64,000 nucleotides of DNA, from positions 38,806-102,805 of IMG/VR virus record IMGVR_UViG_3300025073_000032. One strand, written 5' to 3'. Position numbers and translations under genes: made by a program. Shown here one piece after another: positions 1 to 64,000 of this stretch (within the stretch, counting starts at the first letter, position 1; each line of letters starts with the position of its first letter). The DNA is from a virus. The notes under the pieces were generated by a model. That model was not told the origin of the DNA. It did no database searches and worked only from the letters and a program-made list of their open reading frames with translations.

Positions 1-76
1 CTATCGGTAGCAGATAGAGGAACGCCATTCCACCTACCAGCATTCCCCAACTGAATTGTATAATAGCTTCGATCAC
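1..76 (-). CDS. Partial small membrane protein, N-terminal part
   Basis: Only the first 25 codons are inside the window. The start is a GTG at 74-76, chosen because an AAAGGGGG ribosome site lies 6-8 bases before it. The visible peptide begins V-I-E-A-I-I-Q-F and is almost wholly hydrophobic, ending in L-Y-L-L-P-I, so it is probably a membrane segment. I do not recognise a family. It continues the run of short membrane-peptide genes seen at 1285-5742. Confidence 0.55.
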   Translation of the reverse strand, partial: MIEAIIQFSWGMLVGGMAFLYLLPI

Positions 77-123
77 ACTATACCCCCTTTCCTATACTCC
101 CGTTACTTGAGTATTATTGTCTA

Positions 124-294
124 TTAGTCATCTTCGTGGTCTACAGGCACATACCCAAGAGCGTCTGAAATGGCTTTCCGTATAGCATCACACTTGTTAG
201 GAAAGTACTTAGGATGCAGATGAATATGTACTTGTCTTGCCTCTTCCTCGGTCAGTGTAAGAATCACCTTGAAATCTCTCTCTGAAGTCGCCAT
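124..294 (-). CDS. Hypothetical 56-residue protein
   Basis: The frame reads from ATG at 292-294 to TAA at 124-126 and starts MATSERDFKVILTLTEEEA. It is a soluble, charged peptide with several histidines (V-H-I-H-L-H) and no membrane segment. The next gene upstream stops at 296, one base before this start, so the two are translationally linked. I do not recognise a function. The pattern of a short beta strand followed by a helix resembles small DNA-binding or repressor peptides, but that is a guess. Confidence 0.6.
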   Translation of the reverse strand: MATSERDFKVILTLTEEEARQVHIHLHPKYFPNKCDAIRKAISDALGYVPVDHEDD

Positions 295-295
295 C

Positions 296-589
296 TCAAC
301 CTCTCCTTATCATCCAATCTATTAGCTCCCTCCCTGAAGCAAAAAACAACAGCTCGTTGCCAACCTGCTCAGTGTATGATCGGTGCATGAAGTCATACAA
401 GGATTCCCCTGGATTTGCTATATACAGCTCGGATTCCTGATATGGCTCCCAAAAGACGTATACACCCTTACGCACACCCAGGACACCGAAATGTCGCTCC
501 TCATCATTGTTTACAACGACAAGATCATGCTCGTTAATCTCGTCAGCTGCTACTATTTCTTCTTCACTTGGGAATCGTATTAGTTTCAT
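296..589 (-). CDS. Hypothetical 97-residue protein
   Basis: I place the start at the second of two in-frame ATGs (587-589) because AAGGAGAATGAGG puts the SD too close to the first (593-595) and at the right distance from the second. The protein begins MKLIRFPSEEEIV and is acidic, with mixed helix and strand content and a C-terminal helix ending D-W-M-I-R-R-G. There is no membrane segment and no motif I recognise. It sits in the early-type cluster of short genes. Confidence 0.65.
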   Translation of the reverse strand: MKLIRFPSEEEIVAADEINEHDLVVVNNDEERHFGVLGVRKGVYVFWEPYQESELYIANPGESLYDFMHRSYTEQVGNELLFFASGRELIDWMIRRG

Positions 590-607
590 CCTCATTCTCC
601 TTTTTTG

Positions 608-943
608 TTAGTCAACCCACACCCTTGCTCGGTGTTCATGTAATACATCTTTGTATCTCTTGCCTTTAAACTTGTAATTTACCAAAGGTAGCTTGATATC
701 CATCAGCTTCACTTCAGGTAGAGGCACCATTGTATTATCAAAATTTGTGCCATCAAGCTTTGAGTATGACACTCCCCATTGATACTCAGTCACCAATACC
801 ACTTCATACTCATCAGATAGATCATCTACAGCGTAGTTTGCCAAGTTATATACATCACCTGATAAGCTTATCCAGATGTATGCACCTTCTACACTGTTCA
901 CAACCTCGCCTGTCTCTTTATTTCTCAAGGCTAACCGTCTCAT
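608..943 (-). CDS. Hypothetical 111-residue protein
   Basis: The frame is open further upstream, but the start at 941-943 is preceded by AGGAGGAAGT and overlaps the stop of the upstream gene as ATGA, so this is the likely initiation site. The protein starts MRRLALRNKETGEVVNSVEG and looks like a small beta-rich domain with a basic C-terminal tail (K-G-K-R-Y-K-D). No family recognised. Confidence 0.65.
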   Translation of the reverse strand: MRRLALRNKETGEVVNSVEGAYIWISLSGDVYNLANYAVDDLSDEYEVVLVTEYQWGVSYSKLDGTNFDNTMVPLPEVKLMDIKLPLVNYKFKGKRYKDVLHEHRARVWVD

Positions 944-1275
944 ACTTCCTCCTCTTTTAATAAAGCTTTCCAGCGTCGAATGCGCTCCTGTGCTTTCTCT
1001 GCGAGGCCAGGGTATATGTCTGGATACTGCCGTACATGTCCACTGAACGATGGACAATCTCGCCCCTCGTACTTCATCCACAAGCAAGAGCCACACCCCG
1101 CATCCCTACTCTCTAGCCCAGCCATCCTACACAAGATGCAGTGATCCACTGCATAATGTGCTTCTTCCGCTGTACACAGTCGATCACGGTCCTTGTCATA
1201 CCAACGATCTAATAGATCAAGTGCATCTTCCCAGTTGTCTATGTCATATGGCGATTTGTAATTATACTCTTTCAT
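940..1275 (-). CDS. Cysteine-containing 111-residue protein, possible zinc site
   Basis: The N-terminal half is acidic and helical (N-W-E-D-A-L-D-L-L-D-R-W-Y). Residues about 46-75 hold C-I-L-C, then C-G-S-C, then a further Cys before a proline, plus His-45, a spacing that could bind zinc. The C-terminus is a charged helix. The stop overlaps the next start (ATGA), showing translational coupling. Function unknown. Confidence 0.65.
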   Translation of the reverse strand: MKEYNYKSPYDIDNWEDALDLLDRWYDKDRDRLCTAEEAHYAVDHCILCRMAGLESRDAGCGSCLWMKYEGRDCPSFSGHVRQYPDIYPGLAEKAQERIRRWKALLKEEEV

Positions 1276-1284
1276 GTACTCTCC

Positions 1285-1407
1285 TTATCCGGCTAATGCT
1301 ATAGCCAGCTTGTATGCTAAGGATATTAAACATACTATGCTTGCTATCAGCAGACTCACGAAGAACGCGATCCAGGCTGCATCTTTGAACTTCACTGATC
1401 CTTTCAT
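1285..1407 (-). CDS. Small membrane protein, 40 residues
   Basis: The frame runs from ATG 1405-1407 to TAA 1285-1287. The peptide MKGSVKFKDAAWIAFFVSLL continues with a hydrophobic stretch I-A-S-I-V-C-L-I-S-L, giving one membrane helix after a basic N-terminus. GGAGAGGGGG precedes the start. It is the first gene after the sigma70-like promoter at 1452-1479, so it leads a transcription unit. Function unknown; a single-pass inner-membrane peptide is the simplest reading. Confidence 0.65.
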   Translation of the reverse strand: MKGSVKFKDAAWIAFFVSLLIASIVCLISLAYKLAIALAG

Positions 1408-1451
1408 CCTGGTATACCCCCTCTCCTTGCCTAAACTTATCTAATATAGAT

Positions 1452-1479
1452 ATTATACCAGATAAGCTAGGCAAGTCAA
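1452..1479 (-). promoter_or_regulatory. Sigma70-like promoter P1
   Basis: On the minus strand TTGACT (1474-1479) and TATAAT (1452-1457) are separated by 16 bases. It points at the 40-residue membrane-protein gene starting at 1407. TCTAATA-type motifs flank it: CTAATAG at 1485-1491 upstream of the -35 and an interrupted palindrome around 1437-1452. Two further promoters in this window share the 16-base spacing. Confidence 0.75.
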
Positions 1480-1484
1480 GTTAT

Positions 1485-2633
1485 CTAATAGCTTTTTTCT
1501 TTCCTTCGGCTCGGACAATCAGGCTCGTCACAATCATGCACCTTACCAGTACAGTACTTATGGCCTGACTGCGTTTGACAGAGATAAGAGTAACACGACA
1601 AAGGACGCTCACACCCACCTGAATTGGAGGCACACGGAGGATCAACTTGTCTAATAGGCATTGCACTCTTAATTGCTTCCCTGATCGTAGTTCCCTGGCC
1701 TACTTTGCGCCATACACGATCATTCACATTCCCGCTCTCCTTAGTTACAACCCATACGCCGTCAGACTCCTCATCAGGGTATTCAAAGCTGAGCATGTAA
1801 TGTTTCTCCTCCAACCAGTTGAGCAACAGAGTGTCCTCGTTGGCATCGGGACAAAGAAGATCACTTTTTGCACCCATTTGGACATGCTCTGTCTCTGGAT
1901 TGGTCATTCCCTTATGCACTGATTCACTCAAACCTGTGAACTCTCCAGGCTCACATTCTGCATGCTTCACAGGTGACTCACTGATCCAGGCTCTTTCTAC
2001 TTCCTGCATCACTTTTATTGCTTTAAAGCCTACAGGTGGTACCTCTCTTACTCCCTTGTGGAGCTTACCGAAATCCTCTTCCAACTTCTGTATCTGTTCA
2101 TCTGTTGGTTCACTCCAGGCCACATTGATGCCGTTCAGAGTCTGCTGATTCGGTTCTCTGTTTTCTTCTTTTCTACCTGTTGGCGATATCTGCTCAAACA
2201 ACTTCAACCTGTATATCTCTGCATCCAGGCTATCATCGTTCATCGTATCGAATGTAGCTTTCAAGGCATTAGCTGCAACCCATGATTTCTCTATCTCTTC
2301 CAATACCTCTTTTGCTTTTAGTCCCTTTTCAGGTGTACTCATTCTATCCCTAAAATCCATGATTGCATCATTCAGGTCATGCACCGGAACTGTTCTCCCT
2401 CCGATCACAACCTCTTTTTCTTTTTCCCTTGCGTTGATTACTTTCTCGGTACAATCCTCTCTTGCTGATCTGTACTGTCTAGCAGAGACTGCATCCATTC
2501 TCTCGTTTATCCTCTGCTCGAATCGAATGATGTTCATCTCCATAGTGTTGATCTGTTGTCTCGTTTTCAAGAGCTGATCTTCCAGGACATGCATTTGCCT
2601 CTCCAGTATTGCCAGTCTATGCCTTGTCCACAT
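1485..2633 (-). CDS. Coiled-coil protein with cysteine-rich C-terminus, 382 residues
   Basis: Residues 1-60 form a strong predicted coiled coil (heptads around L-E-R-Q-M-H-V-L-E-D-Q-L-L-K). The middle is acidic and mixed. The last 55 residues carry about ten cysteines in the pattern C-x(6)-C-x(5)-C-x(4)-C and further pairs, ending in a basic R-R-K-E-K-S-Y, so a metal-binding or disulphide module is likely. The start overlaps the upstream stop as TAATG with GGAG upstream. I recognise no family; it is the largest protein of this small-gene region. Confidence 0.7.
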   Translation of the reverse strand: MWTRHRLAILERQMHVLEDQLLKTRQQINTMEMNIIRFEQRINERMDAVSARQYRSAREDCTEKVINAREKEKEVVIGGRTVPVHDLNDAIMDFRDRMSTPEKGLKAKEVLEEIEKSWVAANALKATFDTMNDDSLDAEIYRLKLFEQISPTGRKEENREPNQQTLNGINVAWSEPTDEQIQKLEEDFGKLHKGVREVPPVGFKAIKVMQEVERAWISESPVKHAECEPGEFTGLSESVHKGMTNPETEHVQMGAKSDLLCPDANEDTLLLNWLEEKHYMLSFEYPDEESDGVWVVTKESGNVNDRVWRKVGQGTTIREAIKSAMPIRQVDPPCASNSGGCERPLSCYSYLCQTQSGHKYCTGKVHDCDEPDCPSRRKEKSY

Positions 2634-3109
2634 TATTCTGTCTCCTTCTTTTCGAGAACTACCTTTTCTTCTTTTTCTTCCTTTCTCAGCTCCATTCCCA
2701 GGTGATTCAGGACTGCATTTATGGCTTGATTGATCGGTACCCGACCACCGAATGGATTTACAAAGAAACCAAATGTTTTTACGTAAACAGGCACTGTAGT
2801 TGCCCGATGTAGCTCAGCTTCCAACCTCTCTATTTCCTTACGCAGACTTGCAATTGCCTCATTTTGATTGTCTATTTTATCGCTAAGCTCACATTGATAA
2901 AAAGACATAGAATCATATCTCCTATCGTGATTACCGTCATGATACTTCAGTTGATTTACATCCCTTTTCAATATTTTGTACGTTCTGAATGGATGCCACA
3001 TTTTCTTTTCTCCTATTGCTAGTTGTATTACAGCTATTGTGATTAGTACTGATGCATATATCAGCAGTACCGCTACTAATGCTATTAACCCTTCAGACTC
3101 AAACATCAT
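2633..3109 (-). CDS. Membrane-anchored coiled-coil protein, 158 residues
   Basis: Residues 5-32 form one hydrophobic membrane helix (G-L-I-A-L-V-A-V-L-L-I-Y), followed by a cytoplasmic-looking basic stretch, a coiled coil at about 75-105 (I-A-S-L-R-K-E-I-E-R-L-E-A-E-L) and a charged tail rich in E and K. Two ATGs at 3109 and 3106 are possible starts. It overlaps the previous gene by 11 bases and the next as TAATG. Function unknown. Confidence 0.65.
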   Translation of the reverse strand: MMFESEGLIALVAVLLIYASVLITIAVIQLAIGEKKMWHPFRTYKILKRDVNQLKYHDGNHDRRYDSMSFYQCELSDKIDNQNEAIASLRKEIERLEAELHRATTVPVYVKTFGFFVNPFGGRVPINQAINAVLNHLGMELRKEEKEEKVVLEKKETE

Positions 3110-3239
3110 TTTCCTCTTGTTTTTCTTGTTTTTCTTCTTTTCTCATTTCCCAGCGCACTGATATATAAGCTAGACTTATCCAAAAGACAAGTACACTTAC
3201 AGATACCAACATAGCTTTTAATATCTCTATTAACATCAT
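3099..3239 (-). CDS. Small membrane protein, 46 residues
   Basis: The peptide starts MMLIEILKAMLVSVSVLVFW, one membrane helix, and ends in a charged tail K-E-E-K-Q-E-K-Q-E-E. Upstream GAGGAG lies just before two consecutive ATGs (3239 and 3236); the second gives the better spacing. The stop lies inside the next gene. It resembles the neighbouring membrane peptide genes in design but not in sequence. Confidence 0.6.
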   Translation of the reverse strand: MMLIEILKAMLVSVSVLVFWISLAYISVRWEMRKEEKQEKQEENDV

Positions 3240-3422
3240 TTACTCCTCTTCTTCGCAAGTATTACAGCGCCATGCTATTTCTTCTTTGTGATTCAGAAAT
3301 GTTACGCCTTTGGTGAATAATTTGATCTTTTTGCAGTTATGACAGCATGGGAAGAGCATGTCGGCAAGTACCACCAACAGGGCCATTAGGAGCATCAGGT
3401 TTACCATCAATTCAGCATTCAT
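3240..3422 (-). CDS. Membrane-anchored zinc-ribbon peptide, 60 residues
   Basis: Residues 5-25 are a hydrophobic helix (L-M-V-N-L-M-L-L-M-A-L-L-V-V-L). Residues 26-60 contain C-C-H-N-C and C-N-T-C, a two-knuckle arrangement typical of zinc ribbons. The C-terminus is acidic. A CTAATAG motif sits immediately before the start. Function unknown; a membrane-tethered zinc ribbon may recruit a host protein, but this is inference. Confidence 0.65.
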   Translation of the reverse strand: MNAELMVNLMLLMALLVVLADMLFPCCHNCKKIKLFTKGVTFLNHKEEIAWRCNTCEEEE

Positions 3423-3459
3423 TCTAATAGTCCTTTCCTGTGTATTAGTGCTTTGTGAA

Positions 3460-3663
3460 CTAATGCGTCTTGTCTAATAGAACAACTAGCTCAGATACAG
3501 CTTTAGCCAGTGCCTTTTCTCTCTCACCAACACAGTTGACCTGATACTGCTCTATGTGCTGTTCTTGCGTATATGCACAAGGTCGATGCTGTTCCCACCA
3601 TGCGATAGCACACATGACTACAGGACCGAACCCAAACACTACCGCCCACTTCTCTTCTGTCAT
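3460..3663 (-). CDS. Small membrane protein, 67 residues
   Basis: The N-terminal third (V-V-F-G-F-G-P-V-V-M-C-A-I-A-W-W) is a short hydrophobic segment followed by a soluble helical part ending E-L-V-V-L-L-D-K-T-H. The two domains fit a signal-anchor protein. A CTAATAG motif lies within its 3' end (3474-3480). No family recognised. Confidence 0.55.
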   Translation of the reverse strand: MTEEKWAVVFGFGPVVMCAIAWWEQHRPCAYTQEQHIEQYQVNCVGEREKALAKAVSELVVLLDKTH

Positions 3664-3701
3664 TTTCTTGTCCTCATCTAATATGCAATTTGTGAAATTA
3701 C

Positions 3702-4079
3702 TTATTCAGTTTCACGAGTCTTGATCCACTCTTTATCAGTATCGATTACCACCACTTTCTTATGTGGCAGTTTACGCACCGCTACGCTACTTCCTGTCAA
3801 GTAATCGTACATTGCCTCCAGAGTGTATGGTCCTTGCATGTATGCTTTGTTAGGATTACCATCCAACCCAGTCAGTATGAATCTCTTGCCAGCTTCCCTT
3901 GAGTCCCACTGAGCTTCAGATACAACAACTTCCACCTGTCCTATCAAAAACACAGCTCCTGCTTTAATATCTGTCATTTTTACTTCGTAATACTCTTCCA
4001 GGTACCGATTAGCCTCTTCTATTGCCTTTCTTGCTGCATCGATTGCCTGTTTTGCCTCTTTGTCAGATTTGAACGCCAT
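3702..4079 (-). CDS. Hypothetical 125-residue protein
   Basis: I choose ATG 4077-4079 over the GTG one codon upstream because GGAGGAAAGTG places the SD correctly; this start overlaps the previous stop as TGATG. The N-terminus is a Lys/Ala-rich helix (K-E-A-K-Q-A-I-D-A-A-R-K-A), followed by a beta-rich domain. No membrane segment. Function unknown. Confidence 0.65.
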   Translation of the reverse strand: MAFKSDKEAKQAIDAARKAIEEANRYLEEYYEVKMTDIKAGAVFLIGQVEVVVSEAQWDSREAGKRFILTGLDGNPNKAYMQGPYTLEAMYDYLTGSSVAVRKLPHKKVVVIDTDKEWIKTRETE

Positions 4080-4306
4080 CACTTTCCTCCTTCTGAGTAT
4101 CGTACTTCGATCTTGTCAAGCACCATCCAGATAAAATATGCAGCTCCTATGACAAAGAATGCCAGCTCAAGCAGCAATCCACCTACAGCAGAGCTAAATA
4201 GTATTAGACATGTCAATCCAGCTCCGAACATCAAGGTAGCCATGCCTGTTCCTGTCAAGCACAACACCCTGACACATACTAATAGATACTTTAACCATTT
4301 GTTCAT
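4079..4306 (-). CDS. Two-span membrane protein, 75 residues
   Basis: Hydrophobic segments occupy about residues 5-33 and 36-62, with a short charged C-terminus (D-K-I-E-V-R-Y-S-E-G-G-K). AGGAGATAAAGC precedes the ATG. The two spans and size would suit a holin, but the gene lies 29 kb from the lysis cassette, so a role in host takeover is more likely. Confidence 0.65.
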   Translation of the reverse strand: MNKWLKYLLVCVRVLCLTGTGMATLMFGAGLTCLILFSSAVGGLLLELAFFVIGAAYFIWMVLDKIEVRYSEGGK

Positions 4307-4309
4307 GCT

Positions 4310-4441
4310 TTATCTCCTTTCTAATATCTGTTTCAAAGACTTATCGATGCTCTCCAGCACACACATCTTCTCTTTATGATGTTCTTTAACCTTTCTCCAG
4401 ATAAGCCACCAAAGCACAGCTCCTATGATAAGTTCAAACAT
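4310..4441 (-). CDS. Small membrane protein, 43 residues
   Basis: Frame from ATG 4439-4441 to TAA 4310-4312. It starts MFELIIGAVLWWLIWRKVKE, one membrane helix with a Trp-rich core, then a basic helical tail ending in L-E-R-R. GGAGAAAGCGAG lies upstream. The next gene starts three bases after its stop. Function unknown. Confidence 0.6.
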   Translation of the reverse strand: MFELIIGAVLWWLIWRKVKEHHKEKMCVLESIDKSLKQILERR

Positions 4442-4464
4442 GACTTTACTCGCTTTCTCCTCTC

Positions 4465-4818
4465 CTACTCTCCAAAATTAGCCTTTTGGAATTCTATTAC
4501 ATACTCCAGAGCATCCTTGCACTGTTCAGGAAAGAACTCTGCTGATCTTTTAAGATCTTTCTTCATCAAGTCCAAAGTATGACCTGTGACATTGCCTAAG
4601 ATGGATTCTAACAGGCTATACTCACTTAGATGGTACTCTTTAAGCACATAACCTATTGCCTCATATGCCTCTATTGCCTCATCTTGCAACTCAGCATACC
4701 CTCGGTGCTTCAGAAGTGAATCCCAGGCACCAGCTTTGTCTATTGTAATATTGCTACAGATAGAGTTGAGCTTATCAACCACCGCGAAGACCACCCCTTG
4801 ACTTATAAACACCGGCAT
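4465..4818 (-). CDS. Hypothetical helical protein, 117 residues
   Basis: Start set at ATG 4816-4818 because GGAAGGAGTGCAAG directly precedes it; an upstream in-frame ATG lacks an SD. The protein is nearly all helical with regular acidic and aromatic residues (E-A-I-E-A-Y-E-A-I-G-Y-V-L). No motif recognised. Confidence 0.6.
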   Translation of the reverse strand: MPVFISQGVVFAVVDKLNSICSNITIDKAGAWDSLLKHRGYAELQDEAIEAYEAIGYVLKEYHLSEYSLLESILGNVTGHTLDLMKKDLKRSAEFFPEQCKDALEYVIEFQKANFGE

Positions 4819-5045
4819 CTTGCACTCCTTCCCGAACACTTAACCTCTATCACGCCTCCACAGATATAAGGTATTGCCTCCCACTCTGGTTTTACATCGG
4901 CTACTCCAAAAAGTGAGCAATTCTTACACTGAATAGCAGAGAATTCCACTCCATTAGTGCTGCCTCTCCCAGCATGGTAGCAATCATGACCATTTTCCCT
5001 GGCTTTCTTTTCCATCGCCCTTTCCAATGCTCTAATAGCTTTCAT
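4803..5045 (-). CDS. Cysteine-rich 80-residue protein
   Basis: Start at ATG 5043-5045, preceded by AAAGGAGAAGGT; the longer open frame upstream is not supported. The protein has an N-terminal charged helix (A-L-E-R-A-M-E-K-K-A-R-E), His and Cys at 19-23, C-K-N-C near 42-45 and C-S-G-R-S-A-R-C-R-C near the end. This looks like a zinc-binding fold. It overlaps the next gene by 16 bases. Confidence 0.6.
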   Translation of the reverse strand: MKAIRALERAMEKKARENGHDCYHAGRGSTNGVEFSAIQCKNCSLFGVADVKPEWEAIPYICGGVIEVKCSGRSARCRCL

Positions 5046-5058
5046 ACCTTCTCCTTTA

Positions 5059-5286
5059 TTAGAACCTAAAGCTAATCCTCTTTCTATCGTTCTTTGGGAA
5101 TAGTACAATCTCCAGCACCTGATCGATTTCGTCAAAGGCTTTACAAAATGCTCCATTGATCTTGACTGATCCCTTGTCAAGCCACCTGCGTAGCTCAGAG
5201 TTACTGGCTTTGGTCTTGGGTTTCTCGGTTGACCAAAAACCATAACATGCTTCATTAAGTTCCTTAAGCACATCGATAGCGGTCAT
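5059..5286 (-). CDS. S4-like small domain protein, 75 residues
   Basis: Residues 28-72 read S-N-S-E-L-R-R-W-L-D-K-G-S-V-K-I-N-G, then F-D-E-I and V-L-F-P-K-N-D-R-K-R. This matches the layout of the S4 alpha-L RNA-binding motif (helix, R-x-x-x-x-G-x-V-x-x-N-G, strand) and a short protein type common in phages. The start overlaps the previous stop (ATGA). Assignment to S4 rests on motif reading alone. Confidence 0.6.
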   Translation of the reverse strand: MTAIDVLKELNEACYGFWSTEKPKTKASNSELRRWLDKGSVKINGAFCKAFDEIDQVLEIVLFPKNDRKRISFRF

Positions 5287-5399
5287 TTACTCTCCCCGAA
5301 AGACACATGATATTTGCAATCTGTATTAGGGCAATCAAGCCCTTCAGCACATGATACAAACCTGTCTTTCTCACCTTTAATGTAGTTTGTACATTTCAT
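5283..5399 (-). CDS. Cysteine-containing peptide, 38 residues
   Basis: Frame ATG 5397-5399 to TGA 5283-5285, overlapping the neighbours as TAATG and ATGA. The peptide MKCTNYIKGEKDRFVSCAEG continues with C-P-N-T-D-C-K-Y-H, giving four cysteines and a histidine, compatible with a single zinc knuckle. Its overlaps at both ends support real translation. Confidence 0.55.
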   Translation of the reverse strand: MKCTNYIKGEKDRFVSCAEGLDCPNTDCKYHVSFGESK

Positions 5400-5536
5400 T
5401 AGTCACCATCCTCTAACAACTCTTCACTACCACGCTTGCGCTTAAGGTCAAAATTCATGTACCTCAATCGAATTAATGCTGCTGCCTCCTGTAACAGCCT
5501 CTGCCTCTTCTCGTATAGTTTTGCTGCACGTACCAT
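5399..5536 (-). CDS. Basic helical peptide, 45 residues (paralogue of the next upstream gene)
   Basis: Starts MVRAAKLYEKRQRLLQEAAA and continues L-I-R-L-R-Y-M-N-F-D-L-K-R-K-R with an acidic end. CGGAGGTTTAGC gives a good SD. Residues 8-30 align with residues 5-27 of the 32-residue product of 5549-5647 (shared pattern K-R-x-x-L/R-x-E-A-x-A-x-I-R-L-R), so the pair arose by tandem duplication. Basic amphipathic helices of this size may bind nucleic acid. Confidence 0.6.
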   Translation of the reverse strand: MVRAAKLYEKRQRLLQEAAALIRLRYMNFDLKRKRGSEELLEDGD

Positions 5537-5548
5537 GCTAAACCTCCG

Positions 5549-5647
5549 TTACCCTTTAAATCTTCTGATCCGGTATACAGCAAACCGCAGACGGATTATC
5601 GCTGTCGCTTCACGTAACCTTTTCTGCACCTTATTGAGTCTTCGCAT
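5549..5647 (-). CDS. Basic helical peptide, 32 residues (tandem paralogue)
   Basis: Starts MRRLNKVQKRLREATAIIRL and ends V-Y-R-I-R-R-F-K-G. GGAGGTGTAC precedes ATG 5645-5647 with ideal spacing. It is strongly basic and matches the next downstream peptide in its core. It begins inside the 3' end of the membrane-peptide gene upstream. Confidence 0.6.
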   Translation of the reverse strand: MRRLNKVQKRLREATAIIRLRFAVYRIRRFKG

Positions 5648-5742
5648 GTACACCTCCAAAGTAAGAGTTTTACAGCTATCGTGGCTAAGCCTAATGTGGC
5701 TATTACGAGTGTAATTAGAGCGATTAACAGGTCCAACATCAT
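5596..5742 (-). CDS. Small membrane protein, 48 residues
   Basis: Starts with two ATGs (5742, 5739) after AAAGGAGCAC. Residues 3-30 are strongly hydrophobic (L-L-I-A-L-I-T-L-V-I-A-T-L-G), then a Cys pair (R-C-T-C) and a basic end K-R-Q-R. It is the first gene behind promoter P2, 22 bases from the -10 box. Confidence 0.6.
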   Translation of the reverse strand: MMLDLLIALITLVIATLGLATIAVKLLLWRCTCEDSIRCRKGYVKRQR

Positions 5743-5763
5743 GTGCTCCTTTCCCTTTATTCT

Positions 5764-5791
5764 ATTATACAACTCCATGCGTAAAAGTAAA
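5764..5791 (-). promoter_or_regulatory. Sigma70-like promoter P2
   Basis: Minus-strand TTTACT (5786-5791) and TATAAT (5764-5769) with a 16-base spacer, reading towards the gene starting at 5742. The 15 bases TATAATAGAATAAAG around the -10 recur exactly at promoter P3 (27340-27345 region), which supports a shared promoter class. The -35 overlaps the palindrome at 5789-5825. Confidence 0.75.
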
Positions 5792-5825
5792 GGGAATATC
5801 TAATATAAAAATAAATATTCCCTTT
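5789..5825. promoter_or_regulatory. Perfect 11-bp inverted repeat overlapping the P2 -35 box
   Basis: AAAGGGAATAT (5789-5799) and its exact complement (5815-5825) flank a 15-base AT-rich loop. It lies 16 bases after the stop of the gene at 5842 and its inner end overlaps the -35 box of P2. It can act as a weak terminator for the upstream unit, although the U-run is poor, or as an operator for P2. The loop carries a TCTAATA motif. Confidence 0.55.
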
Positions 5826-5841
5826 GCTCTTTTCATGAAAC

Positions 5842-6069
5842 CTATTTAGAGCCTTGTCGCTTTTGCTGCATCCTACGATTTTGTTCCCTCTCCCGGCTAC
5901 AGGTATGCTTATCATACTTTGAGGTTGGATTGTCTTTGAAATGAACAGAGAAATTCTTCTTCAGCTCCCTATTTATCTCTGCTCTACTCATCCCTTTTTC
6001 TTCACATTCCCTGATATGCTCCTTGATCCTTTTATCTTTATTGCTCTGACCTTCCGATATTACCTTCAT
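5842..6069 (-). CDS. Basic charged protein, 75 residues
   Basis: Starts MKVISEGQSNKDKRIKEHIR after AAGGAGCAATAAGTG; a GTG one codon upstream is also possible. It is highly charged with an M-S-R-A-E-I-N-R-E-L segment resembling a helix-turn-helix helix pair and a basic Gln/Arg-rich tail. It may bind nucleic acid. It overlaps the upstream gene by 32 bases and ends just before the palindrome at 5825. Confidence 0.6.
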   Translation of the reverse strand: MKVISEGQSNKDKRIKEHIRECEEKGMSRAEINRELKKNFSVHFKDNPTSKYDKHTCSREREQNRRMQQKRQGSK

Positions 6070-6214
6070 CACTTATTGCTCCTTGCTCCGATACAATTAC
6101 TTTGTAGACTAGATCACCATGATAATCCCTGAAGTGTACCTCATTTGCCGGTATGCTTTCGTCTACAACCAAACGTATGCACCCGACTTTACCGATCACC
6201 TTGCCTTTTAGCAT
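6038..6214 (-). CDS. Small beta-barrel-like protein, 58 residues
   Basis: I take ATG 6212-6214 because GAGGACCGCAAG precedes it and because a longer start would overlap the upstream gene by over 110 bases. The peptide MLKGKVIGKVGCIRLVVDES shows alternating hydrophobic residues typical of an SH3-like barrel and an acidic tail. Function unknown. Confidence 0.55.
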   Translation of the reverse strand: MLKGKVIGKVGCIRLVVDESIPANEVHFRDYHGDLVYKVIVSEQGAISDEGNIGRSEQ

Positions 6215-6416
6215 CTTGCGGTCCTCGTTGCATAATATACCGAATAATAGTTCTACTCCTTGCCACAGAAGCAGCACATCTTCCACATATCTCTGAGTCA
6301 TGCATGAAGTAATCCAGACCTATTCCCTTATGTTCTCTTAAGCATAAATCAGCATCCTTCAAAACCTGTAACAGCTCCTCCCTGGTATAATTCAAATCAT
6401 CGGTTCCCCTAATCAT
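6189..6416 (-). CDS. Hypothetical 75-residue protein
   Basis: Start at ATG 6414-6416, preceded by AGGGGAGTAAAC; the longer frame has no SD. The protein has an N-terminal acidic helix (T-R-E-E-L-L-Q-V-L-K-D-A-D) and C-x(2)-C at about residues 44-47 after a His/Asp segment. It follows the terminase large subunit by 28 bases. No family recognised. Confidence 0.55.
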   Translation of the reverse strand: MIRGTDDLNYTREELLQVLKDADLCLREHKGIGLDYFMHDSEICGRCAASVARSRTIIRYIMQRGPQDAKRQGDR

Positions 6417-6444
6417 GTTTACTCCCCTTTCATCGCTAAGGTTA

Positions 6445-7896
6445 TCACGCAAATGAGAAAGCAAACCTAGCCGTTGAAATGGCTATGTTTATTGCCATAA
6501 CTACAGCGTCTACCATATCGTCATGCACTCCTTCAGGGAACATACAGAACTCTTCTATTATGTCTGTTATATCCATGTTTTCAGGCCAAAACACCTTGCC
6601 ATTCTCAAACATACCTAGAACAGAATGTGCTCTGATTACCTTGTCAGAATGTACCTTGACAGGTTTAGCTGGTACCTCCGTATTCTCTTGCAGAAACTGA
6701 GTCATAGCCTCTTGATAAGCTACACTCTCCACTCCCATTGCTACGAACTTGTGCTTGTTGTATTCAGCCTTGAAAGCCTCAAACTGCTTAGGTGCTGATA
6801 TCTTATCCCTCCACAAATCTATAATATATACATTCTTTTGTGTATCAATAGCCAATATGACCATTACAAAATAGTCAGCTGAATCCTTTTTGCTAATAGC
6901 TAAGTCACTACCGCCAAAAATCATACATCGCTCAGGCAAAGCGATGTACCTACCAGTGAAATACTGCTTTTTGAAGATACGCTCTCTAGCAAGCTCACTA
7001 TTGTTCTGATACTGCATCTCAAAAATAATAGAGTCTTGCCGTCTGGTTTGTAACAGCTCAGATACAGAACAGCCTTTCTTTGCTGGCCACAGTGCTATTA
7101 GATTCTCAGGATGAGCGTAATCGACTGGCTTCAGCTTACCATCTTCTGTGTATTCATCACCTCCCACGTTCTTAAGTGCTCTGTCTCTAACCCAACATCC
7201 AGACAGAAAACCCTCGTTCTCAGAGTCAACTTGACCTTTAAGGGATGCCGTTATTGCTCGTTTACGAGTAGCTCTCCCATACAGATCATCATCATTGTAA
7301 CGAGTACCGATAAAATGTATCTCATCATCAGCAGTAGGCATAAGAACAGTCCAAAGCCAGTTCCACATTTTATCCCTGGACTCTTTCTTAAGAGCGTTCT
7401 CAAAATCCACTAAGTCATCGACCATGATTAGATCGAAGTGACCGGATACAATTGAACCATAAACACCTACAGTGCTCACAGTTGGCTCTTTAAGACCTAC
7501 TTTTGTACGTTTAGCTACAACAATACTACCTGTGTTCCACTGCTTGCCTACAAAATCCCCATATAGAGTACGCAAAAGATCATTCTTCTCGAAATGATCC
7601 TTAATAGCTCCTAGAAACTTCTCAGCAGCAGTAGCAGCGTTTGACACTATCAGAATACGTATATTTGGATTCTGGATGATCCTCCAGATGAGATAGGCAA
7701 TGGTAAGTATGGTTGACTTACCATGCCCCCTTGGTGCCAACACCAACGAACGTGGCCTTGACAATTGAAACTTTGCCCACCGAACATGAAACTCATGTAA
7801 TTCATATCCCAATACTACAACTACAAACAGGAAGAAATTATTGAGCAACTGCTTAGCAGTATATTTGACTTTGACCTTTTCGGCTGTCTCTGACAT
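6445..7896 (-). CDS. terL: Terminase large subunit
   Basis: This is the packaging motor ATPase and nuclease that fills the prohead. Residues 54-62 form the Walker A site A-P-R-G-H-G-K-S-T; the Walker B acidic pair is in L-I-M-V-D-D-L-V-D near residue 155. The C-terminal RNase H-like nuclease shows Asp in G-G-S-D-L-A-I near 330 and the terminal H-D-D-M-V-D-A motif near 460. At 483 residues it has normal length. A putative small subunit lies about 1.1 kb upstream (8999-9811), separated by four short genes. Portal and capsid genes are not adjacent, so head genes are split from packaging genes by the replication block. Confidence 0.95.
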   Translation of the reverse strand: MSETAEKVKVKYTAKQLLNNFFLFVVVVLGYELHEFHVRWAKFQLSRPRSLVLAPRGHGKSTILTIAYLIWRIIQNPNIRILIVSNAATAAEKFLGAIKDHFEKNDLLRTLYGDFVGKQWNTGSIVVAKRTKVGLKEPTVSTVGVYGSIVSGHFDLIMVDDLVDFENALKKESRDKMWNWLWTVLMPTADDEIHFIGTRYNDDDLYGRATRKRAITASLKGQVDSENEGFLSGCWVRDRALKNVGGDEYTEDGKLKPVDYAHPENLIALWPAKKGCSVSELLQTRRQDSIIFEMQYQNNSELARERIFKKQYFTGRYIALPERCMIFGGSDLAISKKDSADYFVMVILAIDTQKNVYIIDLWRDKISAPKQFEAFKAEYNKHKFVAMGVESVAYQEAMTQFLQENTEVPAKPVKVHSDKVIRAHSVLGMFENGKVFWPENMDITDIIEEFCMFPEGVHDDMVDAVVMAINIAISTARFAFSFA

Positions 7897-7901
7897 TTAA
7901 T

Positions 7902-8099
7902 TCAACTGGCAAACGGAGTTTGTTCAATCTCTAATTCCATAGCATCTAACCTACACCTCTCTACTGGTCTGCTAGTAAAGGTGCCATCCTCACATACAAG
8001 AATAAAATATGGAACTTTTTCTATTACTACTGTAGCAAATATTCTTCCTTTGCGTGACTCTTTTCTATCAAAAAACACAACCGTAGGTTGTTTAAGCAT
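7902..8099 (-). CDS. Small beta-rich protein, 65 residues
   Basis: Starts MLKQPTVVFFDRKESRKGRI with alternating hydrophobic and charged residues, suggesting a small barrel, and an acidic C-terminus. It lies five bases upstream of terL in the same unit. Function unknown. Confidence 0.55.
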   Translation of the reverse strand: MLKQPTVVFFDRKESRKGRIFATVVIEKVPYFILVCEDGTFTSRPVERCRLDAMELEIEQTPFAS

Positions 8100-8116
8100 C
8101 GGACTGAACCGTCCTC

Positions 8117-8377
8117 TCAGTATCTACCCCTGCTCAATTTAGCGGCTAATACCGCTTCAGGAGTTATTCCTCCTAATGCTGCAACACATTCCACAAACTC
8201 AGCATGCAACTGTGGAACAGTAAAAACAGGATGACCTACTTTGGTGTATCTCTGCAATACCACAAGATCACTAATAGTCATCCTACGCAATTTGTACTTC
8301 CATACTTCTATTTCTTCTTCATCCAGTGGTTCTACTTGATACTGCGAGGTGCCACCCCATCGAACATCGTATACCAT
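8117..8377 (-). CDS. Hypothetical 86-residue protein near terminase
   Basis: Starts MVYDVRWGGTSQYQVEPLDE. The middle is a helix (W-K-Y-K-L-R-R-M-T-I-S-D-L) and the end is Ala/Leu-rich with a basic terminus. It is three bases after the next upstream gene stop. No family recognised. Confidence 0.6.
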   Translation of the reverse strand: MVYDVRWGGTSQYQVEPLDEEEIEVWKYKLRRMTISDLVVLQRYTKVGHPVFTVPQLHAEFVECVAALGGITPEAVLAAKLSRGRY

Positions 8378-8380
8378 TAG

Positions 8381-8644
8381 TTATTTCACCTTCTCCCTTG
8401 ACAAAGAATTGACAGCTCTTCTTGCCAATGCTTTGTCCTGTTCTGTTGCGTCCACACTCAGCAGATACTCAAGAGCTTCCTTTAGAGAGTCACGTTCTCT
8501 CTTCAGGAGCTTAATTACCTCTACTGGATCACCTAGTCTAGTTTCAAGTCCAGCTGCATCCAACATGTTTACAACAACTCTATTAGAATTCCTGTTAATA
8601 CGCTGCAATTCGTCAATCTTAAGCTGACACGCTGTACAAGTCAT
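8381..8644 (-). CDS. Coiled-coil 87-residue protein
   Basis: N-terminal C-x(2)-C (M-T-C-T-A-C) followed by a long helix with heptad leucines and a charged segment L-L-K-R-E-R-D-S-L-K-E-A-L-E. No family recognised. The bases 8645-8715 upstream contain no gene; they hold an imperfect hairpin (CTGTAAG at 8672-8678 with its partner at 8689-8697). Confidence 0.55.
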   Translation of the reverse strand: MTCTACQLKIDELQRINRNSNRVVVNMLDAAGLETRLGDPVEVIKLLKRERDSLKEALEYLLSVDATEQDKALARRAVNSLSREKVK

Positions 8645-8715
8645 ATTTTTGTTACCCCTTTTAAGATACTCCTGTAAGGCGTACTATTCTTACACAGGGT
8701 ATTACAATAACTACT

Positions 8716-9033
8716 TTATTGTACCAATTCAAGATTACTGGTTATTACAGTAACCAATTGCAGATGAATTTCATTCCCTGCCTCGGAAGTTTCCATTCTG
8801 ACAGCATATTCCAACTTATCCTTCTTGAATATCTGAAGCTCATCTTTGACACTTATAATATAAATGTCGTTAGCTTTCATCTGGTCATCTACAGTAGATG
8901 CGTCAGTAAAATCAATACCTAAAAAAGCAAGACACTTTGTAGCCTCTTCCTGCAACATCTCACCTACAGTAGCCTGTATACGCTTCTCAAAATCTTCTTC
9001 ATCCTTCGTTATTGATCGGTACTTTGTCTCCAT
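8716..9033 (-). CDS. Hypothetical acidic protein, 105 residues
   Basis: Starts METKYRSITKDEEDFEKRIQ. The first half is a charged helix, the second half beta-rich (E-L-Q-I-F-K-K-D-K-L-E-Y-A-V-R-M). It overlaps the 3' end of the putative small terminase gene by 35 bases, so the two are translated together. Function unknown. Confidence 0.6.
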   Translation of the reverse strand: METKYRSITKDEEDFEKRIQATVGEMLQEEATKCLAFLGIDFTDASTVDDQMKANDIYIISVKDELQIFKKDKLEYAVRMETSEAGNEIHLQLVTVITSNLELVQ

Positions 9034-9811
9034 CTCCAGGCTCCTTTATCTCTTTGTAATCAGCATCTGTAATCTCTATAGTGCTAAGCATCACCAAGCT
9101 TCTAGCCAGAACAGGATCAAGCTCAAGCACTACAGCTAACTCCTCAGTATCCCCACCTCCTCCACTACCTTTGATATTCTCAGTGGATTGCCCCAAGATC
9201 AACCTAGTTGCTTTTATAATACTAATCTTAGCGTTAACAAGATTATTAATATCCTGAGAACGCATCGGTAATATCTTACCATCTGACCCAGGCTCTGCTG
9301 CTCTAGTCAAATTATGTCTAATAGCAATATTCAGCTTCTCTAAGTCCTCCAAATCTGACTTATGTATCCTTGCCAGAAACTGAGCTAAGTGAGAAGCTAT
9401 AGCCGGTCCTACTATCTCTTGTGCCACTCCTACCAGCTCATCATCAGAAGCTTCTTCCTCGGATACATCCCCATCTGTACGTATCTTGTCTATTATGTCT
9501 TGTTTGAACTGCTCCTGAAAAGCAGATAGTTCCTCTTCCCACTTCTGTTCATGCCTCCAATTAATAACACTTCGCCTGGAAGCTCCTACAGCCTTGCCTA
9601 TAGCCTCATCAGAGATATTACCGCCTTTAGACAAATACAAAGCCTTGGCTTTCATCTGCTTCTCAACAGCAAATCGCTTGCAGCTTGCTCCAGGTGCAAA
9701 AGGAGTAAGGTTTTCCTTGCCTCCCTTCTTCTTACGTGCCGTAATCTTCTCTTCAGGCTTAACCAAATTCTTTGCCTTGCGCTCTATATTAGCAGGATCG
9801 TTTTTGGCCAT
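8999..9811 (-). CDS. terS: Putative terminase small subunit
   Basis: The 270-residue protein has a basic N-terminus and, at about residues 65-95, a helix-turn-helix G-N-I-S-D-E-A-I-G-K-A-V-G-A-S-R-R-S-V followed by W-R-H-E-Q-K-W, the usual start of small terminase subunits that recognise the packaging site. The central part is helical, fitting an oligomerisation domain, and the C-terminus is acidic. Position one cluster upstream of terL agrees. The call rests on the HTH pattern and context; another HTH regulator remains possible. Confidence 0.7.
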   Translation of the reverse strand: MAKNDPANIERKAKNLVKPEEKITARKKKGGKENLTPFAPGASCKRFAVEKQMKAKALYLSKGGNISDEAIGKAVGASRRSVINWRHEQKWEEELSAFQEQFKQDIIDKIRTDGDVSEEEASDDELVGVAQEIVGPAIASHLAQFLARIHKSDLEDLEKLNIAIRHNLTRAAEPGSDGKILPMRSQDINNLVNAKISIIKATRLILGQSTENIKGSGGGGDTEELAVVLELDPVLARSLVMLSTIEITDADYKEIKEPGDGDKVPINNEG

Positions 9812-10172
9812 TTCGTTTGGCTCTCCTCTCCTCCTGCTTCAACATCTCCAACATGCAACCTTGTGCATTGAATATAATAGCACAAAGCAATTCTATTTTA
9901 GTTACATGCTCTCCAGAATCTCTATCTACTACTACAGCTCCTCTATGTGCTCTCCACAGATCTATAGTGTGCCGTATCAAAGACTTTACATACTCAGCGA
10001 TAGGCATACCCTTTTGCCAGTTATCTGAGTCTCGTAACTGACCATCAGCTTGTCTGCGATGCTCATGCATGTATGCACCATACTCATGCAGCACAGCTGG
10101 TGACAGAAACCCCTCGTAATCAAACTTGTTTATGTTACTGTTGCGTGTTGCTCCTGTCTTGAACTGTCTCAT
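9789..10172 (-). CDS. DUF5664-type dATP/dGTP diphosphohydrolase (MazG/MazZ-like)
   Basis: The protein, 127 residues, shows the pattern of the phage family annotated as dATP/dGTP diphosphohydrolase: G-A-T-R at 7-10, K-F-D-Y-E-G-F-L-S-P, Y-M-H-E-H-R, D-N-W-Q-K-G, then a His helix I-R-H-T-I-D-L-W and a C-terminal F-N-A-Q-G helix. These enzymes hydrolyse purine dNTPs to monophosphates, shaping the nucleotide pool. Members include the MazZ enzymes of phages with 2-aminoadenine DNA. No PurZ is visible here, so a role in base replacement is open. It overlaps terS by 23 bases. Confidence 0.75.
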   Translation of the reverse strand: MRQFKTGATRNSNINKFDYEGFLSPAVLHEYGAYMHEHRRQADGQLRDSDNWQKGMPIAEYVKSLIRHTIDLWRAHRGAVVVDRDSGEHVTKIELLCAIIFNAQGCMLEMLKQEERRAKRNGQKRSC

Positions 10173-10708
10173 ACCGGGAACCCTTTCATGTTTCGATATA
10201 CGTCCTTCCAGTCATATGCTGCCAGGAACTCATTGTAATCAACTATCAACACGCTTCGCTTACTATCAAAGTACAGTACTGCCTTTATCTTCTGAGGTAG
10301 TACCAGAAAAGCTAACACACTATCCAGTATCAACAGTGTGTTCTGTCTGCTTCCCTTTGCTATCAACATAGGTCTTACTTTGGCTTTGTGTGCCTCGGTA
10401 TGTACCTGCTCCCACCATGCCCACAATGGATTCTTTTCGTTATGAAAAGCTTTTGTGATAGATACTTCCTGGTAGTTTTTACACTCAACACAGAAGACAG
10501 ATAGAAACTCCTTTACTCTCGGTGACTCTTTAGCTATGCCTAGATCACCAAACCCACACGTTGACTTACCTGTAGATGCTCTCCCCCCTGATAAAGCTGT
10601 GCGCCACAGCAAATCCTTATCAGCCCCTGCACTGATCCACAAGGAAAGCTCTTTAGCTATTTGCCTCTCAAAAGCACTTCCTTTGGCCTTTCCAGCCCCT
10701 TTTTGCAT
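10169..10708 (-). CDS. PD-(D/E)XK nuclease, Holliday-junction-resolvase-like
   Basis: Residues 10-20 (G-S-A-F-E-R-Q-I-A-K-E-L) match the first helix of archaeal Hjc-type and phage PD-(D/E)XK resolvases. The catalytic Asp is in F-G-D-L-G near residue 60 and the E-C-K motif follows near 76 (V-E-C-K-N-Y). At 179 residues it has family length. It would act late in replication by resolving branched DNA before packaging, and its place near terminase supports that. Substrate is inferred. Confidence 0.7.
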   Translation of the reverse strand: MQKGAGKAKGSAFERQIAKELSLWISAGADKDLLWRTALSGGRASTGKSTCGFGDLGIAKESPRVKEFLSVFCVECKNYQEVSITKAFHNEKNPLWAWWEQVHTEAHKAKVRPMLIAKGSRQNTLLILDSVLAFLVLPQKIKAVLYFDSKRSVLIVDYNEFLAAYDWKDVYRNMKGFPV

Positions 10709-11070
10709 TAAATTGTCTCCTTGAATATGTTAATTATAATATACTCTTCAATCTGCTTTTCCAAAATCATCTGTTTGACTCTCTCCTTAGCTTCAAGGTA
10801 ATGTCTATTATAAGCCTCTTCAAGCACTCGCATATCAGCTGTTACTTGGCCGGAAATCATCTCATCAATGTCATCATCCCAGGCTGTATAGCAAAATACC
10901 CCCGGTTTATCTATTTTCCATGTCACTATACCATGTTTACGCCTCCGTTCCTTTGGGATAAAAGCATTTATGGGAATAACAGTAGACTCCTTTCCAAGAA
11001 ACAAAAGTATTTCTCTGAATCTTGCAATCAAGCCTGTATTAGACTTATTCTTAGCGTAATTATAACTCAT
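10708..11070 (-). CDS. Hypothetical basic protein, 120 residues
   Basis: N-terminal helix followed by a basic patch K-E-R-R-R-K-H-G and a beta segment, an acidic turn W-D-D-D-I-D-E, and a C-terminal coiled helix (A-K-E-R-V-K-Q-M-I-L-E-K-Q-I-E). TAATG overlap with the resolvase-like gene indicates coupling. Function unknown. Confidence 0.6.
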   Translation of the reverse strand: MSYNYAKNKSNTGLIARFREILLFLGKESTVIPINAFIPKERRRKHGIVTWKIDKPGVFCYTAWDDDIDEMISGQVTADMRVLEEAYNRHYLEAKERVKQMILEKQIEEYIIINIFKETI

Positions 11071-11281
11071 TCGGTACTACCTCCGTAAAAGGTTCATACT
11101 CAACCCACCAGCGAGGATGAAACTCTTTCATAAACTTAACAAATTTTTTATACTCTTCCGCTGGTAACGGTCTACATTGTGGATCTTTATACGGCATCCA
11201 GGTACAAGGAAGATATAGTACATATAGAAACTCCTCCTTAGGAGGAACTTCTATTATCTTCGCTTTACGTATAGGTGTCAT
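11060..11281 (-). CDS. Hypothetical 73-residue protein
   Basis: Starts MTPIRKAKIIEVPPKEEFLY. It is rich in aromatic residues and prolines (W-M-P-Y, H-P-R-W-W-V-E-Y), with no cysteine pair or membrane segment. Overlaps both neighbours. No family recognised. Confidence 0.55.
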   Translation of the reverse strand: MTPIRKAKIIEVPPKEEFLYVLYLPCTWMPYKDPQCRPLPAEEYKKFVKFMKEFHPRWWVEYEPFTEVVPNEL

Positions 11282-11565
11282 TTAGTTTTAGGTTCCCACT
11301 TGTGAGCTTCCCCTTTATGTATTGTACGAAGCTCACCATCTACAATAACTAGGATAAAACTACCTGTTTTGTAATACTCTGCTTCCTCACAATTATGATT
11401 AAGCAAAGTCACAACAATATACTTCTTCTTAAGAACCACAGGCTCTGCACTAGCATAAAGCTCAGTAAGTTTCTCTATTACTTTATCAACACCATACTTG
11501 GCTCCTGTTCTTTCCTTAAACCTGAGTATCGCATGTGCGCTGATACCTTTAAGCTCAGGATTCAT
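11278..11565 (-). CDS. Small RelE/barnase-like-size protein of unknown function, 95 residues
   Basis: I start at ATG 11563-11565, two bases after the previous stop, rather than at the upstream ATG inside that gene. Starts MNPELKGISAHAILRFKERT, an N-terminal helix with His and Arg/Lys, followed by beta strands ending V-D-G-E-L-R-T-I-H-K-G. This helix-plus-sheet order with a terminal T-I-H recalls small phage nuclease-like domains, but catalytic residues cannot be assigned. Confidence 0.5.
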   Translation of the reverse strand: MNPELKGISAHAILRFKERTGAKYGVDKVIEKLTELYASAEPVVLKKKYIVVTLLNHNCEEAEYYKTGSFILVIVDGELRTIHKGEAHKWEPKTK

Positions 11566-11567
11566 AA

Positions 11568-11747
11568 CTACCCCATAATATTGCCACAATACATACACTC
11601 AGTAACTGTGGTATCCACCCAGGCACCGCAAAGTCTGCACCGCTTAGGATTAGCTTTTTTCTTCTCAAAAACTCCAGCCTCTGGTTTCGGAGGCTCCTCT
11701 TCCAGCTCTACAGTCCTAATTACTTTTTTATGCCTTTTGGTTCCCAT
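11568..11747 (-). CDS. Zinc-ribbon protein, 59 residues
   Basis: Start at ATG 11745-11747 behind GAGGAATCTCA. The N-terminal half is charged (K-R-H-K-K, E-L-E-E-E-P-P-K-P-E); the C-terminal half has C-R-L-C and C-M-Y-C, a classic zinc ribbon. It overlaps a second zinc-ribbon gene by 20 bases in another frame. Likely a nucleic-acid or RNA-polymerase binding adaptor, by analogy only. Confidence 0.6.
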   Translation of the reverse strand: MGTKRHKKVIRTVELEEEPPKPEAGVFEKKKANPKRCRLCGAWVDTTVTECMYCGNIMG

Positions 11748-11904
11748 TGAGATTCCTCGGATATATATCCATATTAAGTACAGGGTAAGTTCTAGCTCCA
11801 CATCTATAACAGATGGCTAGGCTCAAATCATCCATTATACGAAGGTATCCCCTTTTACATCGTGGGCATAAGGTACCCCTTTTAACTTCAAAGTAATAAG
11901 CCAT
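11728..11904 (-). CDS. Zinc-ribbon protein, 58 residues
   Basis: Frame ATG 11902-11904 to TAA 11728-11730, preceded by AGGAGTAAACTGA. Starts MAYYFEVKRGTLCPRCKRGY with the second knuckle C-Y-R-C near residues 35-38. It overlaps the end of the SbcC-like gene by 17 bases, so it is probably co-translated with it. Confidence 0.6.
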   Translation of the reverse strand: MAYYFEVKRGTLCPRCKRGYLRIMDDLSLAICYRCGARTYPVLNMDIYPRNLNGNQKA

Positions 11905-13501
11905 TCAGTTTACTCCTACCAGATCGTTTCTCTATCCAGTACACTGTATTGAACAAAGCAGAAGACTTCAATTCATCGTTGTGTGACACAACAAAAACAG
12001 TCATCTCTTTGGCTTGATCTTGCAATACCCCAAATACCGCTTCTATATTCTCAGGCTCCAATGCATCACAAGCTTCATCCAAAATAGAGAGGTTAATAGC
12101 AGATCTAAGTCTTTCTCTTGCCAGCTGCTGAATAGCAAACATAAATGACAAGTTAATTATTCTTCGCTCTCCATTGGAACTATCTTTATATGAGTTACCT
12201 CCTTCTGAATTATACACTCTAATAGAGAACTTATCTCTCACATCACCAGATTTGAGAGTTTTATTAGGTAACAATTTAACCGATATTACACCTTCTGATA
12301 TTTTATTACAGTAATACTCAAGATGTTTATTCAGTGAAGGTATAATAGCATCGAACAGAGAAGCTTTAATACCTTTAGGCCCAAATCCATCAGCAAAGAA
12401 TTCAGCTACTTCAGCTTTGTCCTGATACTCCGCAAGCAATGATCTAGTTTCTACCAAAAGAATCTCAGCTTCCACCTTCTTCTGTCTTGCTCGTTCAATC
12501 ATCTTATCATAGGAATTAGTACTTTCCGACAGCTCAACAATTCTCTCCCCTATTTCCTGCTGCTCCCTTTGGTTATAGTCCAAAGTACGTGCTCTAACTG
12601 CTATCGCTTTACGCAGATCTTGAAGTTCCTCTAGTAAATCATCCGTCTCTTCTTGGTAAACGAAAGGTAAACTGCTGCCACAGTATTCACACACGTCCTC
12701 GGCTTTTTCTGACTGTAATTTATCTAGTCTACTACGCAATTCGTCTATTTGATTCCTGTCCCTCTCCTGCTCCTTGTTTGCTTGCTTCTCCTTTATTAGA
12801 CATTCCTTGAAACTTGCTTTCTCCTGATCGATACTCTGCTGTCGCTTACACTCAAAATCTTTGCAGTCTTCCATGTAAACCTGCATGTCATCGTTAAGCT
12901 CAGCTATCCGTGACTCAGTAAGCTCAATCTCCCTATTATACTGCATAATCTTTTGGGAGAACTCACTTATATCCTTCTTAACTACTTTGAGAGCTTCAGC
13001 GTACACTGTAGAATCAATAAAAGCTTCTATTAGATTCTTCTGTTCAGTGTCATCAAGAGTAACAAACGTTTTGCTTATCCCTTGTGCAAACACTACAGAA
13101 TGAGAGAACAACTTAGCATCCATACCCAACAAGCTATTAATATGCTCTTGGGTACTGTCAGTATCCCAACCACCCAAGTCAACACCATCAGGCATCTGCT
13201 TGAAGTACAGATTATTTTTATGCTCTCCATGCTTTCTGTAGCGTTCTACTACTATCTCACCATATGTTTCCTCTATTACAAGCTTAACGCTACAATCCTT
13301 ACCGGCAAAGGTACTAACTACATCATCACCCTTCTGACCCTTCAAAGTCACACCAAACAGACACCAAGTAAGAGCATCCCATATAGATGACTTACCGGCA
13401 CCTACTTTGCCTAACAACAAAACAAGACCACCGGAATTTAAATTAAACTCCAAGTGGTCCCATCTTTGAAAGTTATTCAATTCAAGAGTTTTGAGTATCA
13501 T
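11888..13501 (-). CDS. SbcC/Rad50-like recombination endonuclease subunit (T4 gp46-like)
   Basis: ATPase subunit that, with the SbcD-like nuclease at 14099-15136, processes DNA ends for recombination-dependent replication. Walker A is G-K-V-G-A-G-K-S-S at 31-39. Two coiled coils flank a zinc hook C-E-Y-C near residue 270. The signature motif appears as S-S-N-G-E-R-R-I and Walker B/D-loop as L-S-I-L-D-E-A-C-D-A-L-E near residue 480. At 537 residues it matches phage gp46 proteins, shorter than bacterial SbcC. The two subunits are separated by two short genes instead of being adjacent. Confidence 0.92.
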   Translation of the reverse strand: MILKTLELNNFQRWDHLEFNLNSGGLVLLLGKVGAGKSSIWDALTWCLFGVTLKGQKGDDVVSTFAGKDCSVKLVIEETYGEIVVERYRKHGEHKNNLYFKQMPDGVDLGGWDTDSTQEHINSLLGMDAKLFSHSVVFAQGISKTFVTLDDTEQKNLIEAFIDSTVYAEALKVVKKDISEFSQKIMQYNREIELTESRIAELNDDMQVYMEDCKDFECKRQQSIDQEKASFKECLIKEKQANKEQERDRNQIDELRSRLDKLQSEKAEDVCEYCGSSLPFVYQEETDDLLEELQDLRKAIAVRARTLDYNQREQQEIGERIVELSESTNSYDKMIERARQKKVEAEILLVETRSLLAEYQDKAEVAEFFADGFGPKGIKASLFDAIIPSLNKHLEYYCNKISEGVISVKLLPNKTLKSGDVRDKFSIRVYNSEGGNSYKDSSNGERRIINLSFMFAIQQLARERLRSAINLSILDEACDALEPENIEAVFGVLQDQAKEMTVFVVSHNDELKSSALFNTVYWIEKRSGRSKLNGLLL

Positions 13502-13502
13502 A

Positions 13503-13832
13503 TTAGATGTGATATGTCATAGAGACACCAACAAATGTCTTGGCTTGCTCTTTCAAGAAAGCATTGATCTTTGTCAAACGCAACCCACAGTCGTTAATAA
13601 AGGCAATCTTGCTTGAAAAGAACTCCTCTTCATACATGCTGCCTACTCGCATCACTTCAAAATTGGTAGGAGTTATAAGCTCCTGACCATCATCTGACAG
13701 AAAAACAGCTCTACCTTTCTTGTCTGCTGTGTACATCGTAGGAAGTTGCTGTGCTCTCAAGGCTTTTATACTATCAACCCTGACATAGTTCTCCCCATTC
13801 TTAACTACATTGGTTGTTTTAATGTGAATCAT
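13503..13832 (-). CDS. Hypothetical 109-residue protein between SbcC and SbcD
   Basis: Starts MIHIKTTNVVKNGENYVRVD; beta-rich first half, helical end. There is no known motif. Its position between the gp46- and gp47-like genes, one base before the first, suggests a helper of end resection or simply an inserted early gene. Confidence 0.6.
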   Translation of the reverse strand: MIHIKTTNVVKNGENYVRVDSIKALRAQQLPTMYTADKKGRAVFLSDDGQELITPTNFEVMRVGSMYEEEFFSSKIAFINDCGLRLTKINAFLKEQAKTFVGVSMTYHI

Positions 13833-13838
13833 GACTTA

Positions 13839-14063
13839 TTATCCTTTCTGTCCACCTCGCGGTTTACGCTCCCGGCTATTTTTGTGAGTTTGTCGTTTGT
13901 TCATCGGAACTGTACTCAGTGTGGCATTACAACAGTTTGAGCGCACCCCTGATTTATAGTAGTGCTTCACTTCCATCTCTTTGGCTCTGCCACACTCATT
14001 GCAGATCACTTTGATGCTGCCATGCTGATTCAACAACTGCTTGCTATTAGTCCCTTCAGCCAT
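13839..14063 (-). CDS. Zinc-finger-like basic protein, 74 residues
   Basis: Residues 21-24 are C-N-E-C and 44-45 are C-C (R-S-N-C-C-N-A-T), with a very basic tail K-N-S-R-E-R-K-P-R-G-G-Q-K-G. The layout suggests a small zinc domain with a nucleic-acid-binding tail. Function unknown. Confidence 0.6.
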   Translation of the reverse strand: MAEGTNSKQLLNQHGSIKVICNECGRAKEMEVKHYYKSGVRSNCCNATLSTVPMNKRQTHKNSRERKPRGGQKG

Positions 14064-14098
14064 CTGTATTCACCTCCTCTCCTTTCTGTATACCCCTT

Positions 14099-15136
14099 TT
14101 AATCGACTATATTTGCCTTGAGCCTATCAAATACTGAGGTAGCATACTTTAAGTATCGCTCAGGCTCTGCAATATTCTTATACCCCAAATAAGCATCCAC
14201 CACCTCAATAGGCTTCTGAGCCTGTTCTACAGCTCTTAGCCGTGGTGCAAACTCCACATCTTTCACAACACGTTCTATTAGAACGTTGTCTAAATCCTCT
14301 GGAAAATCCAGCTCAGAGTTAAGCTTAAGCTTATAAAAATACTCAGGCACATAATCCTTCAAAAACCTAACTAAGCCCTTCTTATTTGGTATTACATACT
14401 CTACAAACCAAGGAAACTCCGTAGGCACAAAAGTAGCCTTATATTTATCAGAATTGAATGTAATATCCCAAAAGCCCTTATCCTGTCCAACATCTGCAAA
14501 AGAATGATGTAGCAGACTACCGACATAAAATACATTATTAGCCAGCAACTGAGGCTTGTGATAATGACCCATAGCTACAAACTGGAAAGCCTCTGGCTGT
14601 ATCTCTTCCAGGGTTATCTCATAACCAGAAGACGAGGTGTAACCTTTGACAAGCTCAGCCCCAGCCACAGGAATATGAGCAAAAACTTGCTTTACCTTTC
14701 TGACTCTACACTCTTGAAACCACTCGACAACCTCTGCTCTGTAGTCACTATAAGGCATATACGCGATAGAATCCATAATAGTAAAATCTTCTATTGCATC
14801 TGCATACTCTTCAACACCTCTAACAGATGTAATAGAACCTGACTTGTTAGCTTGATCATGATTACCAGCAACAATAATAACATCAAGACCTACATTCTTC
14901 ATGGTCTTTATAGAGTCACGCACTATATTATTTACTTCTACTGACAGTATTCCCCTAGAGTGAAATAGATCACCTACTATAATTACATACTTAATCTGAT
15001 TAGTAACAGCATAGTCTCTTGCTTGTCCTAGACAAGAGACTATGTGCCTCACTCTATTGGTACCGAACTCTGTATCTGGATGGGAAAACTGAGAGTGCTT
15101 ATGTGCATGTACATCAGCCAGAACTACTACTCTCAC
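14099..15136 (-). CDS. SbcD/Mre11-like nuclease subunit (T4 gp47-like)
   Basis: Calcineurin-like metallophosphoesterase of 345 residues. Metal-binding motifs in order: D-V-H at 8-10, G-D-L-F-H near 55, G-N-H-D near 95, A-H-I-P near 155 and G-H-Y-H near 195. It is the nuclease partner of the SbcC-like protein. The stop overlaps the neighbouring genes closely (ATGA type at 15133-15136). Confidence 0.92.
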   Translation of the reverse strand: MRVVVLADVHAHKHSQFSHPDTEFGTNRVRHIVSCLGQARDYAVTNQIKYVIIVGDLFHSRGILSVEVNNIVRDSIKTMKNVGLDVIIVAGNHDQANKSGSITSVRGVEEYADAIEDFTIMDSIAYMPYSDYRAEVVEWFQECRVRKVKQVFAHIPVAGAELVKGYTSSSGYEITLEEIQPEAFQFVAMGHYHKPQLLANNVFYVGSLLHHSFADVGQDKGFWDITFNSDKYKATFVPTEFPWFVEYVIPNKKGLVRFLKDYVPEYFYKLKLNSELDFPEDLDNVLIERVVKDVEFAPRLRAVEQAQKPIEVVDAYLGYKNIAEPERYLKYATSVFDRLKANIVD

Positions 15137-15477
15137 GCTTTAGCCTTTCTAATCGGAAGTTTAGGTGCTACCGGGAGTTTCTTCTTTGGATTGTGTTTGG
15201 CTCTATCTTTGAACCATTCACCGTTAGGTTCTATTGCGTAGTCAGGATTATGTTCTTTTATTAAAGGCTTAACTACAGTAAACTCAACTTTCTTACCTTC
15301 ATACTTCAGTACTACCACGGCACCCTTACGTTTTGAGCTATTACGAAACATCTGTGCCCTGTTCTCCACCTCTTCTACAGTGCCATCCATTATGCCTACC
15401 ATTTCTCCATCCTCATAAATACGCGCATTGCTTACTTTGCGTGTACGATCTTCGGACTTCACAGAAGATTTAGCCAT
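15133..15477 (-). CDS. Hypothetical basic protein, 114 residues
   Basis: Starts MAKSSVKSEDRTRKVSNARI; a beta-rich centre with G-M-M-like turns is followed by a Lys/Pro-rich basic end (N-P-K-K-K-L-P-V-A-P-K-L-P). The tail suggests nucleic-acid binding. No family recognised. Confidence 0.6.
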   Translation of the reverse strand: MAKSSVKSEDRTRKVSNARIYEDGEMVGIMDGTVEEVENRAQMFRNSSKRKGAVVVLKYEGKKVEFTVVKPLIKEHNPDYAIEPNGEWFKDRAKHNPKKKLPVAPKLPIRKAKA

Positions 15478-15491
15478 GATAGATTCCCCTT

Positions 15492-15749
15492 TCAGTTGTC
15501 CTCTTCATAGAGGATTTCGTATGAATTATCCTCGGTGTTTACTGCTCTCTGATATATCGGAACTTTCCTCAGTGCCAACTGGAAGCACTCCAGGGTTTTA
15601 CAGCCCTTCACACATTTTGGTATCTCATTAGTTTTACAAATTAAGCAAGGACTCTTAAGCGTTCTATTAAATAATCTCCTATGCTTAGCTACATCCTGCT
15701 GAATCTTCTCCTCAGAATCGATAACAGGTGCTTTGGCTTTTCTTCGCAT
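15492..15749 (-). CDS. Cysteine-containing 85-residue protein
   Basis: Starts MRRKAKAPVIDSEEKIQQDV. Five cysteines lie between residues 35 and 56 (C-L-I-C, K-C, G-C, E-C), consistent with a zinc site. The C-terminus is acidic. It is two bases upstream of the flap-nuclease stop region and probably co-transcribed. Confidence 0.6.
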   Translation of the reverse strand: MRRKAKAPVIDSEEKIQQDVAKHRRLFNRTLKSPCLICKTNEIPKCVKGCKTLECFQLALRKVPIYQRAVNTEDNSYEILYEEDN

Positions 15750-15751
15750 GA

Positions 15752-16651
15752 CTACCTCAAATTCCTGAACGGCAGCATAAAAGCATGTAAGTTCTTCATA
15801 TAACTAAAGAACTCGTATTTCATGAATGTGGCTTTCAATTCCTTCTCATCGAACCTTCCCTCATATTTTATATTATATAACTCTTCGTTGATAAATTCAA
15901 CTGAATAACGCAAATCCATCAACAAAAAATTACGAGCTACGATCTTAGTGCTACTGGCAAGTGCTTGCATTAACTTGCCTTTTTGTCCCTTAGCAACATT
16001 AATAATCTCTCTAGCTGAACCATGTTCTAATATAAGAGGTAGAACCCTACCTTCTTTAAAACCTGGAACCCCAGGTATTTCATCAGACTCATCGCCCATT
16101 AGCACCCTGGCTTGCAAATACATATCAGGCGTAGGTACTCCAGTTAGCTCCTTAAAATTATCCAGGGTGTAGTACTTCAGAGCCATAGGACGATAAACAT
16201 GCACCTTCTTAGACACCAGTTGCAGGAAATCCTTGTCCTCAGACAGTATGACTACATCATCATCGATCTGCTTTGCTAATAGAGCAATTATATCATCAGC
16301 CTCTATATTAGACCCTTTGTATTGATGGACTCCTGTAGCCATGATAATAGAGAACAAAGCTTTAACTTGATGATTGAACTGAGCATACTCCTCTTGCTCG
16401 GCAGGAGTATGCTCTTTCACCTTCTCTGCACGTTTCTTTTTGTAATCAGGGAAAATTATACGACGAGCCATAGGACGATCATCCCACGTCAAATGAACTT
16501 CTGAGGCTTTGAACTTTTCTATATTACTTCGTAAAGATCGAAGCATCCCAAAGATAGTAGAGACATGCTCCCCTTTTGAAGTTGTCAACAGAGGAGTGCC
16601 TTTCCATATTCGTTTGGCAAGGTTATTGCCATCAACTATTAGAGTTGCCAC
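15752..16651 (-). CDS. 5'-3' exonuclease / flap endonuclease (T4 RNase H-like)
   Basis: The protein removes RNA primers and 5' flaps. PIN-like fold acids are in V-D-G-N-N (6-10), T-W-D-D-R, I-E-A-D-D (about 125-129) and L-S-E-D-K-D-F (about 145). The helix-hairpin-helix region is G-D-E-S-D-E-I-P-G-V-P-G-F. The start is a GTG at 16649-16651 with AGGGATTGATCC upstream and overlaps the previous gene by 13 bases. At 299 residues it is typical of phage enzymes that replace the 5' nuclease domain of Pol I. Confidence 0.92.
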   Translation of the reverse strand: MATLIVDGNNLAKRIWKGTPLLTTSKGEHVSTIFGMLRSLRSNIEKFKASEVHLTWDDRPMARRIIFPDYKKKRAEKVKEHTPAEQEEYAQFNHQVKALFSIIMATGVHQYKGSNIEADDIIALLAKQIDDDVVILSEDKDFLQLVSKKVHVYRPMALKYYTLDNFKELTGVPTPDMYLQARVLMGDESDEIPGVPGFKEGRVLPLILEHGSAREIINVAKGQKGKLMQALASSTKIVARNFLLMDLRYSVEFINEELYNIKYEGRFDEKELKATFMKYEFFSYMKNLHAFMLPFRNLR

Positions 16652-16965
16652 GGATCAATCCCTAGCACTCTCAAAGCCGCTATGCTATAGTCTCCAGGCA
16701 GCTGAACTGGCACCTTAGAATTAGAATGATCCTTTTGTGTCATTCTATTATATAATCTACGTTGCTGCAAAGAACCATACCACCTCAAAAACTTTGTCTT
16801 AAGAGTAGCGTCCCAGTTCTTTGCAATATACTGCATTACATAATGATCTTGAGTCATATTTTCAAACGGATCAAATAACCCTTGCCCCTCAAGATACTTA
16901 CCTTGTGACAGTTCTGTTCTCAGAACCTCTCTGGCTATTGCATCTATCACAGCTCGTCTATTCAT
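16639..16965 (-). CDS. Hypothetical helical protein, 108 residues
   Basis: All-helical and charged, starting MNRRAVIDAIAREVLRTELS, with several Trp and Tyr residues. It sits between recA-like and flap-nuclease genes. Its position and size are compatible with a recombination or replication accessory factor, but no motif supports that. Confidence 0.6.
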   Translation of the reverse strand: MNRRAVIDAIAREVLRTELSQGKYLEGQGLFDPFENMTQDHYVMQYIAKNWDATLKTKFLRWYGSLQQRRLYNRMTQKDHSNSKVPVQLPGDYSIAALRVLGIDPWQL

Positions 16966-16968
16966 ACA

Positions 16969-18090
16969 TCACCTCAGATTAGTATATTGCCCTAGCTTCT
17001 CAGGGTTTTCCCTAAAATACTGCTCCAACTCCTTGCGACGAAAGTTTGCCCCCTCATACAGATACCAACCACTGGTTGTCTCGCCCTCTTTGTTGCACCC
17101 AGGCTTGATAATCCCTTCCCCTCGCAGCAGATCAAAACAACCGCTAGTGTAGTCTAACCCACGATCAAAGTACAGATCAAAGGTAGTCTCTTGGAAAGGC
17201 TTGACTATCTTGTTCTTTTTGGCTTGAGCTTTGCCTCGTACTCCTATAATCGGATCATCTTTCTTAGGCTTAGGAGCACCACCTTTTTTGCCTTTGGCTT
17301 TAGCTTCTTCCTCTGGCTTCGTTTCTTCTTCCTCATCACCAGTACTGGCTGCTCTAAGCATCTCTATTATAGAAAGCCTAAGCCTGATAGAAGCCCAAAA
17401 GCCTAGAGCATCCCCTCCAGTTGTATACTCATCTGAGCCGAACATCACCCCTATCTTATGCTTAAGCTGATTGACAACTACAAAAGCCACATTGTATTTA
17501 CCTATTAGACTTGTCATCTTCCTGGCACCTACAGTAATGGCTGTAGCTTTCTCTGTTCTGTATCCACCGATATCGTCAACATCAGTGTTCTTCTCTTCCT
17601 TAGATGGAACCTGAGCAATACTATCACCAACATAGACAACATAGGCAGTAGGATCAGCCTTGAAAATATTAGACAAAGTAAACTCAGCTTTGTCCCAATA
17701 ATCTTCTACAGTTTCTGAACGTGTATACAGAAGACGGTCATTATCGACCCCAGCAATCTCGCCAAAGAACCTGTCATAAGCATTCTCCATATCATCCAAA
17801 GCTGCTATGCCACCATGCATCTGGCAATTAGCCAACAGAGCATCCACTAGAAAGCTTTTACCTACTGAATTAGCTCCATAAATCTCTATCAACCTGCCAG
17901 ATGGAGCACCTCCTCCCGTTATCTTGTCCAGCCCCCAATGTCCAAAACTTGTATGACTCTTTATAATAGCAAGATCATTACTGTTATTAAGTCTTGCCAT
18001 AGAGTCTTTACCAAACTTACCTTGTACGGCCTTAACTGTACTGTCCAGCACTGCATCCAACGGATTTACGGCTTTACTCTGTCTCTTCAT
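16969..18090 (-). CDS. RecA/UvsX-family recombinase
   Basis: Strand-exchange ATPase central to recombination-dependent replication. Walker A is G-A-N-S-V-G-K-S at 72-79; Walker B is V-V-Y-V-G-D-S near 150; the L2/N-Q motif is V-V-N-Q-L-K near 208. Residues about 250-300 hold an insertion that is first acidic (D-E-E-E-E-T) then lysine-rich (K-G-K-K-G-G, P-K-P-K-K), not seen in standard RecA, before the final beta domain. Length is 373. The stop overlaps the next gene. Confidence 0.93.
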   Translation of the reverse strand: MKRQSKAVNPLDAVLDSTVKAVQGKFGKDSMARLNNSNDLAIIKSHTSFGHWGLDKITGGGAPSGRLIEIYGANSVGKSFLVDALLANCQMHGGIAALDDMENAYDRFFGEIAGVDNDRLLYTRSETVEDYWDKAEFTLSNIFKADPTAYVVYVGDSIAQVPSKEEKNTDVDDIGGYRTEKATAITVGARKMTSLIGKYNVAFVVVNQLKHKIGVMFGSDEYTTGGDALGFWASIRLRLSIIEMLRAASTGDEEEETKPEEEAKAKGKKGGAPKPKKDDPIIGVRGKAQAKKNKIVKPFQETTFDLYFDRGLDYTSGCFDLLRGEGIIKPGCNKEGETTSGWYLYEGANFRRKELEQYFRENPEKLGQYTNLR

Positions 18091-18296
18091 TCTTGCTCCT
18101 TATAATGATCTGGCTCGTCACACTTGAAATCGAACTCACTGCCAGAAAGACAGTTGCCATCTGAATCTACCAGGATAGGACCACACCCCTCGCACAGCAC
18201 AGCCCACCCCATTCCAGGTTTAAGCTTCTCAGCTGTCTTAAAATCCCCTTCAGGAAAATCGTACAGCTTAGCACACTGATTACAGAACTCAGCCAT
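18087..18296 (-). CDS. Zinc-ribbon protein, 69 residues
   Basis: C-N-Q-C at 5-8 and C-E-G-C at 35-38 form a zinc ribbon; a further Cys pair lies in the acidic C-terminal part. The start overlaps the end of the membrane-protein gene upstream and the stop overlaps the recombinase start (ATGA), so it is made together with RecA. Function unknown. Confidence 0.65.
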   Translation of the reverse strand: MAEFCNQCAKLYDFPEGDFKTAEKLKPGMGWAVLCEGCGPILVDSDGNCLSGSEFDFKCDEPDHYKEQE

Positions 18297-18561
18297 CTAT
18301 CTTCTCCTTTCTAGTATAATATATAGCTAAAGCTGTCCATGTAGCATTACCGGCCAACAAGAACACTCCACCTACGAATGACCAGTACTGCCCCAGCGTA
18401 GGATAGTAGTAAAGGTTCCATACCCCCCACATAGAGAAAAAAGCCTGTACACTCCAGTGTACACCTCTTACTTGCTTGTCTTTTAATAGTTTCCTTACAT
18501 TGAACCAGTACACAGCTCCGCCTACCAATTCAAACAATCCATTTATAGTATCGACGTTCAC
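18289..18561 (-). CDS. Phage multi-span membrane protein, 90 residues
   Basis: I place the start at GTG 18559-18561, preceded by GGGGGTAAA; an upstream TTG (18574-18576) would begin inside the terminator stem. Residues contain three hydrophobic spans with the pattern E-L-V-G-G-A-V-Y-W, W-G-V-W-N-L-Y-Y-Y-P and W-S-F-V-G-G-V-F-L-L-A-G-N. This Trp-rich protein type is widespread in large phages and of unknown role. Confidence 0.7.
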   Translation of the reverse strand: MNVDTINGLFELVGGAVYWFNVRKLLKDKQVRGVHWSVQAFFSMWGVWNLYYYPTLGQYWSFVGGVFLLAGNATWTALAIYYTRKEKIDG

Positions 18562-18574
18562 TTTACCCCCAAAC

Positions 18575-18609
18575 AAAAGGCACTAAGATGTTTAGTCCTA
18601 GTGCCTTTT
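18575..18609 (-). terminator. Rho-independent terminator after the histone-like gene
   Basis: An 11-bp perfect stem (AAAAGGCACTA at 18575-18585 with 18599-18609) and a 13-base loop. On the minus strand it ends in CCTTTTGTTT. It follows the stop at 18633 by 23 bases and precedes the GTG start at 18561, so it separates the SSB/histone unit from the recA unit. It could also work on the opposite strand. Confidence 0.8.
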
Positions 18610-18632
18610 ATGGCATCTATTATACCTTGCTA

Positions 18633-18812
18633 TTACTCTTCAGCGTGACGTGTTGCAGCTACTTTCTCTCTGACTACTTGTGCAAGTCGTTTGACTTCCT
18701 GCATGTTTTTACGGAGACGAGTACCCGCTACATTGTTACCTCTGGTAAAAAACTTCTCGGCATCCTTTTTCGTTTCAACCAACAGCTTCTCAAGTGCGAC
18801 AAATTCATCCAT
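18633..18812 (-). CDS. Histone H1-like protein (Hc1 family), 59 residues
   Basis: Starts MDEFVALEKLLVETKKDAEK and continues F-F-T-R-G-N-N-V-A-G-T-R-L-R-K-N-M-Q-E-V, then L-A-Q-V-V-R-E-K-V. This matches the N-terminal helical domain of Hc1-type histone H1-like proteins of Chlamydia and many Bacteroidetes, where it binds and compacts DNA. GGAGAGAGTTTAGC precedes the ATG. It lies directly downstream of the SSB gene and upstream of a terminator. The phage version lacks a long lysine tail. Confidence 0.75.
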   Translation of the reverse strand: MDEFVALEKLLVETKKDAEKFFTRGNNVAGTRLRKNMQEVKRLAQVVREKVAATRHAEE

Positions 18813-18833
18813 GCTAAACTCTCTCCTTTTTTA

Positions 18834-19874
18834 TTATTTCTTTTTCTTTCCTGCATCTTTGCTTTTGAAGCGTTCCAAAGCAGCTTGCATCTCTTTTTCC
18901 AACTCCTCCTCAGAATCTCCACCTTCGGCATTTTTTGCCTCAGTTTCCGTTTCGGTTTCCTCCTCCAGGTCATCGCCATATTTCTCAACAAGAGCCAGAA
19001 TACCCTCTTCAGTACCGTCTTCCTCAAGCCATGATGCATACAGCTTCTTGACCTTAGGAACATCCAAGGGCAACCTTTCAATGTACAGTGCATACTTCTC
19101 TTCTGGATCTATTTTTGGCTTACGAACTAGTTTCTTCTGCTCTGGCTCTTCTTCTTTCTCTTTTTTCGCATCTTTCTTTAGAGTAGATTTTTTGGCTGTC
19201 TTTTCTTCCTCTCCCTTCCGTTCTTTGAGGATATCTTCTTTGCTCTCACCATCCAACAACCGCTCTTGCTCCTTTGCTGTAAACACCTCAGAATAAGCTA
19301 AAGCATTCAAATCTGACAGCTTAACATCTTCCAGTTTGATTCCAAGCTTTGACGGGTTTTTACGAGCTTCAACAGAGTACTCTGTATCCAACTTCTCACC
19401 AGTCTTTGTCACTATGAAGTCGTAGTTAAAACCTTTCTCTGCGTCAAACAAATCATCCTGATAATCAATGTGACTGAAGTACTTCAGGATTCCTTCCAGT
19501 ACCTGAGGACCGTACTGCGCTACTTTGACTTTGTTGTCATTGTCCCTGTCTATTACATTGGAATAGAAACGAGTCTTTGCTCTAAGTTTACCTGCAAGAT
19601 CTTTGTCTGCTTTATTCTTGGTGCCATACAGACCTTCCACCATGTCACAGAAGAAACACTCACTGCCATCGTAAGCCTTGTTACAGACAACAGCAATAGT
19701 ATCTTTACCTACCTTAAAGTAGTGAAGATCAACCTCCACATACCAGTCAAGCTCCTCGTCACACAGTATACGAATGTTGTTAGGCCCATCCTGCCACTGT
19801 AGAAAATCACCGCCTCCATTTTTCTTCTTAAGTTCTGCTAGTTTTTTCTTTGCGTCTTCTACTGAGAATGCCAT
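18834..19874 (-). CDS. Single-stranded DNA-binding protein (T4 gp32-like)
   Basis: 346 residues. The N-terminus is basic and helical, followed by an OB-fold core with a zinc motif C-N-K-A-Y-D-G-S-E-C-F-F-C near residues 63-75, as in gp32. The C-terminal 110 residues are very acidic with Lys-rich stretches, a typical protein-recruitment tail, ending K-D-A-G-K-K-K-K. It coats single strands for replication and UvsX loading. Neighbours fit that job. Confidence 0.88.
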   Translation of the reverse strand: MAFSVEDAKKKLAELKKKNGGGDFLQWQDGPNNIRILCDEELDWYVEVDLHYFKVGKDTIAVVCNKAYDGSECFFCDMVEGLYGTKNKADKDLAGKLRAKTRFYSNVIDRDNDNKVKVAQYGPQVLEGILKYFSHIDYQDDLFDAEKGFNYDFIVTKTGEKLDTEYSVEARKNPSKLGIKLEDVKLSDLNALAYSEVFTAKEQERLLDGESKEDILKERKGEEEKTAKKSTLKKDAKKEKEEEPEQKKLVRKPKIDPEEKYALYIERLPLDVPKVKKLYASWLEEDGTEEGILALVEKYGDDLEEETETETEAKNAEGGDSEEELEKEMQAALERFKSKDAGKKKK

Positions 19875-19877
19875 GTG

Positions 19878-20378
19878 TTAATCTCCTTTAAGCTTTTTGA
19901 TTTTGTCTGCGACTTTCTGCTTGTTTATCTTCAGATCAGCATCAAACTCAGCCCTCATATTGGAAGCGATGCTTATCAGCATATCCTTACGCTGTTCAAA
20001 GGCTTGCTTTGCTATTAGCATAAGTCCTTCGTTCTTTTTAGCATTCAAATAAGCTTCCATCTTGGCTTTATGACTAGTGAGCATCTTCATGACTGATTCA
20101 ACTCCTGCTTCAGTCATCCTGCCATATTTGTCAGTATCCCAATCTTTGCGGATCAAAGGATCAAGCCTTGCTACTTCCAGCTCAAGCTCATTCTTTGCTA
20201 TTAGAGTTGCGTTCTTTGCCATCTCGCTAAGCACTGCATACCATGCGAACTGAGAAGGTTGATTGGCCAATTCCTCGTTTATTTCAGCTTTGTTTATTTC
20301 CAGGTCTTCATTTAAATCGCATTGGTAGCTCCGATCTAGTTTAATAGTAAACTTGAGAATTGCATCAATTTTTGACAT
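19878..20378 (-). CDS. Possible recombination mediator (UvsY-like), 166 residues
   Basis: All-helical protein with a P-S-Q-F-A-W-Y-A-V-L-S-E-M-A segment and many Lys/Glu pairs. It sits three bases upstream of the SSB gene, the place of a mediator that loads UvsX on gp32-covered DNA, and has about the size of UvsY. Sequence similarity to UvsY is weak to my eye, so this is a context call. Confidence 0.5.
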   Translation of the reverse strand: MSKIDAILKFTIKLDRSYQCDLNEDLEINKAEINEELANQPSQFAWYAVLSEMAKNATLIAKNELELEVARLDPLIRKDWDTDKYGRMTEAGVESVMKMLTSHKAKMEAYLNAKKNEGLMLIAKQAFEQRKDMLISIASNMRAEFDADLKINKQKVADKIKKLKGD

Positions 20379-20421
20379 GTTGTTTCCTTTTCTCCTTAAG
20401 GATGAACTTCATACCGTTCAT
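20365..20421 (-). CDS. Possible 18-residue leader peptide
   Basis: ATG 20419-20421 with AAAGGAGTATACCAAT upstream opens MNGMKFILKEKRKQHVKN and stops 14 bases inside the next gene. A strong SD and the overlap suggest translational coupling to the UvsY-like gene. It may also be chance. Confidence 0.3.
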   Translation of the reverse strand: MNGMKFILKEKRKQHVKN

Positions 20422-20435
20422 ATTGGTATACTCCT

Positions 20436-21794
20436 TTATATGGAAAAATCTTTCAGATCAGCCCAACTTTTGTCACTAAGCTTCAAATCAGCTGCCAGAG
20501 GTACTCCCAAGTCCCAGTATATCAATGGGTTTTGAGGATTAGACATAACAGAAGTAGCCATCTCTGCTATTATATTAACTTCAGACTTATGAACACAGAA
20601 CATAATGGAGTCATGAACTGTAGCAATAATTTTTGACTTAAGCTTGTACTTATTTATTAAATCAATGAGGTTTATAATAGCACAAATTGTATACTGTCCT
20701 GCTGTACCTTGAATGGGCATATTCAAAGCTTGTCGTAATGCCTCATACTTTGTAAACTTCTGTGAAGAAGTTACGCCCAACAACCTTCGATAATTACCGA
20801 ACATAGTACTCACATACTTGTGTTCTGTAACAAAATCCTCTACATAATCCAAGAATACCTTAACCCCTGGCATGCTATTAAAATAGTTCTTCTTAAAGTT
20901 CTTAGCCTCCTTCTCAGTCACGCCTAAAGCCTCAGCCAAAGCCTTATCACCTTCACCGTAGATGATTCCAAAGTTAATTGTCTTTGCTGCTTTTCTCCAC
21001 TTGCTGTCCTTGTCTACAATGATCCCCGGCTCAGCTATGTCAGCCATCTTCTGACCAGTAGCTAAGTGAATATCCTGACCATTCCTAAAAATTTCTAACA
21101 TTACTTCGTCTTGACAATAAGCCGCCAAGATGCGAAGCTCCATTTGAGAATAGTCTGCCTCCATTAACAGATAGTCACTGTCAAATGGTACATACATATT
21201 CTTAATGTTAAGCATAGGATCAAAATCAAACCCTATGTCAGCAGCTTTTATGTTCTTTGGAATTTGCTGTAGATTAGGATCAAAGCAAACAAGACGACCT
21301 GTAACTGTTATCGGAAGATAAGTACTATGTATTCTCCCATCTAAACAGATATGCCCATGCACAGGTTTAATAAACATCTTGTACAGTGTGGCATACTTCT
21401 TATGCTGATTGATAAGAGATACTATCTCATGTACATCCTTAAGCTTTGCAATAGTTTTCTTGCCAGTGCTATATCTCTTACCACTATCTGTCAGCTCCAA
21501 CCCTTCTGTTGACAACCCCATCTCAGTAAAGAACAGTTCATGTATCTGATCCCCTGAATTAAGATTAAACTTCTTCTCAAGCTTTTTCTCTACTGACAGT
21601 ACTTCAGGATAACCACGAACTGCATCTTCCAACTGCGCTAGTTTCTTCTCGTAACCCTTCTCCATCATAGACAGAGTAGCTATATCAATCTGAAACCCTG
21701 ACTTTTCTATACCTTGTATGGCATAGATAGCCGGAATAAACAGATGGTCATGCACCTCCTGAAAGCTATTCCTTGAAGGGAAAACATCACTCAT
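20436..21794 (-). CDS. DNA polymerase family A, polymerase domain only
   Basis: 452 residues covering just the palm, fingers and thumb of Pol I. Motif A is D-Y-S-Q-M-E-L-R-I-L-A near 212; motif B is R-K-A-A-K-T-I-N-F-G-I-I-Y-G near 270, with the Phe that normally excludes dideoxynucleotides; motif C is T-V-H-D-S near 390. The 3'-5' exonuclease domain is missing here and is instead encoded by 22761-23945, fused to a UDG-like domain. The start falls right at the usual exonuclease/polymerase boundary. Confidence 0.93.
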   Translation of the reverse strand: MSDVFPSRNSFQEVHDHLFIPAIYAIQGIEKSGFQIDIATLSMMEKGYEKKLAQLEDAVRGYPEVLSVEKKLEKKFNLNSGDQIHELFFTEMGLSTEGLELTDSGKRYSTGKKTIAKLKDVHEIVSLINQHKKYATLYKMFIKPVHGHICLDGRIHSTYLPITVTGRLVCFDPNLQQIPKNIKAADIGFDFDPMLNIKNMYVPFDSDYLLMEADYSQMELRILAAYCQDEVMLEIFRNGQDIHLATGQKMADIAEPGIIVDKDSKWRKAAKTINFGIIYGEGDKALAEALGVTEKEAKNFKKNYFNSMPGVKVFLDYVEDFVTEHKYVSTMFGNYRRLLGVTSSQKFTKYEALRQALNMPIQGTAGQYTICAIINLIDLINKYKLKSKIIATVHDSIMFCVHKSEVNIIAEMATSVMSNPQNPLIYWDLGVPLAADLKLSDKSWADLKDFSI

Positions 21795-22327
21795 AACTGT
21801 ACCTGAATCAACACCTCAAACCAGGAATGTACACGAACAAGACTAGGCTCCTGTACCTGTCTATTCCAAGGACGATCCATAAGAATTCTCTTCCCTGGAA
21901 AATTAATAAGATTCTTGGGATAGTCATCTATCAGCACATCACCACGTACCATATGTTTTTGACCTGTACAGATGACTCTATCTCGTCCTACAAACGGAAC
22001 ATGTTTATCTATCCATTCAAGCTTCTCAAAATAAGCAAAGCGTGAATCTGTAGGAGATTTTGTAACAAAATAAATATCATGCTTATCCAGATATAGTTGC
22101 ATGAGTGCATCAACAGACTCTAAGTAAGGCTCACAATTAAGAAACAAACCTTCTACCTTGAGATAGTCGAATATCTTATTACCACACTCTGGCTTGACAC
22201 ACTTTGACCAATTGAAATCATTTATATCTTCTACAGTAAGACAGTCATTATAGTCTCTGTTATACATCTCAAGCCACGGCTTTTCCAACTGAGCCACTAC
22301 ACCATCCATGTCACATAGAATAACCAT
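21791..22327 (-). CDS. Deoxy-(pyrimidine) 5'-nucleotidase-like HAD phosphatase
   Basis: Motif I of the HAD superfamily is C-D-M-D-G-V-V-A at 5-12; motif II is V-T-K-S-P-T near 97 and motif III/IV is L-I-D-D-Y-P-K-N near 150. This matches the 5'(3')-deoxyribonucleotidase (NT5C) family, 178 residues. It dephosphorylates nucleotides and may remove unwanted dNMPs. Overlaps both neighbours by 1-4 bases, lying between the two halves of the polymerase. Confidence 0.8.
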   Translation of the reverse strand: MVILCDMDGVVAQLEKPWLEMYNRDYNDCLTVEDINDFNWSKCVKPECGNKIFDYLKVEGLFLNCEPYLESVDALMQLYLDKHDIYFVTKSPTDSRFAYFEKLEWIDKHVPFVGRDRVICTGQKHMVRGDVLIDDYPKNLINFPGKRILMDRPWNRQVQEPSLVRVHSWFEVLIQVQL

Positions 22328-22764
22328 CAGTTACATCCTTTCCTACAATGATTTTTACGAAAGGTTTCTGTACAATAACAGCGAGACTTCTCTCTGAGCC
22401 TCTGCAACTCTGCTAGCACCTCCTCCCTTGTATTAAACAACTGTACATCTTTATGCCATAGCAGTATATTCTCTCTCCGTCCCAGCACCAAGATCGGTAT
22501 GCCTAAGCCTAAAGCTACTCCAGCCTCAACAAACTTGCCGCCAGCATAATACTCATCATCACTTATAAGCACCATAGCATCTGCTTTCTTAACCTCTTCC
22601 GTGTCTCTTACAGCTATAGCCTCTCGCTCCTCTTCAGTGTAGTCAGCTGTACGCTTGAATACCTTGTACACCCAGGTAGAAACAATGTCAAAACCATTGT
22701 TGTCAAGAGTACTTGCCATCATCTGAGCTTTGTCTTGCTTGCATGCTGCAACATATATCTTCAT
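22327..22764 (-). CDS. Nucleoside 2-deoxyribosyltransferase-like protein
   Basis: Starts MKIYVAACKQDKAQMMASTL, the Rossmann-like opening of the family, with T-W-V-Y near 30, K-A-D-A-M-V-L-I near 60 and G-G-K-F-V-E-A-G-V-A-L near 76, which holds the usual catalytic Glu. The family cleaves or exchanges bases on deoxynucleosides. The last 20 residues carry four cysteines (C-Y-C, C-R-K-G-C), unusual for the family. 145 residues. Confidence 0.7.
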   Translation of the reverse strand: MKIYVAACKQDKAQMMASTLDNNGFDIVSTWVYKVFKRTADYTEEEREAIAVRDTEEVKKADAMVLISDDEYYAGGKFVEAGVALGLGIPILVLGRRENILLWHKDVQLFNTREEVLAELQRLREKSRCYCTETFRKNHCRKGCN

Positions 22765-23945
22765 ACTGTTTCCTCTCTATTAGATAATAGTGGACTAATT
22801 TTATGATCGATCCTGATAGATGCATCTGTATCTGCCGCAGCATACGGTATAAGCACCTTCCACGGTATATTCCGATACGAACCGCCACGCTCAGGATCAC
22901 AGTCCTTGTGCTGTGCTTTGTACCTTTCCAACCCTTCCCAGTAACTACCCATTTCTGGACAAAACTGCCACACTAAATAGTCAAGAGCATGAGTACCTGA
23001 CAATTCATTTAATAAATAAGACTTCATCATGATATCAGAAACTATGTTATTCAACCTGATTCCTTCGGCTATCTCAAACCACATCAAATCGAACTTTGCA
23101 TTCTGTAGTATCTTTCTAATATCAGACTCACATATAAGCTTCATCACTGTTTTAGCGTACTCCAGCATCTTCCCTGTAAATACCATCTCTTTGTTATAAA
23201 TAGGGATGACGTATGACTCATACTCCTTGAAAGAAAACTGACAACAAACAATCTGAGCACCTTCCTTGAACGGATTAAGGCAAGAATCCTCTGTATCGAC
23301 TGCTACCTCTTCCTGATCGGAGGCATAGTCTAATAGATCATCCAACTTCTTTTTAGTGTCACAGAAGACGTAGTTGACTGGCTGTTCTTCAGTAGGCATG
23401 GTACCTGTAAACTCTTTATAGAGCGTCTCCAGGTCTTTCAGAAAGGGATTCAGATAAGTGTCATCCTTTACGACCACTTCAGGGTTCAATGTAGGAACTA
23501 CTGGAATACCCTCATAATCAAAGATTCGACCTCGCTTAGAGGTTATGCCTGTCTCCCCTAATACAGCCTTGAGAGCCACACCACCTAATAAAAGAATGAT
23601 CTTTGGTTTGTATACTTCTATCTCTGCTAATAGATAAGGTTTGCAGGTTTTGACTTCTTTATCGGTAGGCTCTCGGTTGAGAGTTTTGTTCCACTTCCTT
23701 TGTGTTGGCCTACATTTCACGACATAAGTATAAGCTATTTTATTAGCACTAAATCCATTACCCACCAAAGCCAGCCGCAACAGTTCTCCAGCCTCTCCAA
23801 CCAGGACACCCCCACACTTATCATCAGATTCATGTGGGCAATCCCCAATCACCAACACATCTGGATTTGGCCTACCTTCTATTCTGATTCTTGGGGTTTC
23901 GCACTGAGTATGAAGAGAACAACTTTCTTCAAATTCACATTGCAT
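22761..23945 (-). CDS. Uracil-DNA-glycosylase-like domain fused to 3'-5' exonuclease domain
   Basis: Residues 1-200 resemble family 4-type UDG: a Cys-rich start, V-I-G-D-C-P, G-G-V-L-V-G-E-A-G-E-L-L, V-V-K-C-R-P and L-L-G-G-V-A-L near 115. Residues 205-394 form a DnaQ-like proofreading domain: V-D-T-E-D near 215, Q-N-A-K-F-D near 290 and Y-A-A-A-D-T-D near 370. It is the natural N-terminal part of a UDG-exo-pol polymerase as known in SPO1-like phages, here separated from the polymerase by two nucleotide-enzyme genes. SD AAGGA is nine bases upstream. Confidence 0.85.
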   Translation of the reverse strand: MQCEFEESCSLHTQCETPRIRIEGRPNPDVLVIGDCPHESDDKCGGVLVGEAGELLRLALVGNGFSANKIAYTYVVKCRPTQRKWNKTLNREPTDKEVKTCKPYLLAEIEVYKPKIILLLGGVALKAVLGETGITSKRGRIFDYEGIPVVPTLNPEVVVKDDTYLNPFLKDLETLYKEFTGTMPTEEQPVNYVFCDTKKKLDDLLDYASDQEEVAVDTEDSCLNPFKEGAQIVCCQFSFKEYESYVIPIYNKEMVFTGKMLEYAKTVMKLICESDIRKILQNAKFDLMWFEIAEGIRLNNIVSDIMMKSYLLNELSGTHALDYLVWQFCPEMGSYWEGLERYKAQHKDCDPERGGSYRNIPWKVLIPYAAADTDASIRIDHKISPLLSNREETV

Positions 23946-23972
23946 ATTTCACAGTCCTTAGAGACGAGACGA

Positions 23973-24000
23973 GGGTAAACATGCCTTAGCATGCCTACCC
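23973..24000 (-). promoter_or_regulatory. Stable hairpin in the leader of the UDG-exo gene
   Basis: In the minus-strand RNA GGGUAGGCAUGC pairs with GCAUGUUUACCC over 12 positions, including two adjacent G-U pairs, closed by the four-base loop UAAG. It ends 28 bases before the ATG and just upstream of the SD. No U-run follows, so it is a leader structure, not a terminator. It could control translation. Confidence 0.6.
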
Positions 24001-24008
24001 CCTTATCG

Positions 24009-24083
24009 TTACTTATTTGCTACTACAATTTGCTGATCTTTTTCTAAATTTGACCTCTTTGTTTCACAGCAGCGATCCATCAT
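24009..24083 (-). CDS. Possible 24-residue peptide in the leader
   Basis: Two ATGs at 24083/24080 open a frame ending at TAA 24009-24011: M(M)DRCCETKRSNLEKDQQI and V-V-A-N-K. GAGAG lies eight bases upstream. It sits between the structured element 24127-24213 and the hairpin 23973-24000, as a regulatory leader peptide might, but it may not be translated. Confidence 0.25.
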   Translation of the reverse strand: MMDRCCETKRSNLEKDQQIVVANK

Positions 24084-24126
24084 AGATATCTCTCTTCATC
24101 TGGACTCTCCCTTTTATTAGAAGTTT

Positions 24127-24213
24127 TTTGGGTTAATGGCCATTCCGGTTAAACCTACGGCTAGGTGTTACTGCCGATCTGTGTGGCAGATAGCTTTCCG
24201 GCACTAACCCAAA
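24127..24213 (-). ncRNA. Compact nested RNA structure of unknown class
   Basis: A perfect 9-bp outer stem (TTTGGGTTA at 24213-24205 with 24135-24127) encloses CCGG/CCGG, then GCTA/TAGC and CTGCC/GGCAG, plus a small CCTA-GCCG-TAGG hairpin. Several inner helices are mutually exclusive with ATCTG/CAGAT, so two folds are possible. There is no T-arm or anticodon arm, so it is not a tRNA. No U-run follows. It lies 180 bases before the UDG-exo start, in the only sizeable gap of this module, and could be a regulatory RNA or riboswitch-like element. Confidence 0.45.
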
Positions 24214-24217
24214 CTAA

Positions 24218-25159
24218 TTACTTAGCTTTCGGCATCTCCAAGCTTATGATTCCAGCATTGCTGGTCACAACCTTAATCCCCCGGCTTGCAGAGTATTTTT
24301 TAACCCCTGTTGCATCTGGTGTGCTCTGAAGATGTGACAGAAAGACCTTAAAGGTACCGTAGTTATTCAGCTCATGGCACTTGAATTCTTTGGATGTGAG
24401 CTTGATAATCTGATCCACGGTATGCGTTCCTTCTTTCAACAGCTCAAAGTACCTTGCAGTCTTGCTACCGGCACGAAATCCAAATTCATCGGTAGTGGTT
24501 TTACGTGTCGATTTTTTCGGTGTTTCTGCTGCTGTATTCGCTTTCTGAGCCGGTTTCGCTTTCTTGCCCTTATCTTTCCCTTTACCCTTCTCCTTCGGAG
24601 CTTCCTGAACCTTTTTTGAAGCTTCTTTTTTAGGCACAGGTTTTTTCCCCTCTGCTTTTTTAGACTCCTCTTTCTTCACTATTTTACCCGCCTCTTTTTT
24701 GGCCGGTTTAGCTGGAGCTTTTTTAGCAGGTTTTGCAGGAGCTTTGGCTGATTTGCCTTTGCCTTTGGCCGGAACTTTGGCCGACACTTCTGGCTCAGGA
24801 TCTTCCCGCTCGGTAACAACTTCAGGTTCTACCCCTGTCTCAGGTGCCAATTCTTCCCGCTCGGTAATAACCACAGGATCACCTTCCACTGGCTCATTCT
24901 TCATGATCCCTTCCAGGTAAGCATCACCTACAGGCTCTTCTGGCTTAGGCTCATCTTTTTTCTTGCCATCTTTCTTCGTAGCTTTTTCTTTCTTAGGAAC
25001 TACTTTCTTCTCATCCTTCGGTGTAGGTTCACCTTTTGCTTCTTTCCATTCGTTGCAAGCTACAGAATTAGGACAAATAATACATTCTTGTTCTGCCGGA
25101 TCAAACATTAGGCCAAAACAATCTTCCTTGTCATCATACATCGCTTTAAAATCAGCCAT
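24218..25159 (-). CDS. Histone H1-like Lys/Ala/Pro-rich protein with Cys module and C-terminal domain
   Basis: 313 residues in three parts. Residues 14-35 have four Cys spaced C-x(11)-C-x(2)-C-x(5)-C within D-C-F-G and F-D-P, a likely metal site. Residues about 40-225 are low-complexity, first acidic/basic mixed, then K-P-A repeats like A-P-A-K-P-A-K-K, as in histone H1 tails. Residues 228-313 form a globular helix-rich domain (A-R-Y-F-E-L-L-K-E-G-T-H-T-V-D-Q-I-I), perhaps winged helix. I infer DNA or RNA binding; no family name is certain. Confidence 0.7.
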   Translation of the reverse strand: MADFKAMYDDKEDCFGLMFDPAEQECIICPNSVACNEWKEAKGEPTPKDEKKVVPKKEKATKKDGKKKDEPKPEEPVGDAYLEGIMKNEPVEGDPVVITEREELAPETGVEPEVVTEREDPEPEVSAKVPAKGKGKSAKAPAKPAKKAPAKPAKKEAGKIVKKEESKKAEGKKPVPKKEASKKVQEAPKEKGKGKDKGKKAKPAQKANTAAETPKKSTRKTTTDEFGFRAGSKTARYFELLKEGTHTVDQIIKLTSKEFKCHELNNYGTFKVFLSHLQSTPDATGVKKYSASRGIKVVTSNAGIISLEMPKAK

Positions 25160-25215
25160 TGTACTTCTCCTTTTCTAATATTGTACTTCACCTTTTTAAA
25201 TCACATTCCCTATTT

Positions 25216-25248
25216 ATTATAACTCCTATTTTTCAGAAGTCTTGTCAA
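25216..25248 (-). promoter_or_regulatory. Weak candidate promoter
   Basis: Minus-strand TATAAT at 25216-25221 and TTGACA at 25243-25248 lie upstream of the gene starting at 25159, but the spacer is 21 bases, longer than normal. One of the two boxes may be coincidental. Confidence 0.35.
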
Positions 25249-25257
25249 ACTTTTTTA

Positions 25258-25947
25258 TTATGCTGGAATACGATACCCCATTGTCCTCATGGACTGACCA
25301 CTGAAGTACTCGTTAACTACATCCTGTACTATGGCTTGCAGTCTCTTCTGCTTCTTGTGGAATTTATTATAAGTCCACCCTAAAAATTTAGCGATATGGC
25401 TATCTGTAGGAGCTACAGTACTTATCCCCCGCACATCAAAACCTTGCCGATGCAAATGCATCTTTCGAGTATAAGACTCCATCGCAATGTCTTCAACCTC
25501 TTTAGGCGTATCTATTAGAACATCAAATAAAACAACCAACTCAGGATCATGGCTTATCAATGACCGTATCTCTCTAATATACTCAGCCATCATAGCCTCC
25601 TCAAAACCCTCCCCCCCAATAAGATCAAAAATATCAGTCATATCTACCACATGGTAAGCTTCAGCTACTACAGTCTCAGCTTTAGGCCCATCTTTACGCC
25701 TCTGTCTGTTATGATCCCTGTACAACTTACGAAAATGAAACTCTAATTTGCTGTGAAACATCTTGATGAACTCTTCAGGATCATCTTTTCCTTTTTTTCC
25801 AAACTCATCCAGTAACAGGGAAAAAGCTAGCCAGCCTTCACCTACAAGGTCTTGAAAATTCAGAGCATAATGGTCATCATCCCCTCGACGTGAGGCTTTT
25901 AATTTTATCAACTTACCCGCTGAATTATAAACCTCATCCCAGGTCAT
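25258..25947 (-). CDS. Sigma-factor-like protein
   Basis: 229 residues. Residues 30-85 resemble sigma region 2: F-Q-D-L-V-G-E-G-W-L-A-F followed by a helical stretch and F-R-K-L-Y-R-D-H-N-R-Q-R-R. Near residue 185, D-S-H-I-A-K-F-L-G-W-T-Y-N-K-F resembles a region 4 helix-turn-helix. Such proteins redirect host RNA polymerase to phage promoters, which would fit late transcription of the 64-kb virion unit. Similarity is read from the pattern only; a divergent HTH regulator is the alternative. Confidence 0.6.
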   Translation of the reverse strand: MTWDEVYNSAGKLIKLKASRRGDDDHYALNFQDLVGEGWLAFSLLLDEFGKKGKDDPEEFIKMFHSKLEFHFRKLYRDHNRQRRKDGPKAETVVAEAYHVVDMTDIFDLIGGEGFEEAMMAEYIREIRSLISHDPELVVLFDVLIDTPKEVEDIAMESYTRKMHLHRQGFDVRGISTVAPTDSHIAKFLGWTYNKFHKKQKRLQAIVQDVVNEYFSGQSMRTMGYRIPA

Positions 25948-26168
25948 TGTATAAGCCCCCTTTTGTTAAAATCGTCTAAAGCCTTTTCCAACTCACTCTC
26001 TTGAAAATAATGCCCCCAAAAGAAACCCTGATCCTGCATATTATACCCCCAGGTTACAAACTTGTTATGCCATCTGGCTAAAACCATAGTCAGATGAGAA
26101 TCACCAGGATGATTACTATAAGGTTTCTCTAGCAGAATGTACTTATCGCCTCTTTCTTGTTTGTTCAC
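25944..26168 (-). CDS. Hypothetical 74-residue protein
   Basis: The start is GTG 26166-26168 behind GGGGGCTATT, right after the terminator of the DUF932 gene. Starts with N-K-Q-E-R-G-D-K-Y-I-L-L; rich in aromatic residues (W-G-Y-N-M-Q-D-Q-G-F-F-W-G-H-Y-F). The stop overlaps the sigma-like gene start, so they are coupled. No family recognised. Confidence 0.6.
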   Translation of the reverse strand: MNKQERGDKYILLEKPYSNHPGDSHLTMVLARWHNKFVTWGYNMQDQGFFWGHYFQESELEKALDDFNKRGLIQ

Positions 26169-26179
26169 AATAGCCCCCT

Positions 26180-26210
26180 AAAAGGGGAGCTTGCTCTAGT
26201 CAAGCCCCCC
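26180..26210 (-). terminator. Rho-independent terminator after the DUF932 gene
   Basis: Minus-strand GGGGGGCTTG (26210-26201) pairs with CAAGCTCCCC (26193-26184) over ten positions with one G-U pair and a seven-base loop, followed by TTTT (26183-26180). It lies ten bases after the stop at 26220. Confidence 0.85.
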
Positions 26211-26219
26211 TGCTCGGCA

Positions 26220-27080
26220 TCAGTTCCCTGTTTTGATTTTCTTCATCTCTTCAGCCAAAGTCCAGAGAGCTTTGTTCAGCCGCACGTCTTCGGTAATGGA
26301 ATTGACCTGACGAGTGCTCTGCCGACGAACCCTGTGAGTTTCTTCATTGAGCTTGTTATAATGCAAGCCGCCTTTGACCAAGTTTTCCTGAATGATATTA
26401 TAAGTACCCCAAAGCGTGTTCTGCTGCTCATAATCGGCTCTGCGTCGAACCTGGAGCACCTGTCCCGGCTTTACAGGAATTTCATCAAGCTGTTGCTTCC
26501 ACTCTTCCAAACCCTCAGCCGGATGTTTAACGAATTTGACCATACGAGAGGCATCAGCCATCACAAGCCGTTCTTCTTCGGTCAAGTCGATATTACGCAT
26601 CTCCTGAACACTGTTGGCAAGCAGAGGAACATCCTGAATGATTGAAAAGGCACCTTCCAGTACTTCCTGTACCACGTTTTTGCTATGCATTACGGATACC
26701 GGAGGTACGAGGTTATCGCCAACAACCAAGCCATTCTCACATACGAAACTGAACAGACCGGCCATCATTTTGTACCGGGACAAACCATCATGAGAGTTTA
26801 CTATTATAATTTCAGGAGCTACAAGGTTGGAACCTGCCTGGATCATTGACAGGTTAGGGTGACGGAAACGGAGCATGTGCTTCGTGTAATCCCTGCGTCC
26901 CTCGTCCCTGGTTCTCGTCTGAGAAGCCTTGAATGGCTGAAACCCTTCGGCCAGAAGAGCGTCAAGCACTTGCACTGTAGGTATGAAGCCATAGCGGTCA
27001 CTGCGGCTTTCGTGAGGCTCAAGAGCGAAAACTGAAGGAGCTACCCTGCGGATTTCTTCCATGCTCAGTATGCGTTCCAT
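26220..27080 (-). CDS. DUF932 (DUF945) phage/plasmid-like protein
   Basis: 286 residues with the usual landmarks of the family: F-I-P-T-V-Q-V-L-D-A-L, F-R-H-P-N, P-E-I-I-I-V-N-S-H-D-G near 90 and the F-V-C-E-N-G-L-V core near 115. These proteins are common on phages and plasmids; their role is not established, with links to DNA metabolism by context. It has its own promoter (27126-27153) and terminator (26180-26210), so it is a single-gene unit and may be strongly expressed. Confidence 0.88.
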   Translation of the reverse strand: MERILSMEEIRRVAPSVFALEPHESRSDRYGFIPTVQVLDALLAEGFQPFKASQTRTRDEGRRDYTKHMLRFRHPNLSMIQAGSNLVAPEIIIVNSHDGLSRYKMMAGLFSFVCENGLVVGDNLVPPVSVMHSKNVVQEVLEGAFSIIQDVPLLANSVQEMRNIDLTEEERLVMADASRMVKFVKHPAEGLEEWKQQLDEIPVKPGQVLQVRRRADYEQQNTLWGTYNIIQENLVKGGLHYNKLNEETHRVRRQSTRQVNSITEDVRLNKALWTLAEEMKKIKTGN

Positions 27081-27125
27081 GACTTCTCCTTTCGGTTAGG
27101 TGCGTTGTGTTCCGTTGATATTTAT

Positions 27126-27153
27126 ATTATACACAACCCTCAAACCATTGCAA
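27126..27153 (-). promoter_or_regulatory. Sigma70-like promoter P4 for the DUF932 gene
   Basis: Minus-strand TTGCAA (27148-27153) and TATAAT (27126-27131) with a 16-base spacer. The start codon is 46 bases downstream of the -10. Bases around the -35 (GCTTGCAAT) are identical to those of P3 200 bases upstream. Confidence 0.8.
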
Positions 27154-27168
27154 GCATATTTCTATTAT

Positions 27169-27213
27169 ATTTTTCGGTGGGAGCATAAGAGTATCGAACT
27201 CTTATTTTTCGGT
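27169..27213 (-). repeat. 10-bp direct repeat flanking the T-arm/acceptor segment
   Basis: ATTTTTCGGT (plus strand) occurs at 27169-27178 and 27204-27213, bracketing the 25 bases that encode the T-arm and 3' acceptor strand of the tRNA-like RNA. This may be the scar of an insertion or duplication that separated the tRNA halves. Confidence 0.6.
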
Positions 27214-27321
27214 AACTTAATGGCACTCCGATGTTTAGGGTAGTAGCCTTACCTCTGTCTCTCCTGTGCCTTAATTAAGTTATGCTACCCGAAAAGTCTT
27301 AACCTGTTAAACGAATGCTCC
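27179..27321 (-). tRNA. tRNA-like RNA with a ~70-nt insertion in the anticodon arm
   Basis: The 143-nt RNA starts GGAGCAT and ends ATGCTCC, a perfect 7-bp acceptor stem. Bases 8-9 are UC. The D-arm is GUUU-AACAGGUUA-AGAC, with A14, G18 and G19; the T-arm is AAGAG-UUCGAUA-CUCUU. Elbow contacts U8-A14, A15-U48, G10-C25 and U54-A58 are all possible. No CCA is encoded. Where a 17-nt anticodon arm should be, UUUUCGG pairs with CCGAAAA, but about 70 extra bases intervene. These form TAACTTAAT/ATTAAGTTA and GGCAC/GTGCC helices, a six-base bulge GTAGCA and a 39-nt apical loop containing GCUAC, which can pair with the bulge. One reading of the loop is GUAGCAU (anticodon AGC), but identity is not certain. 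It is read from promoter P3 with a 12-19 base leader. Confidence 0.6.
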
Positions 27322-27339
27322 TCAATTGATCTTTATTCT

Positions 27340-27367
27340 ATTATAAAACCTTTGATGGATATTGCAA
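27340..27367 (-). promoter_or_regulatory. Sigma70-like promoter P3 for the tRNA-like RNA
   Basis: Minus-strand TTGCAA (27362-27367) and TATAAT (27340-27345), spacer 16 bases. The 15 bases TATAATAGAATAAAG at the -10 are identical to P2. It lies just after the stop of the UvsW-type helicase gene and 19 bases before the first base of the tRNA-like RNA. Confidence 0.8.
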
Positions 27368-27373
27368 GCCAAA

Positions 27374-28786
27374 TTATGCTAATTTTACCTCGAAACCTTC
27401 ATTTTTCATCAGACCTATTCTAATACGAGAGTGCTCAAGTAAATACCAGTTACCAACATCCATAAAGTCATATACGACTAGCCTCATAGACTCACTAGCT
27501 CTTAGCCCCCTACCGATCCGCTGGAGCAGCCTAATACCAGACCTACCTCCTGCTGCCAAAATCAAAACTCCTATGTTAGCTATATCCACACCCTCGTCAA
27601 GAATAGTAGAGGCTATCAAAGTCTTTAAATTTCCCTGTCTGAACGCTTCAAGCCTGTCCCGGCGCTGCCTACTATCCAGAGAACCATGTACATAATCAGC
27701 TCCTGGTATCAATTGCCGTAAATTGTGAATGTGCTGAATTTCTTTAGTAATAATTAAAACGGATTCACCTAGGCTTGCATGTCTGCTTGCTATCTCTCTA
27801 ATAGCTTCGTTACGCTCTTTACTGTTTACGATACCTCTTGAATAAGCAATATCATACTTAGATGAAAGTATATTAGGAGTATCAACTCTGATAATACGAC
27901 AGGTGGGTACAGAAGAAACCCCTCGCTGAATTAACTCATCATTGGATATGGTAAACAGCACATCCCCAAAGTATCCTATAAGCTGCATGTTTGTAACTTC
28001 ATCATTCATCAGAGGAGTACCTGAAAACGCCCCTCTATATATAGCATTACTCTTTTTCAGTATAGTTTTAGCTCTATCATCAGACACATTATGACATTCA
28101 TCGAAACAAAGAACAGGAGCATTAAGCAAAGACTTGAACTCATCCTTAACCCTCCAAGTCTTCTTCTTTTTGATCCTACCTTTTGTATCTTTACTTACAG
28201 CTGGCTCTACAACTGACTGATACATCACCACAGTAATAGACTCAGGTTTAACAATACCATCTCCTACTACTCCTACTGGTACCTGAAGTCTATTGCTTAA
28301 TCTCTCAGCTGTTTGATGCATAAGAACTTGTCTATGCAACATAATGATTGCATCCATGTTAAGCTTACGCAAAAAATCAGCCATTGCTTCAGTTTTTCCT
28401 GCGTTCGTAGCAGCCGCTATAATACCTCGTCTATACTTCAAAAGAGCAGCTACAGCATCAACTTGATAATCCCTTGGTATGACCCCATGCAATGATTCAC
28501 ATATAGGCTCACCTAAGACAGGAATAGCATACATATACTCTACTACAGGCATCTTACCAGTAAACTCTATTATCTTATCGATAACCCTGGTCAATAGGCC
28601 AGAAGGAAACTTACCTGTAAGACGACTGAACATATGAGACTTGCCATCCCAAAAATGACGTTTGTATGAATCTACAAACTCACGACCTATCACATCATAA
28701 GCAAAAGCTTCATCTAATGCTAACAGTAAGTCTGGAACATCAGTAGTAACTTTTGAGTTAGCTATATCTACTAAAATTCGTACCAT
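27374..28786 (-). CDS. UvsW-type SF2 DNA helicase
   Basis: 470 residues. Q-like start R-D-Y-Q-V-D-A-V near 105, Walker A A-T-N-A-G-K-T-E near 125, motif II F-D-E-C-H-N near 225, motif III S-G-T-P-L near 255, motif V near 395 and motif VI Q-R-I-G-R-G-L-R near 440. T4 UvsW unwinds R-loops and branched DNA and switches origin use to recombination-dependent replication. Surrounding genes agree. Confidence 0.9.
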   Translation of the reverse strand: MVRILVDIANSKVTTDVPDLLLALDEAFAYDVIGREFVDSYKRHFWDGKSHMFSRLTGKFPSGLLTRVIDKIIEFTGKMPVVEYMYAIPVLGEPICESLHGVIPRDYQVDAVAALLKYRRGIIAAATNAGKTEAMADFLRKLNMDAIIMLHRQVLMHQTAERLSNRLQVPVGVVGDGIVKPESITVVMYQSVVEPAVSKDTKGRIKKKKTWRVKDEFKSLLNAPVLCFDECHNVSDDRAKTILKKSNAIYRGAFSGTPLMNDEVTNMQLIGYFGDVLFTISNDELIQRGVSSVPTCRIIRVDTPNILSSKYDIAYSRGIVNSKERNEAIREIASRHASLGESVLIITKEIQHIHNLRQLIPGADYVHGSLDSRQRRDRLEAFRQGNLKTLIASTILDEGVDIANIGVLILAAGGRSGIRLLQRIGRGLRASESMRLVVYDFMDVGNWYLLEHSRIRIGLMKNEGFEVKLA

Positions 28787-28795
28787 CTATTCCTC

Positions 28796-29782
28796 TTACT
28801 GTAGCCTTATGGCATCGGTGATTATACTCGACATTGTGTTATACGTCTTTGCTCTCTTTATAATTTCTTGCATGTCCTTAAAAGAGTGATCGTTTGGATC
28901 GCCATGAGATAACAAGACTGCTCCCACTAATGCTCTTGGATTCCTATACAGAATCTCTTTGGCCAACTTGAATGTCTTGTCTTCCACCCCATTATCCAAT
29001 ACAACAATAAACTCCTGCCAATTTTCTATCAACTTGTCTAACTGAGATTCTGACGCTTTATTTCCATTAATAGCTACACCGTTTAAGCCACAAGTCATTG
29101 CTGAGGCCCATCCCTCGGCTATAACTACCCGTTTAAACATACTTGCCCTGTCAAAGTTGAACAGGTACTCTGATTTTCCGTATCTGAAAGCCCCATCAGG
29201 AGGATTGAGAATTTTTAGGTCTGAGTGTATTAGATAACTCCTAGCTTGAAAGTACACTAGCTCCTTATGCTCGTAAAATGGAATAATCGCTCTACCGGCG
29301 TAGTCTCCTGAATTAGCATAACGGATATCGTACAAAGCTATTAACGAGTCGCTGAATTGTCTATTATTTAAATACCTTCTCGCTTTCTTTGCAAAAAAAT
29401 CATCTGAGTCCAACGGGCTTGGGAATTGTGTTATATCAAAAGGCTCACCTTTATACGATGTTTCAATGCTTTCAACGGGTTTATCAAAGCTTAAATTAGC
29501 CAATTTATTTAATATGGCTTCTGTTGTGGCAACTGTACCCTTATAGCTTTCGTAACTGTGTAATAGATGATAGTAAGCTGCTAACTGTTGAATAGTAGCA
29601 ACGCACCCTCTTCGATGACAATAACACCAACCCCGTACTCCCTCCCTAACCACACTCTCGTTCACATACATGTGCATACCAGTGTCATTGCACTTAAAGC
29701 AATTAATAGCAAACTCAGTATGCTTAGGAAGTGGTCTGGTTTTTACACCAATCTCATTCAATGCAAGTTTCAAAGAACTCAC
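28796..29782 (-). CDS. DNA primase (DnaG-like, TOPRIM)
   Basis: 328 residues. The N-terminus has a zinc-binding set C-F-K-C near 28-31 and C-Y-C-H-R-R-G-C near 52-59. The TOPRIM core begins V-V-I-A-E-G-W-A-S-A near 215 and its second acidic motif reads V-V-L-D-N-G near 257, where a D-x-D is more usual. It synthesises RNA primers with the DnaB-like helicase, whose stop codon overlaps this GTG start (29780-29782). Confidence 0.85.
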   Translation of the reverse strand: MSSLKLALNEIGVKTRPLPKHTEFAINCFKCNDTGMHMYVNESVVREGVRGWCYCHRRGCVATIQQLAAYYHLLHSYESYKGTVATTEAILNKLANLSFDKPVESIETSYKGEPFDITQFPSPLDSDDFFAKKARRYLNNRQFSDSLIALYDIRYANSGDYAGRAIIPFYEHKELVYFQARSYLIHSDLKILNPPDGAFRYGKSEYLFNFDRASMFKRVVIAEGWASAMTCGLNGVAINGNKASESQLDKLIENWQEFIVVLDNGVEDKTFKLAKEILYRNPRALVGAVLLSHGDPNDHSFKDMQEIIKRAKTYNTMSSIITDAIRLQ

Positions 29783-31098
29783 TTCTTCTTACCATCCTTT
29801 TTCTCATCTTTATCGAAATCAGCCCCAGTAACTTCTTCCAGAAACTTGACTCGCATAATATCATAGATGGTGCTATACAGAAGTGTTTGATACTTCTTAT
29901 CGTCCCTGTTCTTTGCCAGGAAGAGCCTTGTAAGGTCTTCCTCAGCCTCTGACTTTGTTTGACAAAGAGCAGCGATAACATCTGCTATTTTGGCCTGGGC
30001 ATAAGCTTCCCCAAGGTCTTCAATTGATACGTGCTTCTTGTTAACTGCACTCTGCTTTGTTTGAGCTGCTGTCCAGATAGGAATCCCCAGCTCATCCCCT
30101 AACCCTCGTAAATCCTCAACAATCTCCTCAATCTGTATGTGTTTATCTTGTCTGGAGGACGGTTTCATAATAGAAGCATAATCAACCAGAAGCAACTCAG
30201 GTACAAAGTTTTCGAGCTTCAAAAAAGCAAGATAAGCTCTCAACTCTGCTACAGAAAGTCCCTTTGTTGGGAATTTTTCTATTACTAGATCACAATGGTA
30301 AGCATTCTGTAAGGTAACAAGAGATTTTGCAAGCTCCTCTGAGCCTGTTTGCAGAATCGCTTTTGTTTTTCCGGTAAGATTTCGGTCATATCTAAGAGCC
30401 ACCTTCTTCTTAGACATTTCCAGTGTGATATGCAGAACTTTCTTCCGCAAACGTAAGGCATTTGCACCAAAGAGCGTGAGCCAGATAGATTTGCCCACGT
30501 TGGTTGGAGCAAGAATGACACCAAGTTCCCCCGGTCCCAAGCCTCCACCGATCTTGTTATCAAAGTCAGGAAAGCCTGTTGGAATCCGTATATCCGTATC
30601 TGGTGCATACCTTTCTCGGACATTCTTCTCATCAAAATACCTGTAAACCTCCCGCTTGAATTCGGTAACGCTAAATGCTTTCTGCAAAATTGCCTGCATT
30701 TTGTCGTATTTTCGATCTTGCCATAAATCGGCACATTCCGCAAGAGCGTTTCTTACTTCATGTGCTTTTACGAACTCACGCACCTGTTTTGCTATGAAAT
30801 CCTTCTCTGGCAAAGAATCAGCAAACACATCTTCAATCATATCGAAGTATTTGACTGGATTCTTTCTCTTAACAGTCTTCAAATAGTCCTTTGTTAGCTG
30901 AGCAAGAGCCAAGGGTGTTGGAGCATCGTTAAACTCCCTGAAGTATTCCTCTGTCAGTCGCACTAAGTCTACTAGCACTTCTGAATCAAAATATGCAGGT
31001 TTAACAAGCTCTACTGACTGTGCCAAGAACAATCTGTCCTGTACCATAACAGACAGAATCTTCTGCTGCATGTCTATGTCAAAAGTTTCTACATCCAT
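29779..31098 (-). CDS. Replicative DNA helicase (DnaB/gp41-like)
   Basis: 439 residues. An N-terminal helical domain is followed by the RecA-like motor: T-G-F-P-D-F-D near 173, Walker A A-P-T-N-V-G-K-S near 195, Walker B L-L-L-V-D-Y-A near 310 and the sensor A-A-Q-T-K-Q near 350. It unwinds the fork and partners with the primase downstream. The tail is Lys/Asp-rich (D-K-D-E-K-K-D-G-K-K-K). Confidence 0.92.
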   Translation of the reverse strand: MDVETFDIDMQQKILSVMVQDRLFLAQSVELVKPAYFDSEVLVDLVRLTEEYFREFNDAPTPLALAQLTKDYLKTVKRKNPVKYFDMIEDVFADSLPEKDFIAKQVREFVKAHEVRNALAECADLWQDRKYDKMQAILQKAFSVTEFKREVYRYFDEKNVRERYAPDTDIRIPTGFPDFDNKIGGGLGPGELGVILAPTNVGKSIWLTLFGANALRLRKKVLHITLEMSKKKVALRYDRNLTGKTKAILQTGSEELAKSLVTLQNAYHCDLVIEKFPTKGLSVAELRAYLAFLKLENFVPELLLVDYASIMKPSSRQDKHIQIEEIVEDLRGLGDELGIPIWTAAQTKQSAVNKKHVSIEDLGEAYAQAKIADVIAALCQTKSEAEEDLTRLFLAKNRDDKKYQTLLYSTIYDIMRVKFLEEVTGADFDKDEKKDGKKK

Positions 31099-31102
31099 AA
31101 TG

Positions 31103-31840
31103 TCACAGCCCTTTCACTTCTTTAGCTACTGACAGCACTGTTTGATAGAAATCCTTATCTTTTCTCATTCTTATCAAAGGAGCTATCATATCCTCACTGA
31201 AAGCTGTGTTAGTACTGTTTATATAATTCAGAAATGTTGTATTGGTAAGCAGATAGATTGGTGACAGCATATTTTCTAACATAATCAGGAGTTGTAGTTC
31301 TGTTAGATCAGGATTAGCTTTTCGGAAGGATTCTACAGTTTCTACAGAACTTTTGAGCTGTTGAGCTATCTTGCTGCTTTCTGACTTCATGGCAGATGCA
31401 AGCATTCCAGTTTCGAGCTTCTCTTGGATGTATCTATTATAATTCTCTTCAGCCCACATGCCAGCTAGCATGTTTGGGTAAGGGTAAGTTTTTCCTCCAA
31501 AATTTCTACCTCTGAATGCCTTGAATTGAACTTCGATGTACAACTCTTCAGGATAACAGAAAGCTGACAGTAGAGCATACAAACGCTGGAAAGATTTCCA
31601 ATTCTTGCTTTTTCTAGCTACGACAGGTTTAGGTGACAGAGCATGCCGGATTACTCCAGTGTATTTCAAAAACATCTTATCGTATATTATAGACAACTTG
31701 TAGATTTCTTTTTCAGTCCCTATGAAATTTTTTTCAGACAGAGCTAAAAGCTTTTGATTTGCTTTCTCTCTAATATCAAATATTGTTTTTACAGGTCTGA
31801 CAGCTGATATGGTTTCCTTTGATTCAACTTCTAATAGCAT
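31103..31840 (-). CDS. Unknown protein upstream of the helicase, 245 residues
   Basis: Helical protein starting MLLEVESKETISAVRPVKTI, no membrane segment. It lies four bases from the helicase start, the position where T4-like phages place a helicase loader or other replisome factor. I see no AAA+ motif, so loader function is only context. A CTAATAG site overlaps its first codons. Confidence 0.6.
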   Translation of the reverse strand: MLLEVESKETISAVRPVKTIFDIREKANQKLLALSEKNFIGTEKEIYKLSIIYDKMFLKYTGVIRHALSPKPVVARKSKNWKSFQRLYALLSAFCYPEELYIEVQFKAFRGRNFGGKTYPYPNMLAGMWAEENYNRYIQEKLETGMLASAMKSESSKIAQQLKSSVETVESFRKANPDLTELQLLIMLENMLSPIYLLTNTTFLNYINSTNTAFSEDMIAPLIRMRKDKDFYQTVLSVAKEVKGL

Positions 31841-31875
31841 TTGTTATTACCTCAGATTCTCAAGAAGTGGACTAA

Positions 31876-31957
31876 GAGAAAATTTTAATTTTCTCCCATT
31901 TTTACGAAGTAAAAATGATTGAGTACAAAGAGTATTTTAGTATAGTTATATACTATA
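31876..31957. repeat. Three tandem hairpins in an AT-rich intergenic region
   Basis: The gap 31841-32030 holds no gene but three inverted repeats: GAGAAAAT/ATTTTCTC (31876-31895), CATTTTTAC/GTAAAAATG (31897-31917) and TATAGT/ACTATA (31941-31957). Long AT-runs surround them. None has a clear U-run on the coding strand. The place, between the lysis/regulator genes and the replication operon, suits an operator, attenuator or replication start region. Confidence 0.55.
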
Positions 31958-32030
31958 TTTTTGAGCGGATTCATAAACTGATGAATTCCTTAAGTAATAA
32001 ATAACTAATATAAACATTTTTGTCGTCATG

Positions 32031-32330
32031 TTATATATTAGACTTTAGTGCGTTTAGAGCATCGGAAAGTACTATGTAATATGTTCTAATAGGAAAACCA
32101 ATTCGCATGGTTCTGAGTACCTTCTTCTCTTTTAATATAATCTTTGCACGTTGTAGTTGATTGTATGAAATGTTGAGTTCATCGGTGAGATTTTTATCGG
32201 TGAATCGTGCAGGATTGCTTTTGCTTGCTCCCTCATTCAACAACTTCTGTAACAAAATTAAAGCTGAGATGTTGGATGTTACAGGGAGAATGCTTACGTC
32301 AATATGGCTAATAGATGGTTGCTTCTGCAA
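32031..32330 (-). CDS. Winged-helix DNA-binding protein, 99 residues
   Basis: The start is a TTG at 32328-32330, supported by GAAGGAGTCAAAAA. Residues about 45-90 (L-T-D-E-L-N-I-S-Y-N-Q-L-Q-R-A-K-I-I-L) form a helix-turn-helix followed by a wing (R-T-M-R-I-G-F-P-I-R-T-Y-Y). It may regulate the neighbouring replication genes through the hairpin-rich region directly downstream. Confidence 0.65.
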   Translation of the reverse strand: MQKQPSISHIDVSILPVTSNISALILLQKLLNEGASKSNPARFTDKNLTDELNISYNQLQRAKIILKEKKVLRTMRIGFPIRTYYIVLSDALNALKSNI

Positions 32331-32367
32331 TTTTTGACTCCTTCATAGTTATTTGGTGCAGACACGA

Positions 32368-32399
32368 AAGCCCTACAAGGTTTCTTCCCGGTAGGACTT
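32368..32399 (-). terminator. Probable terminator after the lysis cassette
   Basis: Minus-strand AAGTCCTAC pairs with GTAGGGCTT over nine positions with one G-U pair, followed by a short TCG. The loop is 14 bases. It lies 50 bases after the stop at 32449 and before the HTH gene. The U-run is short, so efficiency is uncertain. Confidence 0.55.
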
Positions 32400-32448
32400 C
32401 ACATGTTATATCCTCTACAAAGGATTTACAACCTATTTTTGGATAATT

Positions 32449-32628
32449 TTACAGTTTAGGTTGCATCGGCTGGAGTTTATCCAGCAGATCGTTGATTTTC
32501 TTGATCTTTTCTTCTGGCGATTCATCGGACTTTTCCATCGTATTCATCAAGTTATTAGCAAGTTGAATAGCTGGAGGAGTTAAAACTGTGGCCAGCTGAA
32601 GGATTGCAAGTACAAGTTGAGGGTTCAT
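32449..32628 (-). CDS. Hypothetical 59-residue protein at the end of the lysis cassette
   Basis: Starts MNPQLVLAILQLATVLTPPA, a moderately hydrophobic segment, then an acidic/basic helix (S-P-E-E-K-I-K-K-I-N-D-L-L). TAATG overlap with the lipoprotein gene. It could be a spanin partner or holin regulator; no motif confirms this. Confidence 0.55.
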   Translation of the reverse strand: MNPQLVLAILQLATVLTPPAIQLANNLMNTMEKSDESPEEKIKKINDLLDKLQPMQPKL

Positions 32629-33050
32629 TATTTACCTCCCACTGGCGCTGGAGCAGTAGTACCTAGAAGAGCCAAAGTCAAGCTCTCAAGCATCTGTTTA
32701 TCTAATAGAAAGCGATTGACAGCTTCAAGGTATGCAGTATGCTTATTCGGATCATTGTTTGAAACAATCGATTCTCTCAAAGCAACAAGCAATAGTTTGT
32801 AAGAGCCTAAAGCTTGATTGTATACCGGAGTAATCTTATTATATGTCTCTTTAGATATTTGACCGGCTGCATACAAAGATTCACAGAGAGGTGGTACTGC
32901 TTGCAAGGCCACACCCAAACTGTCAACAGTCTGTTCTGCTGCCTGTTGAGCCTGCTGTACAGGTGTAAGGCTGGAGTTACTTCCTACAGTAGCACATCCA
33001 GTAAAGACAAACAGCATCAATACTGTACACAACATAGTTAACTTTCTCAT
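32628..33050 (-). CDS. Lipoprotein, possible outer-membrane spanin
   Basis: A signal peptide M-R-K-L-T-M-L-C-T-V-L-M-L-F-V ends in the lipobox F-T-G-C, so the mature protein starts at Cys-19. The 122-residue remainder is helical with a Pro/Gly tail. Spanin pairs join both membranes in phages of diderm hosts, and o-spanins are lipoproteins. The usual o-spanin is smaller and an obvious i-spanin is not seen, so the call is tentative. Context: endolysin and holin-like genes are adjacent. Confidence 0.6.
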   Translation of the reverse strand: MRKLTMLCTVLMLFVFTGCATVGSNSSLTPVQQAQQAAEQTVDSLGVALQAVPPLCESLYAAGQISKETYNKITPVYNQALGSYKLLLVALRESIVSNNDPNKHTAYLEAVNRFLLDKQMLESLTLALLGTTAPAPVGGK

Positions 33051-33226
33051 TCTGGTTTGTTCTCCTTTTTGTCAGATAGTTTCTGGTACCCTAAGGCAGA
33101 TATTGCGCCGATGAAAGCTGAAGCAATCATCTTCAATAGCTCCATGTTCTTGTCAGGTACTGGTACCCAAAAACTGAGTAGAGCTATTATGCATAATGTC
33201 AGTGCAAATAGCGTGTTCGTAAGCAT
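33047..33226 (-). CDS. Holin-like membrane protein, 59 residues
   Basis: Starts MLTNTLFALTLCIIALLSFW, first membrane helix; a second follows at about 31-47 (L-K-M-I-A-S-A-F-I-G-A-I-S-A-L-G), then a charged end K-K-E-N-K-P-E. Two spans, small size and its place next to the endolysin fit a holin. Overlaps the lipoprotein gene (ATGA). Confidence 0.65.
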   Translation of the reverse strand: MLTNTLFALTLCIIALLSFWVPVPDKNMELLKMIASAFIGAISALGYQKLSDKKENKPE

Positions 33227-33242
33227 ACCTTTCTCACCCCTT

Positions 33243-33746
33243 TCACGTTGTTAGAGAATACTCAAAGTGCATACCATCTAATCTTTTATTATAGTCTCCT
33301 CCCCAAAAAAAGCCATGCTTGTTAGCTATCTCTATTAGAGGTCTGACTGTGCCCTTGCCGGTGGCTGGTTTAGAACCTAGAGGATTCCATTCAACATTGA
33401 TATCAAAAGCTGTACCGAATGAATGGTTACTGAGTGTTTTTTCACTACCTCGGATCATACGAGGGTAGAAAGATCCTCCCCAGGTCAATACGTACTTCAG
33501 CAATCCTGCTGCTTCCCACTCAGCGAACATAGCTTTCATGGCTTCAGCAGCTTTTTTGTGCATGTAAATATCACAGCTTTTAGGAGCACCTTTAACCCCT
33601 TTAAGTTGCGGTATATCTATTAAAACAATGTTGTTCTTTATCCAATTGCCAAGAATCTGTATTTCGCCGTTTGGTTTCTTGTTGTATTTAAAATAACCAA
33701 AAATTTTCATCCTCTCAGCGTTGGAGGTAACAGGCTTCAGTGCCAT
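33243..33746 (-). CDS. Endolysin, M15-type L-Ala-D-Glu/D-Ala peptidase
   Basis: 167 residues with the M15 zinc motifs S-N-H-S-F-G-T-A-F-D-I-N near 105-116 and D-G-M-H-F-E-Y near 155-161. These enzymes cut peptide bonds in peptidoglycan. No cell-wall-binding domain is present, as usual for phages of Gram-negative hosts. Flanked by holin-like genes. Confidence 0.88.
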   Translation of the reverse strand: MALKPVTSNAERMKIFGYFKYNKKPNGEIQILGNWIKNNIVLIDIPQLKGVKGAPKSCDIYMHKKAAEAMKAMFAEWEAAGLLKYVLTWGGSFYPRMIRGSEKTLSNHSFGTAFDINVEWNPLGSKPATGKGTVRPLIEIANKHGFFWGGDYNKRLDGMHFEYSLTT

Positions 33747-34129
33747 TATCTTCTATCCTCTATATGGTTCATATGAAAGTTTTGCTCAGCCCTCACTTCT
33801 GGAGCACCTGACTTCTCTCCTATTTTCCAATCTTTGAAATCACTGAGATGAGTTACTACCATAAAGAACATAAATATAATAGCAATCCAAGCAAATAGGT
33901 TTGCTGTGTTTTTCCTGATCCCAGGCCAGAGATTGTTCTGATCTTTAAGCTGAGCTATCTTCTCGTTTACCAGCAGAGTAGTGCTGATGTTGGCTACTGA
34001 CTCTTTAATATCTTTCACATCAGATTTAATTTCGCTAATGTGCTCCTGAGTAGTTTCGCTCCAAAGCTTTAAGGTGAGCACACCCTCTTCAAGAGTCTTT
34101 ATTCTTTTTTCTTCTCTGTCATCAAGCAC
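33746..34129 (-). CDS. Coiled-coil membrane protein (XhlA/holin-associated type)
   Basis: GTG start 34127-34129 with GGGAG upstream. Residues 5-65 form a coiled coil (K-T-L-E-E-G-V-L-T-L, I-K-S-D-V-K-D-I-K-E-S-V); residues about 77-94 a membrane helix (L-F-A-W-I-A-I-I-F-M-F-F). This is the layout of XhlA-like haemolysin/holin accessory proteins. Its stop overlaps the endolysin start. Confidence 0.65.
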   Translation of the reverse strand: MLDDREEKRIKTLEEGVLTLKLWSETTQEHISEIKSDVKDIKESVANISTTLLVNEKIAQLKDQNNLWPGIRKNTANLFAWIAIIFMFFMVVTHLSDFKDWKIGEKSGAPEVRAEQNFHMNHIEDRR

Positions 34130-34150
34130 CCCATACTCCCTTCAAGTGAA

Positions 34151-35236
34151 TTATCTGTAACGAATACAAGGCAGCAGTGCGATATTGTGTGGTCTAGTTT
34201 CAGTTCCTCCTCCAGCTTCATCTGTCCAAGGAAGAGCATTATCCCAGTCAGTACTGTCAGTACCAGGATTAGCTAAACCATAAGCCATATTATAACCAAA
34301 GATATGCTCAGTGTTATTACCACCACCCCAAGGCACAGTATGTTTATGTGCTTTGAAGTTATCTGTTTGTGTACCTCCAAAAGCTCTATTAGCATCTAGT
34401 CCAGTAGAGGTACCATTCCAACCACGAACAAACTGACCTTTCATATCTGGCAGATTGAATGTGGTTGTTCCATCTCCAACCCCGAACGCGGTACCAATGG
34501 CCGCGTATAGTGTTGAATATGTGGTTCTACTGATAGCTGAACCGTCACATACAAGCCAACCAGCAGGTACAGTAGAACGAGCAAAAAAAGCAACTTGAGC
34601 AATGTACTCAGCACTACTACCTCCCCACAGCCTACGTTTGTCTATCATCATGCTGGATACTATGTCACCACTCGCTGTTCTATTTATAATAGCTATTTGG
34701 CATACCCAGTGATATCTTTGGCTGCTGTCGGTGTAGTTTACCATGCTACCGTTATTCTCAGCTACTTTAACCGCCCAATTTAACTTGAGCCTGCAAGAAG
34801 TTCTAATGTTAAGAGTCGGATCTTTGATTTCAGGATCAGCTATGTCGTTAATTTCATCGTACCATACATCAAGATATACATTATCGATACGAGGACCACT
34901 TGGAGAAGTTAAACTAGGCTGAGAATTAGGCTGAGTAAGGTAAGTACAATCTATTGAGTTAGAAAGATACCAACCATCTAATAGATACTTACCTGCTTTG
35001 ACAGTAAAATTGTTTGCTGCTCCTGTACCTACGCAGAGAAAACCATTATCATTGGTACCATCACCAACTATCATGTAAGCTATCCTACGAAGATAGGTAA
35101 GCTGCATTTCTTGCAAAGCATTGAACTCATCATCTGGTACAGGTACTCCCATCTCCTTAAGTACCATAAGATAGTTATCAGTCTCATCATAGCTGAAGCG
35201 AGAATAGTTGCCTGTCCAGTTAGTGCCTTTTTGCAT
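34151..35236 (-). CDS. Tail fibre with phage tail-collar domain
   Basis: 361 residues. The N-terminus probably docks to the baseplate. Residues about 215-280 are a tail-collar domain: V-P-A-G-W-L-V-C-D-G-S-A-I, Y-S-T-L-Y-A-A-I-G-T-A-F-G and F-N-L-P-D-M-K-G-Q-F-V-R-G-W. The C-terminus has H-K-H near 300 and E-T-R-P-H-N-I-A-L-L-P-C-I, typical of short fibres such as T4 gp12. It is a likely receptor-binding protein. Confidence 0.88.
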   Translation of the reverse strand: MQKGTNWTGNYSRFSYDETDNYLMVLKEMGVPVPDDEFNALQEMQLTYLRRIAYMIVGDGTNDNGFLCVGTGAANNFTVKAGKYLLDGWYLSNSIDCTYLTQPNSQPSLTSPSGPRIDNVYLDVWYDEINDIADPEIKDPTLNIRTSCRLKLNWAVKVAENNGSMVNYTDSSQRYHWVCQIAIINRTASGDIVSSMMIDKRRLWGGSSAEYIAQVAFFARSTVPAGWLVCDGSAISRTTYSTLYAAIGTAFGVGDGTTTFNLPDMKGQFVRGWNGTSTGLDANRAFGGTQTDNFKAHKHTVPWGGGNNTEHIFGYNMAYGLANPGTDSTDWDNALPWTDEAGGGTETRPHNIALLPCIRYR

Positions 35237-35247
35237 TGTTCAATCCT

Positions 35248-36534
35248 TTATGAATGTTGTAATACAATCGGTATGTAGATCAAACTCCCTGGTGCTGTTC
35301 TCCATTGAGGGTCGTTTGTTGTCTCTCCAACAGTATTTGTGTGCAAATAACCGCTCTGTATGTAGTATACCGGAAAACACCCAGCAGCTCTATACCTGTT
35401 AACTACATCTATTATAGCATCAATCTCTGCTTGTGAGAGTGTAGTAAGATCAATGCCATTAAACTTGATTCCAAAGGTATTTCTCAGAACAGGGTACTCA
35501 TCAGTAACGTTTACTGAGTATCCTAATTGAGAGAGCATTAACTTTATAAGAGCCTTTTCATTTATTTTGATAGCTGCAATACCAGCCATTGCTCGTCTGA
35601 ACAGCACAGCATCTTCTTCAGCTGTAAACCTTTGAAATCCAAAGTATTTACACCAAAGAGTAAGCCAATCGTTGTCCGATCTTCCGAAATAGATTTCCTC
35701 CTTGCCAGCGATATAATCACTAATGTTACCCATAAGAAACTGCTCTATCGCTGAGACTATCCTACGATTAAGAGAAGTTTCATAATATACAGTACTGCTT
35801 ACAATAGGACCATTGGTAAGAGTATGACTTCTCAAGTTGTTCCACTCTGTATTTATAGTCTCCACAGTGAAACCAGCATCAGAAACAAGCTGACTAACTT
35901 CTGCTATAGTTTTATTAGCAATATCTATCTCTTTCTCTTCCTCAGGTACACGTATTATCAGAGTTTTCATGTCTGGAGATACTCTGACATGGTTTACCCT
36001 ATCGTCTATTACTCTGAATATAGGAGTAGGGTAGCTATCTTTGTCAAAATAAGGAGGAAGATGCTCTACTAGATTCAGAGGACTTACAGGATAGGTTATT
36101 GCCTGTGAGGGAGTGAGAGGTGGAGGAAGAGGTGGTTTTACTATGTCAACAGGAGCTGTGGTAGCATGCACCTGTCTTGAAGCTGGACCCTCTCCTATGT
36201 CATTCACAGCTGTCACTACATAGAAATATGTAGAGTTAGACATAAGACCTATGTGTACGTATGGGGAAGAAGCGGCTACAAGTTTGTAACCGCTCAGTGT
36301 TGTGACTCCATATATTGTTGACCAATACACATGGTAGAACATTGCCTGTGGAACAGGACTCCAAGACAGGCGTACTTGATTATTCTGACCGATAGCACTT
36401 ACGCCTAATGGAGCTACAGGAGTTCCTGTCTCAGTAGTCCAAGAGTTAAGGGTTATAGCAAAACCTGTAATAGAGTATGCAGATAGGTTCTCAGGACTTA
36501 ACCTAGATCGTCCTGTTACAGTAAGTTTTCCCAT
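35248..36534 (-). CDS. Baseplate/fibre-adaptor protein with FN3 domain
   Basis: 428 residues. Residues about 40-130 form a fibronectin type III domain (P-L-G-V-S-A-I, V-R-L-S-W-S-P-V, Y-F-Y-V-V-T-A-V-N-D-I-G-E-G). A Pro-rich linker (P-P-L-P-P-P-L) leads to a C-terminal half with the look of P2 gpI-type tail protein (L-M-L-S-Q-L-G-Y, V-N-R-Y-R-A-A-G-C-F). It probably joins spike or fibre to the baseplate. Confidence 0.65.
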   Translation of the reverse strand: MGKLTVTGRSRLSPENLSAYSITGFAITLNSWTTETGTPVAPLGVSAIGQNNQVRLSWSPVPQAMFYHVYWSTIYGVTTLSGYKLVAASSPYVHIGLMSNSTYFYVVTAVNDIGEGPASRQVHATTAPVDIVKPPLPPPLTPSQAITYPVSPLNLVEHLPPYFDKDSYPTPIFRVIDDRVNHVRVSPDMKTLIIRVPEEEKEIDIANKTIAEVSQLVSDAGFTVETINTEWNNLRSHTLTNGPIVSSTVYYETSLNRRIVSAIEQFLMGNISDYIAGKEEIYFGRSDNDWLTLWCKYFGFQRFTAEEDAVLFRRAMAGIAAIKINEKALIKLMLSQLGYSVNVTDEYPVLRNTFGIKFNGIDLTTLSQAEIDAIIDVVNRYRAAGCFPVYYIQSGYLHTNTVGETTNDPQWRTAPGSLIYIPIVLQHS

Positions 36535-36535
36535 A

Positions 36536-39500
36536 TTACACCTCTGTTATAACAAGAGTGAAGAAATGATATCCATCAGCTGGATTGTTCTGTTTCAAAA
36601 TATCTGCATACAACCTGATAGTTTGAGAGTATCCGTTAGAGGGAACTGGTATAGCTACGTTAGCTTCGCTTCTTGCAGTAACTGATGTAGCTTTGGTTAC
36701 TCCATTATCCAGTGATAGTTTGAAGTAGTTTGTTATTACAGCATCACCATTATATTTAACAGCTCCTACTGTAACAGTATAGCTGTGAGCAGAGCCATCT
36801 TTGTTATAAATCTTGAAATCAACATAGTTGGAGAAATTTGCACTGTCTGGAATGTTAGGGAAAGCCAACGGATACTCAGACGTATACTCAGCAGCTTTAT
36901 CTGCTCTCCACACTTCTATTTTCGGTGATGTATATGTACCAAAAACATGAGCACAGTAAATTGATCCACCATTAGTATTTGATAGTCTAATCCAAGTAGC
37001 CAAAGCATCATTCATACTGAATGTTGTGTAGTTAGGCGTAAGGTAAGTACCGTTATTTATTACAGTAGACCATGTTCCATCTAACCCATCCGTTGAATCA
37101 GTGGAAACTTCTATCTTAATAGATGTGCTACTCTGATTGAACTTTAATTTCATTGTATTGATAGCCACAGTACCAGGCAAATGAATCATCAATCCTTTCC
37201 CTGTGAAATCTACAGTGTTACCTGAATATTGATCCCCATCCAAAATCTCTTCGTTACCCGCAGTCATCAAGGATTTAACCCCCGATGAGGTTGTCCACAT
37301 GTAAGCAGTGCAATCATCTACACTCCACCGAAGTCTATTCTGGCCTACTCCCACAGGATCAGGGCTAGCAGCACCGAACATGTAAGCACCTACATCCCAA
37401 ATAGCCCTTGCTGTGGCCGTAACGTCTTTGGTAAATGACGTAGCACAACTTGTGCCTTTGGCTATATCAGGACTTGTAGTTTGCAGGCCAAGATTTAGAC
37501 TACTCAGGTTAGTACTTATGAAGTTAGGGTTAGCATTGATATCTAATAGAGAATGTATACCATGAGTATCAAATGCCAAAGCTTTCCAAGCAGCAAGAGT
37601 CTGAGATGCTCCTAAATAAGTTAAAGGACTTGGATTATCCGTGTAGAAGTGGTTATAATCTGACACAAAACCAGTTCCTTGACCTGTAGCTACGTTTACC
37701 GTCTGTCTGATAGGACTTGATACACCTATCATATGAAAAAAGATGTTGTTCTTCACATCCGTTCCTGAACAATTATAAGCTCCAGCTGCTTCAAGCTTAA
37801 GTCCGTCTATCCACCCTTTCCCAGCAGACCCATAGATAGTGTTATTGTAGATACCAATGTTCTGTGGAGCTTGCAGATGAATAGCAGCTGTGCCTATGCC
37901 AGTCTGTTCCAGTCTTCCTATTAGAACGTTACTATGCACTACCCAGTTGGAAGCTGGTTTGTTGGAGTTATTCTGGAGACTGATCCCATAAGTACAATTG
38001 TCTATTATATTACCATGTACCCAACCCCACCAGCCATTATTCAGAGAACCAGCGTCTATCGGGCCTACTCCGTAAGGCACGTTAGTGTTCCATGGAGTAG
38101 TGAGGTCTTTAACATAATTGTAACGAGTGATACTGTAGCGTAGACCGTACATCCCACTACGACAACCAGGACCAGTAATTATATTATACTCGTACAAGCA
38201 ACCTTCACCACCTGGAGGAAGAGCGTTAAACCCTATGTTAGTACAGGTATTTCCAATGCAGATTGTATACATAGACCTGCCTGTATACACACTACTCGAC
38301 TTAATGTTCTCAAAAGTGTTACCGATCAGCTGTAAATATAAAGCATCTCCTACAGTATTTGCTATAGCAGCTGTAGTTACGTTGGTGTCTGTATTACAAA
38401 GGTTAAACCTCAAGTCTTCAAATTTAATGTGGTTCTTACCATTCAGCTCTATCAGCTTGAGCTTGTCACCAGCTTCTACTGTACCGCTACCGTTTACATC
38501 ACCAGTAATAGTGGCATAACCAGTACCCCATGAAGGTATAGATTTGAATGTAATTGGTCTACATATAGTGTAAGAAATAGTAGCTACAGCATGCCCTATT
38601 CCTACGTAGTTTCTGAGAGTAAGCTGACCATTACTTGAGATTGAACTTATCTGGTGCAGACCTACTGATTCGACATAAGTATTAATCGAACTGTCAAGAC
38701 TGTGCCAGATATACACATAGTCAGACGTTCTAACAGCACTTGATACAAAGGTTCCAGAGGTATCAGATAGTACTCCTGTAGAAGTTAAAGTACCTGTAGT
38801 CCCTGAACAAACAGTAGCCCCTTCGGTTGCCATTGTTATCAGATCAGGACGATAAGTTACACCTTTTTTAAAGGTTACTGAATCCCCAGGTGTTAAGGTT
38901 GTTGAGGCAGCAATTCCTGTAGCAGCAGCATCACCAGGACAATGTTGGAAAGGAGCATCAGTAGTTTTACCTACGTTAGTATCGCTTCCTGAAACAAAAT
39001 CTACGTAATAGGCAATTCCTGTAGCCTCATCTCCAGGTTCTTCGGGGTCTTCAGGGGGAGGTGGAGGCTCATCCGGTGGCACATCCACAAGCCCATACTC
39101 ATTTGCCCCTATGTCATAAGTAGTGCCGGTAAAAGGATAGCCTCTACCCATATCCTTGCCTACATTGATACAAGGTGAGTTTACTTGCAGTTTGAAATCC
39201 TTGATTGAAGTATCAACATACAAAGGATTTGTGCTTAGCAAGTTATTAGCGATACTTTGGCCACTGGCACTACCAAGATTCCAGTTACTGGAGTTGTTAT
39301 AGAAACAGTTATTCTGAATCTCAACACCAGCTAAACCACCTGAGTTATTACATCCTCCAGTACAGTATGTGACTATGTTATTATCAAATTTCAGGTTCTG
39401 TAGACTTGATACAGAATTACTGAAAGCAGGACCACTGTTGTTGAATGTATTATTGAATATAAGAGCTGTAGCTATAGTAACAGAACCATTATTGTTAGTG

Positions 39501-42181
39501 AATCCAATACAAGGTGAGCCAGTGTGGCCGTCGTAGAAAGTATTATAACAGAAGATCATGTTACTGAAGTATGTAACAGGAGGATACGGACTCCACACTC
39601 TAAGACCAAAGCAGTTGTCATAGTTTGTAGTTGTGCCATAACCATATATCTTGTTTTTGTATACAGTCATCTCAGGTACAGCAAACTCATTCGCAATCAT
39701 GTTTATGAGAGTGTTGTGGTGGAAGTAAAAAGCTCTCGTCCCACCCATAAGTTGACCTTTAACCAATGAGATATATCCGTTGTTGAATGTACAGCTATAC
39801 ATCTCTGTGTTATTTACAAGATTCCATAGCTCAATGTTAAGCTTTTCATCCCTGCCATCCCAGCCATCGACATAAACAGTACAGTTATAAAACTTACAGT
39901 TGTTGAGCCAGCCTGGATTGGAGAGCTTCATAGCATAACCGCCTGTACCACGCTCATCAAAAATACAATCCCGAACGATCATATCTTTCAAGCAGCTCCC
40001 ACGGAAAGCAGCTGTATACTGAGAGGCATAGTCACAAGCTGTGAAATTGCAGTTATAAAGCTGACAGCCTGTTTGCCATGTAGTAGGAGGAGAGGTATCA
40101 CTGACCTCACCACTCCAAGACAAGGCACCTAAAAATTCAAGACAGAAGCCAGTTCCTGAGCCACTGAAGTACTTAAAGTCGCAATCATGTATTATAACGT
40201 TATCACGTTTCCAGAAACTCCCTACAGCAGCACATGATCTGCTGCTGGCACTAGTGCCACCCATAAACGTGATATTAGAAATATTGTGTCCACCACTACC
40301 GTAACTGCGACAATTGAAATAGTAAGACCCTCCAACTCTACAATTTATGAAGGTAGAGGATTTTCCTGCACCTCTTACGTTGACACCGAGAGCAAGATTG
40401 CATTGGGCATAATCAGTATACGTTCCAGCAGCTACATTTATAGTGTAACCAGAGGTGGCTACAGAGCATGCTTTGGACAAAGTAGCAAACGGAGAAGCCA
40501 ATGTACCTGGATTACTGTCGTTACCTGTGGTCGCTACATAATAGTTGAGAGCACTACCTCCTCCGGTAGAAGCTGTGAATGGGAACACAGTGTCATCTCC
40601 ATCAGTAGGAGGAATAGGATTCATCGGTGATATTTCAGGTCCAATAGGTGGCCAATTTAGAGCCGATCCCATCCATGAAGGTTTGGCAGACAAGTACAAA
40701 GAAGCAGGAAGCTCATGTGAGTCAGTTCCATTCCAAATCACAGCGTTCTGTACACAGTTCCAATCACCGTGTCTTAAAAGTGTGTCAAAAACGTTAGCAC
40801 TATTACCAGATGCTCCGTTATCACTGTCATAAACATAACCTGTTCTGTATATACTTCTTCCACCTTCAGGTATGTCCACACCATTATACAGAACAGCATT
40901 CTCAGAACCTTGTCCGATGATGTTACCTATGGTTGAGTAGTAACGTGAGTTGAACTGAAGCTCTATATCAAAAGCCCCACAGTTACCTGTCTGAAATCTC
41001 CTACTGTCAAGATAGATTCTATTTCTAAGAAGGACGTTATGGCTACCACTACCCCACACGTTGTCTCCAGAGAACCTTGCTTCCATGATATTACCTTCAA
41101 ACAGGTTGTATGCACAGTGTCCACCGTGTACACTCACACCGTTTGCAGCCCACCCTGAAGCACCACCAACTAAATGATGTATCCAGTTATAACTGTAAAC
41201 ATTACCCATGACACAGTAAGCCATTGTAAGAGCGGGGGAGACATGATAAATGAGACTATTTTCAAGTAAACAAGAAGCCGCTGGGCCTACCCACACTCCA
41301 TATCCATTAGAGGCTCCAACCTGTTCGTGAAATGAGCAACCTCTAATGGTGGTCCTGAAGTTCCGGCGCATCCGAACCACACATGCATAGGAGTGTTTGC
41401 CCTCTACATTCAGAAGCCAACAATTGGAGGTACCCAAAAAGCCTATTACAGCAGGATCACCTGTTTCATGTTTTACTTTATCGTCTACGTTACTTACGGT
41501 CATGTCTTCTATACCGGCGTAGATCGTAGGACTATTAAGTTTTATAACTTGTGGCACTCTAGCTGTAGAGAAGTTCCAATGTAAAGGAACGTCTAATGTA
41601 ATAGTCGTTCCACTGATAGCAGTAATAGTATTTATCTGACCATTGTATCTATTACCATCTCTAGCGTTCCAAGTAGCTGTACCATTACTACCTGTATTAG
41701 TGACAGGAGGATCACCATTAGCATCCCCGATTTCGTCAAGTAGAAATATATCGCCTACTGACCAACCAGTAGCAGATGCTGTAACTATTTGAGTCGATCC
41801 TTTGGTATAGCCTGATACTACATTGATTCCATTAGCATCCTGCCACATACCATTATCAAATCCCACTATAAAATAAAGATCAGTAGCAGCACTACCGGCT
41901 CGTAAAATAGTTGAGCCTATACCGTTTCCTCTCAGTGTTTTATTACTTGGAACTTTGATCCTGGCGTTGACATAGAAAGTTCCAGCTGCAAGCTTTACAA
42001 CTTGATAAGCTGGACAGTTGGCGAGAGCGTTGGTGATTGCTGCGTAGTCAGAAGCTCCAGTGGTGTCTGTAGAGGGAGATATGGTAGTGTACACAGTAAG
42101 TCGTGTAGGTATTCCATTTTTAACTCCAGCGTTTCCGTTCCACGTAGAGTTTCTATTAATAGGAAGAGTATAGACAGCCAT
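36536..42181 (-). CDS. Giant tail spike with three beta-helix domains and a discoidin-like domain
   Basis: 1881 residues. Residues about 1-530 form a pectate-lyase-type right-handed beta-helix beginning with a T-D-T-T-G-A-S-D-Y-A-A-I start typical of phage spikes. A second beta-helix opens near 544 (Y-Y-V-A-T-T-G-N-D-S-N-P-G-T) and a third near 1055 (Y-Y-V-D-F-V-S-G-S-D-T-N-V-G), both with DUF1565-like openings. Pro-rich linkers separate them. Residues about 1615-1760 resemble an F5/8 type C carbohydrate-binding domain. It probably binds and cuts surface polysaccharide. The catalytic residues cannot be placed. Confidence 0.85.
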   Translation of the reverse strand: MAVYTLPINRNSTWNGNAGVKNGIPTRLTVYTTISPSTDTTGASDYAAITNALANCPAYQVVKLAAGTFYVNARIKVPSNKTLRGNGIGSTILRAGSAATDLYFIVGFDNGMWQDANGINVVSGYTKGSTQIVTASATGWSVGDIFLLDEIGDANGDPPVTNTGSNGTATWNARDGNRYNGQINTITAISGTTITLDVPLHWNFSTARVPQVIKLNSPTIYAGIEDMTVSNVDDKVKHETGDPAVIGFLGTSNCWLLNVEGKHSYACVVRMRRNFRTTIRGCSFHEQVGASNGYGVWVGPAASCLLENSLIYHVSPALTMAYCVMGNVYSYNWIHHLVGGASGWAANGVSVHGGHCAYNLFEGNIMEARFSGDNVWGSGSHNVLLRNRIYLDSRRFQTGNCGAFDIELQFNSRYYSTIGNIIGQGSENAVLYNGVDIPEGGRSIYRTGYVYDSDNGASGNSANVFDTLLRHGDWNCVQNAVIWNGTDSHELPASLYLSAKPSWMGSALNWPPIGPEISPMNPIPPTDGDDTVFPFTASTGGGSALNYYVATTGNDSNPGTLASPFATLSKACSVATSGYTINVAAGTYTDYAQCNLALGVNVRGAGKSSTFINCRVGGSYYFNCRSYGSGGHNISNITFMGGTSASSRSCAAVGSFWKRDNVIIHDCDFKYFSGSGTGFCLEFLGALSWSGEVSDTSPPTTWQTGCQLYNCNFTACDYASQYTAAFRGSCLKDMIVRDCIFDERGTGGYAMKLSNPGWLNNCKFYNCTVYVDGWDGRDEKLNIELWNLVNNTEMYSCTFNNGYISLVKGQLMGGTRAFYFHHNTLINMIANEFAVPEMTVYKNKIYGYGTTTNYDNCFGLRVWSPYPPVTYFSNMIFCYNTFYDGHTGSPCIGFTNNNGSVTIATALIFNNTFNNSGPAFSNSVSSLQNLKFDNNIVTYCTGGCNNSGGLAGVEIQNNCFYNNSSNWNLGSASGQSIANNLLSTNPLYVDTSIKDFKLQVNSPCINVGKDMGRGYPFTGTTYDIGANEYGLVDVPPDEPPPPPEDPEEPGDEATGIAYYVDFVSGSDTNVGKTTDAPFQHCPGDAAATGIAASTTLTPGDSVTFKKGVTYRPDLITMATEGATVCSGTTGTLTSTGVLSDTSGTFVSSAVRTSDYVYIWHSLDSSINTYVESVGLHQISSISSNGQLTLRNYVGIGHAVATISYTICRPITFKSIPSWGTGYATITGDVNGSGTVEAGDKLKLIELNGKNHIKFEDLRFNLCNTDTNVTTAAIANTVGDALYLQLIGNTFENIKSSSVYTGRSMYTICIGNTCTNIGFNALPPGGEGCLYEYNIITGPGCRSGMYGLRYSITRYNYVKDLTTPWNTNVPYGVGPIDAGSLNNGWWGWVHGNIIDNCTYGISLQNNSNKPASNWVVHSNVLIGRLEQTGIGTAAIHLQAPQNIGIYNNTIYGSAGKGWIDGLKLEAAGAYNCSGTDVKNNIFFHMIGVSSPIRQTVNVATGQGTGFVSDYNHFYTDNPSPLTYLGASQTLAAWKALAFDTHGIHSLLDINANPNFISTNLSSLNLGLQTTSPDIAKGTSCATSFTKDVTATARAIWDVGAYMFGAASPDPVGVGQNRLRWSVDDCTAYMWTTSSGVKSLMTAGNEEILDGDQYSGNTVDFTGKGLMIHLPGTVAINTMKLKFNQSSTSIKIEVSTDSTDGLDGTWSTVINNGTYLTPNYTTFSMNDALATWIRLSNTNGGSIYCAHVFGTYTSPKIEVWRADKAAEYTSEYPLAFPNIPDSANFSNYVDFKIYNKDGSAHSYTVTVGAVKYNGDAVITNYFKLSLDNGVTKATSVTARSEANVAIPVPSNGYSQTIRLYADILKQNNPADGYHFFTLVITEV

Positions 42182-42199
42182 TTATAATCGCTCCTTTGT

Positions 42200-43306
42200 T
42201 TATCCAGCTACTATTGCCAGGGTGCCTAGAATGGCTATTTCATGTGTGCCTACTGCGATATCAGCTTGTGGAGATGATATGGTTATATCACGAACTCCAG
42301 CATTGGAATAGAAAGTATCCGCAATAAGCTTCTCGTAGTTCACCGTTTGACCAATATCAAGCTTTGAAAAATAATAACTGACAGCAGACTCTACATAAGG
42401 TTTAACTCCGTAGAAGTCATCAGCAGTAAGAGTCAGAGTCATATCTATCGCAACAGGAGACACGGATGAAACTACTACTTTTACCCCTGCTGCTTTGTAC
42501 CCTTCTATCAGTATACCATCGCTGTTGGTATAGCCGTCTATTATCTGTTGTGCTTTCGTTACAAGACCTCCAGAAGCAGTACCAGTTCCATTATCGATGA
42601 AACAATCTACATACCCCAAGTTTGAAGGGAAATCATAAGCTTTTACTCTGATTACTCGCTCAGTAACATTACCAGCAACGTCTGTCAAAGCAGCAAGAGA
42701 TGCTCCGTACTGTATAGCAGCAATGGTTCCTCTGGACAAAGAATCTATGTACTGAGTGAACCTGTAAAACAAAGATGATTGACTCTCTGTATCTGTGCCG
42801 CCTGAAATAGCTGATGCTGTTTTTGCCCAGCTCACCCCATACATTGGATTAGTAATATTAACTGGAGTATTAGGAGAGAATATATTATAAGATGATCCGT
42901 ATGTAGTAGCAATTACGGTAACATCTATTGAGTATGTGCCTAGAGCTATTGTAGCATCAGCCAGGGTCTTGTAAGTGTTGCCTGAAGCAGCCGCTACGAT
43001 TGTTCCAGCAGGTACAACCGTGTCTGTAGTCGCAGGGTTATCTCTTCCGAATGTAATCAAACCAGAAGCATATGTACCTTGTACCGGGACAAAGTTAAAA
43101 GCCGACAGTATTGATTCTTGAATCGCTTTCTGAATACCTTGCCAGAGCCGGAAGTATATTTCTTCTTCCTCCTGAGCTACAGCCTCCAGCATACATCGCA
43201 TTACAGCTCCTACGTTGAAGTCAGTAAGCTCGTTATCTGAATAATAGATATAGTTCAGTAGACTGGCTTTCAGCAGCTCAAAGTCTTTTACCTCAAAGTT
43301 TGCCAC
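42200..43306 (-). CDS. Baseplate wedge protein (Baseplate_J/Mu gp47-like)
   Basis: 368 residues, GTG start 43304-43306 with AAGGGGATAAATT. The N-terminus has the D-F-N-V-G-A-V-M-R-C-M-L-E-A-V-A pattern and a V-P-A-G-T-I-V turn, then G-G-T-D-T-E-S-Q-S-S-L-F-Y-R-F, all typical of Baseplate_J proteins. It forms the wedge around the hub. Gene order (gp25-like before it) matches contractile tails. Confidence 0.88.
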   Translation of the reverse strand: MANFEVKDFELLKASLLNYIYYSDNELTDFNVGAVMRCMLEAVAQEEEEIYFRLWQGIQKAIQESILSAFNFVPVQGTYASGLITFGRDNPATTDTVVPAGTIVAAASGNTYKTLADATIALGTYSIDVTVIATTYGSSYNIFSPNTPVNITNPMYGVSWAKTASAISGGTDTESQSSLFYRFTQYIDSLSRGTIAAIQYGASLAALTDVAGNVTERVIRVKAYDFPSNLGYVDCFIDNGTGTASGGLVTKAQQIIDGYTNSDGILIEGYKAAGVKVVVSSVSPVAIDMTLTLTADDFYGVKPYVESAVSYYFSKLDIGQTVNYEKLIADTFYSNAGVRDITISSPQADIAVGTHEIAILGTLAIVAG

Positions 43307-43318
43307 AATTTATCCCCT

Positions 43319-43972
43319 TTATAATATTACTTGTTGCCCTGGTATTCTGAGTGCAATAGATGTTGCAAAATTACCTATCAGTTGCAAAGCAGCAACTATT
43401 TCGATTGAATCATGTCCATCGTATTCAGCGGTCAAAGACGAGAGGGATTCTACTCGTAAGTCTTCTAATATAGTTCTTGCCGCTTCAGCTTTTATCATCT
43501 CCAGAGAAGATAGCTCACCTACCTTGCCTATGTAAGTTGGTAGTTTGGTTCCGTAATCAGGGTAGTAGTACAGCCCACCTTTCAATACCTTGAACTTATG
43601 CTGAATGGCTTGTTTTATATTAGCAGCTCCTTTGTAAGTCAGTAAATCATGTCCTTCGTTACTACCTACTATAGCAAGTTGACCATTAACTAGTCCTATA
43701 TCTGTACCCATGAGTATATCAAGATAGTTTATATTACTGATGTTTCTCTCAGTGAAATATATGTTTTCGCTCTCTTCATCAGAGAATGACAGCATGATAC
43801 TATCACCTGGATAGAGTACTTTACCTCCATAGTATTCACCTTGCCTACCGATGTAAGGATACTCTAAGTTGTTATCGATAGCTATCTTAACCCACACATT
43901 AGGATTAGAATAGAATCTCTTAGCAATATCTCTGAGTGAATCATTCTCTTGTATGATGTATTTTCTTATCAT
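43319..43972 (-). CDS. LysM plus gp25-like baseplate protein
   Basis: 217 residues. Residues 1-65 form a LysM-like domain (Y-I-I-Q-E-N-D-S-L-R-D-I-A-K-R-F-Y, V-L-Y-P-G-D-S-I). Residues 85-217 resemble the GPW/gp25 fold, with I-K-Q-A-I-Q-H-K-F, a G-T-K-L-P turn and a C-terminal beta sheet. The fusion recalls T4 gp53 and gp25 joined. Overlaps the neighbour by four bases. Confidence 0.8.
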   Translation of the reverse strand: MIRKYIIQENDSLRDIAKRFYSNPNVWVKIAIDNNLEYPYIGRQGEYYGGKVLYPGDSIMLSFSDEESENIYFTERNISNINYLDILMGTDIGLVNGQLAIVGSNEGHDLLTYKGAANIKQAIQHKFKVLKGGLYYYPDYGTKLPTYIGKVGELSSLEMIKAEAARTILEDLRVESLSSLTAEYDGHDSIEIVAALQLIGNFATSIALRIPGQQVIL

Positions 43973-45099
43973 TTTATTGAGTTAAATCCTATCTTTGTGT
44001 TGTCAGAGATTAGAGTGGTTCCGCACCCGCTGGCTTTAAGGCTTGCGATAAGTTGTTTAATACTATCGATTGACGAAGAAACAAGGTCAATTGGGAGTTT
44101 TATAAGTGTAAGTAGAGCACATTTAAGCTGTTTGTACACATTAACTAGACCGAACAACGGAGAAAGAACAGTCTTGACTGTAGTTTTAATATCATTGATC
44201 GCGTTGTTAATAGTATTAACTGTAGTTTGCGCTATATATACCGCCTTTTGCATGTTCTTGAAGATAGTATTCTGGTACAACATCTGCTCGACTTTATCTT
44301 TTATATCTGCGTAAGTATTACGTATTTTTGTAGGAAAGTCTGTAATAGCAGTATTATTTATTGTAGTACCTAGATAGGAGTTTAGCCCTCCGTAGTTAGC
44401 CCCGGCAGAGGTCATTAGCTCACCCATCTCATCAAGAGCTACTTTATTTCTTTTAATAGAATCTGCTACAGCTACAATCCTAATATCAGGTCTATTTACA
44501 TTGTTGGCTATAGAGTCAGAAACTTTGGTGATAGTAGAGAATGGTTTTACTCCTACGAGGTTTATGTCATAGAAATAATACATAGGTCTATCGCAGGAAC
44601 GTATCTTATCAGGCAGTTTAGTAGGCTCAACAAACCACCAATCCTGAAAAGTGTCAGACCAATTGATTAGAACCATCTGATTAGGCGGCTTCATGTCCTT
44701 CAAAGCCAACACGTTTTGCTTTGCATAAGCTTCAAACAGCTCGAAAAGCAGAGCATAAGCCTGATACCCATCTAAAGCTTGCTGTCCACCCTGACCCCTG
44801 GCCATTCTAAACCCAGTATGACCTCGTATTGTCCAGGTAGGAAGACCCTCACCCCATACTTGCACAAGACCTACAGGATTAGTATCAGCATCAAAACAGA
44901 TCGAAGGTGTAACTTCGCTTCTCATAGGTTGACTTCTGATAAGATCAGTAGGGTTTATCTGAAAAGTGTATGCAGGTTCACTGCTAGTCGTGATACGAGA
45001 ATCCCATCCACTGATAGGAGAACCACCACCATCAGTCACCATTATTGTAATGGTCTGTTTGGCTTGTTGTACTAAACTTTCCCTGCTTAAACCGTTCAT
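43969..45099 (-). CDS. Baseplate/tail-associated protein, 376 residues
   Basis: The first half is beta-rich (Y-T-F-Q-I-N-P-T-D-L, V-Q-V-W-G-E-G-L-P), similar in feel to tube-like baseplate proteins that carry a LysM neighbour; the second half is helical with long hydrophobic stretches. Its place between spike and gp25-like genes marks it as a hub-proximal structural protein. The family is not certain. Confidence 0.6.
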   Translation of the reverse strand: MNGLSRESLVQQAKQTITIMVTDGGGSPISGWDSRITTSSEPAYTFQINPTDLIRSQPMRSEVTPSICFDADTNPVGLVQVWGEGLPTWTIRGHTGFRMARGQGGQQALDGYQAYALLFELFEAYAKQNVLALKDMKPPNQMVLINWSDTFQDWWFVEPTKLPDKIRSCDRPMYYFYDINLVGVKPFSTITKVSDSIANNVNRPDIRIVAVADSIKRNKVALDEMGELMTSAGANYGGLNSYLGTTINNTAITDFPTKIRNTYADIKDKVEQMLYQNTIFKNMQKAVYIAQTTVNTINNAINDIKTTVKTVLSPLFGLVNVYKQLKCALLTLIKLPIDLVSSSIDSIKQLIASLKASGCGTTLISDNTKIGFNSIK

Positions 45100-45134
45100 T
45101 TTTTGTTTACCCTCTTATAAGATAATATCCTAAT

Positions 45135-46043
45135 TTACATAGAAGGAGTAGGGGGAGGTGAGTTATCATGCTGATGAAGATTGTAAGTAGCTCTCATTCC
45201 TGACATACAGAATGTTGGCATAGTTCCATTCATGTCGTACACTTGAGCCACAGCTTTTATGTCAGTATCACATAGTATATTATTAGTTGTATGCAGTGTA
45301 CCGTTGATAGTTACAGCAGTCTGTCCACCTATCCCAGTCAAATAGAAAGTAGGAGCGCTGGCTGACACGTTACCTGCGTTATCAATGCTAAGTGTCATAT
45401 GTGTCCCAGTAGCAGTTTCATGATCCAAACTAATATTACCAAGAGTGTCTAATACAAGTTTTGTAGTCTTGATATCTCCAGTATGATTCTGCTTACGCTT
45501 ATCTATTGCATAAGTAGAAGCACTTGCTCCCCCATTCAGCCATGTGTGGTTGATTGTAAGAGCTATAGGTTCTTCCACCCTATTAGGATAATCTTTTACC
45601 TCTTTTTGATTGTATTTATTAGATACTCTCTGAAATCGTTTTCGAGGATTTAAAGTAGTACTAGCTCCAAGCTTAATAAAAGTACCAGAGGGGTGTGAGA
45701 ATTCCACAGTACCATCTTTAAGTATCTGATGCCATACATCTGACTCATGATGAAACAGACTTCTACCAAACTCAAAAGCCTCTTTACCACATATATTATC
45801 ACAAGGATCATGGAAACTACCTAGCCAGTAATACATGTCACCAAAGTCACCTAGTCGTATTACTATACCAGTCTCACCAACATCAGGCAGATTTCCGCTC
45901 CTACCGTACAATGGATTAGCCCGATCATGTAGAACATGAACTTTGATCTTACCCATTGACTCACGAATAAAGACCACATCTATGCAGTCTTCATCTGGAT
46001 ACTCATCATTACTTATAACTCTGGCAATAAAAGCTGATATCAT
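45135..46043 (-). CDS. Baseplate spike protein (gp5/gpV-like)
   Basis: 302 residues. The N-terminal OB fold (I-K-V-H-V-L-H-D-R, L-P-D-V-G-E-T-G-I-V-I-R-L) is followed by repetitive beta segments with S-L-D-H-E-T-A-T-G turns that would form the spike helix. The end has L-H-Q-H-D-N, an H-x-H iron-binding tip motif as in P2 gpV, then a Pro-rich tail. It is the membrane-piercing tip. Overlaps the hub gene. Confidence 0.85.
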   Translation of the reverse strand: MISAFIARVISNDEYPDEDCIDVVFIRESMGKIKVHVLHDRANPLYGRSGNLPDVGETGIVIRLGDFGDMYYWLGSFHDPCDNICGKEAFEFGRSLFHHESDVWHQILKDGTVEFSHPSGTFIKLGASTTLNPRKRFQRVSNKYNQKEVKDYPNRVEEPIALTINHTWLNGGASASTYAIDKRKQNHTGDIKTTKLVLDTLGNISLDHETATGTHMTLSIDNAGNVSASAPTFYLTGIGGQTAVTINGTLHTTNNILCDTDIKAVAQVYDMNGTMPTFCMSGMRATYNLHQHDNSPPPTPSM

Positions 46044-47614
46044 TGTTGTGATAACCCCTTCAAATAGCCGTCCTTAACAGGAGCAGGTAGTTCTTCTAGT
46101 CTTTTTTGAATATCAACAGTACGAGCAAAGGCTAGTCTACTAGCTAAAGTAGTCTCAAGATTGTCTCTGTCAGCATCAAACATACCTCTTGTAAGAGTAT
46201 ACGTTGTAGTACTCATTCCTTGTGTGTTTATAACGTCTGTTATCCTGTTTATGTAGTATGTTTGGTCTTTTCTACCAGTAACTTCATGTGGAAGTAAATA
46301 CAACTCACCTAGACCAGTTGATATTTCCAGCGGAACCACTAGAGTAGCTTGTTTATATAAATCCATACATGCATTATAACTTGCATTTCTAAGGTTCAGT
46401 TGTATTACATTGAGTAAGGTTTCATCTTTCTCTATTATCGATCCTGTAGTAAGACCAGATCTACAACGAGAGTACGATGTGAGGAGGCTTAAAGCGTTAT
46501 ACCCTATCCTAGTGTAGCCAAGTACATCTACAATAGTGGGTAAATTCCAATTCCACCATCTTGTAGGATCAACTTCCATGTCCAATGTAAAAATAGTCTT
46601 TAATAAAAAAGCACTTTTACACGTTCTAAAAGCTATGGGATTGTATTTAAGCACGTTTGTCTTCAGTGAATCCCACCTGGAGCTATCAAAAGATACACCT
46701 CCACCTGGAAGACTTACAAAATCTATATCTTTCAACCCAGCATTACTGGTTGTAAATACAGGAAACGGATTCTCTCTTGATACCAGTGTAAGATAGAAAT
46801 TCTTGCTTGCTGGTCCTGGTAGTGGCACCATTGGGCCTACAGCATCACCTGACATACCAGCCATTTGATTCTCATCTATTATATCCAAGTACATCTCATG
46901 CAGCCAGCCTGTCTCTCCTTGTATCTCTGCAAGTTTAGCTAAAGCAGACCAGAAATCATACATCATAGCATCTGTAATATAAGAATGTGCCATTGTGTAA
47001 GTGAAAGGTAATATGTCCGAACAGGTATCAAAGATGTAATGCAGATAATTTCCTATAGGAGAACCCAGTAAAGTAATTGGTTTTAGCAGCTCATATAGAC
47101 CATTGTTCACGATCTTACCCATAGACAGGGAAGGTTTATCCTCCAGAGGAGCAAGGCTTTTCCAGATGCGAGTCTTAACCCCTAAACTTGAAGCCATTGG
47201 ATCAGACATATTATCGAAAGCGAGTAGTGGATTAATCAAGAAAGGAAAAGCGTGACACGATAAGGTGACACTACCCTCTCCCTTCGCAGCATCCCAAGTT
47301 TCATCTTCATTTATTTCCATAACGAACCCGAAGAACTTGGTTCTTTCGACCACCTCACTCCTGTCACCTTGACGTACCGTGATAACTACCACGTCCATTA
47401 GTTGTATTAAATTAGCCCAGGTGTTCCCATTAGAATCTCTTTGAGGTTTAAGCACCAAGGAAGCTGTGAAGTTAGGGGTATTTATAGCTCTGTCTATCTT
47501 TACGGAAACAAAGGCAGAGGAGGGATTAAGTGCTCCGAATTCAAACCAATCATGAGCACTGTATGGACTATTACCGTTCAGTCTAAATATATCGACCATT
47601 ACACCTAGTTGCAT
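46040..47614 (-). CDS. Baseplate hub protein (gp27/gpD-like)
   Basis: 524 residues, start MQLGVMVDIFRLNGNSPYSA. The N-terminal beta-barrel region (V-S-V-K-I-D-R-A-I-N, A-S-L-V-L-K-P, F-F-G-F-V-M-E-I) matches the first domain of hub proteins. It lies between the tape measure and the spike, the place of the hub in contractile-tail phages. Confidence comes mostly from order. Confidence 0.75.
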   Translation of the reverse strand: MQLGVMVDIFRLNGNSPYSAHDWFEFGALNPSSAFVSVKIDRAINTPNFTASLVLKPQRDSNGNTWANLIQLMDVVVITVRQGDRSEVVERTKFFGFVMEINEDETWDAAKGEGSVTLSCHAFPFLINPLLAFDNMSDPMASSLGVKTRIWKSLAPLEDKPSLSMGKIVNNGLYELLKPITLLGSPIGNYLHYIFDTCSDILPFTYTMAHSYITDAMMYDFWSALAKLAEIQGETGWLHEMYLDIIDENQMAGMSGDAVGPMVPLPGPASKNFYLTLVSRENPFPVFTTSNAGLKDIDFVSLPGGGVSFDSSRWDSLKTNVLKYNPIAFRTCKSAFLLKTIFTLDMEVDPTRWWNWNLPTIVDVLGYTRIGYNALSLLTSYSRCRSGLTTGSIIEKDETLLNVIQLNLRNASYNACMDLYKQATLVVPLEISTGLGELYLLPHEVTGRKDQTYYINRITDVINTQGMSTTTYTLTRGMFDADRDNLETTLASRLAFARTVDIQKRLEELPAPVKDGYLKGLSQQ

Positions 47615-50600
47615 TAGCGTTTCCCGTTGGAGTTAGGCAGAGGGACAAGGTGATGCTCAAACGTTTCTTTTAGTTTGTCTCTACCTTGCTGATTGACAGT
47701 AAAACCAGGAATACCGACATGCAAAGTGCTAATGTTGACTCCAGAGTTACCGCTGTGATTAGCATTTTGCTGCTGTTTAGCAGACTCTTCAGAAAGTCTT
47801 ACTGTATTGGACTTCTCTTTCTCAATCTGCTTCTCTGTTTTTACTATCTCTTTATTGTATATTTTCTCTACTTTCTCCTGTGACTTTCTATCTACAGGAG
47901 GTGCTGAGTGCGAAGACTGTAACTGAGGCACAACAAGCTTCTCTGTTAGTTTCTCTCTGTAGACCTCTTTCTTTGCATCTTTCAGTAAGGGAAACTCTTG
48001 AGTCTTCTTATCATTTGACTTCATATTAACAGAAGAGACAGGAGTATGCGTACTCATCATGTCATAAGTGGATGTGTGTTTTTTTACAGCTTTGTTAGTC
48101 TGCTCCTCTGTCTTAGTGTTATGCTTAAAGTGTTTTTTATTATACTCATAAGCAACTTCTTGTTCTTTTTTAGTACCGTGAGTTGACATGCCACGATTCG
48201 CTGTATTAGCTTCATTAATTTCTTGTTCTCTGCGAAGCTCCTCCTCATAGTATCCCATGATTTTAGGAACGTATTCTTGAGTCTCTTTCGGACCTTTATG
48301 ACCCTTGGCTACTTTAGCTTCATGCCCCCAATTATAAGCTCTTAATACTTTTTCAGGATCACCGTCAAATTTTTTCCAAAGGTATGCAAGGTGTTTCACT
48401 CCACCTTTAATATTTTGCGCCGGATCATTTACATCTTTGACCCCCAGCCCTTTGGCAGTCTCAGGCATGAGTTGCATAAGCCCACCAGCGCCAACTTTAG
48501 ACTTGGCATCAGTCTTGAACTGACTCTCTTGTCTAATAACAGCATTAATAAAAGCCTTGGGTATTTCAGGATGTGCAGCCTGAGCCTCTGCTACGTGCGG
48601 TTGTACAGCCTCCCAGCCTTTCTGCATCCACTTACTCATTGTGTTCCAGGCACCACTAGCTTTAGGAGCAACGTACTCGTAAGCTTTCTTTGTCTCAGGA
48701 TATGTTTCCTTGACAGCCTCTTTAGTAGCAGTAGCTCCATGTTTAAGTATGTCTTTGAAAAACTCTAACGGAGGTTTGTTAGCAGAAGTTTCAAGCTTAT
48801 TCATGGCTCTACCAACAGGAGTAGCCTCAGTATAAGGTTTCTCATTTGGATTAGCATTTTCTTTAGCAGAGTTACCAAAGAGTTTGTTAAGTGCATTCAG
48901 TTCAAAGTTTAGCTTTCCGATTTGCATATCAATGGTTTTGTCTAATGCAACTAATGCTCCGGTAAGCTCAACTTGATCCTTGAGGAATTTAGCTTTCTCC
49001 GACTTTTCAGCCTGTACATTGTGAGCTACGCCTTTATCAGCTGGCATTTTCTCTTGCTCACCCATAACAGCAGCTAGAGCGTCTTTATCGAATTTACCTT
49101 GCTTGACACCCATAACAAAGTCAGCCCATTGCATCTGCTCTTTGTCGTTAAGCTCTCCACCTTTGAGCATCATCCCAAGCATGCCCTCGTTGCCCTCAAA
49201 ATCTTTTATTAGCTTACTCATTGCTGGCAAAGACTGATCGCTGGTAAGTAGAGCTTGACGTTGCATCTGCATTCTTTGTGCAGGAGTCATGCCTTGATAG
49301 GTTTCCCTTGCTTTATCCATGTCACCACCATGAGTTTCAGCAAGGTTTTTAATAGCTGCTTCTTCCATATCAGGAAGCATTCCCATCATCTGCATCGACG
49401 CATAACGCTGTATGGGCATGTCGCCTAACATACCTTTTGTATTAGATAACATCTCAGCAGCACGATCACCTACAACACCGCGCATACCGGACTTCTCGAA
49501 AGCTCTTAATTCAGCCACCATATTCTTTCCGGTGTCTTTGTAAATAGCTCCAAGATCTTTATTACCAAACTGTATTACTTTCTGTAACTGACTGAGCCTT
49601 TCCGATCTATCAAAACCCAGCTTTGTTCCAGATACCATAGCATTCGTAAGCACAGCCAGAGAGTTCTCAGTACCAGCCCCTGTATGTGTTATCATGCCAC
49701 CTTCTTTGGCTACTGACAGAGTTTTTGCTGTCTCATCGAAGGTCATACCCTGCTTACGAGAGTACTCAGCAAGCATAGGGAGATATTTATCTCTATTAGC
49801 TCCTTCCAGATACATAGACCCTGTAGATTGAGCTAATGCCGGATACATCTGCTCCATCATTTCTTTGTCAGAGTAGATGCCTTTTTTACCTGGAGTTGTC
49901 TTTGTAGTCCAATCAGACAAGTCTTGTCCCAATCGATAACGATAAGACATTTCTTGTGACTGTTCCACATAAGATCGGGCAGGAGTTGCTTTATCGAAAG
50001 CCCAATTCAGAGTCTTGTGCATACCAAACGCAGCAGCTCCTATTGCGGCTATAGCGGCTCCTACGGGATGCTTAGATGCAAGACCTTTAATAGAACCGGA
50101 TAAGCCTGCACCAGCAGCTCCTTCAACTACTCCAGGCAAGCCTCCTCTGGCAAAGTCTTTGTAGCGTTCTAATAGAAAGCTATCCTGTTTCTTAGGCTCA
50201 AGTGGATTGTGAGGTTGCGGTCTAAGCGGATTCGGAGGAGCTGGTACAGGCGGCATGTTGATTCTACTACTGCCTGATTTAGAAGCAGACTCTAGGCGTT
50301 TCTGAGCGTCTATTACAGAATTTATATCATTCCTTGCTTTTGCGGCTTCTGCATAGTCTCGTTGCCGAAGTTGCAGTCTTTTTTCTAATAGCTGTATCTC
50401 TTTCTGTAAGGAAATGTTTGTACCAGTGGAGGCTTTAGCAGACTCAGAATAGGCATCCTTCAGATGACCTTTGATAGCATCGATCTGAAGGGTGATATCC
50501 TTCATCAAATTCTGTTGAGTACTCAGTAAAGAGTTCCAATCCTCTACATCTTTTGGGATTTCTTTATGAGCCTGAGCAATCTGTTCAATGTACCTTCTTA

Positions 50601-50670
50601 TATTATTGACAGCAGTTTCAGACGCATCATTTGATTTGAATTTGAAAACCAGATTGTTCCGACTTTCCAT
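47614..50670 (-). CDS. Tape measure protein with lytic transglycosylase domain
   Basis: 1018 residues. N-terminal coiled coils (1-120), Pro-rich linker, a Gly/Ala hydrophobic segment near 180-215, long helical middle, then an SLT domain at about 698-810: F-I-N-A-V-I-R-Q-E-S-Q-F with the catalytic Glu, G-A-G-G-L-M-Q-L-M-P-E-T-A and V-L-R-A-Y-N-W-G. It sets tail length and degrades peptidoglycan during DNA entry. The C-terminal 150 residues are Lys/Glu/Thr-rich. Confidence 0.92.
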   Translation of the reverse strand: MESRNNLVFKFKSNDASETAVNNIRRYIEQIAQAHKEIPKDVEDWNSLLSTQQNLMKDITLQIDAIKGHLKDAYSESAKASTGTNISLQKEIQLLEKRLQLRQRDYAEAAKARNDINSVIDAQKRLESASKSGSSRINMPPVPAPPNPLRPQPHNPLEPKKQDSFLLERYKDFARGGLPGVVEGAAGAGLSGSIKGLASKHPVGAAIAAIGAAAFGMHKTLNWAFDKATPARSYVEQSQEMSYRYRLGQDLSDWTTKTTPGKKGIYSDKEMMEQMYPALAQSTGSMYLEGANRDKYLPMLAEYSRKQGMTFDETAKTLSVAKEGGMITHTGAGTENSLAVLTNAMVSGTKLGFDRSERLSQLQKVIQFGNKDLGAIYKDTGKNMVAELRAFEKSGMRGVVGDRAAEMLSNTKGMLGDMPIQRYASMQMMGMLPDMEEAAIKNLAETHGGDMDKARETYQGMTPAQRMQMQRQALLTSDQSLPAMSKLIKDFEGNEGMLGMMLKGGELNDKEQMQWADFVMGVKQGKFDKDALAAVMGEQEKMPADKGVAHNVQAEKSEKAKFLKDQVELTGALVALDKTIDMQIGKLNFELNALNKLFGNSAKENANPNEKPYTEATPVGRAMNKLETSANKPPLEFFKDILKHGATATKEAVKETYPETKKAYEYVAPKASGAWNTMSKWMQKGWEAVQPHVAEAQAAHPEIPKAFINAVIRQESQFKTDAKSKVGAGGLMQLMPETAKGLGVKDVNDPAQNIKGGVKHLAYLWKKFDGDPEKVLRAYNWGHEAKVAKGHKGPKETQEYVPKIMGYYEEELRREQEINEANTANRGMSTHGTKKEQEVAYEYNKKHFKHNTKTEEQTNKAVKKHTSTYDMMSTHTPVSSVNMKSNDKKTQEFPLLKDAKKEVYREKLTEKLVVPQLQSSHSAPPVDRKSQEKVEKIYNKEIVKTEKQIEKEKSNTVRLSEESAKQQQNANHSGNSGVNISTLHVGIPGFTVNQQGRDKLKETFEHHLVPLPNSNGKR

Positions 50671-50671
50671 C

Positions 50672-50956
50672 TTATGGTTCCCCTAAAGCTGCTCTCTCTT
50701 TAGCTTCGTAATCTTCATCTATAAAAGATTCAGATTCGTCTACTACTCCTTTGCTAGCCATGTCATTTTTTATGATCCATAACATTTGTACTGAGGTTAA
50801 GTTAAGTATTTCCTCAGAGAACGGGCTTATCTTCAGTATGTCAGACACTCTCCCCTGAAGTTTCGCCTGGGTCAGTTGTAGGGTTTGTGGTATCAGTGTC
50901 ATCAGGTTGTGCTCCGTCTCCATTCTCAACCCGAAGATACCCCCGGTGAATTTCAT
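50672..50956 (-). CDS. Tail assembly chaperone, frameshifted extension (gpT-like)
   Basis: The frame is +1/-2 relative to the chaperone gene at 50841-51290 and overlaps its last 116 bases. It has an ATG at 50954-50956 but no convincing SD, so I infer that it is made as an extension of the upstream frame by frameshifting. It ends acidic (E-S-F-I-D-E-D-Y-E-A-K-E-R). Position immediately before the tape measure is the classic place of a G-GT pair. Confidence 0.7.
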   Translation of the reverse strand: MKFTGGIFGLRMETEHNLMTLIPQTLQLTQAKLQGRVSDILKISPFSEEILNLTSVQMLWIIKNDMASKGVVDESESFIDEDYEAKERAALGEP

Positions 50957-51290
50957 ATATCACTTCAGACGGCATCTTATCTATCAAATCTTTTGTTATG
51001 TTTTTTGCCAATACTCTAAGCGTAGCGATCCCTTCAACCAGAAAAGAAGTATAGTTATCCAGACTTTCAGCAGGTATTGCTAGAAGAACTGGTTTATTGT
51101 TGAAGTCTACAATTGTTCCACGTAGTTTTGCTTCTTCTAGGCCAATTAATACCTGATCCCTGACACTTGGAAAACGCATTATAATAGAACCTTTGTATTC
51201 TTTGTTTTTAATAGTGAGGTCAAACGGTACTTCAAAGGTAAGTTCGTTTCCAGCGTTGATTTCATTCAGTGCTTTTTTTGCTTCATCCAT
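50841..51290 (-). CDS. Tail assembly chaperone (gpG-like)
   Basis: 149 residues with AAAGGAGCAACACA upstream. Starts MDEAKKALNEINAGNELTFE; a beta-rich first half and helical middle (I-A-T-L-R-V-L-A-K-N-I-T), then an Asp/Thr-rich tail. It is between tail tube and tape measure, where gpG-like chaperones coat the tape measure during assembly. Confidence 0.75.
   Translation of the reverse strand: MDEAKKALNEINAGNELTFEVPFDLTIKNKEYKGSIIMRFPSVRDQVLIGLEEAKLRGTIVDFNNKPVLLAIPAESLDNYTSFLVEGIATLRVLAKNITKDLIDKMPSEVIYEIHRGYLRVENGDGAQPDDTDTTNPTTDPGETSGESV
50939..50947 (-). promoter_or_regulatory. Candidate frameshift site ACCGGGGGT
   Basis: In the zero frame the codons are CAC-CGG-GGG-TAT. A -2 slip of GGG over the five-G run, or +1 to GGT, enters the extension frame at ATC. 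A -2 shift at a G-run is known for phage Mu tail genes. The fused product would join the first ~117 residues to about 90 new ones. Confidence 0.55.
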
Positions 51291-51318
51291 TGTGTTGCTC
51301 CTTTTTGTAATAGATAAA

Positions 51319-51347
51319 GAGGAGGAGCCTGTTTATGACTCCTCCTC
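51319..51347 (-). terminator. Terminator between tail tube and chaperone genes
   Basis: A perfect 9-bp stem GAGGAGGAG/CTCCTCCTC with an 11-base loop, followed on the minus strand by TTTATC. It would lower transcription after the abundant sheath and tube proteins. The stem itself is made of SD-like sequence. Confidence 0.7.
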
Positions 51348-51377
51348 AAAGTGATACTAACTATGCGGTTTTACGGG

Positions 51378-51821
51378 TTAAACACCCGGAGGAAGAATCG
51401 ATTTTCCGATAACATTCCTGACAATCCTGAGAGGTACGAATGTTGCTCTCTCACCAACAAAAGCGTTGGCTGTGATCGTTACAGTCGTGGAATGCAGTGT
51501 ACATCCCTGCATAATCATTACTGTGCTTCCCGAATCCTTTTCGATGATTTCGATATCGACAGGACTGATGTTGAGAACACCTTCAGAACTTGTGTCAACG
51601 TTAGCCAGAAGCTGAATGTCCCTTTTAATAAAGAACTTATCCAGTTCAAGGTTTCCTGTCCACTTCTGAGGAGTGTTCTCTACCGGAAGAATAGAGCCGA
51701 TGACATAAGCACCCTCAACACCGAAGTCTTGATTGGCTACTATGCTTCTCGCAGCTCCTACTTCCTCCCCACTCACTTTGAGCAGGATATTATGACCTGT
51801 GGTAATAAATCCCTGTGGCAC
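51378..51821 (-). CDS. Tail tube protein
   Basis: 147 residues, GTG start 51819-51821 behind AGGAGGTGTTTCACA. Beta-rich throughout with the tube-type pattern K-V-S-G-E-E-V-G-A-A-R-S-I and a central W-T-G-N-L-E-L-D. It directly follows the sheath gene, as in most contractile-tail phages. Confidence 0.8.
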   Translation of the reverse strand: MPQGFITTGHNILLKVSGEEVGAARSIVANQDFGVEGAYVIGSILPVENTPQKWTGNLELDKFFIKRDIQLLANVDTSSEGVLNISPVDIEIIEKDSGSTVMIMQGCTLHSTTVTITANAFVGERATFVPLRIVRNVIGKSILPPGV

Positions 51822-51855
51822 TGTGAAACACCTCCTTTAGTCTGTGTCTGTTATG

Positions 51856-53622
51856 TTAAACTGTCATTTTCGCTGGTTCAAGAGTACAAAGGATTGTGAT
51901 GTATGCAATCTCACCAACAGGGTGTGCTCTGAAGGATACATTCACATGGTCATAACCATCCCATTCGACCAGAAGACTGTCCCAAGCCGGAAGTACAGTT
52001 CTCTCATCGTAATCCCATACCTGAGTCAACACACCATTAGGATTCTGTGGTGTGCGTGTCAGGAGGTCAAGTTTTGCCGAAATTGCGTTTTTGATAGACA
52101 GCATGGCAAACATATCACCAACTCTGCCAATAAACGGTTTCGCAGTGTTACGAACTTCCTGACGTAGATAGTCATGGATACCCATTCCAGACCATTTGCG
52201 ATAAATCACATTGGCATCTTTCTGCCAAGTTGTGATGGACTGTACGATCTGATAGATACCATCTTCCTTCACAAAGCGAATAGGAGCTACACCCTGTTGC
52301 AGAAGCTGTTCAACTTCAGAGTCTTTCAGGTATTTCTCCATCCCATGAGCTTTAACAGTTTTGAACGTGAGAGGAGTTTCAGGAGTACTACCAGCAGCCA
52401 TACCAGCAACAGCAGCAGCTGTAAGGTACGGAGGAATCGTATCCAATAGACCAGTCAGAGCATTGACCCTTTTGATACCAGGATAAACAAGCATAGCTCT
52501 CGGAGAACCCTGATTGATAGCTCTTGTGGTTGCCTGATCGACTGTCTCAGCAGCAGCACCACCAAAGACAAGTCTGCGCTCTCTACCAGTTTTCGGATCG
52601 GACTGAGTAGTACAATGAGCAATAGCAGCAGTATGAATAGCCTCACTGTCAGTAGCGCAGTAAACTATTTTAACATCTGTTTCAGCTTCCAAGAGAGCCA
52701 GAGCAGCAGTCCAGGCTGCTACATCAGGAGCAGAACCTTCAGAACCACCAGTAAAGTTTGCCCAGTTACTATTTGTAAAGTTTCCAGTAGGAGAAATACC
52801 GGCAGCAGCAGTACACAAAGAAGACCGAAGGTTTACCCAAGTGATAAGAGAACCAACTTCAGACGATGCTGTATACTGAGCTGTTTTAATATCAACTTCA
52901 GTCATTGTGTCAAGCAGGATAGATGCCATGCTACCAGACCCGTACTTGTGTATATTGCATACAAGGTCTTGATGCGAGTCGAGAATCGTAACCAGCTTAG
53001 CAATAGTATCTACTGAAGTATTGGTTACAGTATAGGTTACAAGAGGAACCCACGAACCTGTGTTAACTTCAATAAGCAATACTTTTGTACCAGTGTTAAA
53101 GCTCATTCTGGCAGCAGAAGCAGACCCTACATACTGAATCTGAAACACAGGACCGATATTGTCGTATACTTCAGAGATATCATCGGCCTGATGGTTGATA
53201 GTGACCTTTCGGCCTACTACAGAACCAGATTCAATTTTCCGACGAAGGAAGTTAGTATGCTCACCATAGTCTTTGCCAGTAAGAGTTACCAGACTTGTCA
53301 TGTCAGAAGCTGCTCTAGCACAACCAGCGCCAGCAATACGAATAAAAGCTACTGTTCCAGCACCAGCCACGTCCGAACTCGGATCATACGCAAGCTCAGC
53401 AGCAGTTTTCAGATCGCCCCCACGAAGCAAGTTTACTGCATCCCGAAGGTTTACGACTCTTGTTACTACGTTTGGTGTCCCACCTTTGGCTTGACCAAGC
53501 ATAGCCAGCACGTTAGCGGGAGATAGCCGGTTAGGTACCATGCTTGTCGCATCAACATCAGCATACGCACCAGGAATGATAATTCCCCGACCTCTGAAGT
53601 ACACTCCTTTGTACACACTCAT
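51856..53622 (-). CDS. Tail sheath protein
   Basis: 588 residues. Starts with the G-V-Y-F-R-G-R-G-I-I strand; the C-terminal third has N-V-I-Y-R-K-W-S-G-M-G-I-H-D-Y-L-R and V-R-N-T-A-K-P-F-I-G-R, then V-S-F-R-A-H-P-V-G-E-I-A-Y-I, typical of sheath domains that join neighbours by strand exchange. It contracts during injection. Confidence 0.9.
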   Translation of the reverse strand: MSVYKGVYFRGRGIIIPGAYADVDATSMVPNRLSPANVLAMLGQAKGGTPNVVTRVVNLRDAVNLLRGGDLKTAAELAYDPSSDVAGAGTVAFIRIAGAGCARAASDMTSLVTLTGKDYGEHTNFLRRKIESGSVVGRKVTINHQADDISEVYDNIGPVFQIQYVGSASAARMSFNTGTKVLLIEVNTGSWVPLVTYTVTNTSVDTIAKLVTILDSHQDLVCNIHKYGSGSMASILLDTMTEVDIKTAQYTASSEVGSLITWVNLRSSLCTAAAGISPTGNFTNSNWANFTGGSEGSAPDVAAWTAALALLEAETDVKIVYCATDSEAIHTAAIAHCTTQSDPKTGRERRLVFGGAAAETVDQATTRAINQGSPRAMLVYPGIKRVNALTGLLDTIPPYLTAAAVAGMAAGSTPETPLTFKTVKAHGMEKYLKDSEVEQLLQQGVAPIRFVKEDGIYQIVQSITTWQKDANVIYRKWSGMGIHDYLRQEVRNTAKPFIGRVGDMFAMLSIKNAISAKLDLLTRTPQNPNGVLTQVWDYDERTVLPAWDSLLVEWDGYDHVNVSFRAHPVGEIAYITILCTLEPAKMTV

Positions 53623-53626
53623 AGTT

Positions 53627-53869
53627 TTACTTTACCTCCCTCTTCCCAAATTTCTGTAGTTCGTTTTTCCATTCAGCTTCTGTTAGCCGTTTTCGACTAT
53701 ATTCATGTTTCATAGCCATTCCAATTAGATATTCAGAGTCTTTCAATATCGATACAAAATCAGACAGAGACATTCTTATAACTTCATCTCTTTGTATGCT
53801 CTGTGTTACTTCCACAGTCTTAACTTCTACCTCTTCCAATTTGACTTCCTCTTTCTTTTTTTCCATCAT
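53627..53869 (-). CDS. Small charged protein before sheath, 80 residues
   Basis: Lys/Glu/Val-rich N-terminus (M-M-E-K-K-K-E-E-V-K-L) and helical basic C-terminus. Very short gap to the sheath gene. No family recognised; possibly an assembly factor. Confidence 0.55.
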   Translation of the reverse strand: MMEKKKEEVKLEEVEVKTVEVTQSIQRDEVIRMSLSDFVSILKDSEYLIGMAMKHEYSRKRLTEAEWKNELQKFGKREVK

Positions 53870-53887
53870 TGTTTAGCTCCTTTATTT

Positions 53888-54502
53888 TTAGCTATTATAT
53901 AAACTTAAATCGATGTTATTGATGTTTATCTCTTTTATCAAATGATCCTTACTTACTATCATAGTATCTATAACAGTAAAAGTAACGACAAATGTTCTAT
54001 AAAAGAACTCCTGTGGATATAATCGAGAGATAAGATCAAGCTCTTGCACGTTACAGTGTAAATCACTCATACCATACTGTTTAAAAGCTTCTTCATTCTG
54101 CTGGAGCAAATATCTGCATATACCAGCCAATGTATCACTGACAGTAGCGTTATCTGAAGCTGATACTATCCTACAGGTTTTATTATACAGCTTAGCCTCA
54201 AGTGTGCCTATTAAATCAGGTGCAATTTCATATCGCTCAGCCCAACCTATTGTTTCTTCATCAAAACGTTCGTCTCCAGGTGCCACGTAGACAGAAGGAG
54301 ATTGTACTGTTTCTACTGGGTATCCAGCTTTCACTTTAACAGGTTGTTTACTGTAGTATTCTATTAGTTGAGTTACATCTGAAGGCTTATACACATCTAC
54401 CGGATAAATTTCAGGTATCAGTAGAGCTGCATCAGTATGTACTGTTACCAGTGTTTGCTGCAAAAAAGCTTGTACCAGCTTATTTACTAATATAATACCC
54501 AT
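53888..54502 (-). CDS. Probable tail terminator/completion protein, 204 residues
   Basis: Mixed alpha/beta protein, starting MGIILVNKLVQAFLQQTLVT, with a C-terminal beta sheet (F-Y-R-T-F-V-V-T-F-T-V-I-D-T). Place upstream of the sheath and after gp10-like connector is where tail terminators lie. Assignment is by position. Confidence 0.55.
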   Translation of the reverse strand: MGIILVNKLVQAFLQQTLVTVHTDAALLIPEIYPVDVYKPSDVTQLIEYYSKQPVKVKAGYPVETVQSPSVYVAPGDERFDEETIGWAERYEIAPDLIGTLEAKLYNKTCRIVSASDNATVSDTLAGICRYLLQQNEEAFKQYGMSDLHCNVQELDLISRLYPQEFFYRTFVVTFTVIDTMIVSKDHLIKEININNIDLSLYNS

Positions 54503-54942
54503 TATCCTTTACTCCATTCTATCTTAGCTTTTTCCCAAAAGTTATAAGGCAGTAAGCCGGGGTGAATCCAGCTCCCTGGTTTTGATTTAGAGCTTACAGT
54601 TCTTATGACTACAGTTTGCTGTGCTTCTCTAATAGGAACATTCAGATATCTGTTACCTGTTTTCGATACTTTTGCTTTAGGGCTTGCAAGCATTCCTGGT
54701 TTCATGTCAAATGGATCAACGCCTGACTCTATAGCTGTAGCTAGCCAACCTTCAAGCCGAAAAGAAGCTTCCGTACCATGTATTACAACTGAGGTTAGAG
54801 CTGAGGTATAGATAGCTGCTGTTTCAGGAGATAGAGCCATATAAGCTAGTCTCATCATCTTTTTACGGATATCTTGAGCTGCTTGCTCCATCTGTCGAAC
54901 ACTAAGGCTGCCAGCATTACCAAACTCTAATGTTAGTTCCAT
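54502..54942 (-). CDS. Neck protein, HK97 gp10-like
   Basis: 146 residues with a helical N-terminus and a G-T-E-A-S-F-R-L-E-G-W-L-A-T-A-I core, then R-Y-L-N-V-P-I and an H-P-G-L-L-P-Y-N-F-W end. This layout resembles gp10-type neck proteins. Overlaps both neighbours by one base. Confidence 0.6.
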   Translation of the reverse strand: MELTLEFGNAGSLSVRQMEQAAQDIRKKMMRLAYMALSPETAAIYTSALTSVVIHGTEASFRLEGWLATAIESGVDPFDMKPGMLASPKAKVSKTGNRYLNVPIREAQQTVVIRTVSSKSKPGSWIHPGLLPYNFWEKAKIEWSKG

Positions 54943-55604
54943 TACACCATCTCGGAGTTCTTGACCTTAAATTCAAGTTTAGCTAAAGCTTTTACAGGTA
55001 ATTCAACATGTTTGATAGTGGTTTGCTTTACTTTTGCCTGTGTTCCGCGTATGACGTTTGGAAAGTTGAGTATGATAAATACAGGATACGTAATATAACG
55101 TATGCTAAAAGGCTCACGAACAGGCTTAAGCCAAGTAAATACACCATCAATAAAGCTGTAATCAGTATCCTCCACATAAACTTTATTAAAACTCACAACC
55201 GATTCAACGTCAAGTAGTGGGTACCTGAACTTAGGTATAGTATGAAGGTCCAGTATTATTTCACTGTACACTATCTTACCATCTAATAGAGTAATCTTAT
55301 CAGCAAAACCAAGCCTGTGCTTAGCGTTTGTAGTAATATACACTAAGCCAGTTGCTGTAACACCTTCCAGATCGAATAAGTAATCCTTACTCATTCCTGT
55401 CATGATAGCTTTGATTCTTGCTGGCTCTCCTATGTAATATCTACCTGTGTTTCCGCAATGTGGACACATAAGTTGAGTCTCTCCAAGCTCATTCGCACAA
55501 GGACAAATTTGTCCTTTATGGTGAAGCACAGAGTACCCTTTATCCTTTACCAGCTGTTCAAAGTCAACTACGTTAAAGTCAACTCTTTGGCTATCTTTGC
55601 CCAT
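54942..55604 (-). CDS. Virion neck protein with zinc-ribbon insert, 220 residues
   Basis: C-P-C near 35-37 and C-P-H-C-G-N-T-G-R near 47-55 form a probable zinc knuckle. The rest is beta-rich. Located between connector and gp10-like genes, so structural; exact role unknown. Confidence 0.55.
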   Translation of the reverse strand: MGKDSQRVDFNVVDFEQLVKDKGYSVLHHKGQICPCANELGETQLMCPHCGNTGRYYIGEPARIKAIMTGMSKDYLFDLEGVTATGLVYITTNAKHRLGFADKITLLDGKIVYSEIILDLHTIPKFRYPLLDVESVVSFNKVYVEDTDYSFIDGVFTWLKPVREPFSIRYITYPVFIILNFPNVIRGTQAKVKQTTIKHVELPVKALAKLEFKVKNSEMV

Positions 55605-55613
55605 AAATCACCT

Positions 55614-56822
55614 TTATACGCACATAAACGGTATTGGTCGCCAGTATTTCTGTATTACAGGAAGCTCCTGCTCTATCTCTTTCAAATACATTCGTAGCCT
55701 AGCACTGTAACCGGCGTTCTCAGCACTGTTTGTGGTATTAATAGATTGACTCAAACCATCAACACCGATGCTTTTACTGGCTATGGCAACACCGCCAACC
55801 AAGTCACCAAGAATATTCAAAGGCATAAATGCTGCTTTTTTGCATATCAAAGCTCTCAGGTTGTAAGGTATTTCACCTTTAGCAAAGCCAGTTGTATAGC
55901 TCAATCGCCAGAAACCAGGAATGTTCTGAGCTTGACCATTTAGTATTGGAAGAATGCCGCCAGTGGAAGGAATCAGGAAGCTTGCAAAAGAGCTACCTCC
56001 AGGAACAAGATTGATTATTCCAGCTCTCTCTTTGAGTCTTACCCAATCCAGAGGAAATGTTATGTCATTACCATAATAACTACCTTTAATAGCAGTCACT
56101 TCACGCACAGGAAAACGTTTGGTTCTCAGATATATCCATTGCATATATTCATTTCGGATAAAATCAGCCATCTCGTTGGTTACTGTACGAGGTCTAATAT
56201 CAATCCCTATTACCTGTTCCAACCAATCAAAGCCAGCTTTAATCCCTTCCCAGTAGACTCCTTCCGGTAAAGGATTTCCATTATCTTCGGTAAGGTCAAG
56301 ACCGTATAGATAATTTTCTCTCAGGTACTGTGGAGTAATTTCTGTATCCAGACCAGAGGATATTATAGGAATACGGTTCCCTTCAATTCCATTACGCGAA
56401 TTATAGTAAGAGTAACTGTAAAATGTACTAGGGGTATGGGTAATGTCCTCATCTATGTATGTTGTTATGTTTCTTGTAACCATTATATCAATAGTATCAA
56501 GTAGAGCATGCTGAGTGTAGTCAGCAGTTGTTCCAAAGTATATATTAAACTGATCGAACAAAGTTAAGGTTACTGGAGCATCTTCCTCGCAAACATACTT
56601 TAGAGCAGGAACAACTTTAATCTGTTTGCTGTTAGTAACAGCATCTACCTCTAACATCAAAGCAGTAGGACTATTAATAGTTCCTACGACAATTTTTGAT
56701 CCTATGTTCAATCCTTCTGTAGAATTAAGATATAATATATCCGTGTTAGCTGCTACAGTTTTTGTGACCAAGAACTTAGCATAAGGTACAGTATCAAATG
56801 CTGCCATTTGAACTAAATTCAT
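55614..56822 (-). CDS. Probable head-tail connector or virion structural protein, 402 residues
   Basis: The first 140 residues are beta-rich (T-D-I-L-Y-L-N-S-T-E-G-L, I-N-S-P-T-A-L-M), then a helical domain with W-L-E-Q-V-I-G-I-D-I and R-N-E-Y-M-Q-W-I-Y, resembling adaptors that join portal and tail. Context supports a neck role; no family certain. Confidence 0.55.
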   Translation of the reverse strand: MNLVQMAAFDTVPYAKFLVTKTVAANTDILYLNSTEGLNIGSKIVVGTINSPTALMLEVDAVTNSKQIKVVPALKYVCEEDAPVTLTLFDQFNIYFGTTADYTQHALLDTIDIMVTRNITTYIDEDITHTPSTFYSYSYYNSRNGIEGNRIPIISSGLDTEITPQYLRENYLYGLDLTEDNGNPLPEGVYWEGIKAGFDWLEQVIGIDIRPRTVTNEMADFIRNEYMQWIYLRTKRFPVREVTAIKGSYYGNDITFPLDWVRLKERAGIINLVPGGSSFASFLIPSTGGILPILNGQAQNIPGFWRLSYTTGFAKGEIPYNLRALICKKAAFMPLNILGDLVGGVAIASKSIGVDGLSQSINTTNSAENAGYSARLRMYLKEIEQELPVIQKYWRPIPFMCV

Positions 56823-56826
56823 GATT

Positions 56827-57150
56827 TTACCCCTTTATACCTTGTGGTTTAAGCTCTAGTTGCTCTTGAATAATCTCATCTTTGTATATTAGAGTTGCGC
56901 TTGCTACCTCAACTACTAAAATATAAGTTCCTATAGCTACATCTTCTGTAGCTGTTGGTGGAATTCTAAGCTCAAACTTTGTATTGTCTACTGACTTAGA
57001 CATGTCTCCACTGGCTACTGTATTGTCTACAGTATGAATACCCAAGACTTTAACTATAGCCCACTTACCAGCCCAATCTCCTTCAAAACTAGGAACTTGT
57101 GGGGATGTAATATCCATCCCGAAGCTACACCCTTGCTTCATTCTTATCAT
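56827..57150 (-). CDS. Beta-sandwich structural protein, 107 residues
   Basis: Ig-like alternating strands (F-E-L-R-I-P-P-T-A, G-T-Y-I-L-V-V-E-V). Similar in size and style to the product of 62822-63148. Four-base overlap with the upstream gene. Confidence 0.55.
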   Translation of the reverse strand: MIRMKQGCSFGMDITSPQVPSFEGDWAGKWAIVKVLGIHTVDNTVASGDMSKSVDNTKFELRIPPTATEDVAIGTYILVVEVASATLIYKDEIIQEQLELKPQGIKG

Positions 57151-57350
57151 AGTATGTCCACCTCAAATGTAGTTTCTATTATCCTGTACTGAAAAGTATA
57201 AGGTACAACATAATCGAATGTCCTTAATACAGGATCAGGAAAGAACTCAGTTATTCTATCTACCAGACGAAAATTTATTTCCGTAGGAGTATTTATAAAC
57301 TCGCCACCCGCACCACTTACCTGATATAACCAATCTGGATATATACTCAT
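57147..57350 (-). CDS. Small beta-rich protein, 67 residues
   Basis: Starts MSIYPDWLYQVSGAGGEFIN and ends T-T-F-E-V-D-I-L. Overlaps both neighbours by four bases (ATGA). No function seen; probably virion-associated. Confidence 0.5.
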   Translation of the reverse strand: MSIYPDWLYQVSGAGGEFINTPTEINFRLVDRITEFFPDPVLRTFDYVVPYTFQYRIIETTFEVDIL

Positions 57351-57550
57351 CTCTTGCTCTTTGTATTTAATATGTTGGCTACTATCTTTAGTATAAGATG
57401 ATTCACAATCTGGCTCAATTTATCTACTTGTTTAACCTTTCCCTGCTCATCTTCTCCGTATAATTTATAGTCAAAGGAGTCTACAGTATTATCACTACTA
57501 TAGACTCTTCTATTATCTTTGAGTACCTTGACTCGCATATTATGGTTCAC
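57347..57550 (-). CDS. Small basic protein, 67 residues
   Basis: Starts MNHNMRVKVLKDNRRVYSSD and ends in a helix with L-N-T-K-S-K-R. Overlaps both neighbours. No family recognised. Confidence 0.5.
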   Translation of the reverse strand: MNHNMRVKVLKDNRRVYSSDNTVDSFDYKLYGEDEQGKVKQVDKLSQIVNHLILKIVANILNTKSKR

Positions 57551-58151
57551 TTCCTATCCTGGTCAATTTATCAGCGGATATATCGAACAACCACAATGGA
57601 GTAATGCCATCGTCTTCATAAATTATAACAGACCTACCATCTCCTGAAACTACAGCTTTGTTTGTCTGCATCTTTCTACCTTTTGTAGCCTCAGTAAAGG
57701 CATTAGAAGCATTCAGAGAAGCTGAATTAGAGTATGTTACGGCATTACGAAGAAGTTGATCCTGTTCAGCAGAAAGCCCTGAGCCTGTAGAGGTAGTTAC
57801 TATAGTCGAAGAAGCAGATTGTACTATTAGAACTTGTACTCCATCAGAGTAAGCTATAGTATCTCCATCCACTCCACCTACTAAGTTTCCTCCATAAATC
57901 CTAACAGTATATCCACCTTGAGCTGCGTCTGGAAACTTCAGCTGCCAACCCAACAAATTAAGAGTCATTCCAACAGCTATTCCACTTCCCAGGCTTTCTT
58001 TACCAGAAGCAGTGGCTATTGGCGGGTACAGGATACCTGCTTCAGAAGCTTCAATACTTCTAATGTCGTTTAGCAAAGCTTGAACATCTACATCCACGGT
58101 ATCTTGAGGAACATAGATGAACTTCTGTGCAAAATCATAAGCAAAAGCCAT
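57540..58151 (-). CDS. Head-fibre-like virion protein, 203 residues
   Basis: N-terminal segment D-F-A-Q-K-F-I-Y-V-P and L-L-N-D-I-R-S-I-E-A-S-E-A-G, then repetitive beta strands and a helix ending in I-Y-E-D-D-G-I-T-P-L-W. The opening resembles that of the next virion protein (58167-59552), suggesting a shared capsid- or neck-docking domain. Confidence 0.6.
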   Translation of the reverse strand: MAFAYDFAQKFIYVPQDTVDVDVQALLNDIRSIEASEAGILYPPIATASGKESLGSGIAVGMTLNLLGWQLKFPDAAQGGYTVRIYGGNLVGGVDGDTIAYSDGVQVLIVQSASSTIVTTSTGSGLSAEQDQLLRNAVTYSNSASLNASNAFTEATKGRKMQTNKAVVSGDGRSVIIYEDDGITPLWLFDISADKLTRIGSEP

Positions 58152-58166
58152 CTTAAAGCCTCTATA

Positions 58167-59552
58167 TTATTGAACAATAGTGTCAGTAGTTCTAATAGCA
58201 GCCACAGTCAAACCTGCACTAGTTACTGTTCCAGTGTTCTCAAATGGGAGAATTGATTTTTTTCTTACTCTTGCTATCACATCAAAGTTAGAGACATAAG
58301 TAATAGCTGGACTTGAAATAGATGTGCTAGATGCTACATCGTCTATTATAGGTACATAACAAGCAGTACCTCCAGCATATTCAGATACAGCAGTCATACC
58401 TGAAAAAGTTTTTGTACCTCTATTCAAGCCAGTGTAAGTATAGCGGTCATCCCCTACTCGTAGTATTCCTGTAGTCGAAATATCAGCACCAACTACCTCG
58501 TTAACAGTTACAGTTGTCGCAGTTCTCGAAGCGACTGTAAACTGAGATTTATTTATAGTTCCGGCAGAAGAACGAGCTACAAGCACTCTATCTCCTGATT
58601 GTACAGCTGACACTGTTACTGTCATCTGCACCGGAGGAGTTTTTGTAGTATTTGTTGCATCTATAAGAACTCTATTGTTTGGATCGCTAACATTGGTCAG
58701 GTATATCCCTCTAGCTCCAAAGAACTTTCCGCCTGCAAATGTGCCAAAAGGAGACGCTTTAACTTCGGCATACGAAGCATTGGCTGATAGATAAAAACGA
58801 CCTTCAGTAGTTGTTCCGGTACCAACAGCACTTGTATTTTCTCTTCTTGTAATATACTTCAAATAAGTATACACATCAGCACAAGTATTACCGTTGCCAT
58901 CTACAGTCACATCATAATCTTCATTTGTGCCATCACCATCCACATCAGCAGAAGCCACTCCAAAAGCTACAGTTACTCCTATTACAGACGCTCCTCCGCC
59001 ATCCTCATTTGTATCCGGTGAAGTGGCTATAGGTACAGGGTTACGGCCACCTGTGGTAGGAGCTTGCAGCTTGAAATGATCGTATAAATCGGCATTGCCT
59101 ACTGCGTTGTTTCGTACAAAAGCAGTAAGATACCTTGTGTCTATATCGGCTCCAGTAGCCCTCACTTTTATCAACTGATCGATATAGACTGTAGTATACC
59201 CAGGAGCTGATGCTACAAGAGAACCATTCTGATACCAATAAACAACTGCATCTGCTTCAATAGTACCCAAAGTGTAAAAGTTAGCCCAAAGATCATCAGT
59301 TTCATTTACTTTAATAGAACCTTGATACAAGTAACCAAGGTCAGTATCGGCATTAAATGTCCATCCATTGATAAGCTCGTACTCAGTAGGAGTGTTTGCT
59401 TTTATAGGTACGGTGTCATCCATTTGACCAGCATCATCAAATAAGTCCATAAGCCAGGAGTACAGAGCATTTACAGTGTAGCGTATGGTGCCAGTAGAAT
59501 GACTGATCTTTTTAGTGGTGTAGTTTAAAGAGAAATCGTCAGAGATAGCCAT
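58167..59552 (-). CDS. Virion structural protein, 461 residues
   Basis: Starts MAISDDFSLNYTTKKISHST; a Trp-containing helix and beta domain follow, then a C-terminal domain with R-V-G-D-D-R-Y-T-Y-T-G and V-R-K-K-S-I-L-P-F-E. The last 40 residues align loosely with the end of the 1081-residue protein upstream (R-V-R-N-N-S, Y-L-P-F-E-V). Probable decoration or fibre protein. Confidence 0.6.
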   Translation of the reverse strand: MAISDDFSLNYTTKKISHSTGTIRYTVNALYSWLMDLFDDAGQMDDTVPIKANTPTEYELINGWTFNADTDLGYLYQGSIKVNETDDLWANFYTLGTIEADAVVYWYQNGSLVASAPGYTTVYIDQLIKVRATGADIDTRYLTAFVRNNAVGNADLYDHFKLQAPTTGGRNPVPIATSPDTNEDGGGASVIGVTVAFGVASADVDGDGTNEDYDVTVDGNGNTCADVYTYLKYITRRENTSAVGTGTTTEGRFYLSANASYAEVKASPFGTFAGGKFFGARGIYLTNVSDPNNRVLIDATNTTKTPPVQMTVTVSAVQSGDRVLVARSSAGTINKSQFTVASRTATTVTVNEVVGADISTTGILRVGDDRYTYTGLNRGTKTFSGMTAVSEYAGGTACYVPIIDDVASSTSISSPAITYVSNFDVIARVRKKSILPFENTGTVTSAGLTVAAIRTTDTIVQ

Positions 59553-59563
59553 GTTTCACTCCT

Positions 59564-62500
59564 TTAAGACGGAATTGGGTCTTGTACTTGTGAAATATAT
59601 ACATAAGCACCATCAGTTGTGAGGTTGCTATTTACCTCAAACGGAAGATACCTTGTTGATCCTGGTGAGTTATTTCTTACTCTTACTGTTATTATCATAC
59701 TCTCAGTAACTAGAAATCCAGAAAGAATTTGTGGGTTAGCTGAGGATACACCTGTAGCTAGTACATTAGATGGATTTGCTGCTTCAGCTATCCAGTACCT
59801 TGAACCAATTACTATATTAGCAAGAGTAATTGATACTCTTGTACCTGTTGAATCTATTATCTTACCGGAAAACGATCCTCCGTTACTCAAAGTAATAGTA
59901 TTGGTAAGAGCAGATAGTATTTTTCCTTCCCCTGTTACAGCTGCACTATCTATTACAATGGAGTAGGTAGACGTATATGTTATACCATCAATGGTACTAA
60001 AGAACTGGTCATAACTAAAGTTTTGTAACCAATTATATTGGCAGTAGTCATATAAGTCATAAATTGTATGAGCAGTTGAGACAGTAATAGTCTGTGTAAT
60101 GTGATTTATGCTTATGCCTGCGTAAGCAGCCACTGTAGCTTCTACAGTTTCTGTAATATATGGATTTGTGGGTAAGTCAGTAATATCCATGAAGTATTCA
60201 AGACTTGTTTCATACAAGTCTTTTTGAATAGTGAAAGCTCTTTTACCGTATTTACCGTTACGTAGTACAAAATTTGACCATATAATATCAGCATCCGTTC
60301 CGGTAGCATCAGTTTTTTGCATTAAACGTACCAGTAATTCTTTATAATTTTGAGTAGGTGAGATGAAATGTTCTAACTTCTGACTATCCGTAGTTGCTGA
60401 AGCACTGTCAGCAGCTACTGTTGTTCCATCATATGTTAGCTCCAAAGTTGGAAGCGTATGAACATTAGCGTAATATACGATACTTTGAATTTGAGTATCT
60501 ATCGATAAATAAAATGAGTTTCCAACTACACTTCCTGTATTGATACGAAAATTTGTATCGTGTGTTTGTGTACTCTGCGTCGAGGTAGCTTTCAGTTTGT
60601 TAGGAGTTGTTTTGGTTGAAATATACTCTCCACGCGGAGTATACGTTCGGTAATCAGTTGTATCATTGTTATAATGCTTCACTTTCAGTATAAAATCAGG
60701 GTCAGTATTGGGTATTGTGTAAAAGTCTGTTGTTGGGGTAAAAAGACCAGTAGGTGAATCTAATAGAATATCTCCAGTGGCATCAGGGAAAAATACAAAG
60801 TCTCTAGCATTGGCAACTTCATCTCCGAAAATGTTATCTTGTGCAATAACCTTGAAAGCTGAACCTTGTACTCCAAGAGCGGCTCCGCATTTATTGAATC
60901 TGTTACCACTAAATTCTTTCAACTTGGAGGTATAAATGTTGATTGCGTAACTGTAACTGGTTGATGTTAAAGAAGACGAACCCCAAAAATCATTGTCTTT
61001 GATTGTTGCATTGGTTCCTGATGCTTGTAAGATATAAAATCCATTTTGAAAGACGTTATTTCTAATAATAGCATTGTTACAAGTTGCCATCAAACTGTAG
61101 GACATATTTATGCCAACGCAATTTTGAACAATGAGTTGTCCACTAACACCAGCAGTATATGCTGGAATACCAGCATAGGGGGCAAGAAAGCAAGAATACA
61201 CATATTCAATCAGGAACCCATTGAAAGATATGTTTGGATTACCAAGAGCCTGACTTGAACCAGCAGATGAATACACGGAATTGTGTCCAAAATAATATTG
61301 CGAAACACCGTCAGTAGACACTGCTCCTCCACCGTTTCCGAATGAAAAAAATGTTTCGTCTATAAGACAACCTTTTATTTTTAAATTCGTCTGCCCTCTA
61401 AAGTAAAGTCCTGGCCTGTTTGTAGTATTACCTTCTATGGTCATTCCGTACTTGTATCTGACAACATAAGCTCCAGCCATACGCTTAGCAGTTGCAAGGT
61501 TTGGCGTGACTTGAATTGTTGATTTTTCCCCATCCCATGAAACGGCACTGACCGTATGCTTAGTATTTACGCCTGGACCAAAAGTATCCTGTTTGCCAAT
61601 TGTTAAAATATCTCCTACTTCCACTGGCAAAGTTCCAGCAGTAACGTCTGTATCGCTGTAAATAGTATTAGCTCCGACTGCTGCATCTGCATTGATGGTA
61701 AAGGTTTCGACTGTTGGAATTTCTCCGTAAGCGAAAATTGACATACCAGCACCACCAGCATATGCCGAAGTTCCGTTATAGATACCGCTCAATGTTCCGA
61801 CTGTTCTATTAGGAAAGCTGAGTTTACATTTTTGAGCATAAGGAATTGGAGTCGCTTCTGTGCCATACCTAATTCCGCTGTGGAATCCTAATTGTAAAAC
61901 ACCATCGACAGCCAATGTGTAAGAAGTTAAAGGAGTTAAACAGATAAGATTTTCATTGAGAGACGATGTGGTGATTTGTGCAGCAGATTTACAGATAATT
62001 AAGGCGTTTGCTTGAGCGGCATCTCCTGTACCAAGGACTCCCTTTAATGTCATGTTCTGATCGATGGTTGTTTGAGCACACAAAACCAAAGCGTCATTAT
62101 CAGCTGCGGTCTGTGCAATATCTGAAATTTCCACATAAAAAGCATCGGTGGAATTAGAAGTTCTTAGTTGATGATTTCCAGTCGTGCCACCAGTTTGGTA
62201 CACGGCATATCTCCAAGTACTTGCAACAGCTGTGACCGTATAACCAGTCCAAGTAAAATACAGAAAAATTGTGCTTACATTGTTTGTAGCATTAGTAATT
62301 TCTGATGCTGTTTGCTCCTGCATTCCTCTAACCGACCACAGTGTATGTGTTCCAGATTGACTTCCAGTTGTGTTTATTGCTGTTCCTCCTGCGGTTGCAG
62401 AAAGCTGGAAAGTATTGGTTGATGAATTTACAACATAGTAAACTGTGTTTGCAGCAAGACCCCCAGGTAACGCTCCAGTTGTCGCAATAGAAACTGCTTG

Positions 62501-62809
62501 ACCATCGGAATATCCGTGAGAATTATAAGTAACAACTCCAGGAGAAGCTATGGTAATTGTGCAAGTGCCTTTGATTTCCTGTAGCGAAACATTTAATGAC
62601 CGATTTACAGTTCTTAAATTTGGACTAAGAGAAAGCACAACGCCCTGATTCTGCCTGCTTCCAGTAACGGGAGTAAACGGAATTACATGTGGAGAAGTAC
62701 CAAGGCTTAAAACTGTCCCATGATTACAGCTCATATTATAAGCCTCAGCCTTCAAAAAACCATTTGTCGTTGATAGGCTGCAAGGTGCAATGTTTACAAG
62801 TACAGACAT
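59564..62809 (-). CDS. Large virion protein with beta-helix segment, 1081 residues
   Basis: Residues 85-160 hold a repeat found in many phage virion proteins (Y-N-S-H-G-Y-S-D-G-Q, T-V-Y-Y-V-V-N-S-S-T-N-T-F-Q-L). Residues about 440-700 are rich in short Asn/Gly turns (I-R-N-N-V-F-Q-N-G, F-S-G-N-R-F-N-K), a right-handed beta-helix. The C-terminal 40 residues resemble the next virion protein. It sits among neck genes, not in the fibre cluster, so it may decorate the capsid or collar. Confidence 0.65.
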   Translation of the reverse strand: MSVLVNIAPCSLSTTNGFLKAEAYNMSCNHGTVLSLGTSPHVIPFTPVTGSRQNQGVVLSLSPNLRTVNRSLNVSLQEIKGTCTITIASPGVVTYNSHGYSDGQAVSIATTGALPGGLAANTVYYVVNSSTNTFQLSATAGGTAINTTGSQSGTHTLWSVRGMQEQTASEITNATNNVSTIFLYFTWTGYTVTAVASTWRYAVYQTGGTTGNHQLRTSNSTDAFYVEISDIAQTAADNDALVLCAQTTIDQNMTLKGVLGTGDAAQANALIICKSAAQITTSSLNENLICLTPLTSYTLAVDGVLQLGFHSGIRYGTEATPIPYAQKCKLSFPNRTVGTLSGIYNGTSAYAGGAGMSIFAYGEIPTVETFTINADAAVGANTIYSDTDVTAGTLPVEVGDILTIGKQDTFGPGVNTKHTVSAVSWDGEKSTIQVTPNLATAKRMAGAYVVRYKYGMTIEGNTTNRPGLYFRGQTNLKIKGCLIDETFFSFGNGGGAVSTDGVSQYYFGHNSVYSSAGSSQALGNPNISFNGFLIEYVYSCFLAPYAGIPAYTAGVSGQLIVQNCVGINMSYSLMATCNNAIIRNNVFQNGFYILQASGTNATIKDNDFWGSSSLTSTSYSYAINIYTSKLKEFSGNRFNKCGAALGVQGSAFKVIAQDNIFGDEVANARDFVFFPDATGDILLDSPTGLFTPTTDFYTIPNTDPDFILKVKHYNNDTTDYRTYTPRGEYISTKTTPNKLKATSTQSTQTHDTNFRINTGSVVGNSFYLSIDTQIQSIVYYANVHTLPTLELTYDGTTVAADSASATTDSQKLEHFISPTQNYKELLVRLMQKTDATGTDADIIWSNFVLRNGKYGKRAFTIQKDLYETSLEYFMDITDLPTNPYITETVEATVAAYAGISINHITQTITVSTAHTIYDLYDYCQYNWLQNFSYDQFFSTIDGITYTSTYSIVIDSAAVTGEGKILSALTNTITLSNGGSFSGKIIDSTGTRVSITLANIVIGSRYWIAEAANPSNVLATGVSSANPQILSGFLVTESMIITVRVRNNSPGSTRYLPFEVNSNLTTDGAYVYISQVQDPIPS

Positions 62810-62821
62810 GTTATCTGTCCT

Positions 62822-63148
62822 TTATACTCTTCCATATAATCTTTCGACGTTATACTGATACTCAGCTGTTCTTGTTCTAAGCCTACCGTCATCGAAAGTA
62901 TACGTGACAGTTAAAGCTTTAGGCTCCAACTCAAGACGATTGTTCCTGAGAGCATTAACGGAAGGAGCTATTTCTATGTTTACAATAGAAGAAAGAGGAG
63001 ATATTTCTGTGTCTGCTTGTAAACGTACACCAGAGTTGATATCCGTAATACGGTAAGTGGCAGTAACCGGAGCTACTGCCACACCATTGTTATCAAGGAA
63101 CTCAATCTCTACTGTACACCCTGAATCTTGAGGTACAGTCTGAGCCAT
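62822..63148 (-). CDS. Ig-like structural protein, 108 residues
   Basis: Starts MAQTVPQDSGCTVEIEFLDN; alternating strands (A-T-Y-R-I-T-D-I-N-S-G, V-T-Y-T-F-D-D-G-R-L). Small beta-sandwich proteins like this are frequent beside large fibre proteins. One-base overlap with the homing endonuclease gene. Confidence 0.6.
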   Translation of the reverse strand: MAQTVPQDSGCTVEIEFLDNNGVAVAPVTATYRITDINSGVRLQADTEISPLSSIVNIEIAPSVNALRNNRLELEPKALTVTYTFDDGRLRTRTAEYQYNVERLYGRV

Positions 63149-63798
63149 TACGTTACCCTCGCTTCAACCAAATTGGTTCTTCGTGTTCTACCAGCTAGTT
63201 TACCAGCTTCTACCCTTGATCTATTCTTCTTCAGTGATCTGAGCCAGTAACCTATAGTGGCATATTTGATGTTTAACTTCGTACTTACTTCCTCTTGAGA
63301 CAAGCCTGATTCATAAAGTCTGACTGCCTCTTTTACATCTTCTCTATCTGATAGAGATTTACATGCATTACCGGGGATCAAATTGGTTTTAACACTCGAT
63401 TCCTTTTTCAATCTCTGTAACTCGCTCCTTACCCAAAGTCTTTTTTCTCTAATGTGAGGCATAACCTCCTGTCGAGGGTGGCCTATTGGAAATTGTAGGG
63501 CTATTTCTACTTGAGCTTTCTTTACTATTACAAAATCTTTGATAGTGTTCAAAAAATTCAGAGCTGTTTCAGAGTAAATAGCCCAAGTATAAGAAGCTTT
63601 GCCTGCTTTTTCATAATAATGCTTAGGGAAGATGATGTTACCACCAAATCTTTCCCTAAGCATCTCCAGAACAGGTAGAGTGTTTTGCGTGACGGTTACG
63701 GAGAGTACCATGTATTTGTTCTTCTCAGAGTGACTAACTCCTACATAACCTTCCCCATCAAAGAAACCCGCAAAATAAGCTATTAGAATATCTTTCAT
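63148..63798 (-). CDS. LAGLIDADG homing endonuclease with C-terminal HTH
   Basis: 216 residues. One LAGLIDADG helix is A-Y-F-A-G-F-F-D-G-E-G-Y-V-G-V (8-22); the fold follows with T-V-T-Q-N and V-L-E-M-L-R-E-R-F-G-G. Residues about 150-185 (L-Y-E-S-G-L-S-Q-E-E-V-S-T-K-L-N) form a helix-turn-helix for extra DNA contact. It is free-standing between two virion genes. A CTATTAG site lies at its first codons. Such genes invade phages by cutting alleles that lack them. Confidence 0.85.
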   Translation of the reverse strand: MKDILIAYFAGFFDGEGYVGVSHSEKNKYMVLSVTVTQNTLPVLEMLRERFGGNIIFPKHYYEKAGKASYTWAIYSETALNFLNTIKDFVIVKKAQVEIALQFPIGHPRQEVMPHIREKRLWVRSELQRLKKESSVKTNLIPGNACKSLSDREDVKEAVRLYESGLSQEEVSTKLNIKYATIGYWLRSLKKNRSRVEAGKLAGRTRRTNLVEARVT

Positions 63799-63842
63799 CT
63801 TCTATTATATCCTTTTTCAAAAAACTCAATTAAATCAATAAC

Positions 63843-64000
63843 TTAGACCCCATTAAACTGGTGATTCACAAAAACCTTCAGAGTGTCAGTACTGGTCTTT
63901 GTAAAAGAAGCAGCAAACAGCCAGTGGCAGTGAGCCGCAGTAGGAGTTGTGATATTATCAACAACCGCACCCTCGTTAATACCAGCAGAGTTTGTTGATA
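63843..64000 (-). CDS. Partial virion protein, C-terminal 52 residues
   Basis: The frame runs off the window edge and stops at TAA 63843-63845. The visible end reads ...A-A-S-F-T-K-T-S-T-D-T-L-K-V-F-V-N-H-Q-F-N-G-V, a beta-strand pattern typical of decoration or fibre proteins. Too short to name. Confidence 0.6.
   Translation of the reverse strand, partial: STNSAGINEGAVVDNITTPTAAHCHWLFAASFTKTSTDTLKVFVNHQFNGV

What the first reader, a model, noticed from the sequence alone, without database searches (positions are those of the whole stretch)
27179..27321. tRNA body with a ~70-nt pseudoknot-capable insertion in the anticodon arm
Acceptor stem, D-arm and T-arm are all intact, with every standard elbow contact available, but the anticodon arm is replaced by a longer structure: 7 bp, a six-base bulge, 9 bp, a 3-base bulge, 5 bp and a 39-nt loop whose GCUAC can pair with GUAGC of the bulge. 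Known bacterial tRNA introns are group I and far longer than 70 nt. It could be a tiny or degenerate intron, a tRNA-shaped decoy for host anticodon nucleases, or a new tRNA-like regulator. It has its own strong promoter, so it is probably made in quantity.
Basis: partly seen in the sequence, partly recalled or inferred. Interest (0 to 1): 0.78.

Follow-up and report, generated by a model that had tools for sequence, protein, structure and literature searches.

The report
Phage tRNA-shaped RNA, structured anticodon insert
Two distantly related, uncultured bacterial viruses carry, at the same place in their genomes, an RNA gene that is built like a transfer RNA except that its anticodon loop has been replaced by a folded ~70-letter domain, so it cannot read codons and probably serves as a stable tRNA-shaped scaffold or decoy.

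Summary
On the - strand, 27321-27179 folds as a complete tRNA body (7-bp acceptor, 4-bp D-arm, 5-bp T-arm with UUCGAUA) whose anticodon loop is replaced by a 69-70-nt structured domain. ARAGORN and Rfam miss it. A strict tRNA-body scan finds it alone in the window, against 1 hit in 10,997 simulated windows. A second phage (G001, 103.5 kb; helicase 59% identical) has the same RNA in the same helicase/DUF932 gap. A covariance model made from the window RNA alone finds it (E 3e-7). All 30 shared base pairs form in both RNAs, 13 through changes on both sides, and the 5bp-bulge-9bp arm recurs in 0-2 of 20,000 shuffles. With the arm removed, ARAGORN calls both bodies tRNAs (0/200 shuffles). The insert sits where anticodon position 37/38 would be, but U33, the anticodon, G3:U70 and encoded CCA are not kept. 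No bulge-helix-bulge motif, splicing endonuclease, RtcB, TROVE protein or tmRNA match was found. Best reading: a non-decoding, tRNA-derived phage RNA that uses the tRNA body for processing and stability and shows a structured arm, most likely as a protein-binding decoy or regulator. Function is inferred; expression is untested.

The parts
27179..27321 (-). tRNA-shaped RNA, 143 nt (5' end 27321, discriminator C73 at 27179)
   Evidence: fold and strict scan; homologue found by single-sequence covariance model
27315..27321 (-). acceptor stem 5' strand GGAGCAU
   Evidence: 7/7 pairs; two double compensatory changes in G001
27180..27186 (-). acceptor stem 3' strand AUGCUCC; followed by C73 and ACC, no encoded CCA
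27296..27312 (-). D-arm GUUU[AACAGGUUA]AGAC
   Evidence: 4/4 pairs; U13-A22 becomes C13-G22 in G001
27187..27203 (-). T-arm AAGAG[UUCGAUA]CUCUU; loop identical in G001
   Evidence: 5/5 pairs, three double changes
27289..27295 (-). anticodon-stem 5' strand UUUUCGG
   Evidence: pairs with 27206-27212; equivalent 5-bp stem CUCAG/CUGAG in G001
27206..27212 (-). anticodon-stem 3' strand CCGAAAA
   Evidence: pairs with 27289-27295
27283..27288 (-). 6-nt bulge GUAGCA, aligned to tRNA-Ala loop CUUGCA (positions 32-37)
   Evidence: R2 alignment to a phage tRNA-Ala
27213..27282 (-). 69-70-nt structured insertion at the 37/38 position
27274..27282 (-). 9-bp helix 5' strand UAACUUAAU
   Evidence: 9/9 pairs in both phages, four double changes
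27213..27221 (-). 9-bp helix 3' strand AUUAAGUUA
27222..27270 (-). apical part: 5-bp helix GGCAC (27266-27270) with GUGCC (27222-27226), and 39-nt loop (27227-27265)
   Evidence: folds here; not conserved in the same register in G001
27340..27367 (-). promoter-like TTGCAA-16-TATAAT upstream of the RNA
   Evidence: equivalent in G001
27126..27153 (-). second promoter-like TTGCAA-16-TATAAT between the RNA and the DUF932 gene
   Evidence: equivalent in G001
27374..28786 (-). upstream gene: superfamily II DNA helicase (470 aa)
   Evidence: PHROG 16, Pfam ResIII/Helicase_C
26220..27080 (-). downstream gene: DUF932 protein (286 aa)
   Evidence: PF06067 E 7.7e-43

Best explanation
It is a non-decoding RNA derived from a phage-type tRNA. 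The host's tRNA enzymes probably treat it as a tRNA at both ends (RNase P at the 5' end; tRNA 3'-processing, since no terminator is predicted) and the tRNA body protects it. In place of the anticodon loop it shows a long two-helix arm. The finished RNA probably acts in trans by binding a protein that recognises tRNA bodies, either to occupy a tRNA-targeting host factor as a decoy or to bring a partner to the arm. Shown: tRNA body, conserved architecture, conserved position and flanking promoter-like sites, loss of decoding features. Inferred: transcription, processing, trans action and the protein partner.
For: tRNA-body scan: only site in the window, 1 hit in 10,997 simulated windows. Same RNA in the same helicase/DUF932 gap of a phage with a 59%-identical helicase. 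A model from the window RNA alone finds it, 39.3 bits, E 3.4e-7, and also a phage tRNA-Ala, 38.2 bits, then other phage tRNAs. 25/25 body-plus-9-bp pairs canonical in both, 10 double changes, 1/500 shuffles; with the anticodon stem 30/30 and 13. Topology in 0/20,000 and 2/20,000 shuffles. Arm removed: ARAGORN calls tRNA-Ala(agc) and tRNA-Arg(ccg), 0/200 shuffles each. G3:U70 absent and C73 present in both, no encoded CCA, different anticodons, no U33 in G001. Promoter-like sites on both sides in both genomes, so the downstream gene does not need the RNA as its leader. No terminator predicted after the RNA in the window.
Against: No transcript data. Only two distinct members are known. In G001 the D-loop GG is GUG, which would weaken the elbow. 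The free-energy optimum extends the T-hairpin at the expense of two acceptor pairs. The arm's sequence is not conserved, so no binding motif can be named. No obvious partner protein is encoded next to the RNA; the conserved neighbours are only the helicase and DUF932.
Confidence: 0.5

Rival explanations
1. A real tRNA gene interrupted by a ~70-nt intron at the 37/38 position, spliced by an unknown bacterial or phage activity to give a decoding tRNA.
For: The insertion falls at the canonical 37/38 intron position; 5' side U33-A34-G35-C36-A37 matches a tRNA-Ala loop; exact removal gives an ARAGORN tRNA call for both; bulge GUAGC can pair with insert GCUAC, as anticodons pair with introns in eukaryotes (the latter from general knowledge).
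Against: No bulge-helix-bulge (all bulges on one strand); no group I match; no PF01974 or RtcB in either phage; predicted anticodons AGC and CCG differ, G001 has C33; G3:U70 missing for Ala; pseudoknot not above chance.
Confidence: 0.12
2. A cis-acting leader of the DUF932/replication operon: the tRNA shape is a processing site or a regulatory 5' UTR.
For: Lies 98 nt upstream of DUF932 in the same orientation in the window and likewise upstream in G001; no terminator predicted between RNA and gene.
Against: A second promoter-like site lies between RNA and gene in both phages, so the gene can be transcribed without it; tRNA-level conservation exceeds what a simple processing hairpin needs.
Confidence: 0.18
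3. A bacterial Y-RNA-like (YrlA) partner of a Ro60/TROVE protein supplied by the host.
For: Known bacterial Y RNAs carry a tRNA-like domain and are associated with Ro60 (PMC7790460).
Against: No TROVE (PF05731) in either phage; no match to any Rfam Y RNA family up to E=10.
Confidence: 0.07
4. A degenerate tRNA gene or chance fold without function.
For: Decoding features are lost; only two members; no expression data.
Against: 13 double compensatory changes and kept topology in a divergent phage point to selection on the structure.
Confidence: 0.06

Closest known systems
Phage-encoded tRNAs (including tRNAs that counter tRNA-cleaving defences; PMC11555353, PMC13096335, PMC10264068)
   Same: Same body, small phage RNA gene; models of this RNA recognise phage tRNAs
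   Different: No anticodon loop, so no decoding; extra 70-nt structured domain; C73, no encoded CCA
Bacterial Y RNAs (YrlA) with tRNA-like domain
   Same: Non-decoding RNA that mimics tRNA and carries an additional stem
   Different: No TROVE/Ro60 gene, no Rfam match; RNA ends lie at the acceptor as in a tRNA (that YrlA is arranged otherwise is from memory)
tmRNA
   Same: tRNA-like ends with the anticodon arm replaced by a long helix
   Different: Has a true D-stem, lacks G3:U70, far shorter; no tmRNA call or Rfam match
Intron-containing pre-tRNAs (group I in bacteria; bulge-helix-bulge in archaea and eukaryotes)
   Same: Insertion at anticodon-loop position 37/38
   Different: Far too short for group I, no bulge-helix-bulge, no splicing enzyme in the phages, U33 and anticodon not kept
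Engineered 'tRNA scaffold' RNAs (PMC3753655)
   Same: Acceptor, D- and T-arms kept, anticodon stem-loop replaced by a structured RNA payload
   Different: That is a laboratory construct; this is natural

Membership tests
tRNA (decoding) | acceptor, D- and T-arm cloverleaf body | tested here: met
tRNA (decoding) | 7-nt anticodon loop with U33 | tested here: not met
   replaced by ~76-nt domain; G001 has C33 even after removal of the insert
tRNA (decoding) | encoded or added CCA | tested here: inconclusive
   not encoded in either RNA; addition needs experiment
Group I intron in tRNA | group I catalytic core | tested here: not met
   no Rfam match, insert only ~70 nt
Archaeal/eukaryal tRNA intron | bulge-helix-bulge motif and splicing endonuclease | tested here: not met
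   both bulges on the 5' strand; PF01974 absent in both phages
tmRNA | tRNA-like domain recognised by ARAGORN/Rfam, G3:U70 for alanylation, tag reading frame | tested here: not met
   no call or match; no G3:U70 in either RNA; tag frame judged by eye only
Bacterial Y RNA | encoded with a Ro60/TROVE protein | tested here: not met
   PF05731 absent in both phages; a host-encoded Ro60 cannot be excluded
Bacterial Y RNA | binding to Ro60 | not testable with these tools
   needs biochemistry
tRNA-mimicking non-decoding RNA | tRNA body conserved by compensatory change without decoding features | tested here: met

The most novel reading that the evidence does not exclude
A previously undescribed class of natural 'tRNA-scaffold' RNAs in phages: a tRNA turned into a carrier that uses the host's tRNA processing to make and protect a structured effector domain, used against tRNA-reading host factors.
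Probability: 0.4. Interest if true: 0.88.

Novelty: new variant of a known kind. Interest (0 to 1): 0.72.

Why it matters
It would be a natural counterpart of the engineered tRNA scaffold: a phage keeping a full tRNA body under selection while giving up decoding. That makes it a candidate for a new counter-defence RNA at a time when several defences are known to cut tRNAs, and standard tRNA and Rfam scans are blind to it, so more such RNAs may be hidden in phage genomes. The paired genomes and the covariance model give an immediate way to look for them.

Tried and rejected
Chance: rejected. tmRNA, group I, bulge-helix-bulge, Y RNA: tested, not met. Pseudoknot GUAGC/GCUAC: present, but p about 0.09 in the window and 0.75 in G001, so not claimed. 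Antisense RNA: no exact complement of 12 nt or more to the insert elsewhere in the phage. Neighbour DUF932: its relatives in other viral contigs do not keep the gene order, and no homologue rang in those loci. The first pattern scan used too short a gap and was void; repeats found only tandem ordinary tRNAs or the two known members among chance matches. No member found among 392 genomes of one bacterial phylum or eight pattern hits in bacterial genomes, but those searches lacked a positive control. Isotype of origin: the window RNA is closest to tRNA-Ala, the G001 body to tRNA-Cys/Trp, so not settled.

Full report
What is there. The window is 38806-102805 of a 102.8-kb IMG/VR virus record, from a tailed phage with SPO1-like replication and sheath genes at ~35% identity. 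Between a superfamily II helicase gene (27374-28786) and a DUF932 gene (26220-27080), both on the - strand, lies a 143-nt sequence that folds as a tRNA body with a replaced anticodon arm. ARAGORN and Rfam do not see it, and no ordinary tRNA was found in the rest of the record.

More than chance. Requiring a perfect acceptor, T-stem and D-stem plus the tRNA loop landmarks gives this one site in the window and one site in 10,997 simulated windows. The fold is 3.9 standard deviations better than shuffles.

A second member. The only other IMG/VR copy found at first was an identical 6.6-kb contig. A scan with the tail sheath brought up a 103.5-kb relative, G001, with an 86%-identical sheath and a 59%-identical helicase. 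Its helicase/DUF932 gap holds a 141-nt RNA (G001:C1:71470-71610, L131:15471-15611) with the same architecture: 7-bp acceptor, UC, 4-bp D-arm, 5-bp anticodon stem, 7-nt bulge, 9-10-bp helix, apical domain, T-arm with the same UUCGAUA loop, and C73. Its unconstrained fold gives this architecture without guidance, although its overall z-score is only -1.6. A covariance model from the window RNA alone finds it at E 3.4e-7, so the homology is not a product of fitting.

Covariation. Over acceptor, D-stem, 9-bp helix and T-stem, 25 of 25 pairs are canonical in both sequences and 10 changed on both sides; 1 of 500 shuffles does as well, and every slid register collapses. The anticodon stem (UUUCG/CGAAA versus CUCAG/CUGAG) adds five pairs, three of them double changes, in a register shifted by one column. 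Dinucleotide shuffles of the insert region reproduce the 5bp-bulge-9bp topology in 0 and 2 of 20,000. The apical loop and the bulge sequence are not conserved, and the proposed pseudoknot is within chance.

tRNA ancestry. Models made only from these RNAs pick out genuine phage tRNAs: tRNA-Ala(UGC) at 38-41 bits, then others. The alignment puts the insert where positions 37/38 of the anticodon loop meet (GGGUAGCA-[70]-CCG against GGCUUGCA-[1]-CCG). With the insert removed, ARAGORN calls tRNA-Ala(agc) for the window and tRNA-Arg(ccg) for G001, and none of 200 shuffles each. BLAST of the G001 body hits annotated phage tRNA-Cys and tRNA-Trp at weak E-values. The isotype of origin is therefore uncertain.

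Why it does not decode. The two 'anticodons' differ, G001 lacks U33, neither has the alanine G3:U70 pair, both have C73, and CCA is not encoded. An intron that restores a decoding tRNA should have kept these.

Expression and processing. In each genome the promoter-like sequence TTGCAN16TATWAT was found only twice, once on each side of the RNA. The first can drive the RNA and the second the DUF932 operon. No terminator is predicted after the RNA in the window. Maturation by tRNA enzymes is the simplest way to its ends, as for the laboratory tRNA scaffold, in which an RNA placed in the anticodon arm is processed and stabilised (PMC3753655). This step is inferred.

Function. Defences that cut tRNAs are known, and phage tRNAs can counter them or act as decoys or supplements (PMC11555353, PMC13096335). 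The Salmonella YrlA tRNA-like domain has been suggested to inhibit an anticodon nuclease competitively (PMC7790460). A tRNA body without an anticodon loop would suit proteins that read the elbow, acceptor or variable region. This is a proposal, not a result. A leader role for DUF932 and an unspecified protein-recruiting role remain possible.

Limits. Two members, metagenomic contigs, unknown hosts, no transcript data, and no positive control in the bacterial-genome searches.

Noticed in passing
window 20436-21794 and 22761-23945: The family A DNA polymerase is split into two genes (PHROG 17 positions 478-829 in 22761-23945 and 840-1235 in 20436-21794) separated by a nucleoside 2-deoxyribosyltransferase-like gene (22327-22764) and a 178-aa gene.
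   Followed up: no
window 63148-63798: Free-standing LAGLIDADG homing endonuclease gene with a likely C-terminal helix-turn-helix.
   Followed up: no
window 27203-27213 and 27168-27178: An 11-nt direct repeat ACCGAAAAATA (- strand): once covering the 3' anticodon-stem strand, once just after the RNA's 3' end, so the 5' strand could pair with either.
   Followed up: partly
L131:15390-15450 and 15612-15680 (G001): A ~60-nt near-identical promoter-like module flanks the RNA on both sides in G001.
   Followed up: partly
window 27234-27248; G001:C1:64900-64914: 15 nt of the RNA's apical loop (GGCUACUACCCUAAA) are identical to the start of the endopeptidase-like gene in G001 (BLAST E 0.05); probably chance.
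   Followed up: no
window 26220-27080; L013-L071: The DUF932 protein has relatives in many unrelated phages, including GAP32-like jumbo phages, without shared gene order.
   Followed up: partly
L161, L162 (G012, G013): Distant sheath relatives with matching tRNA arrays (nine tRNAs in 3 kb), including the tRNA-Ala(UGC) that scores best against this RNA.
   Followed up: partly
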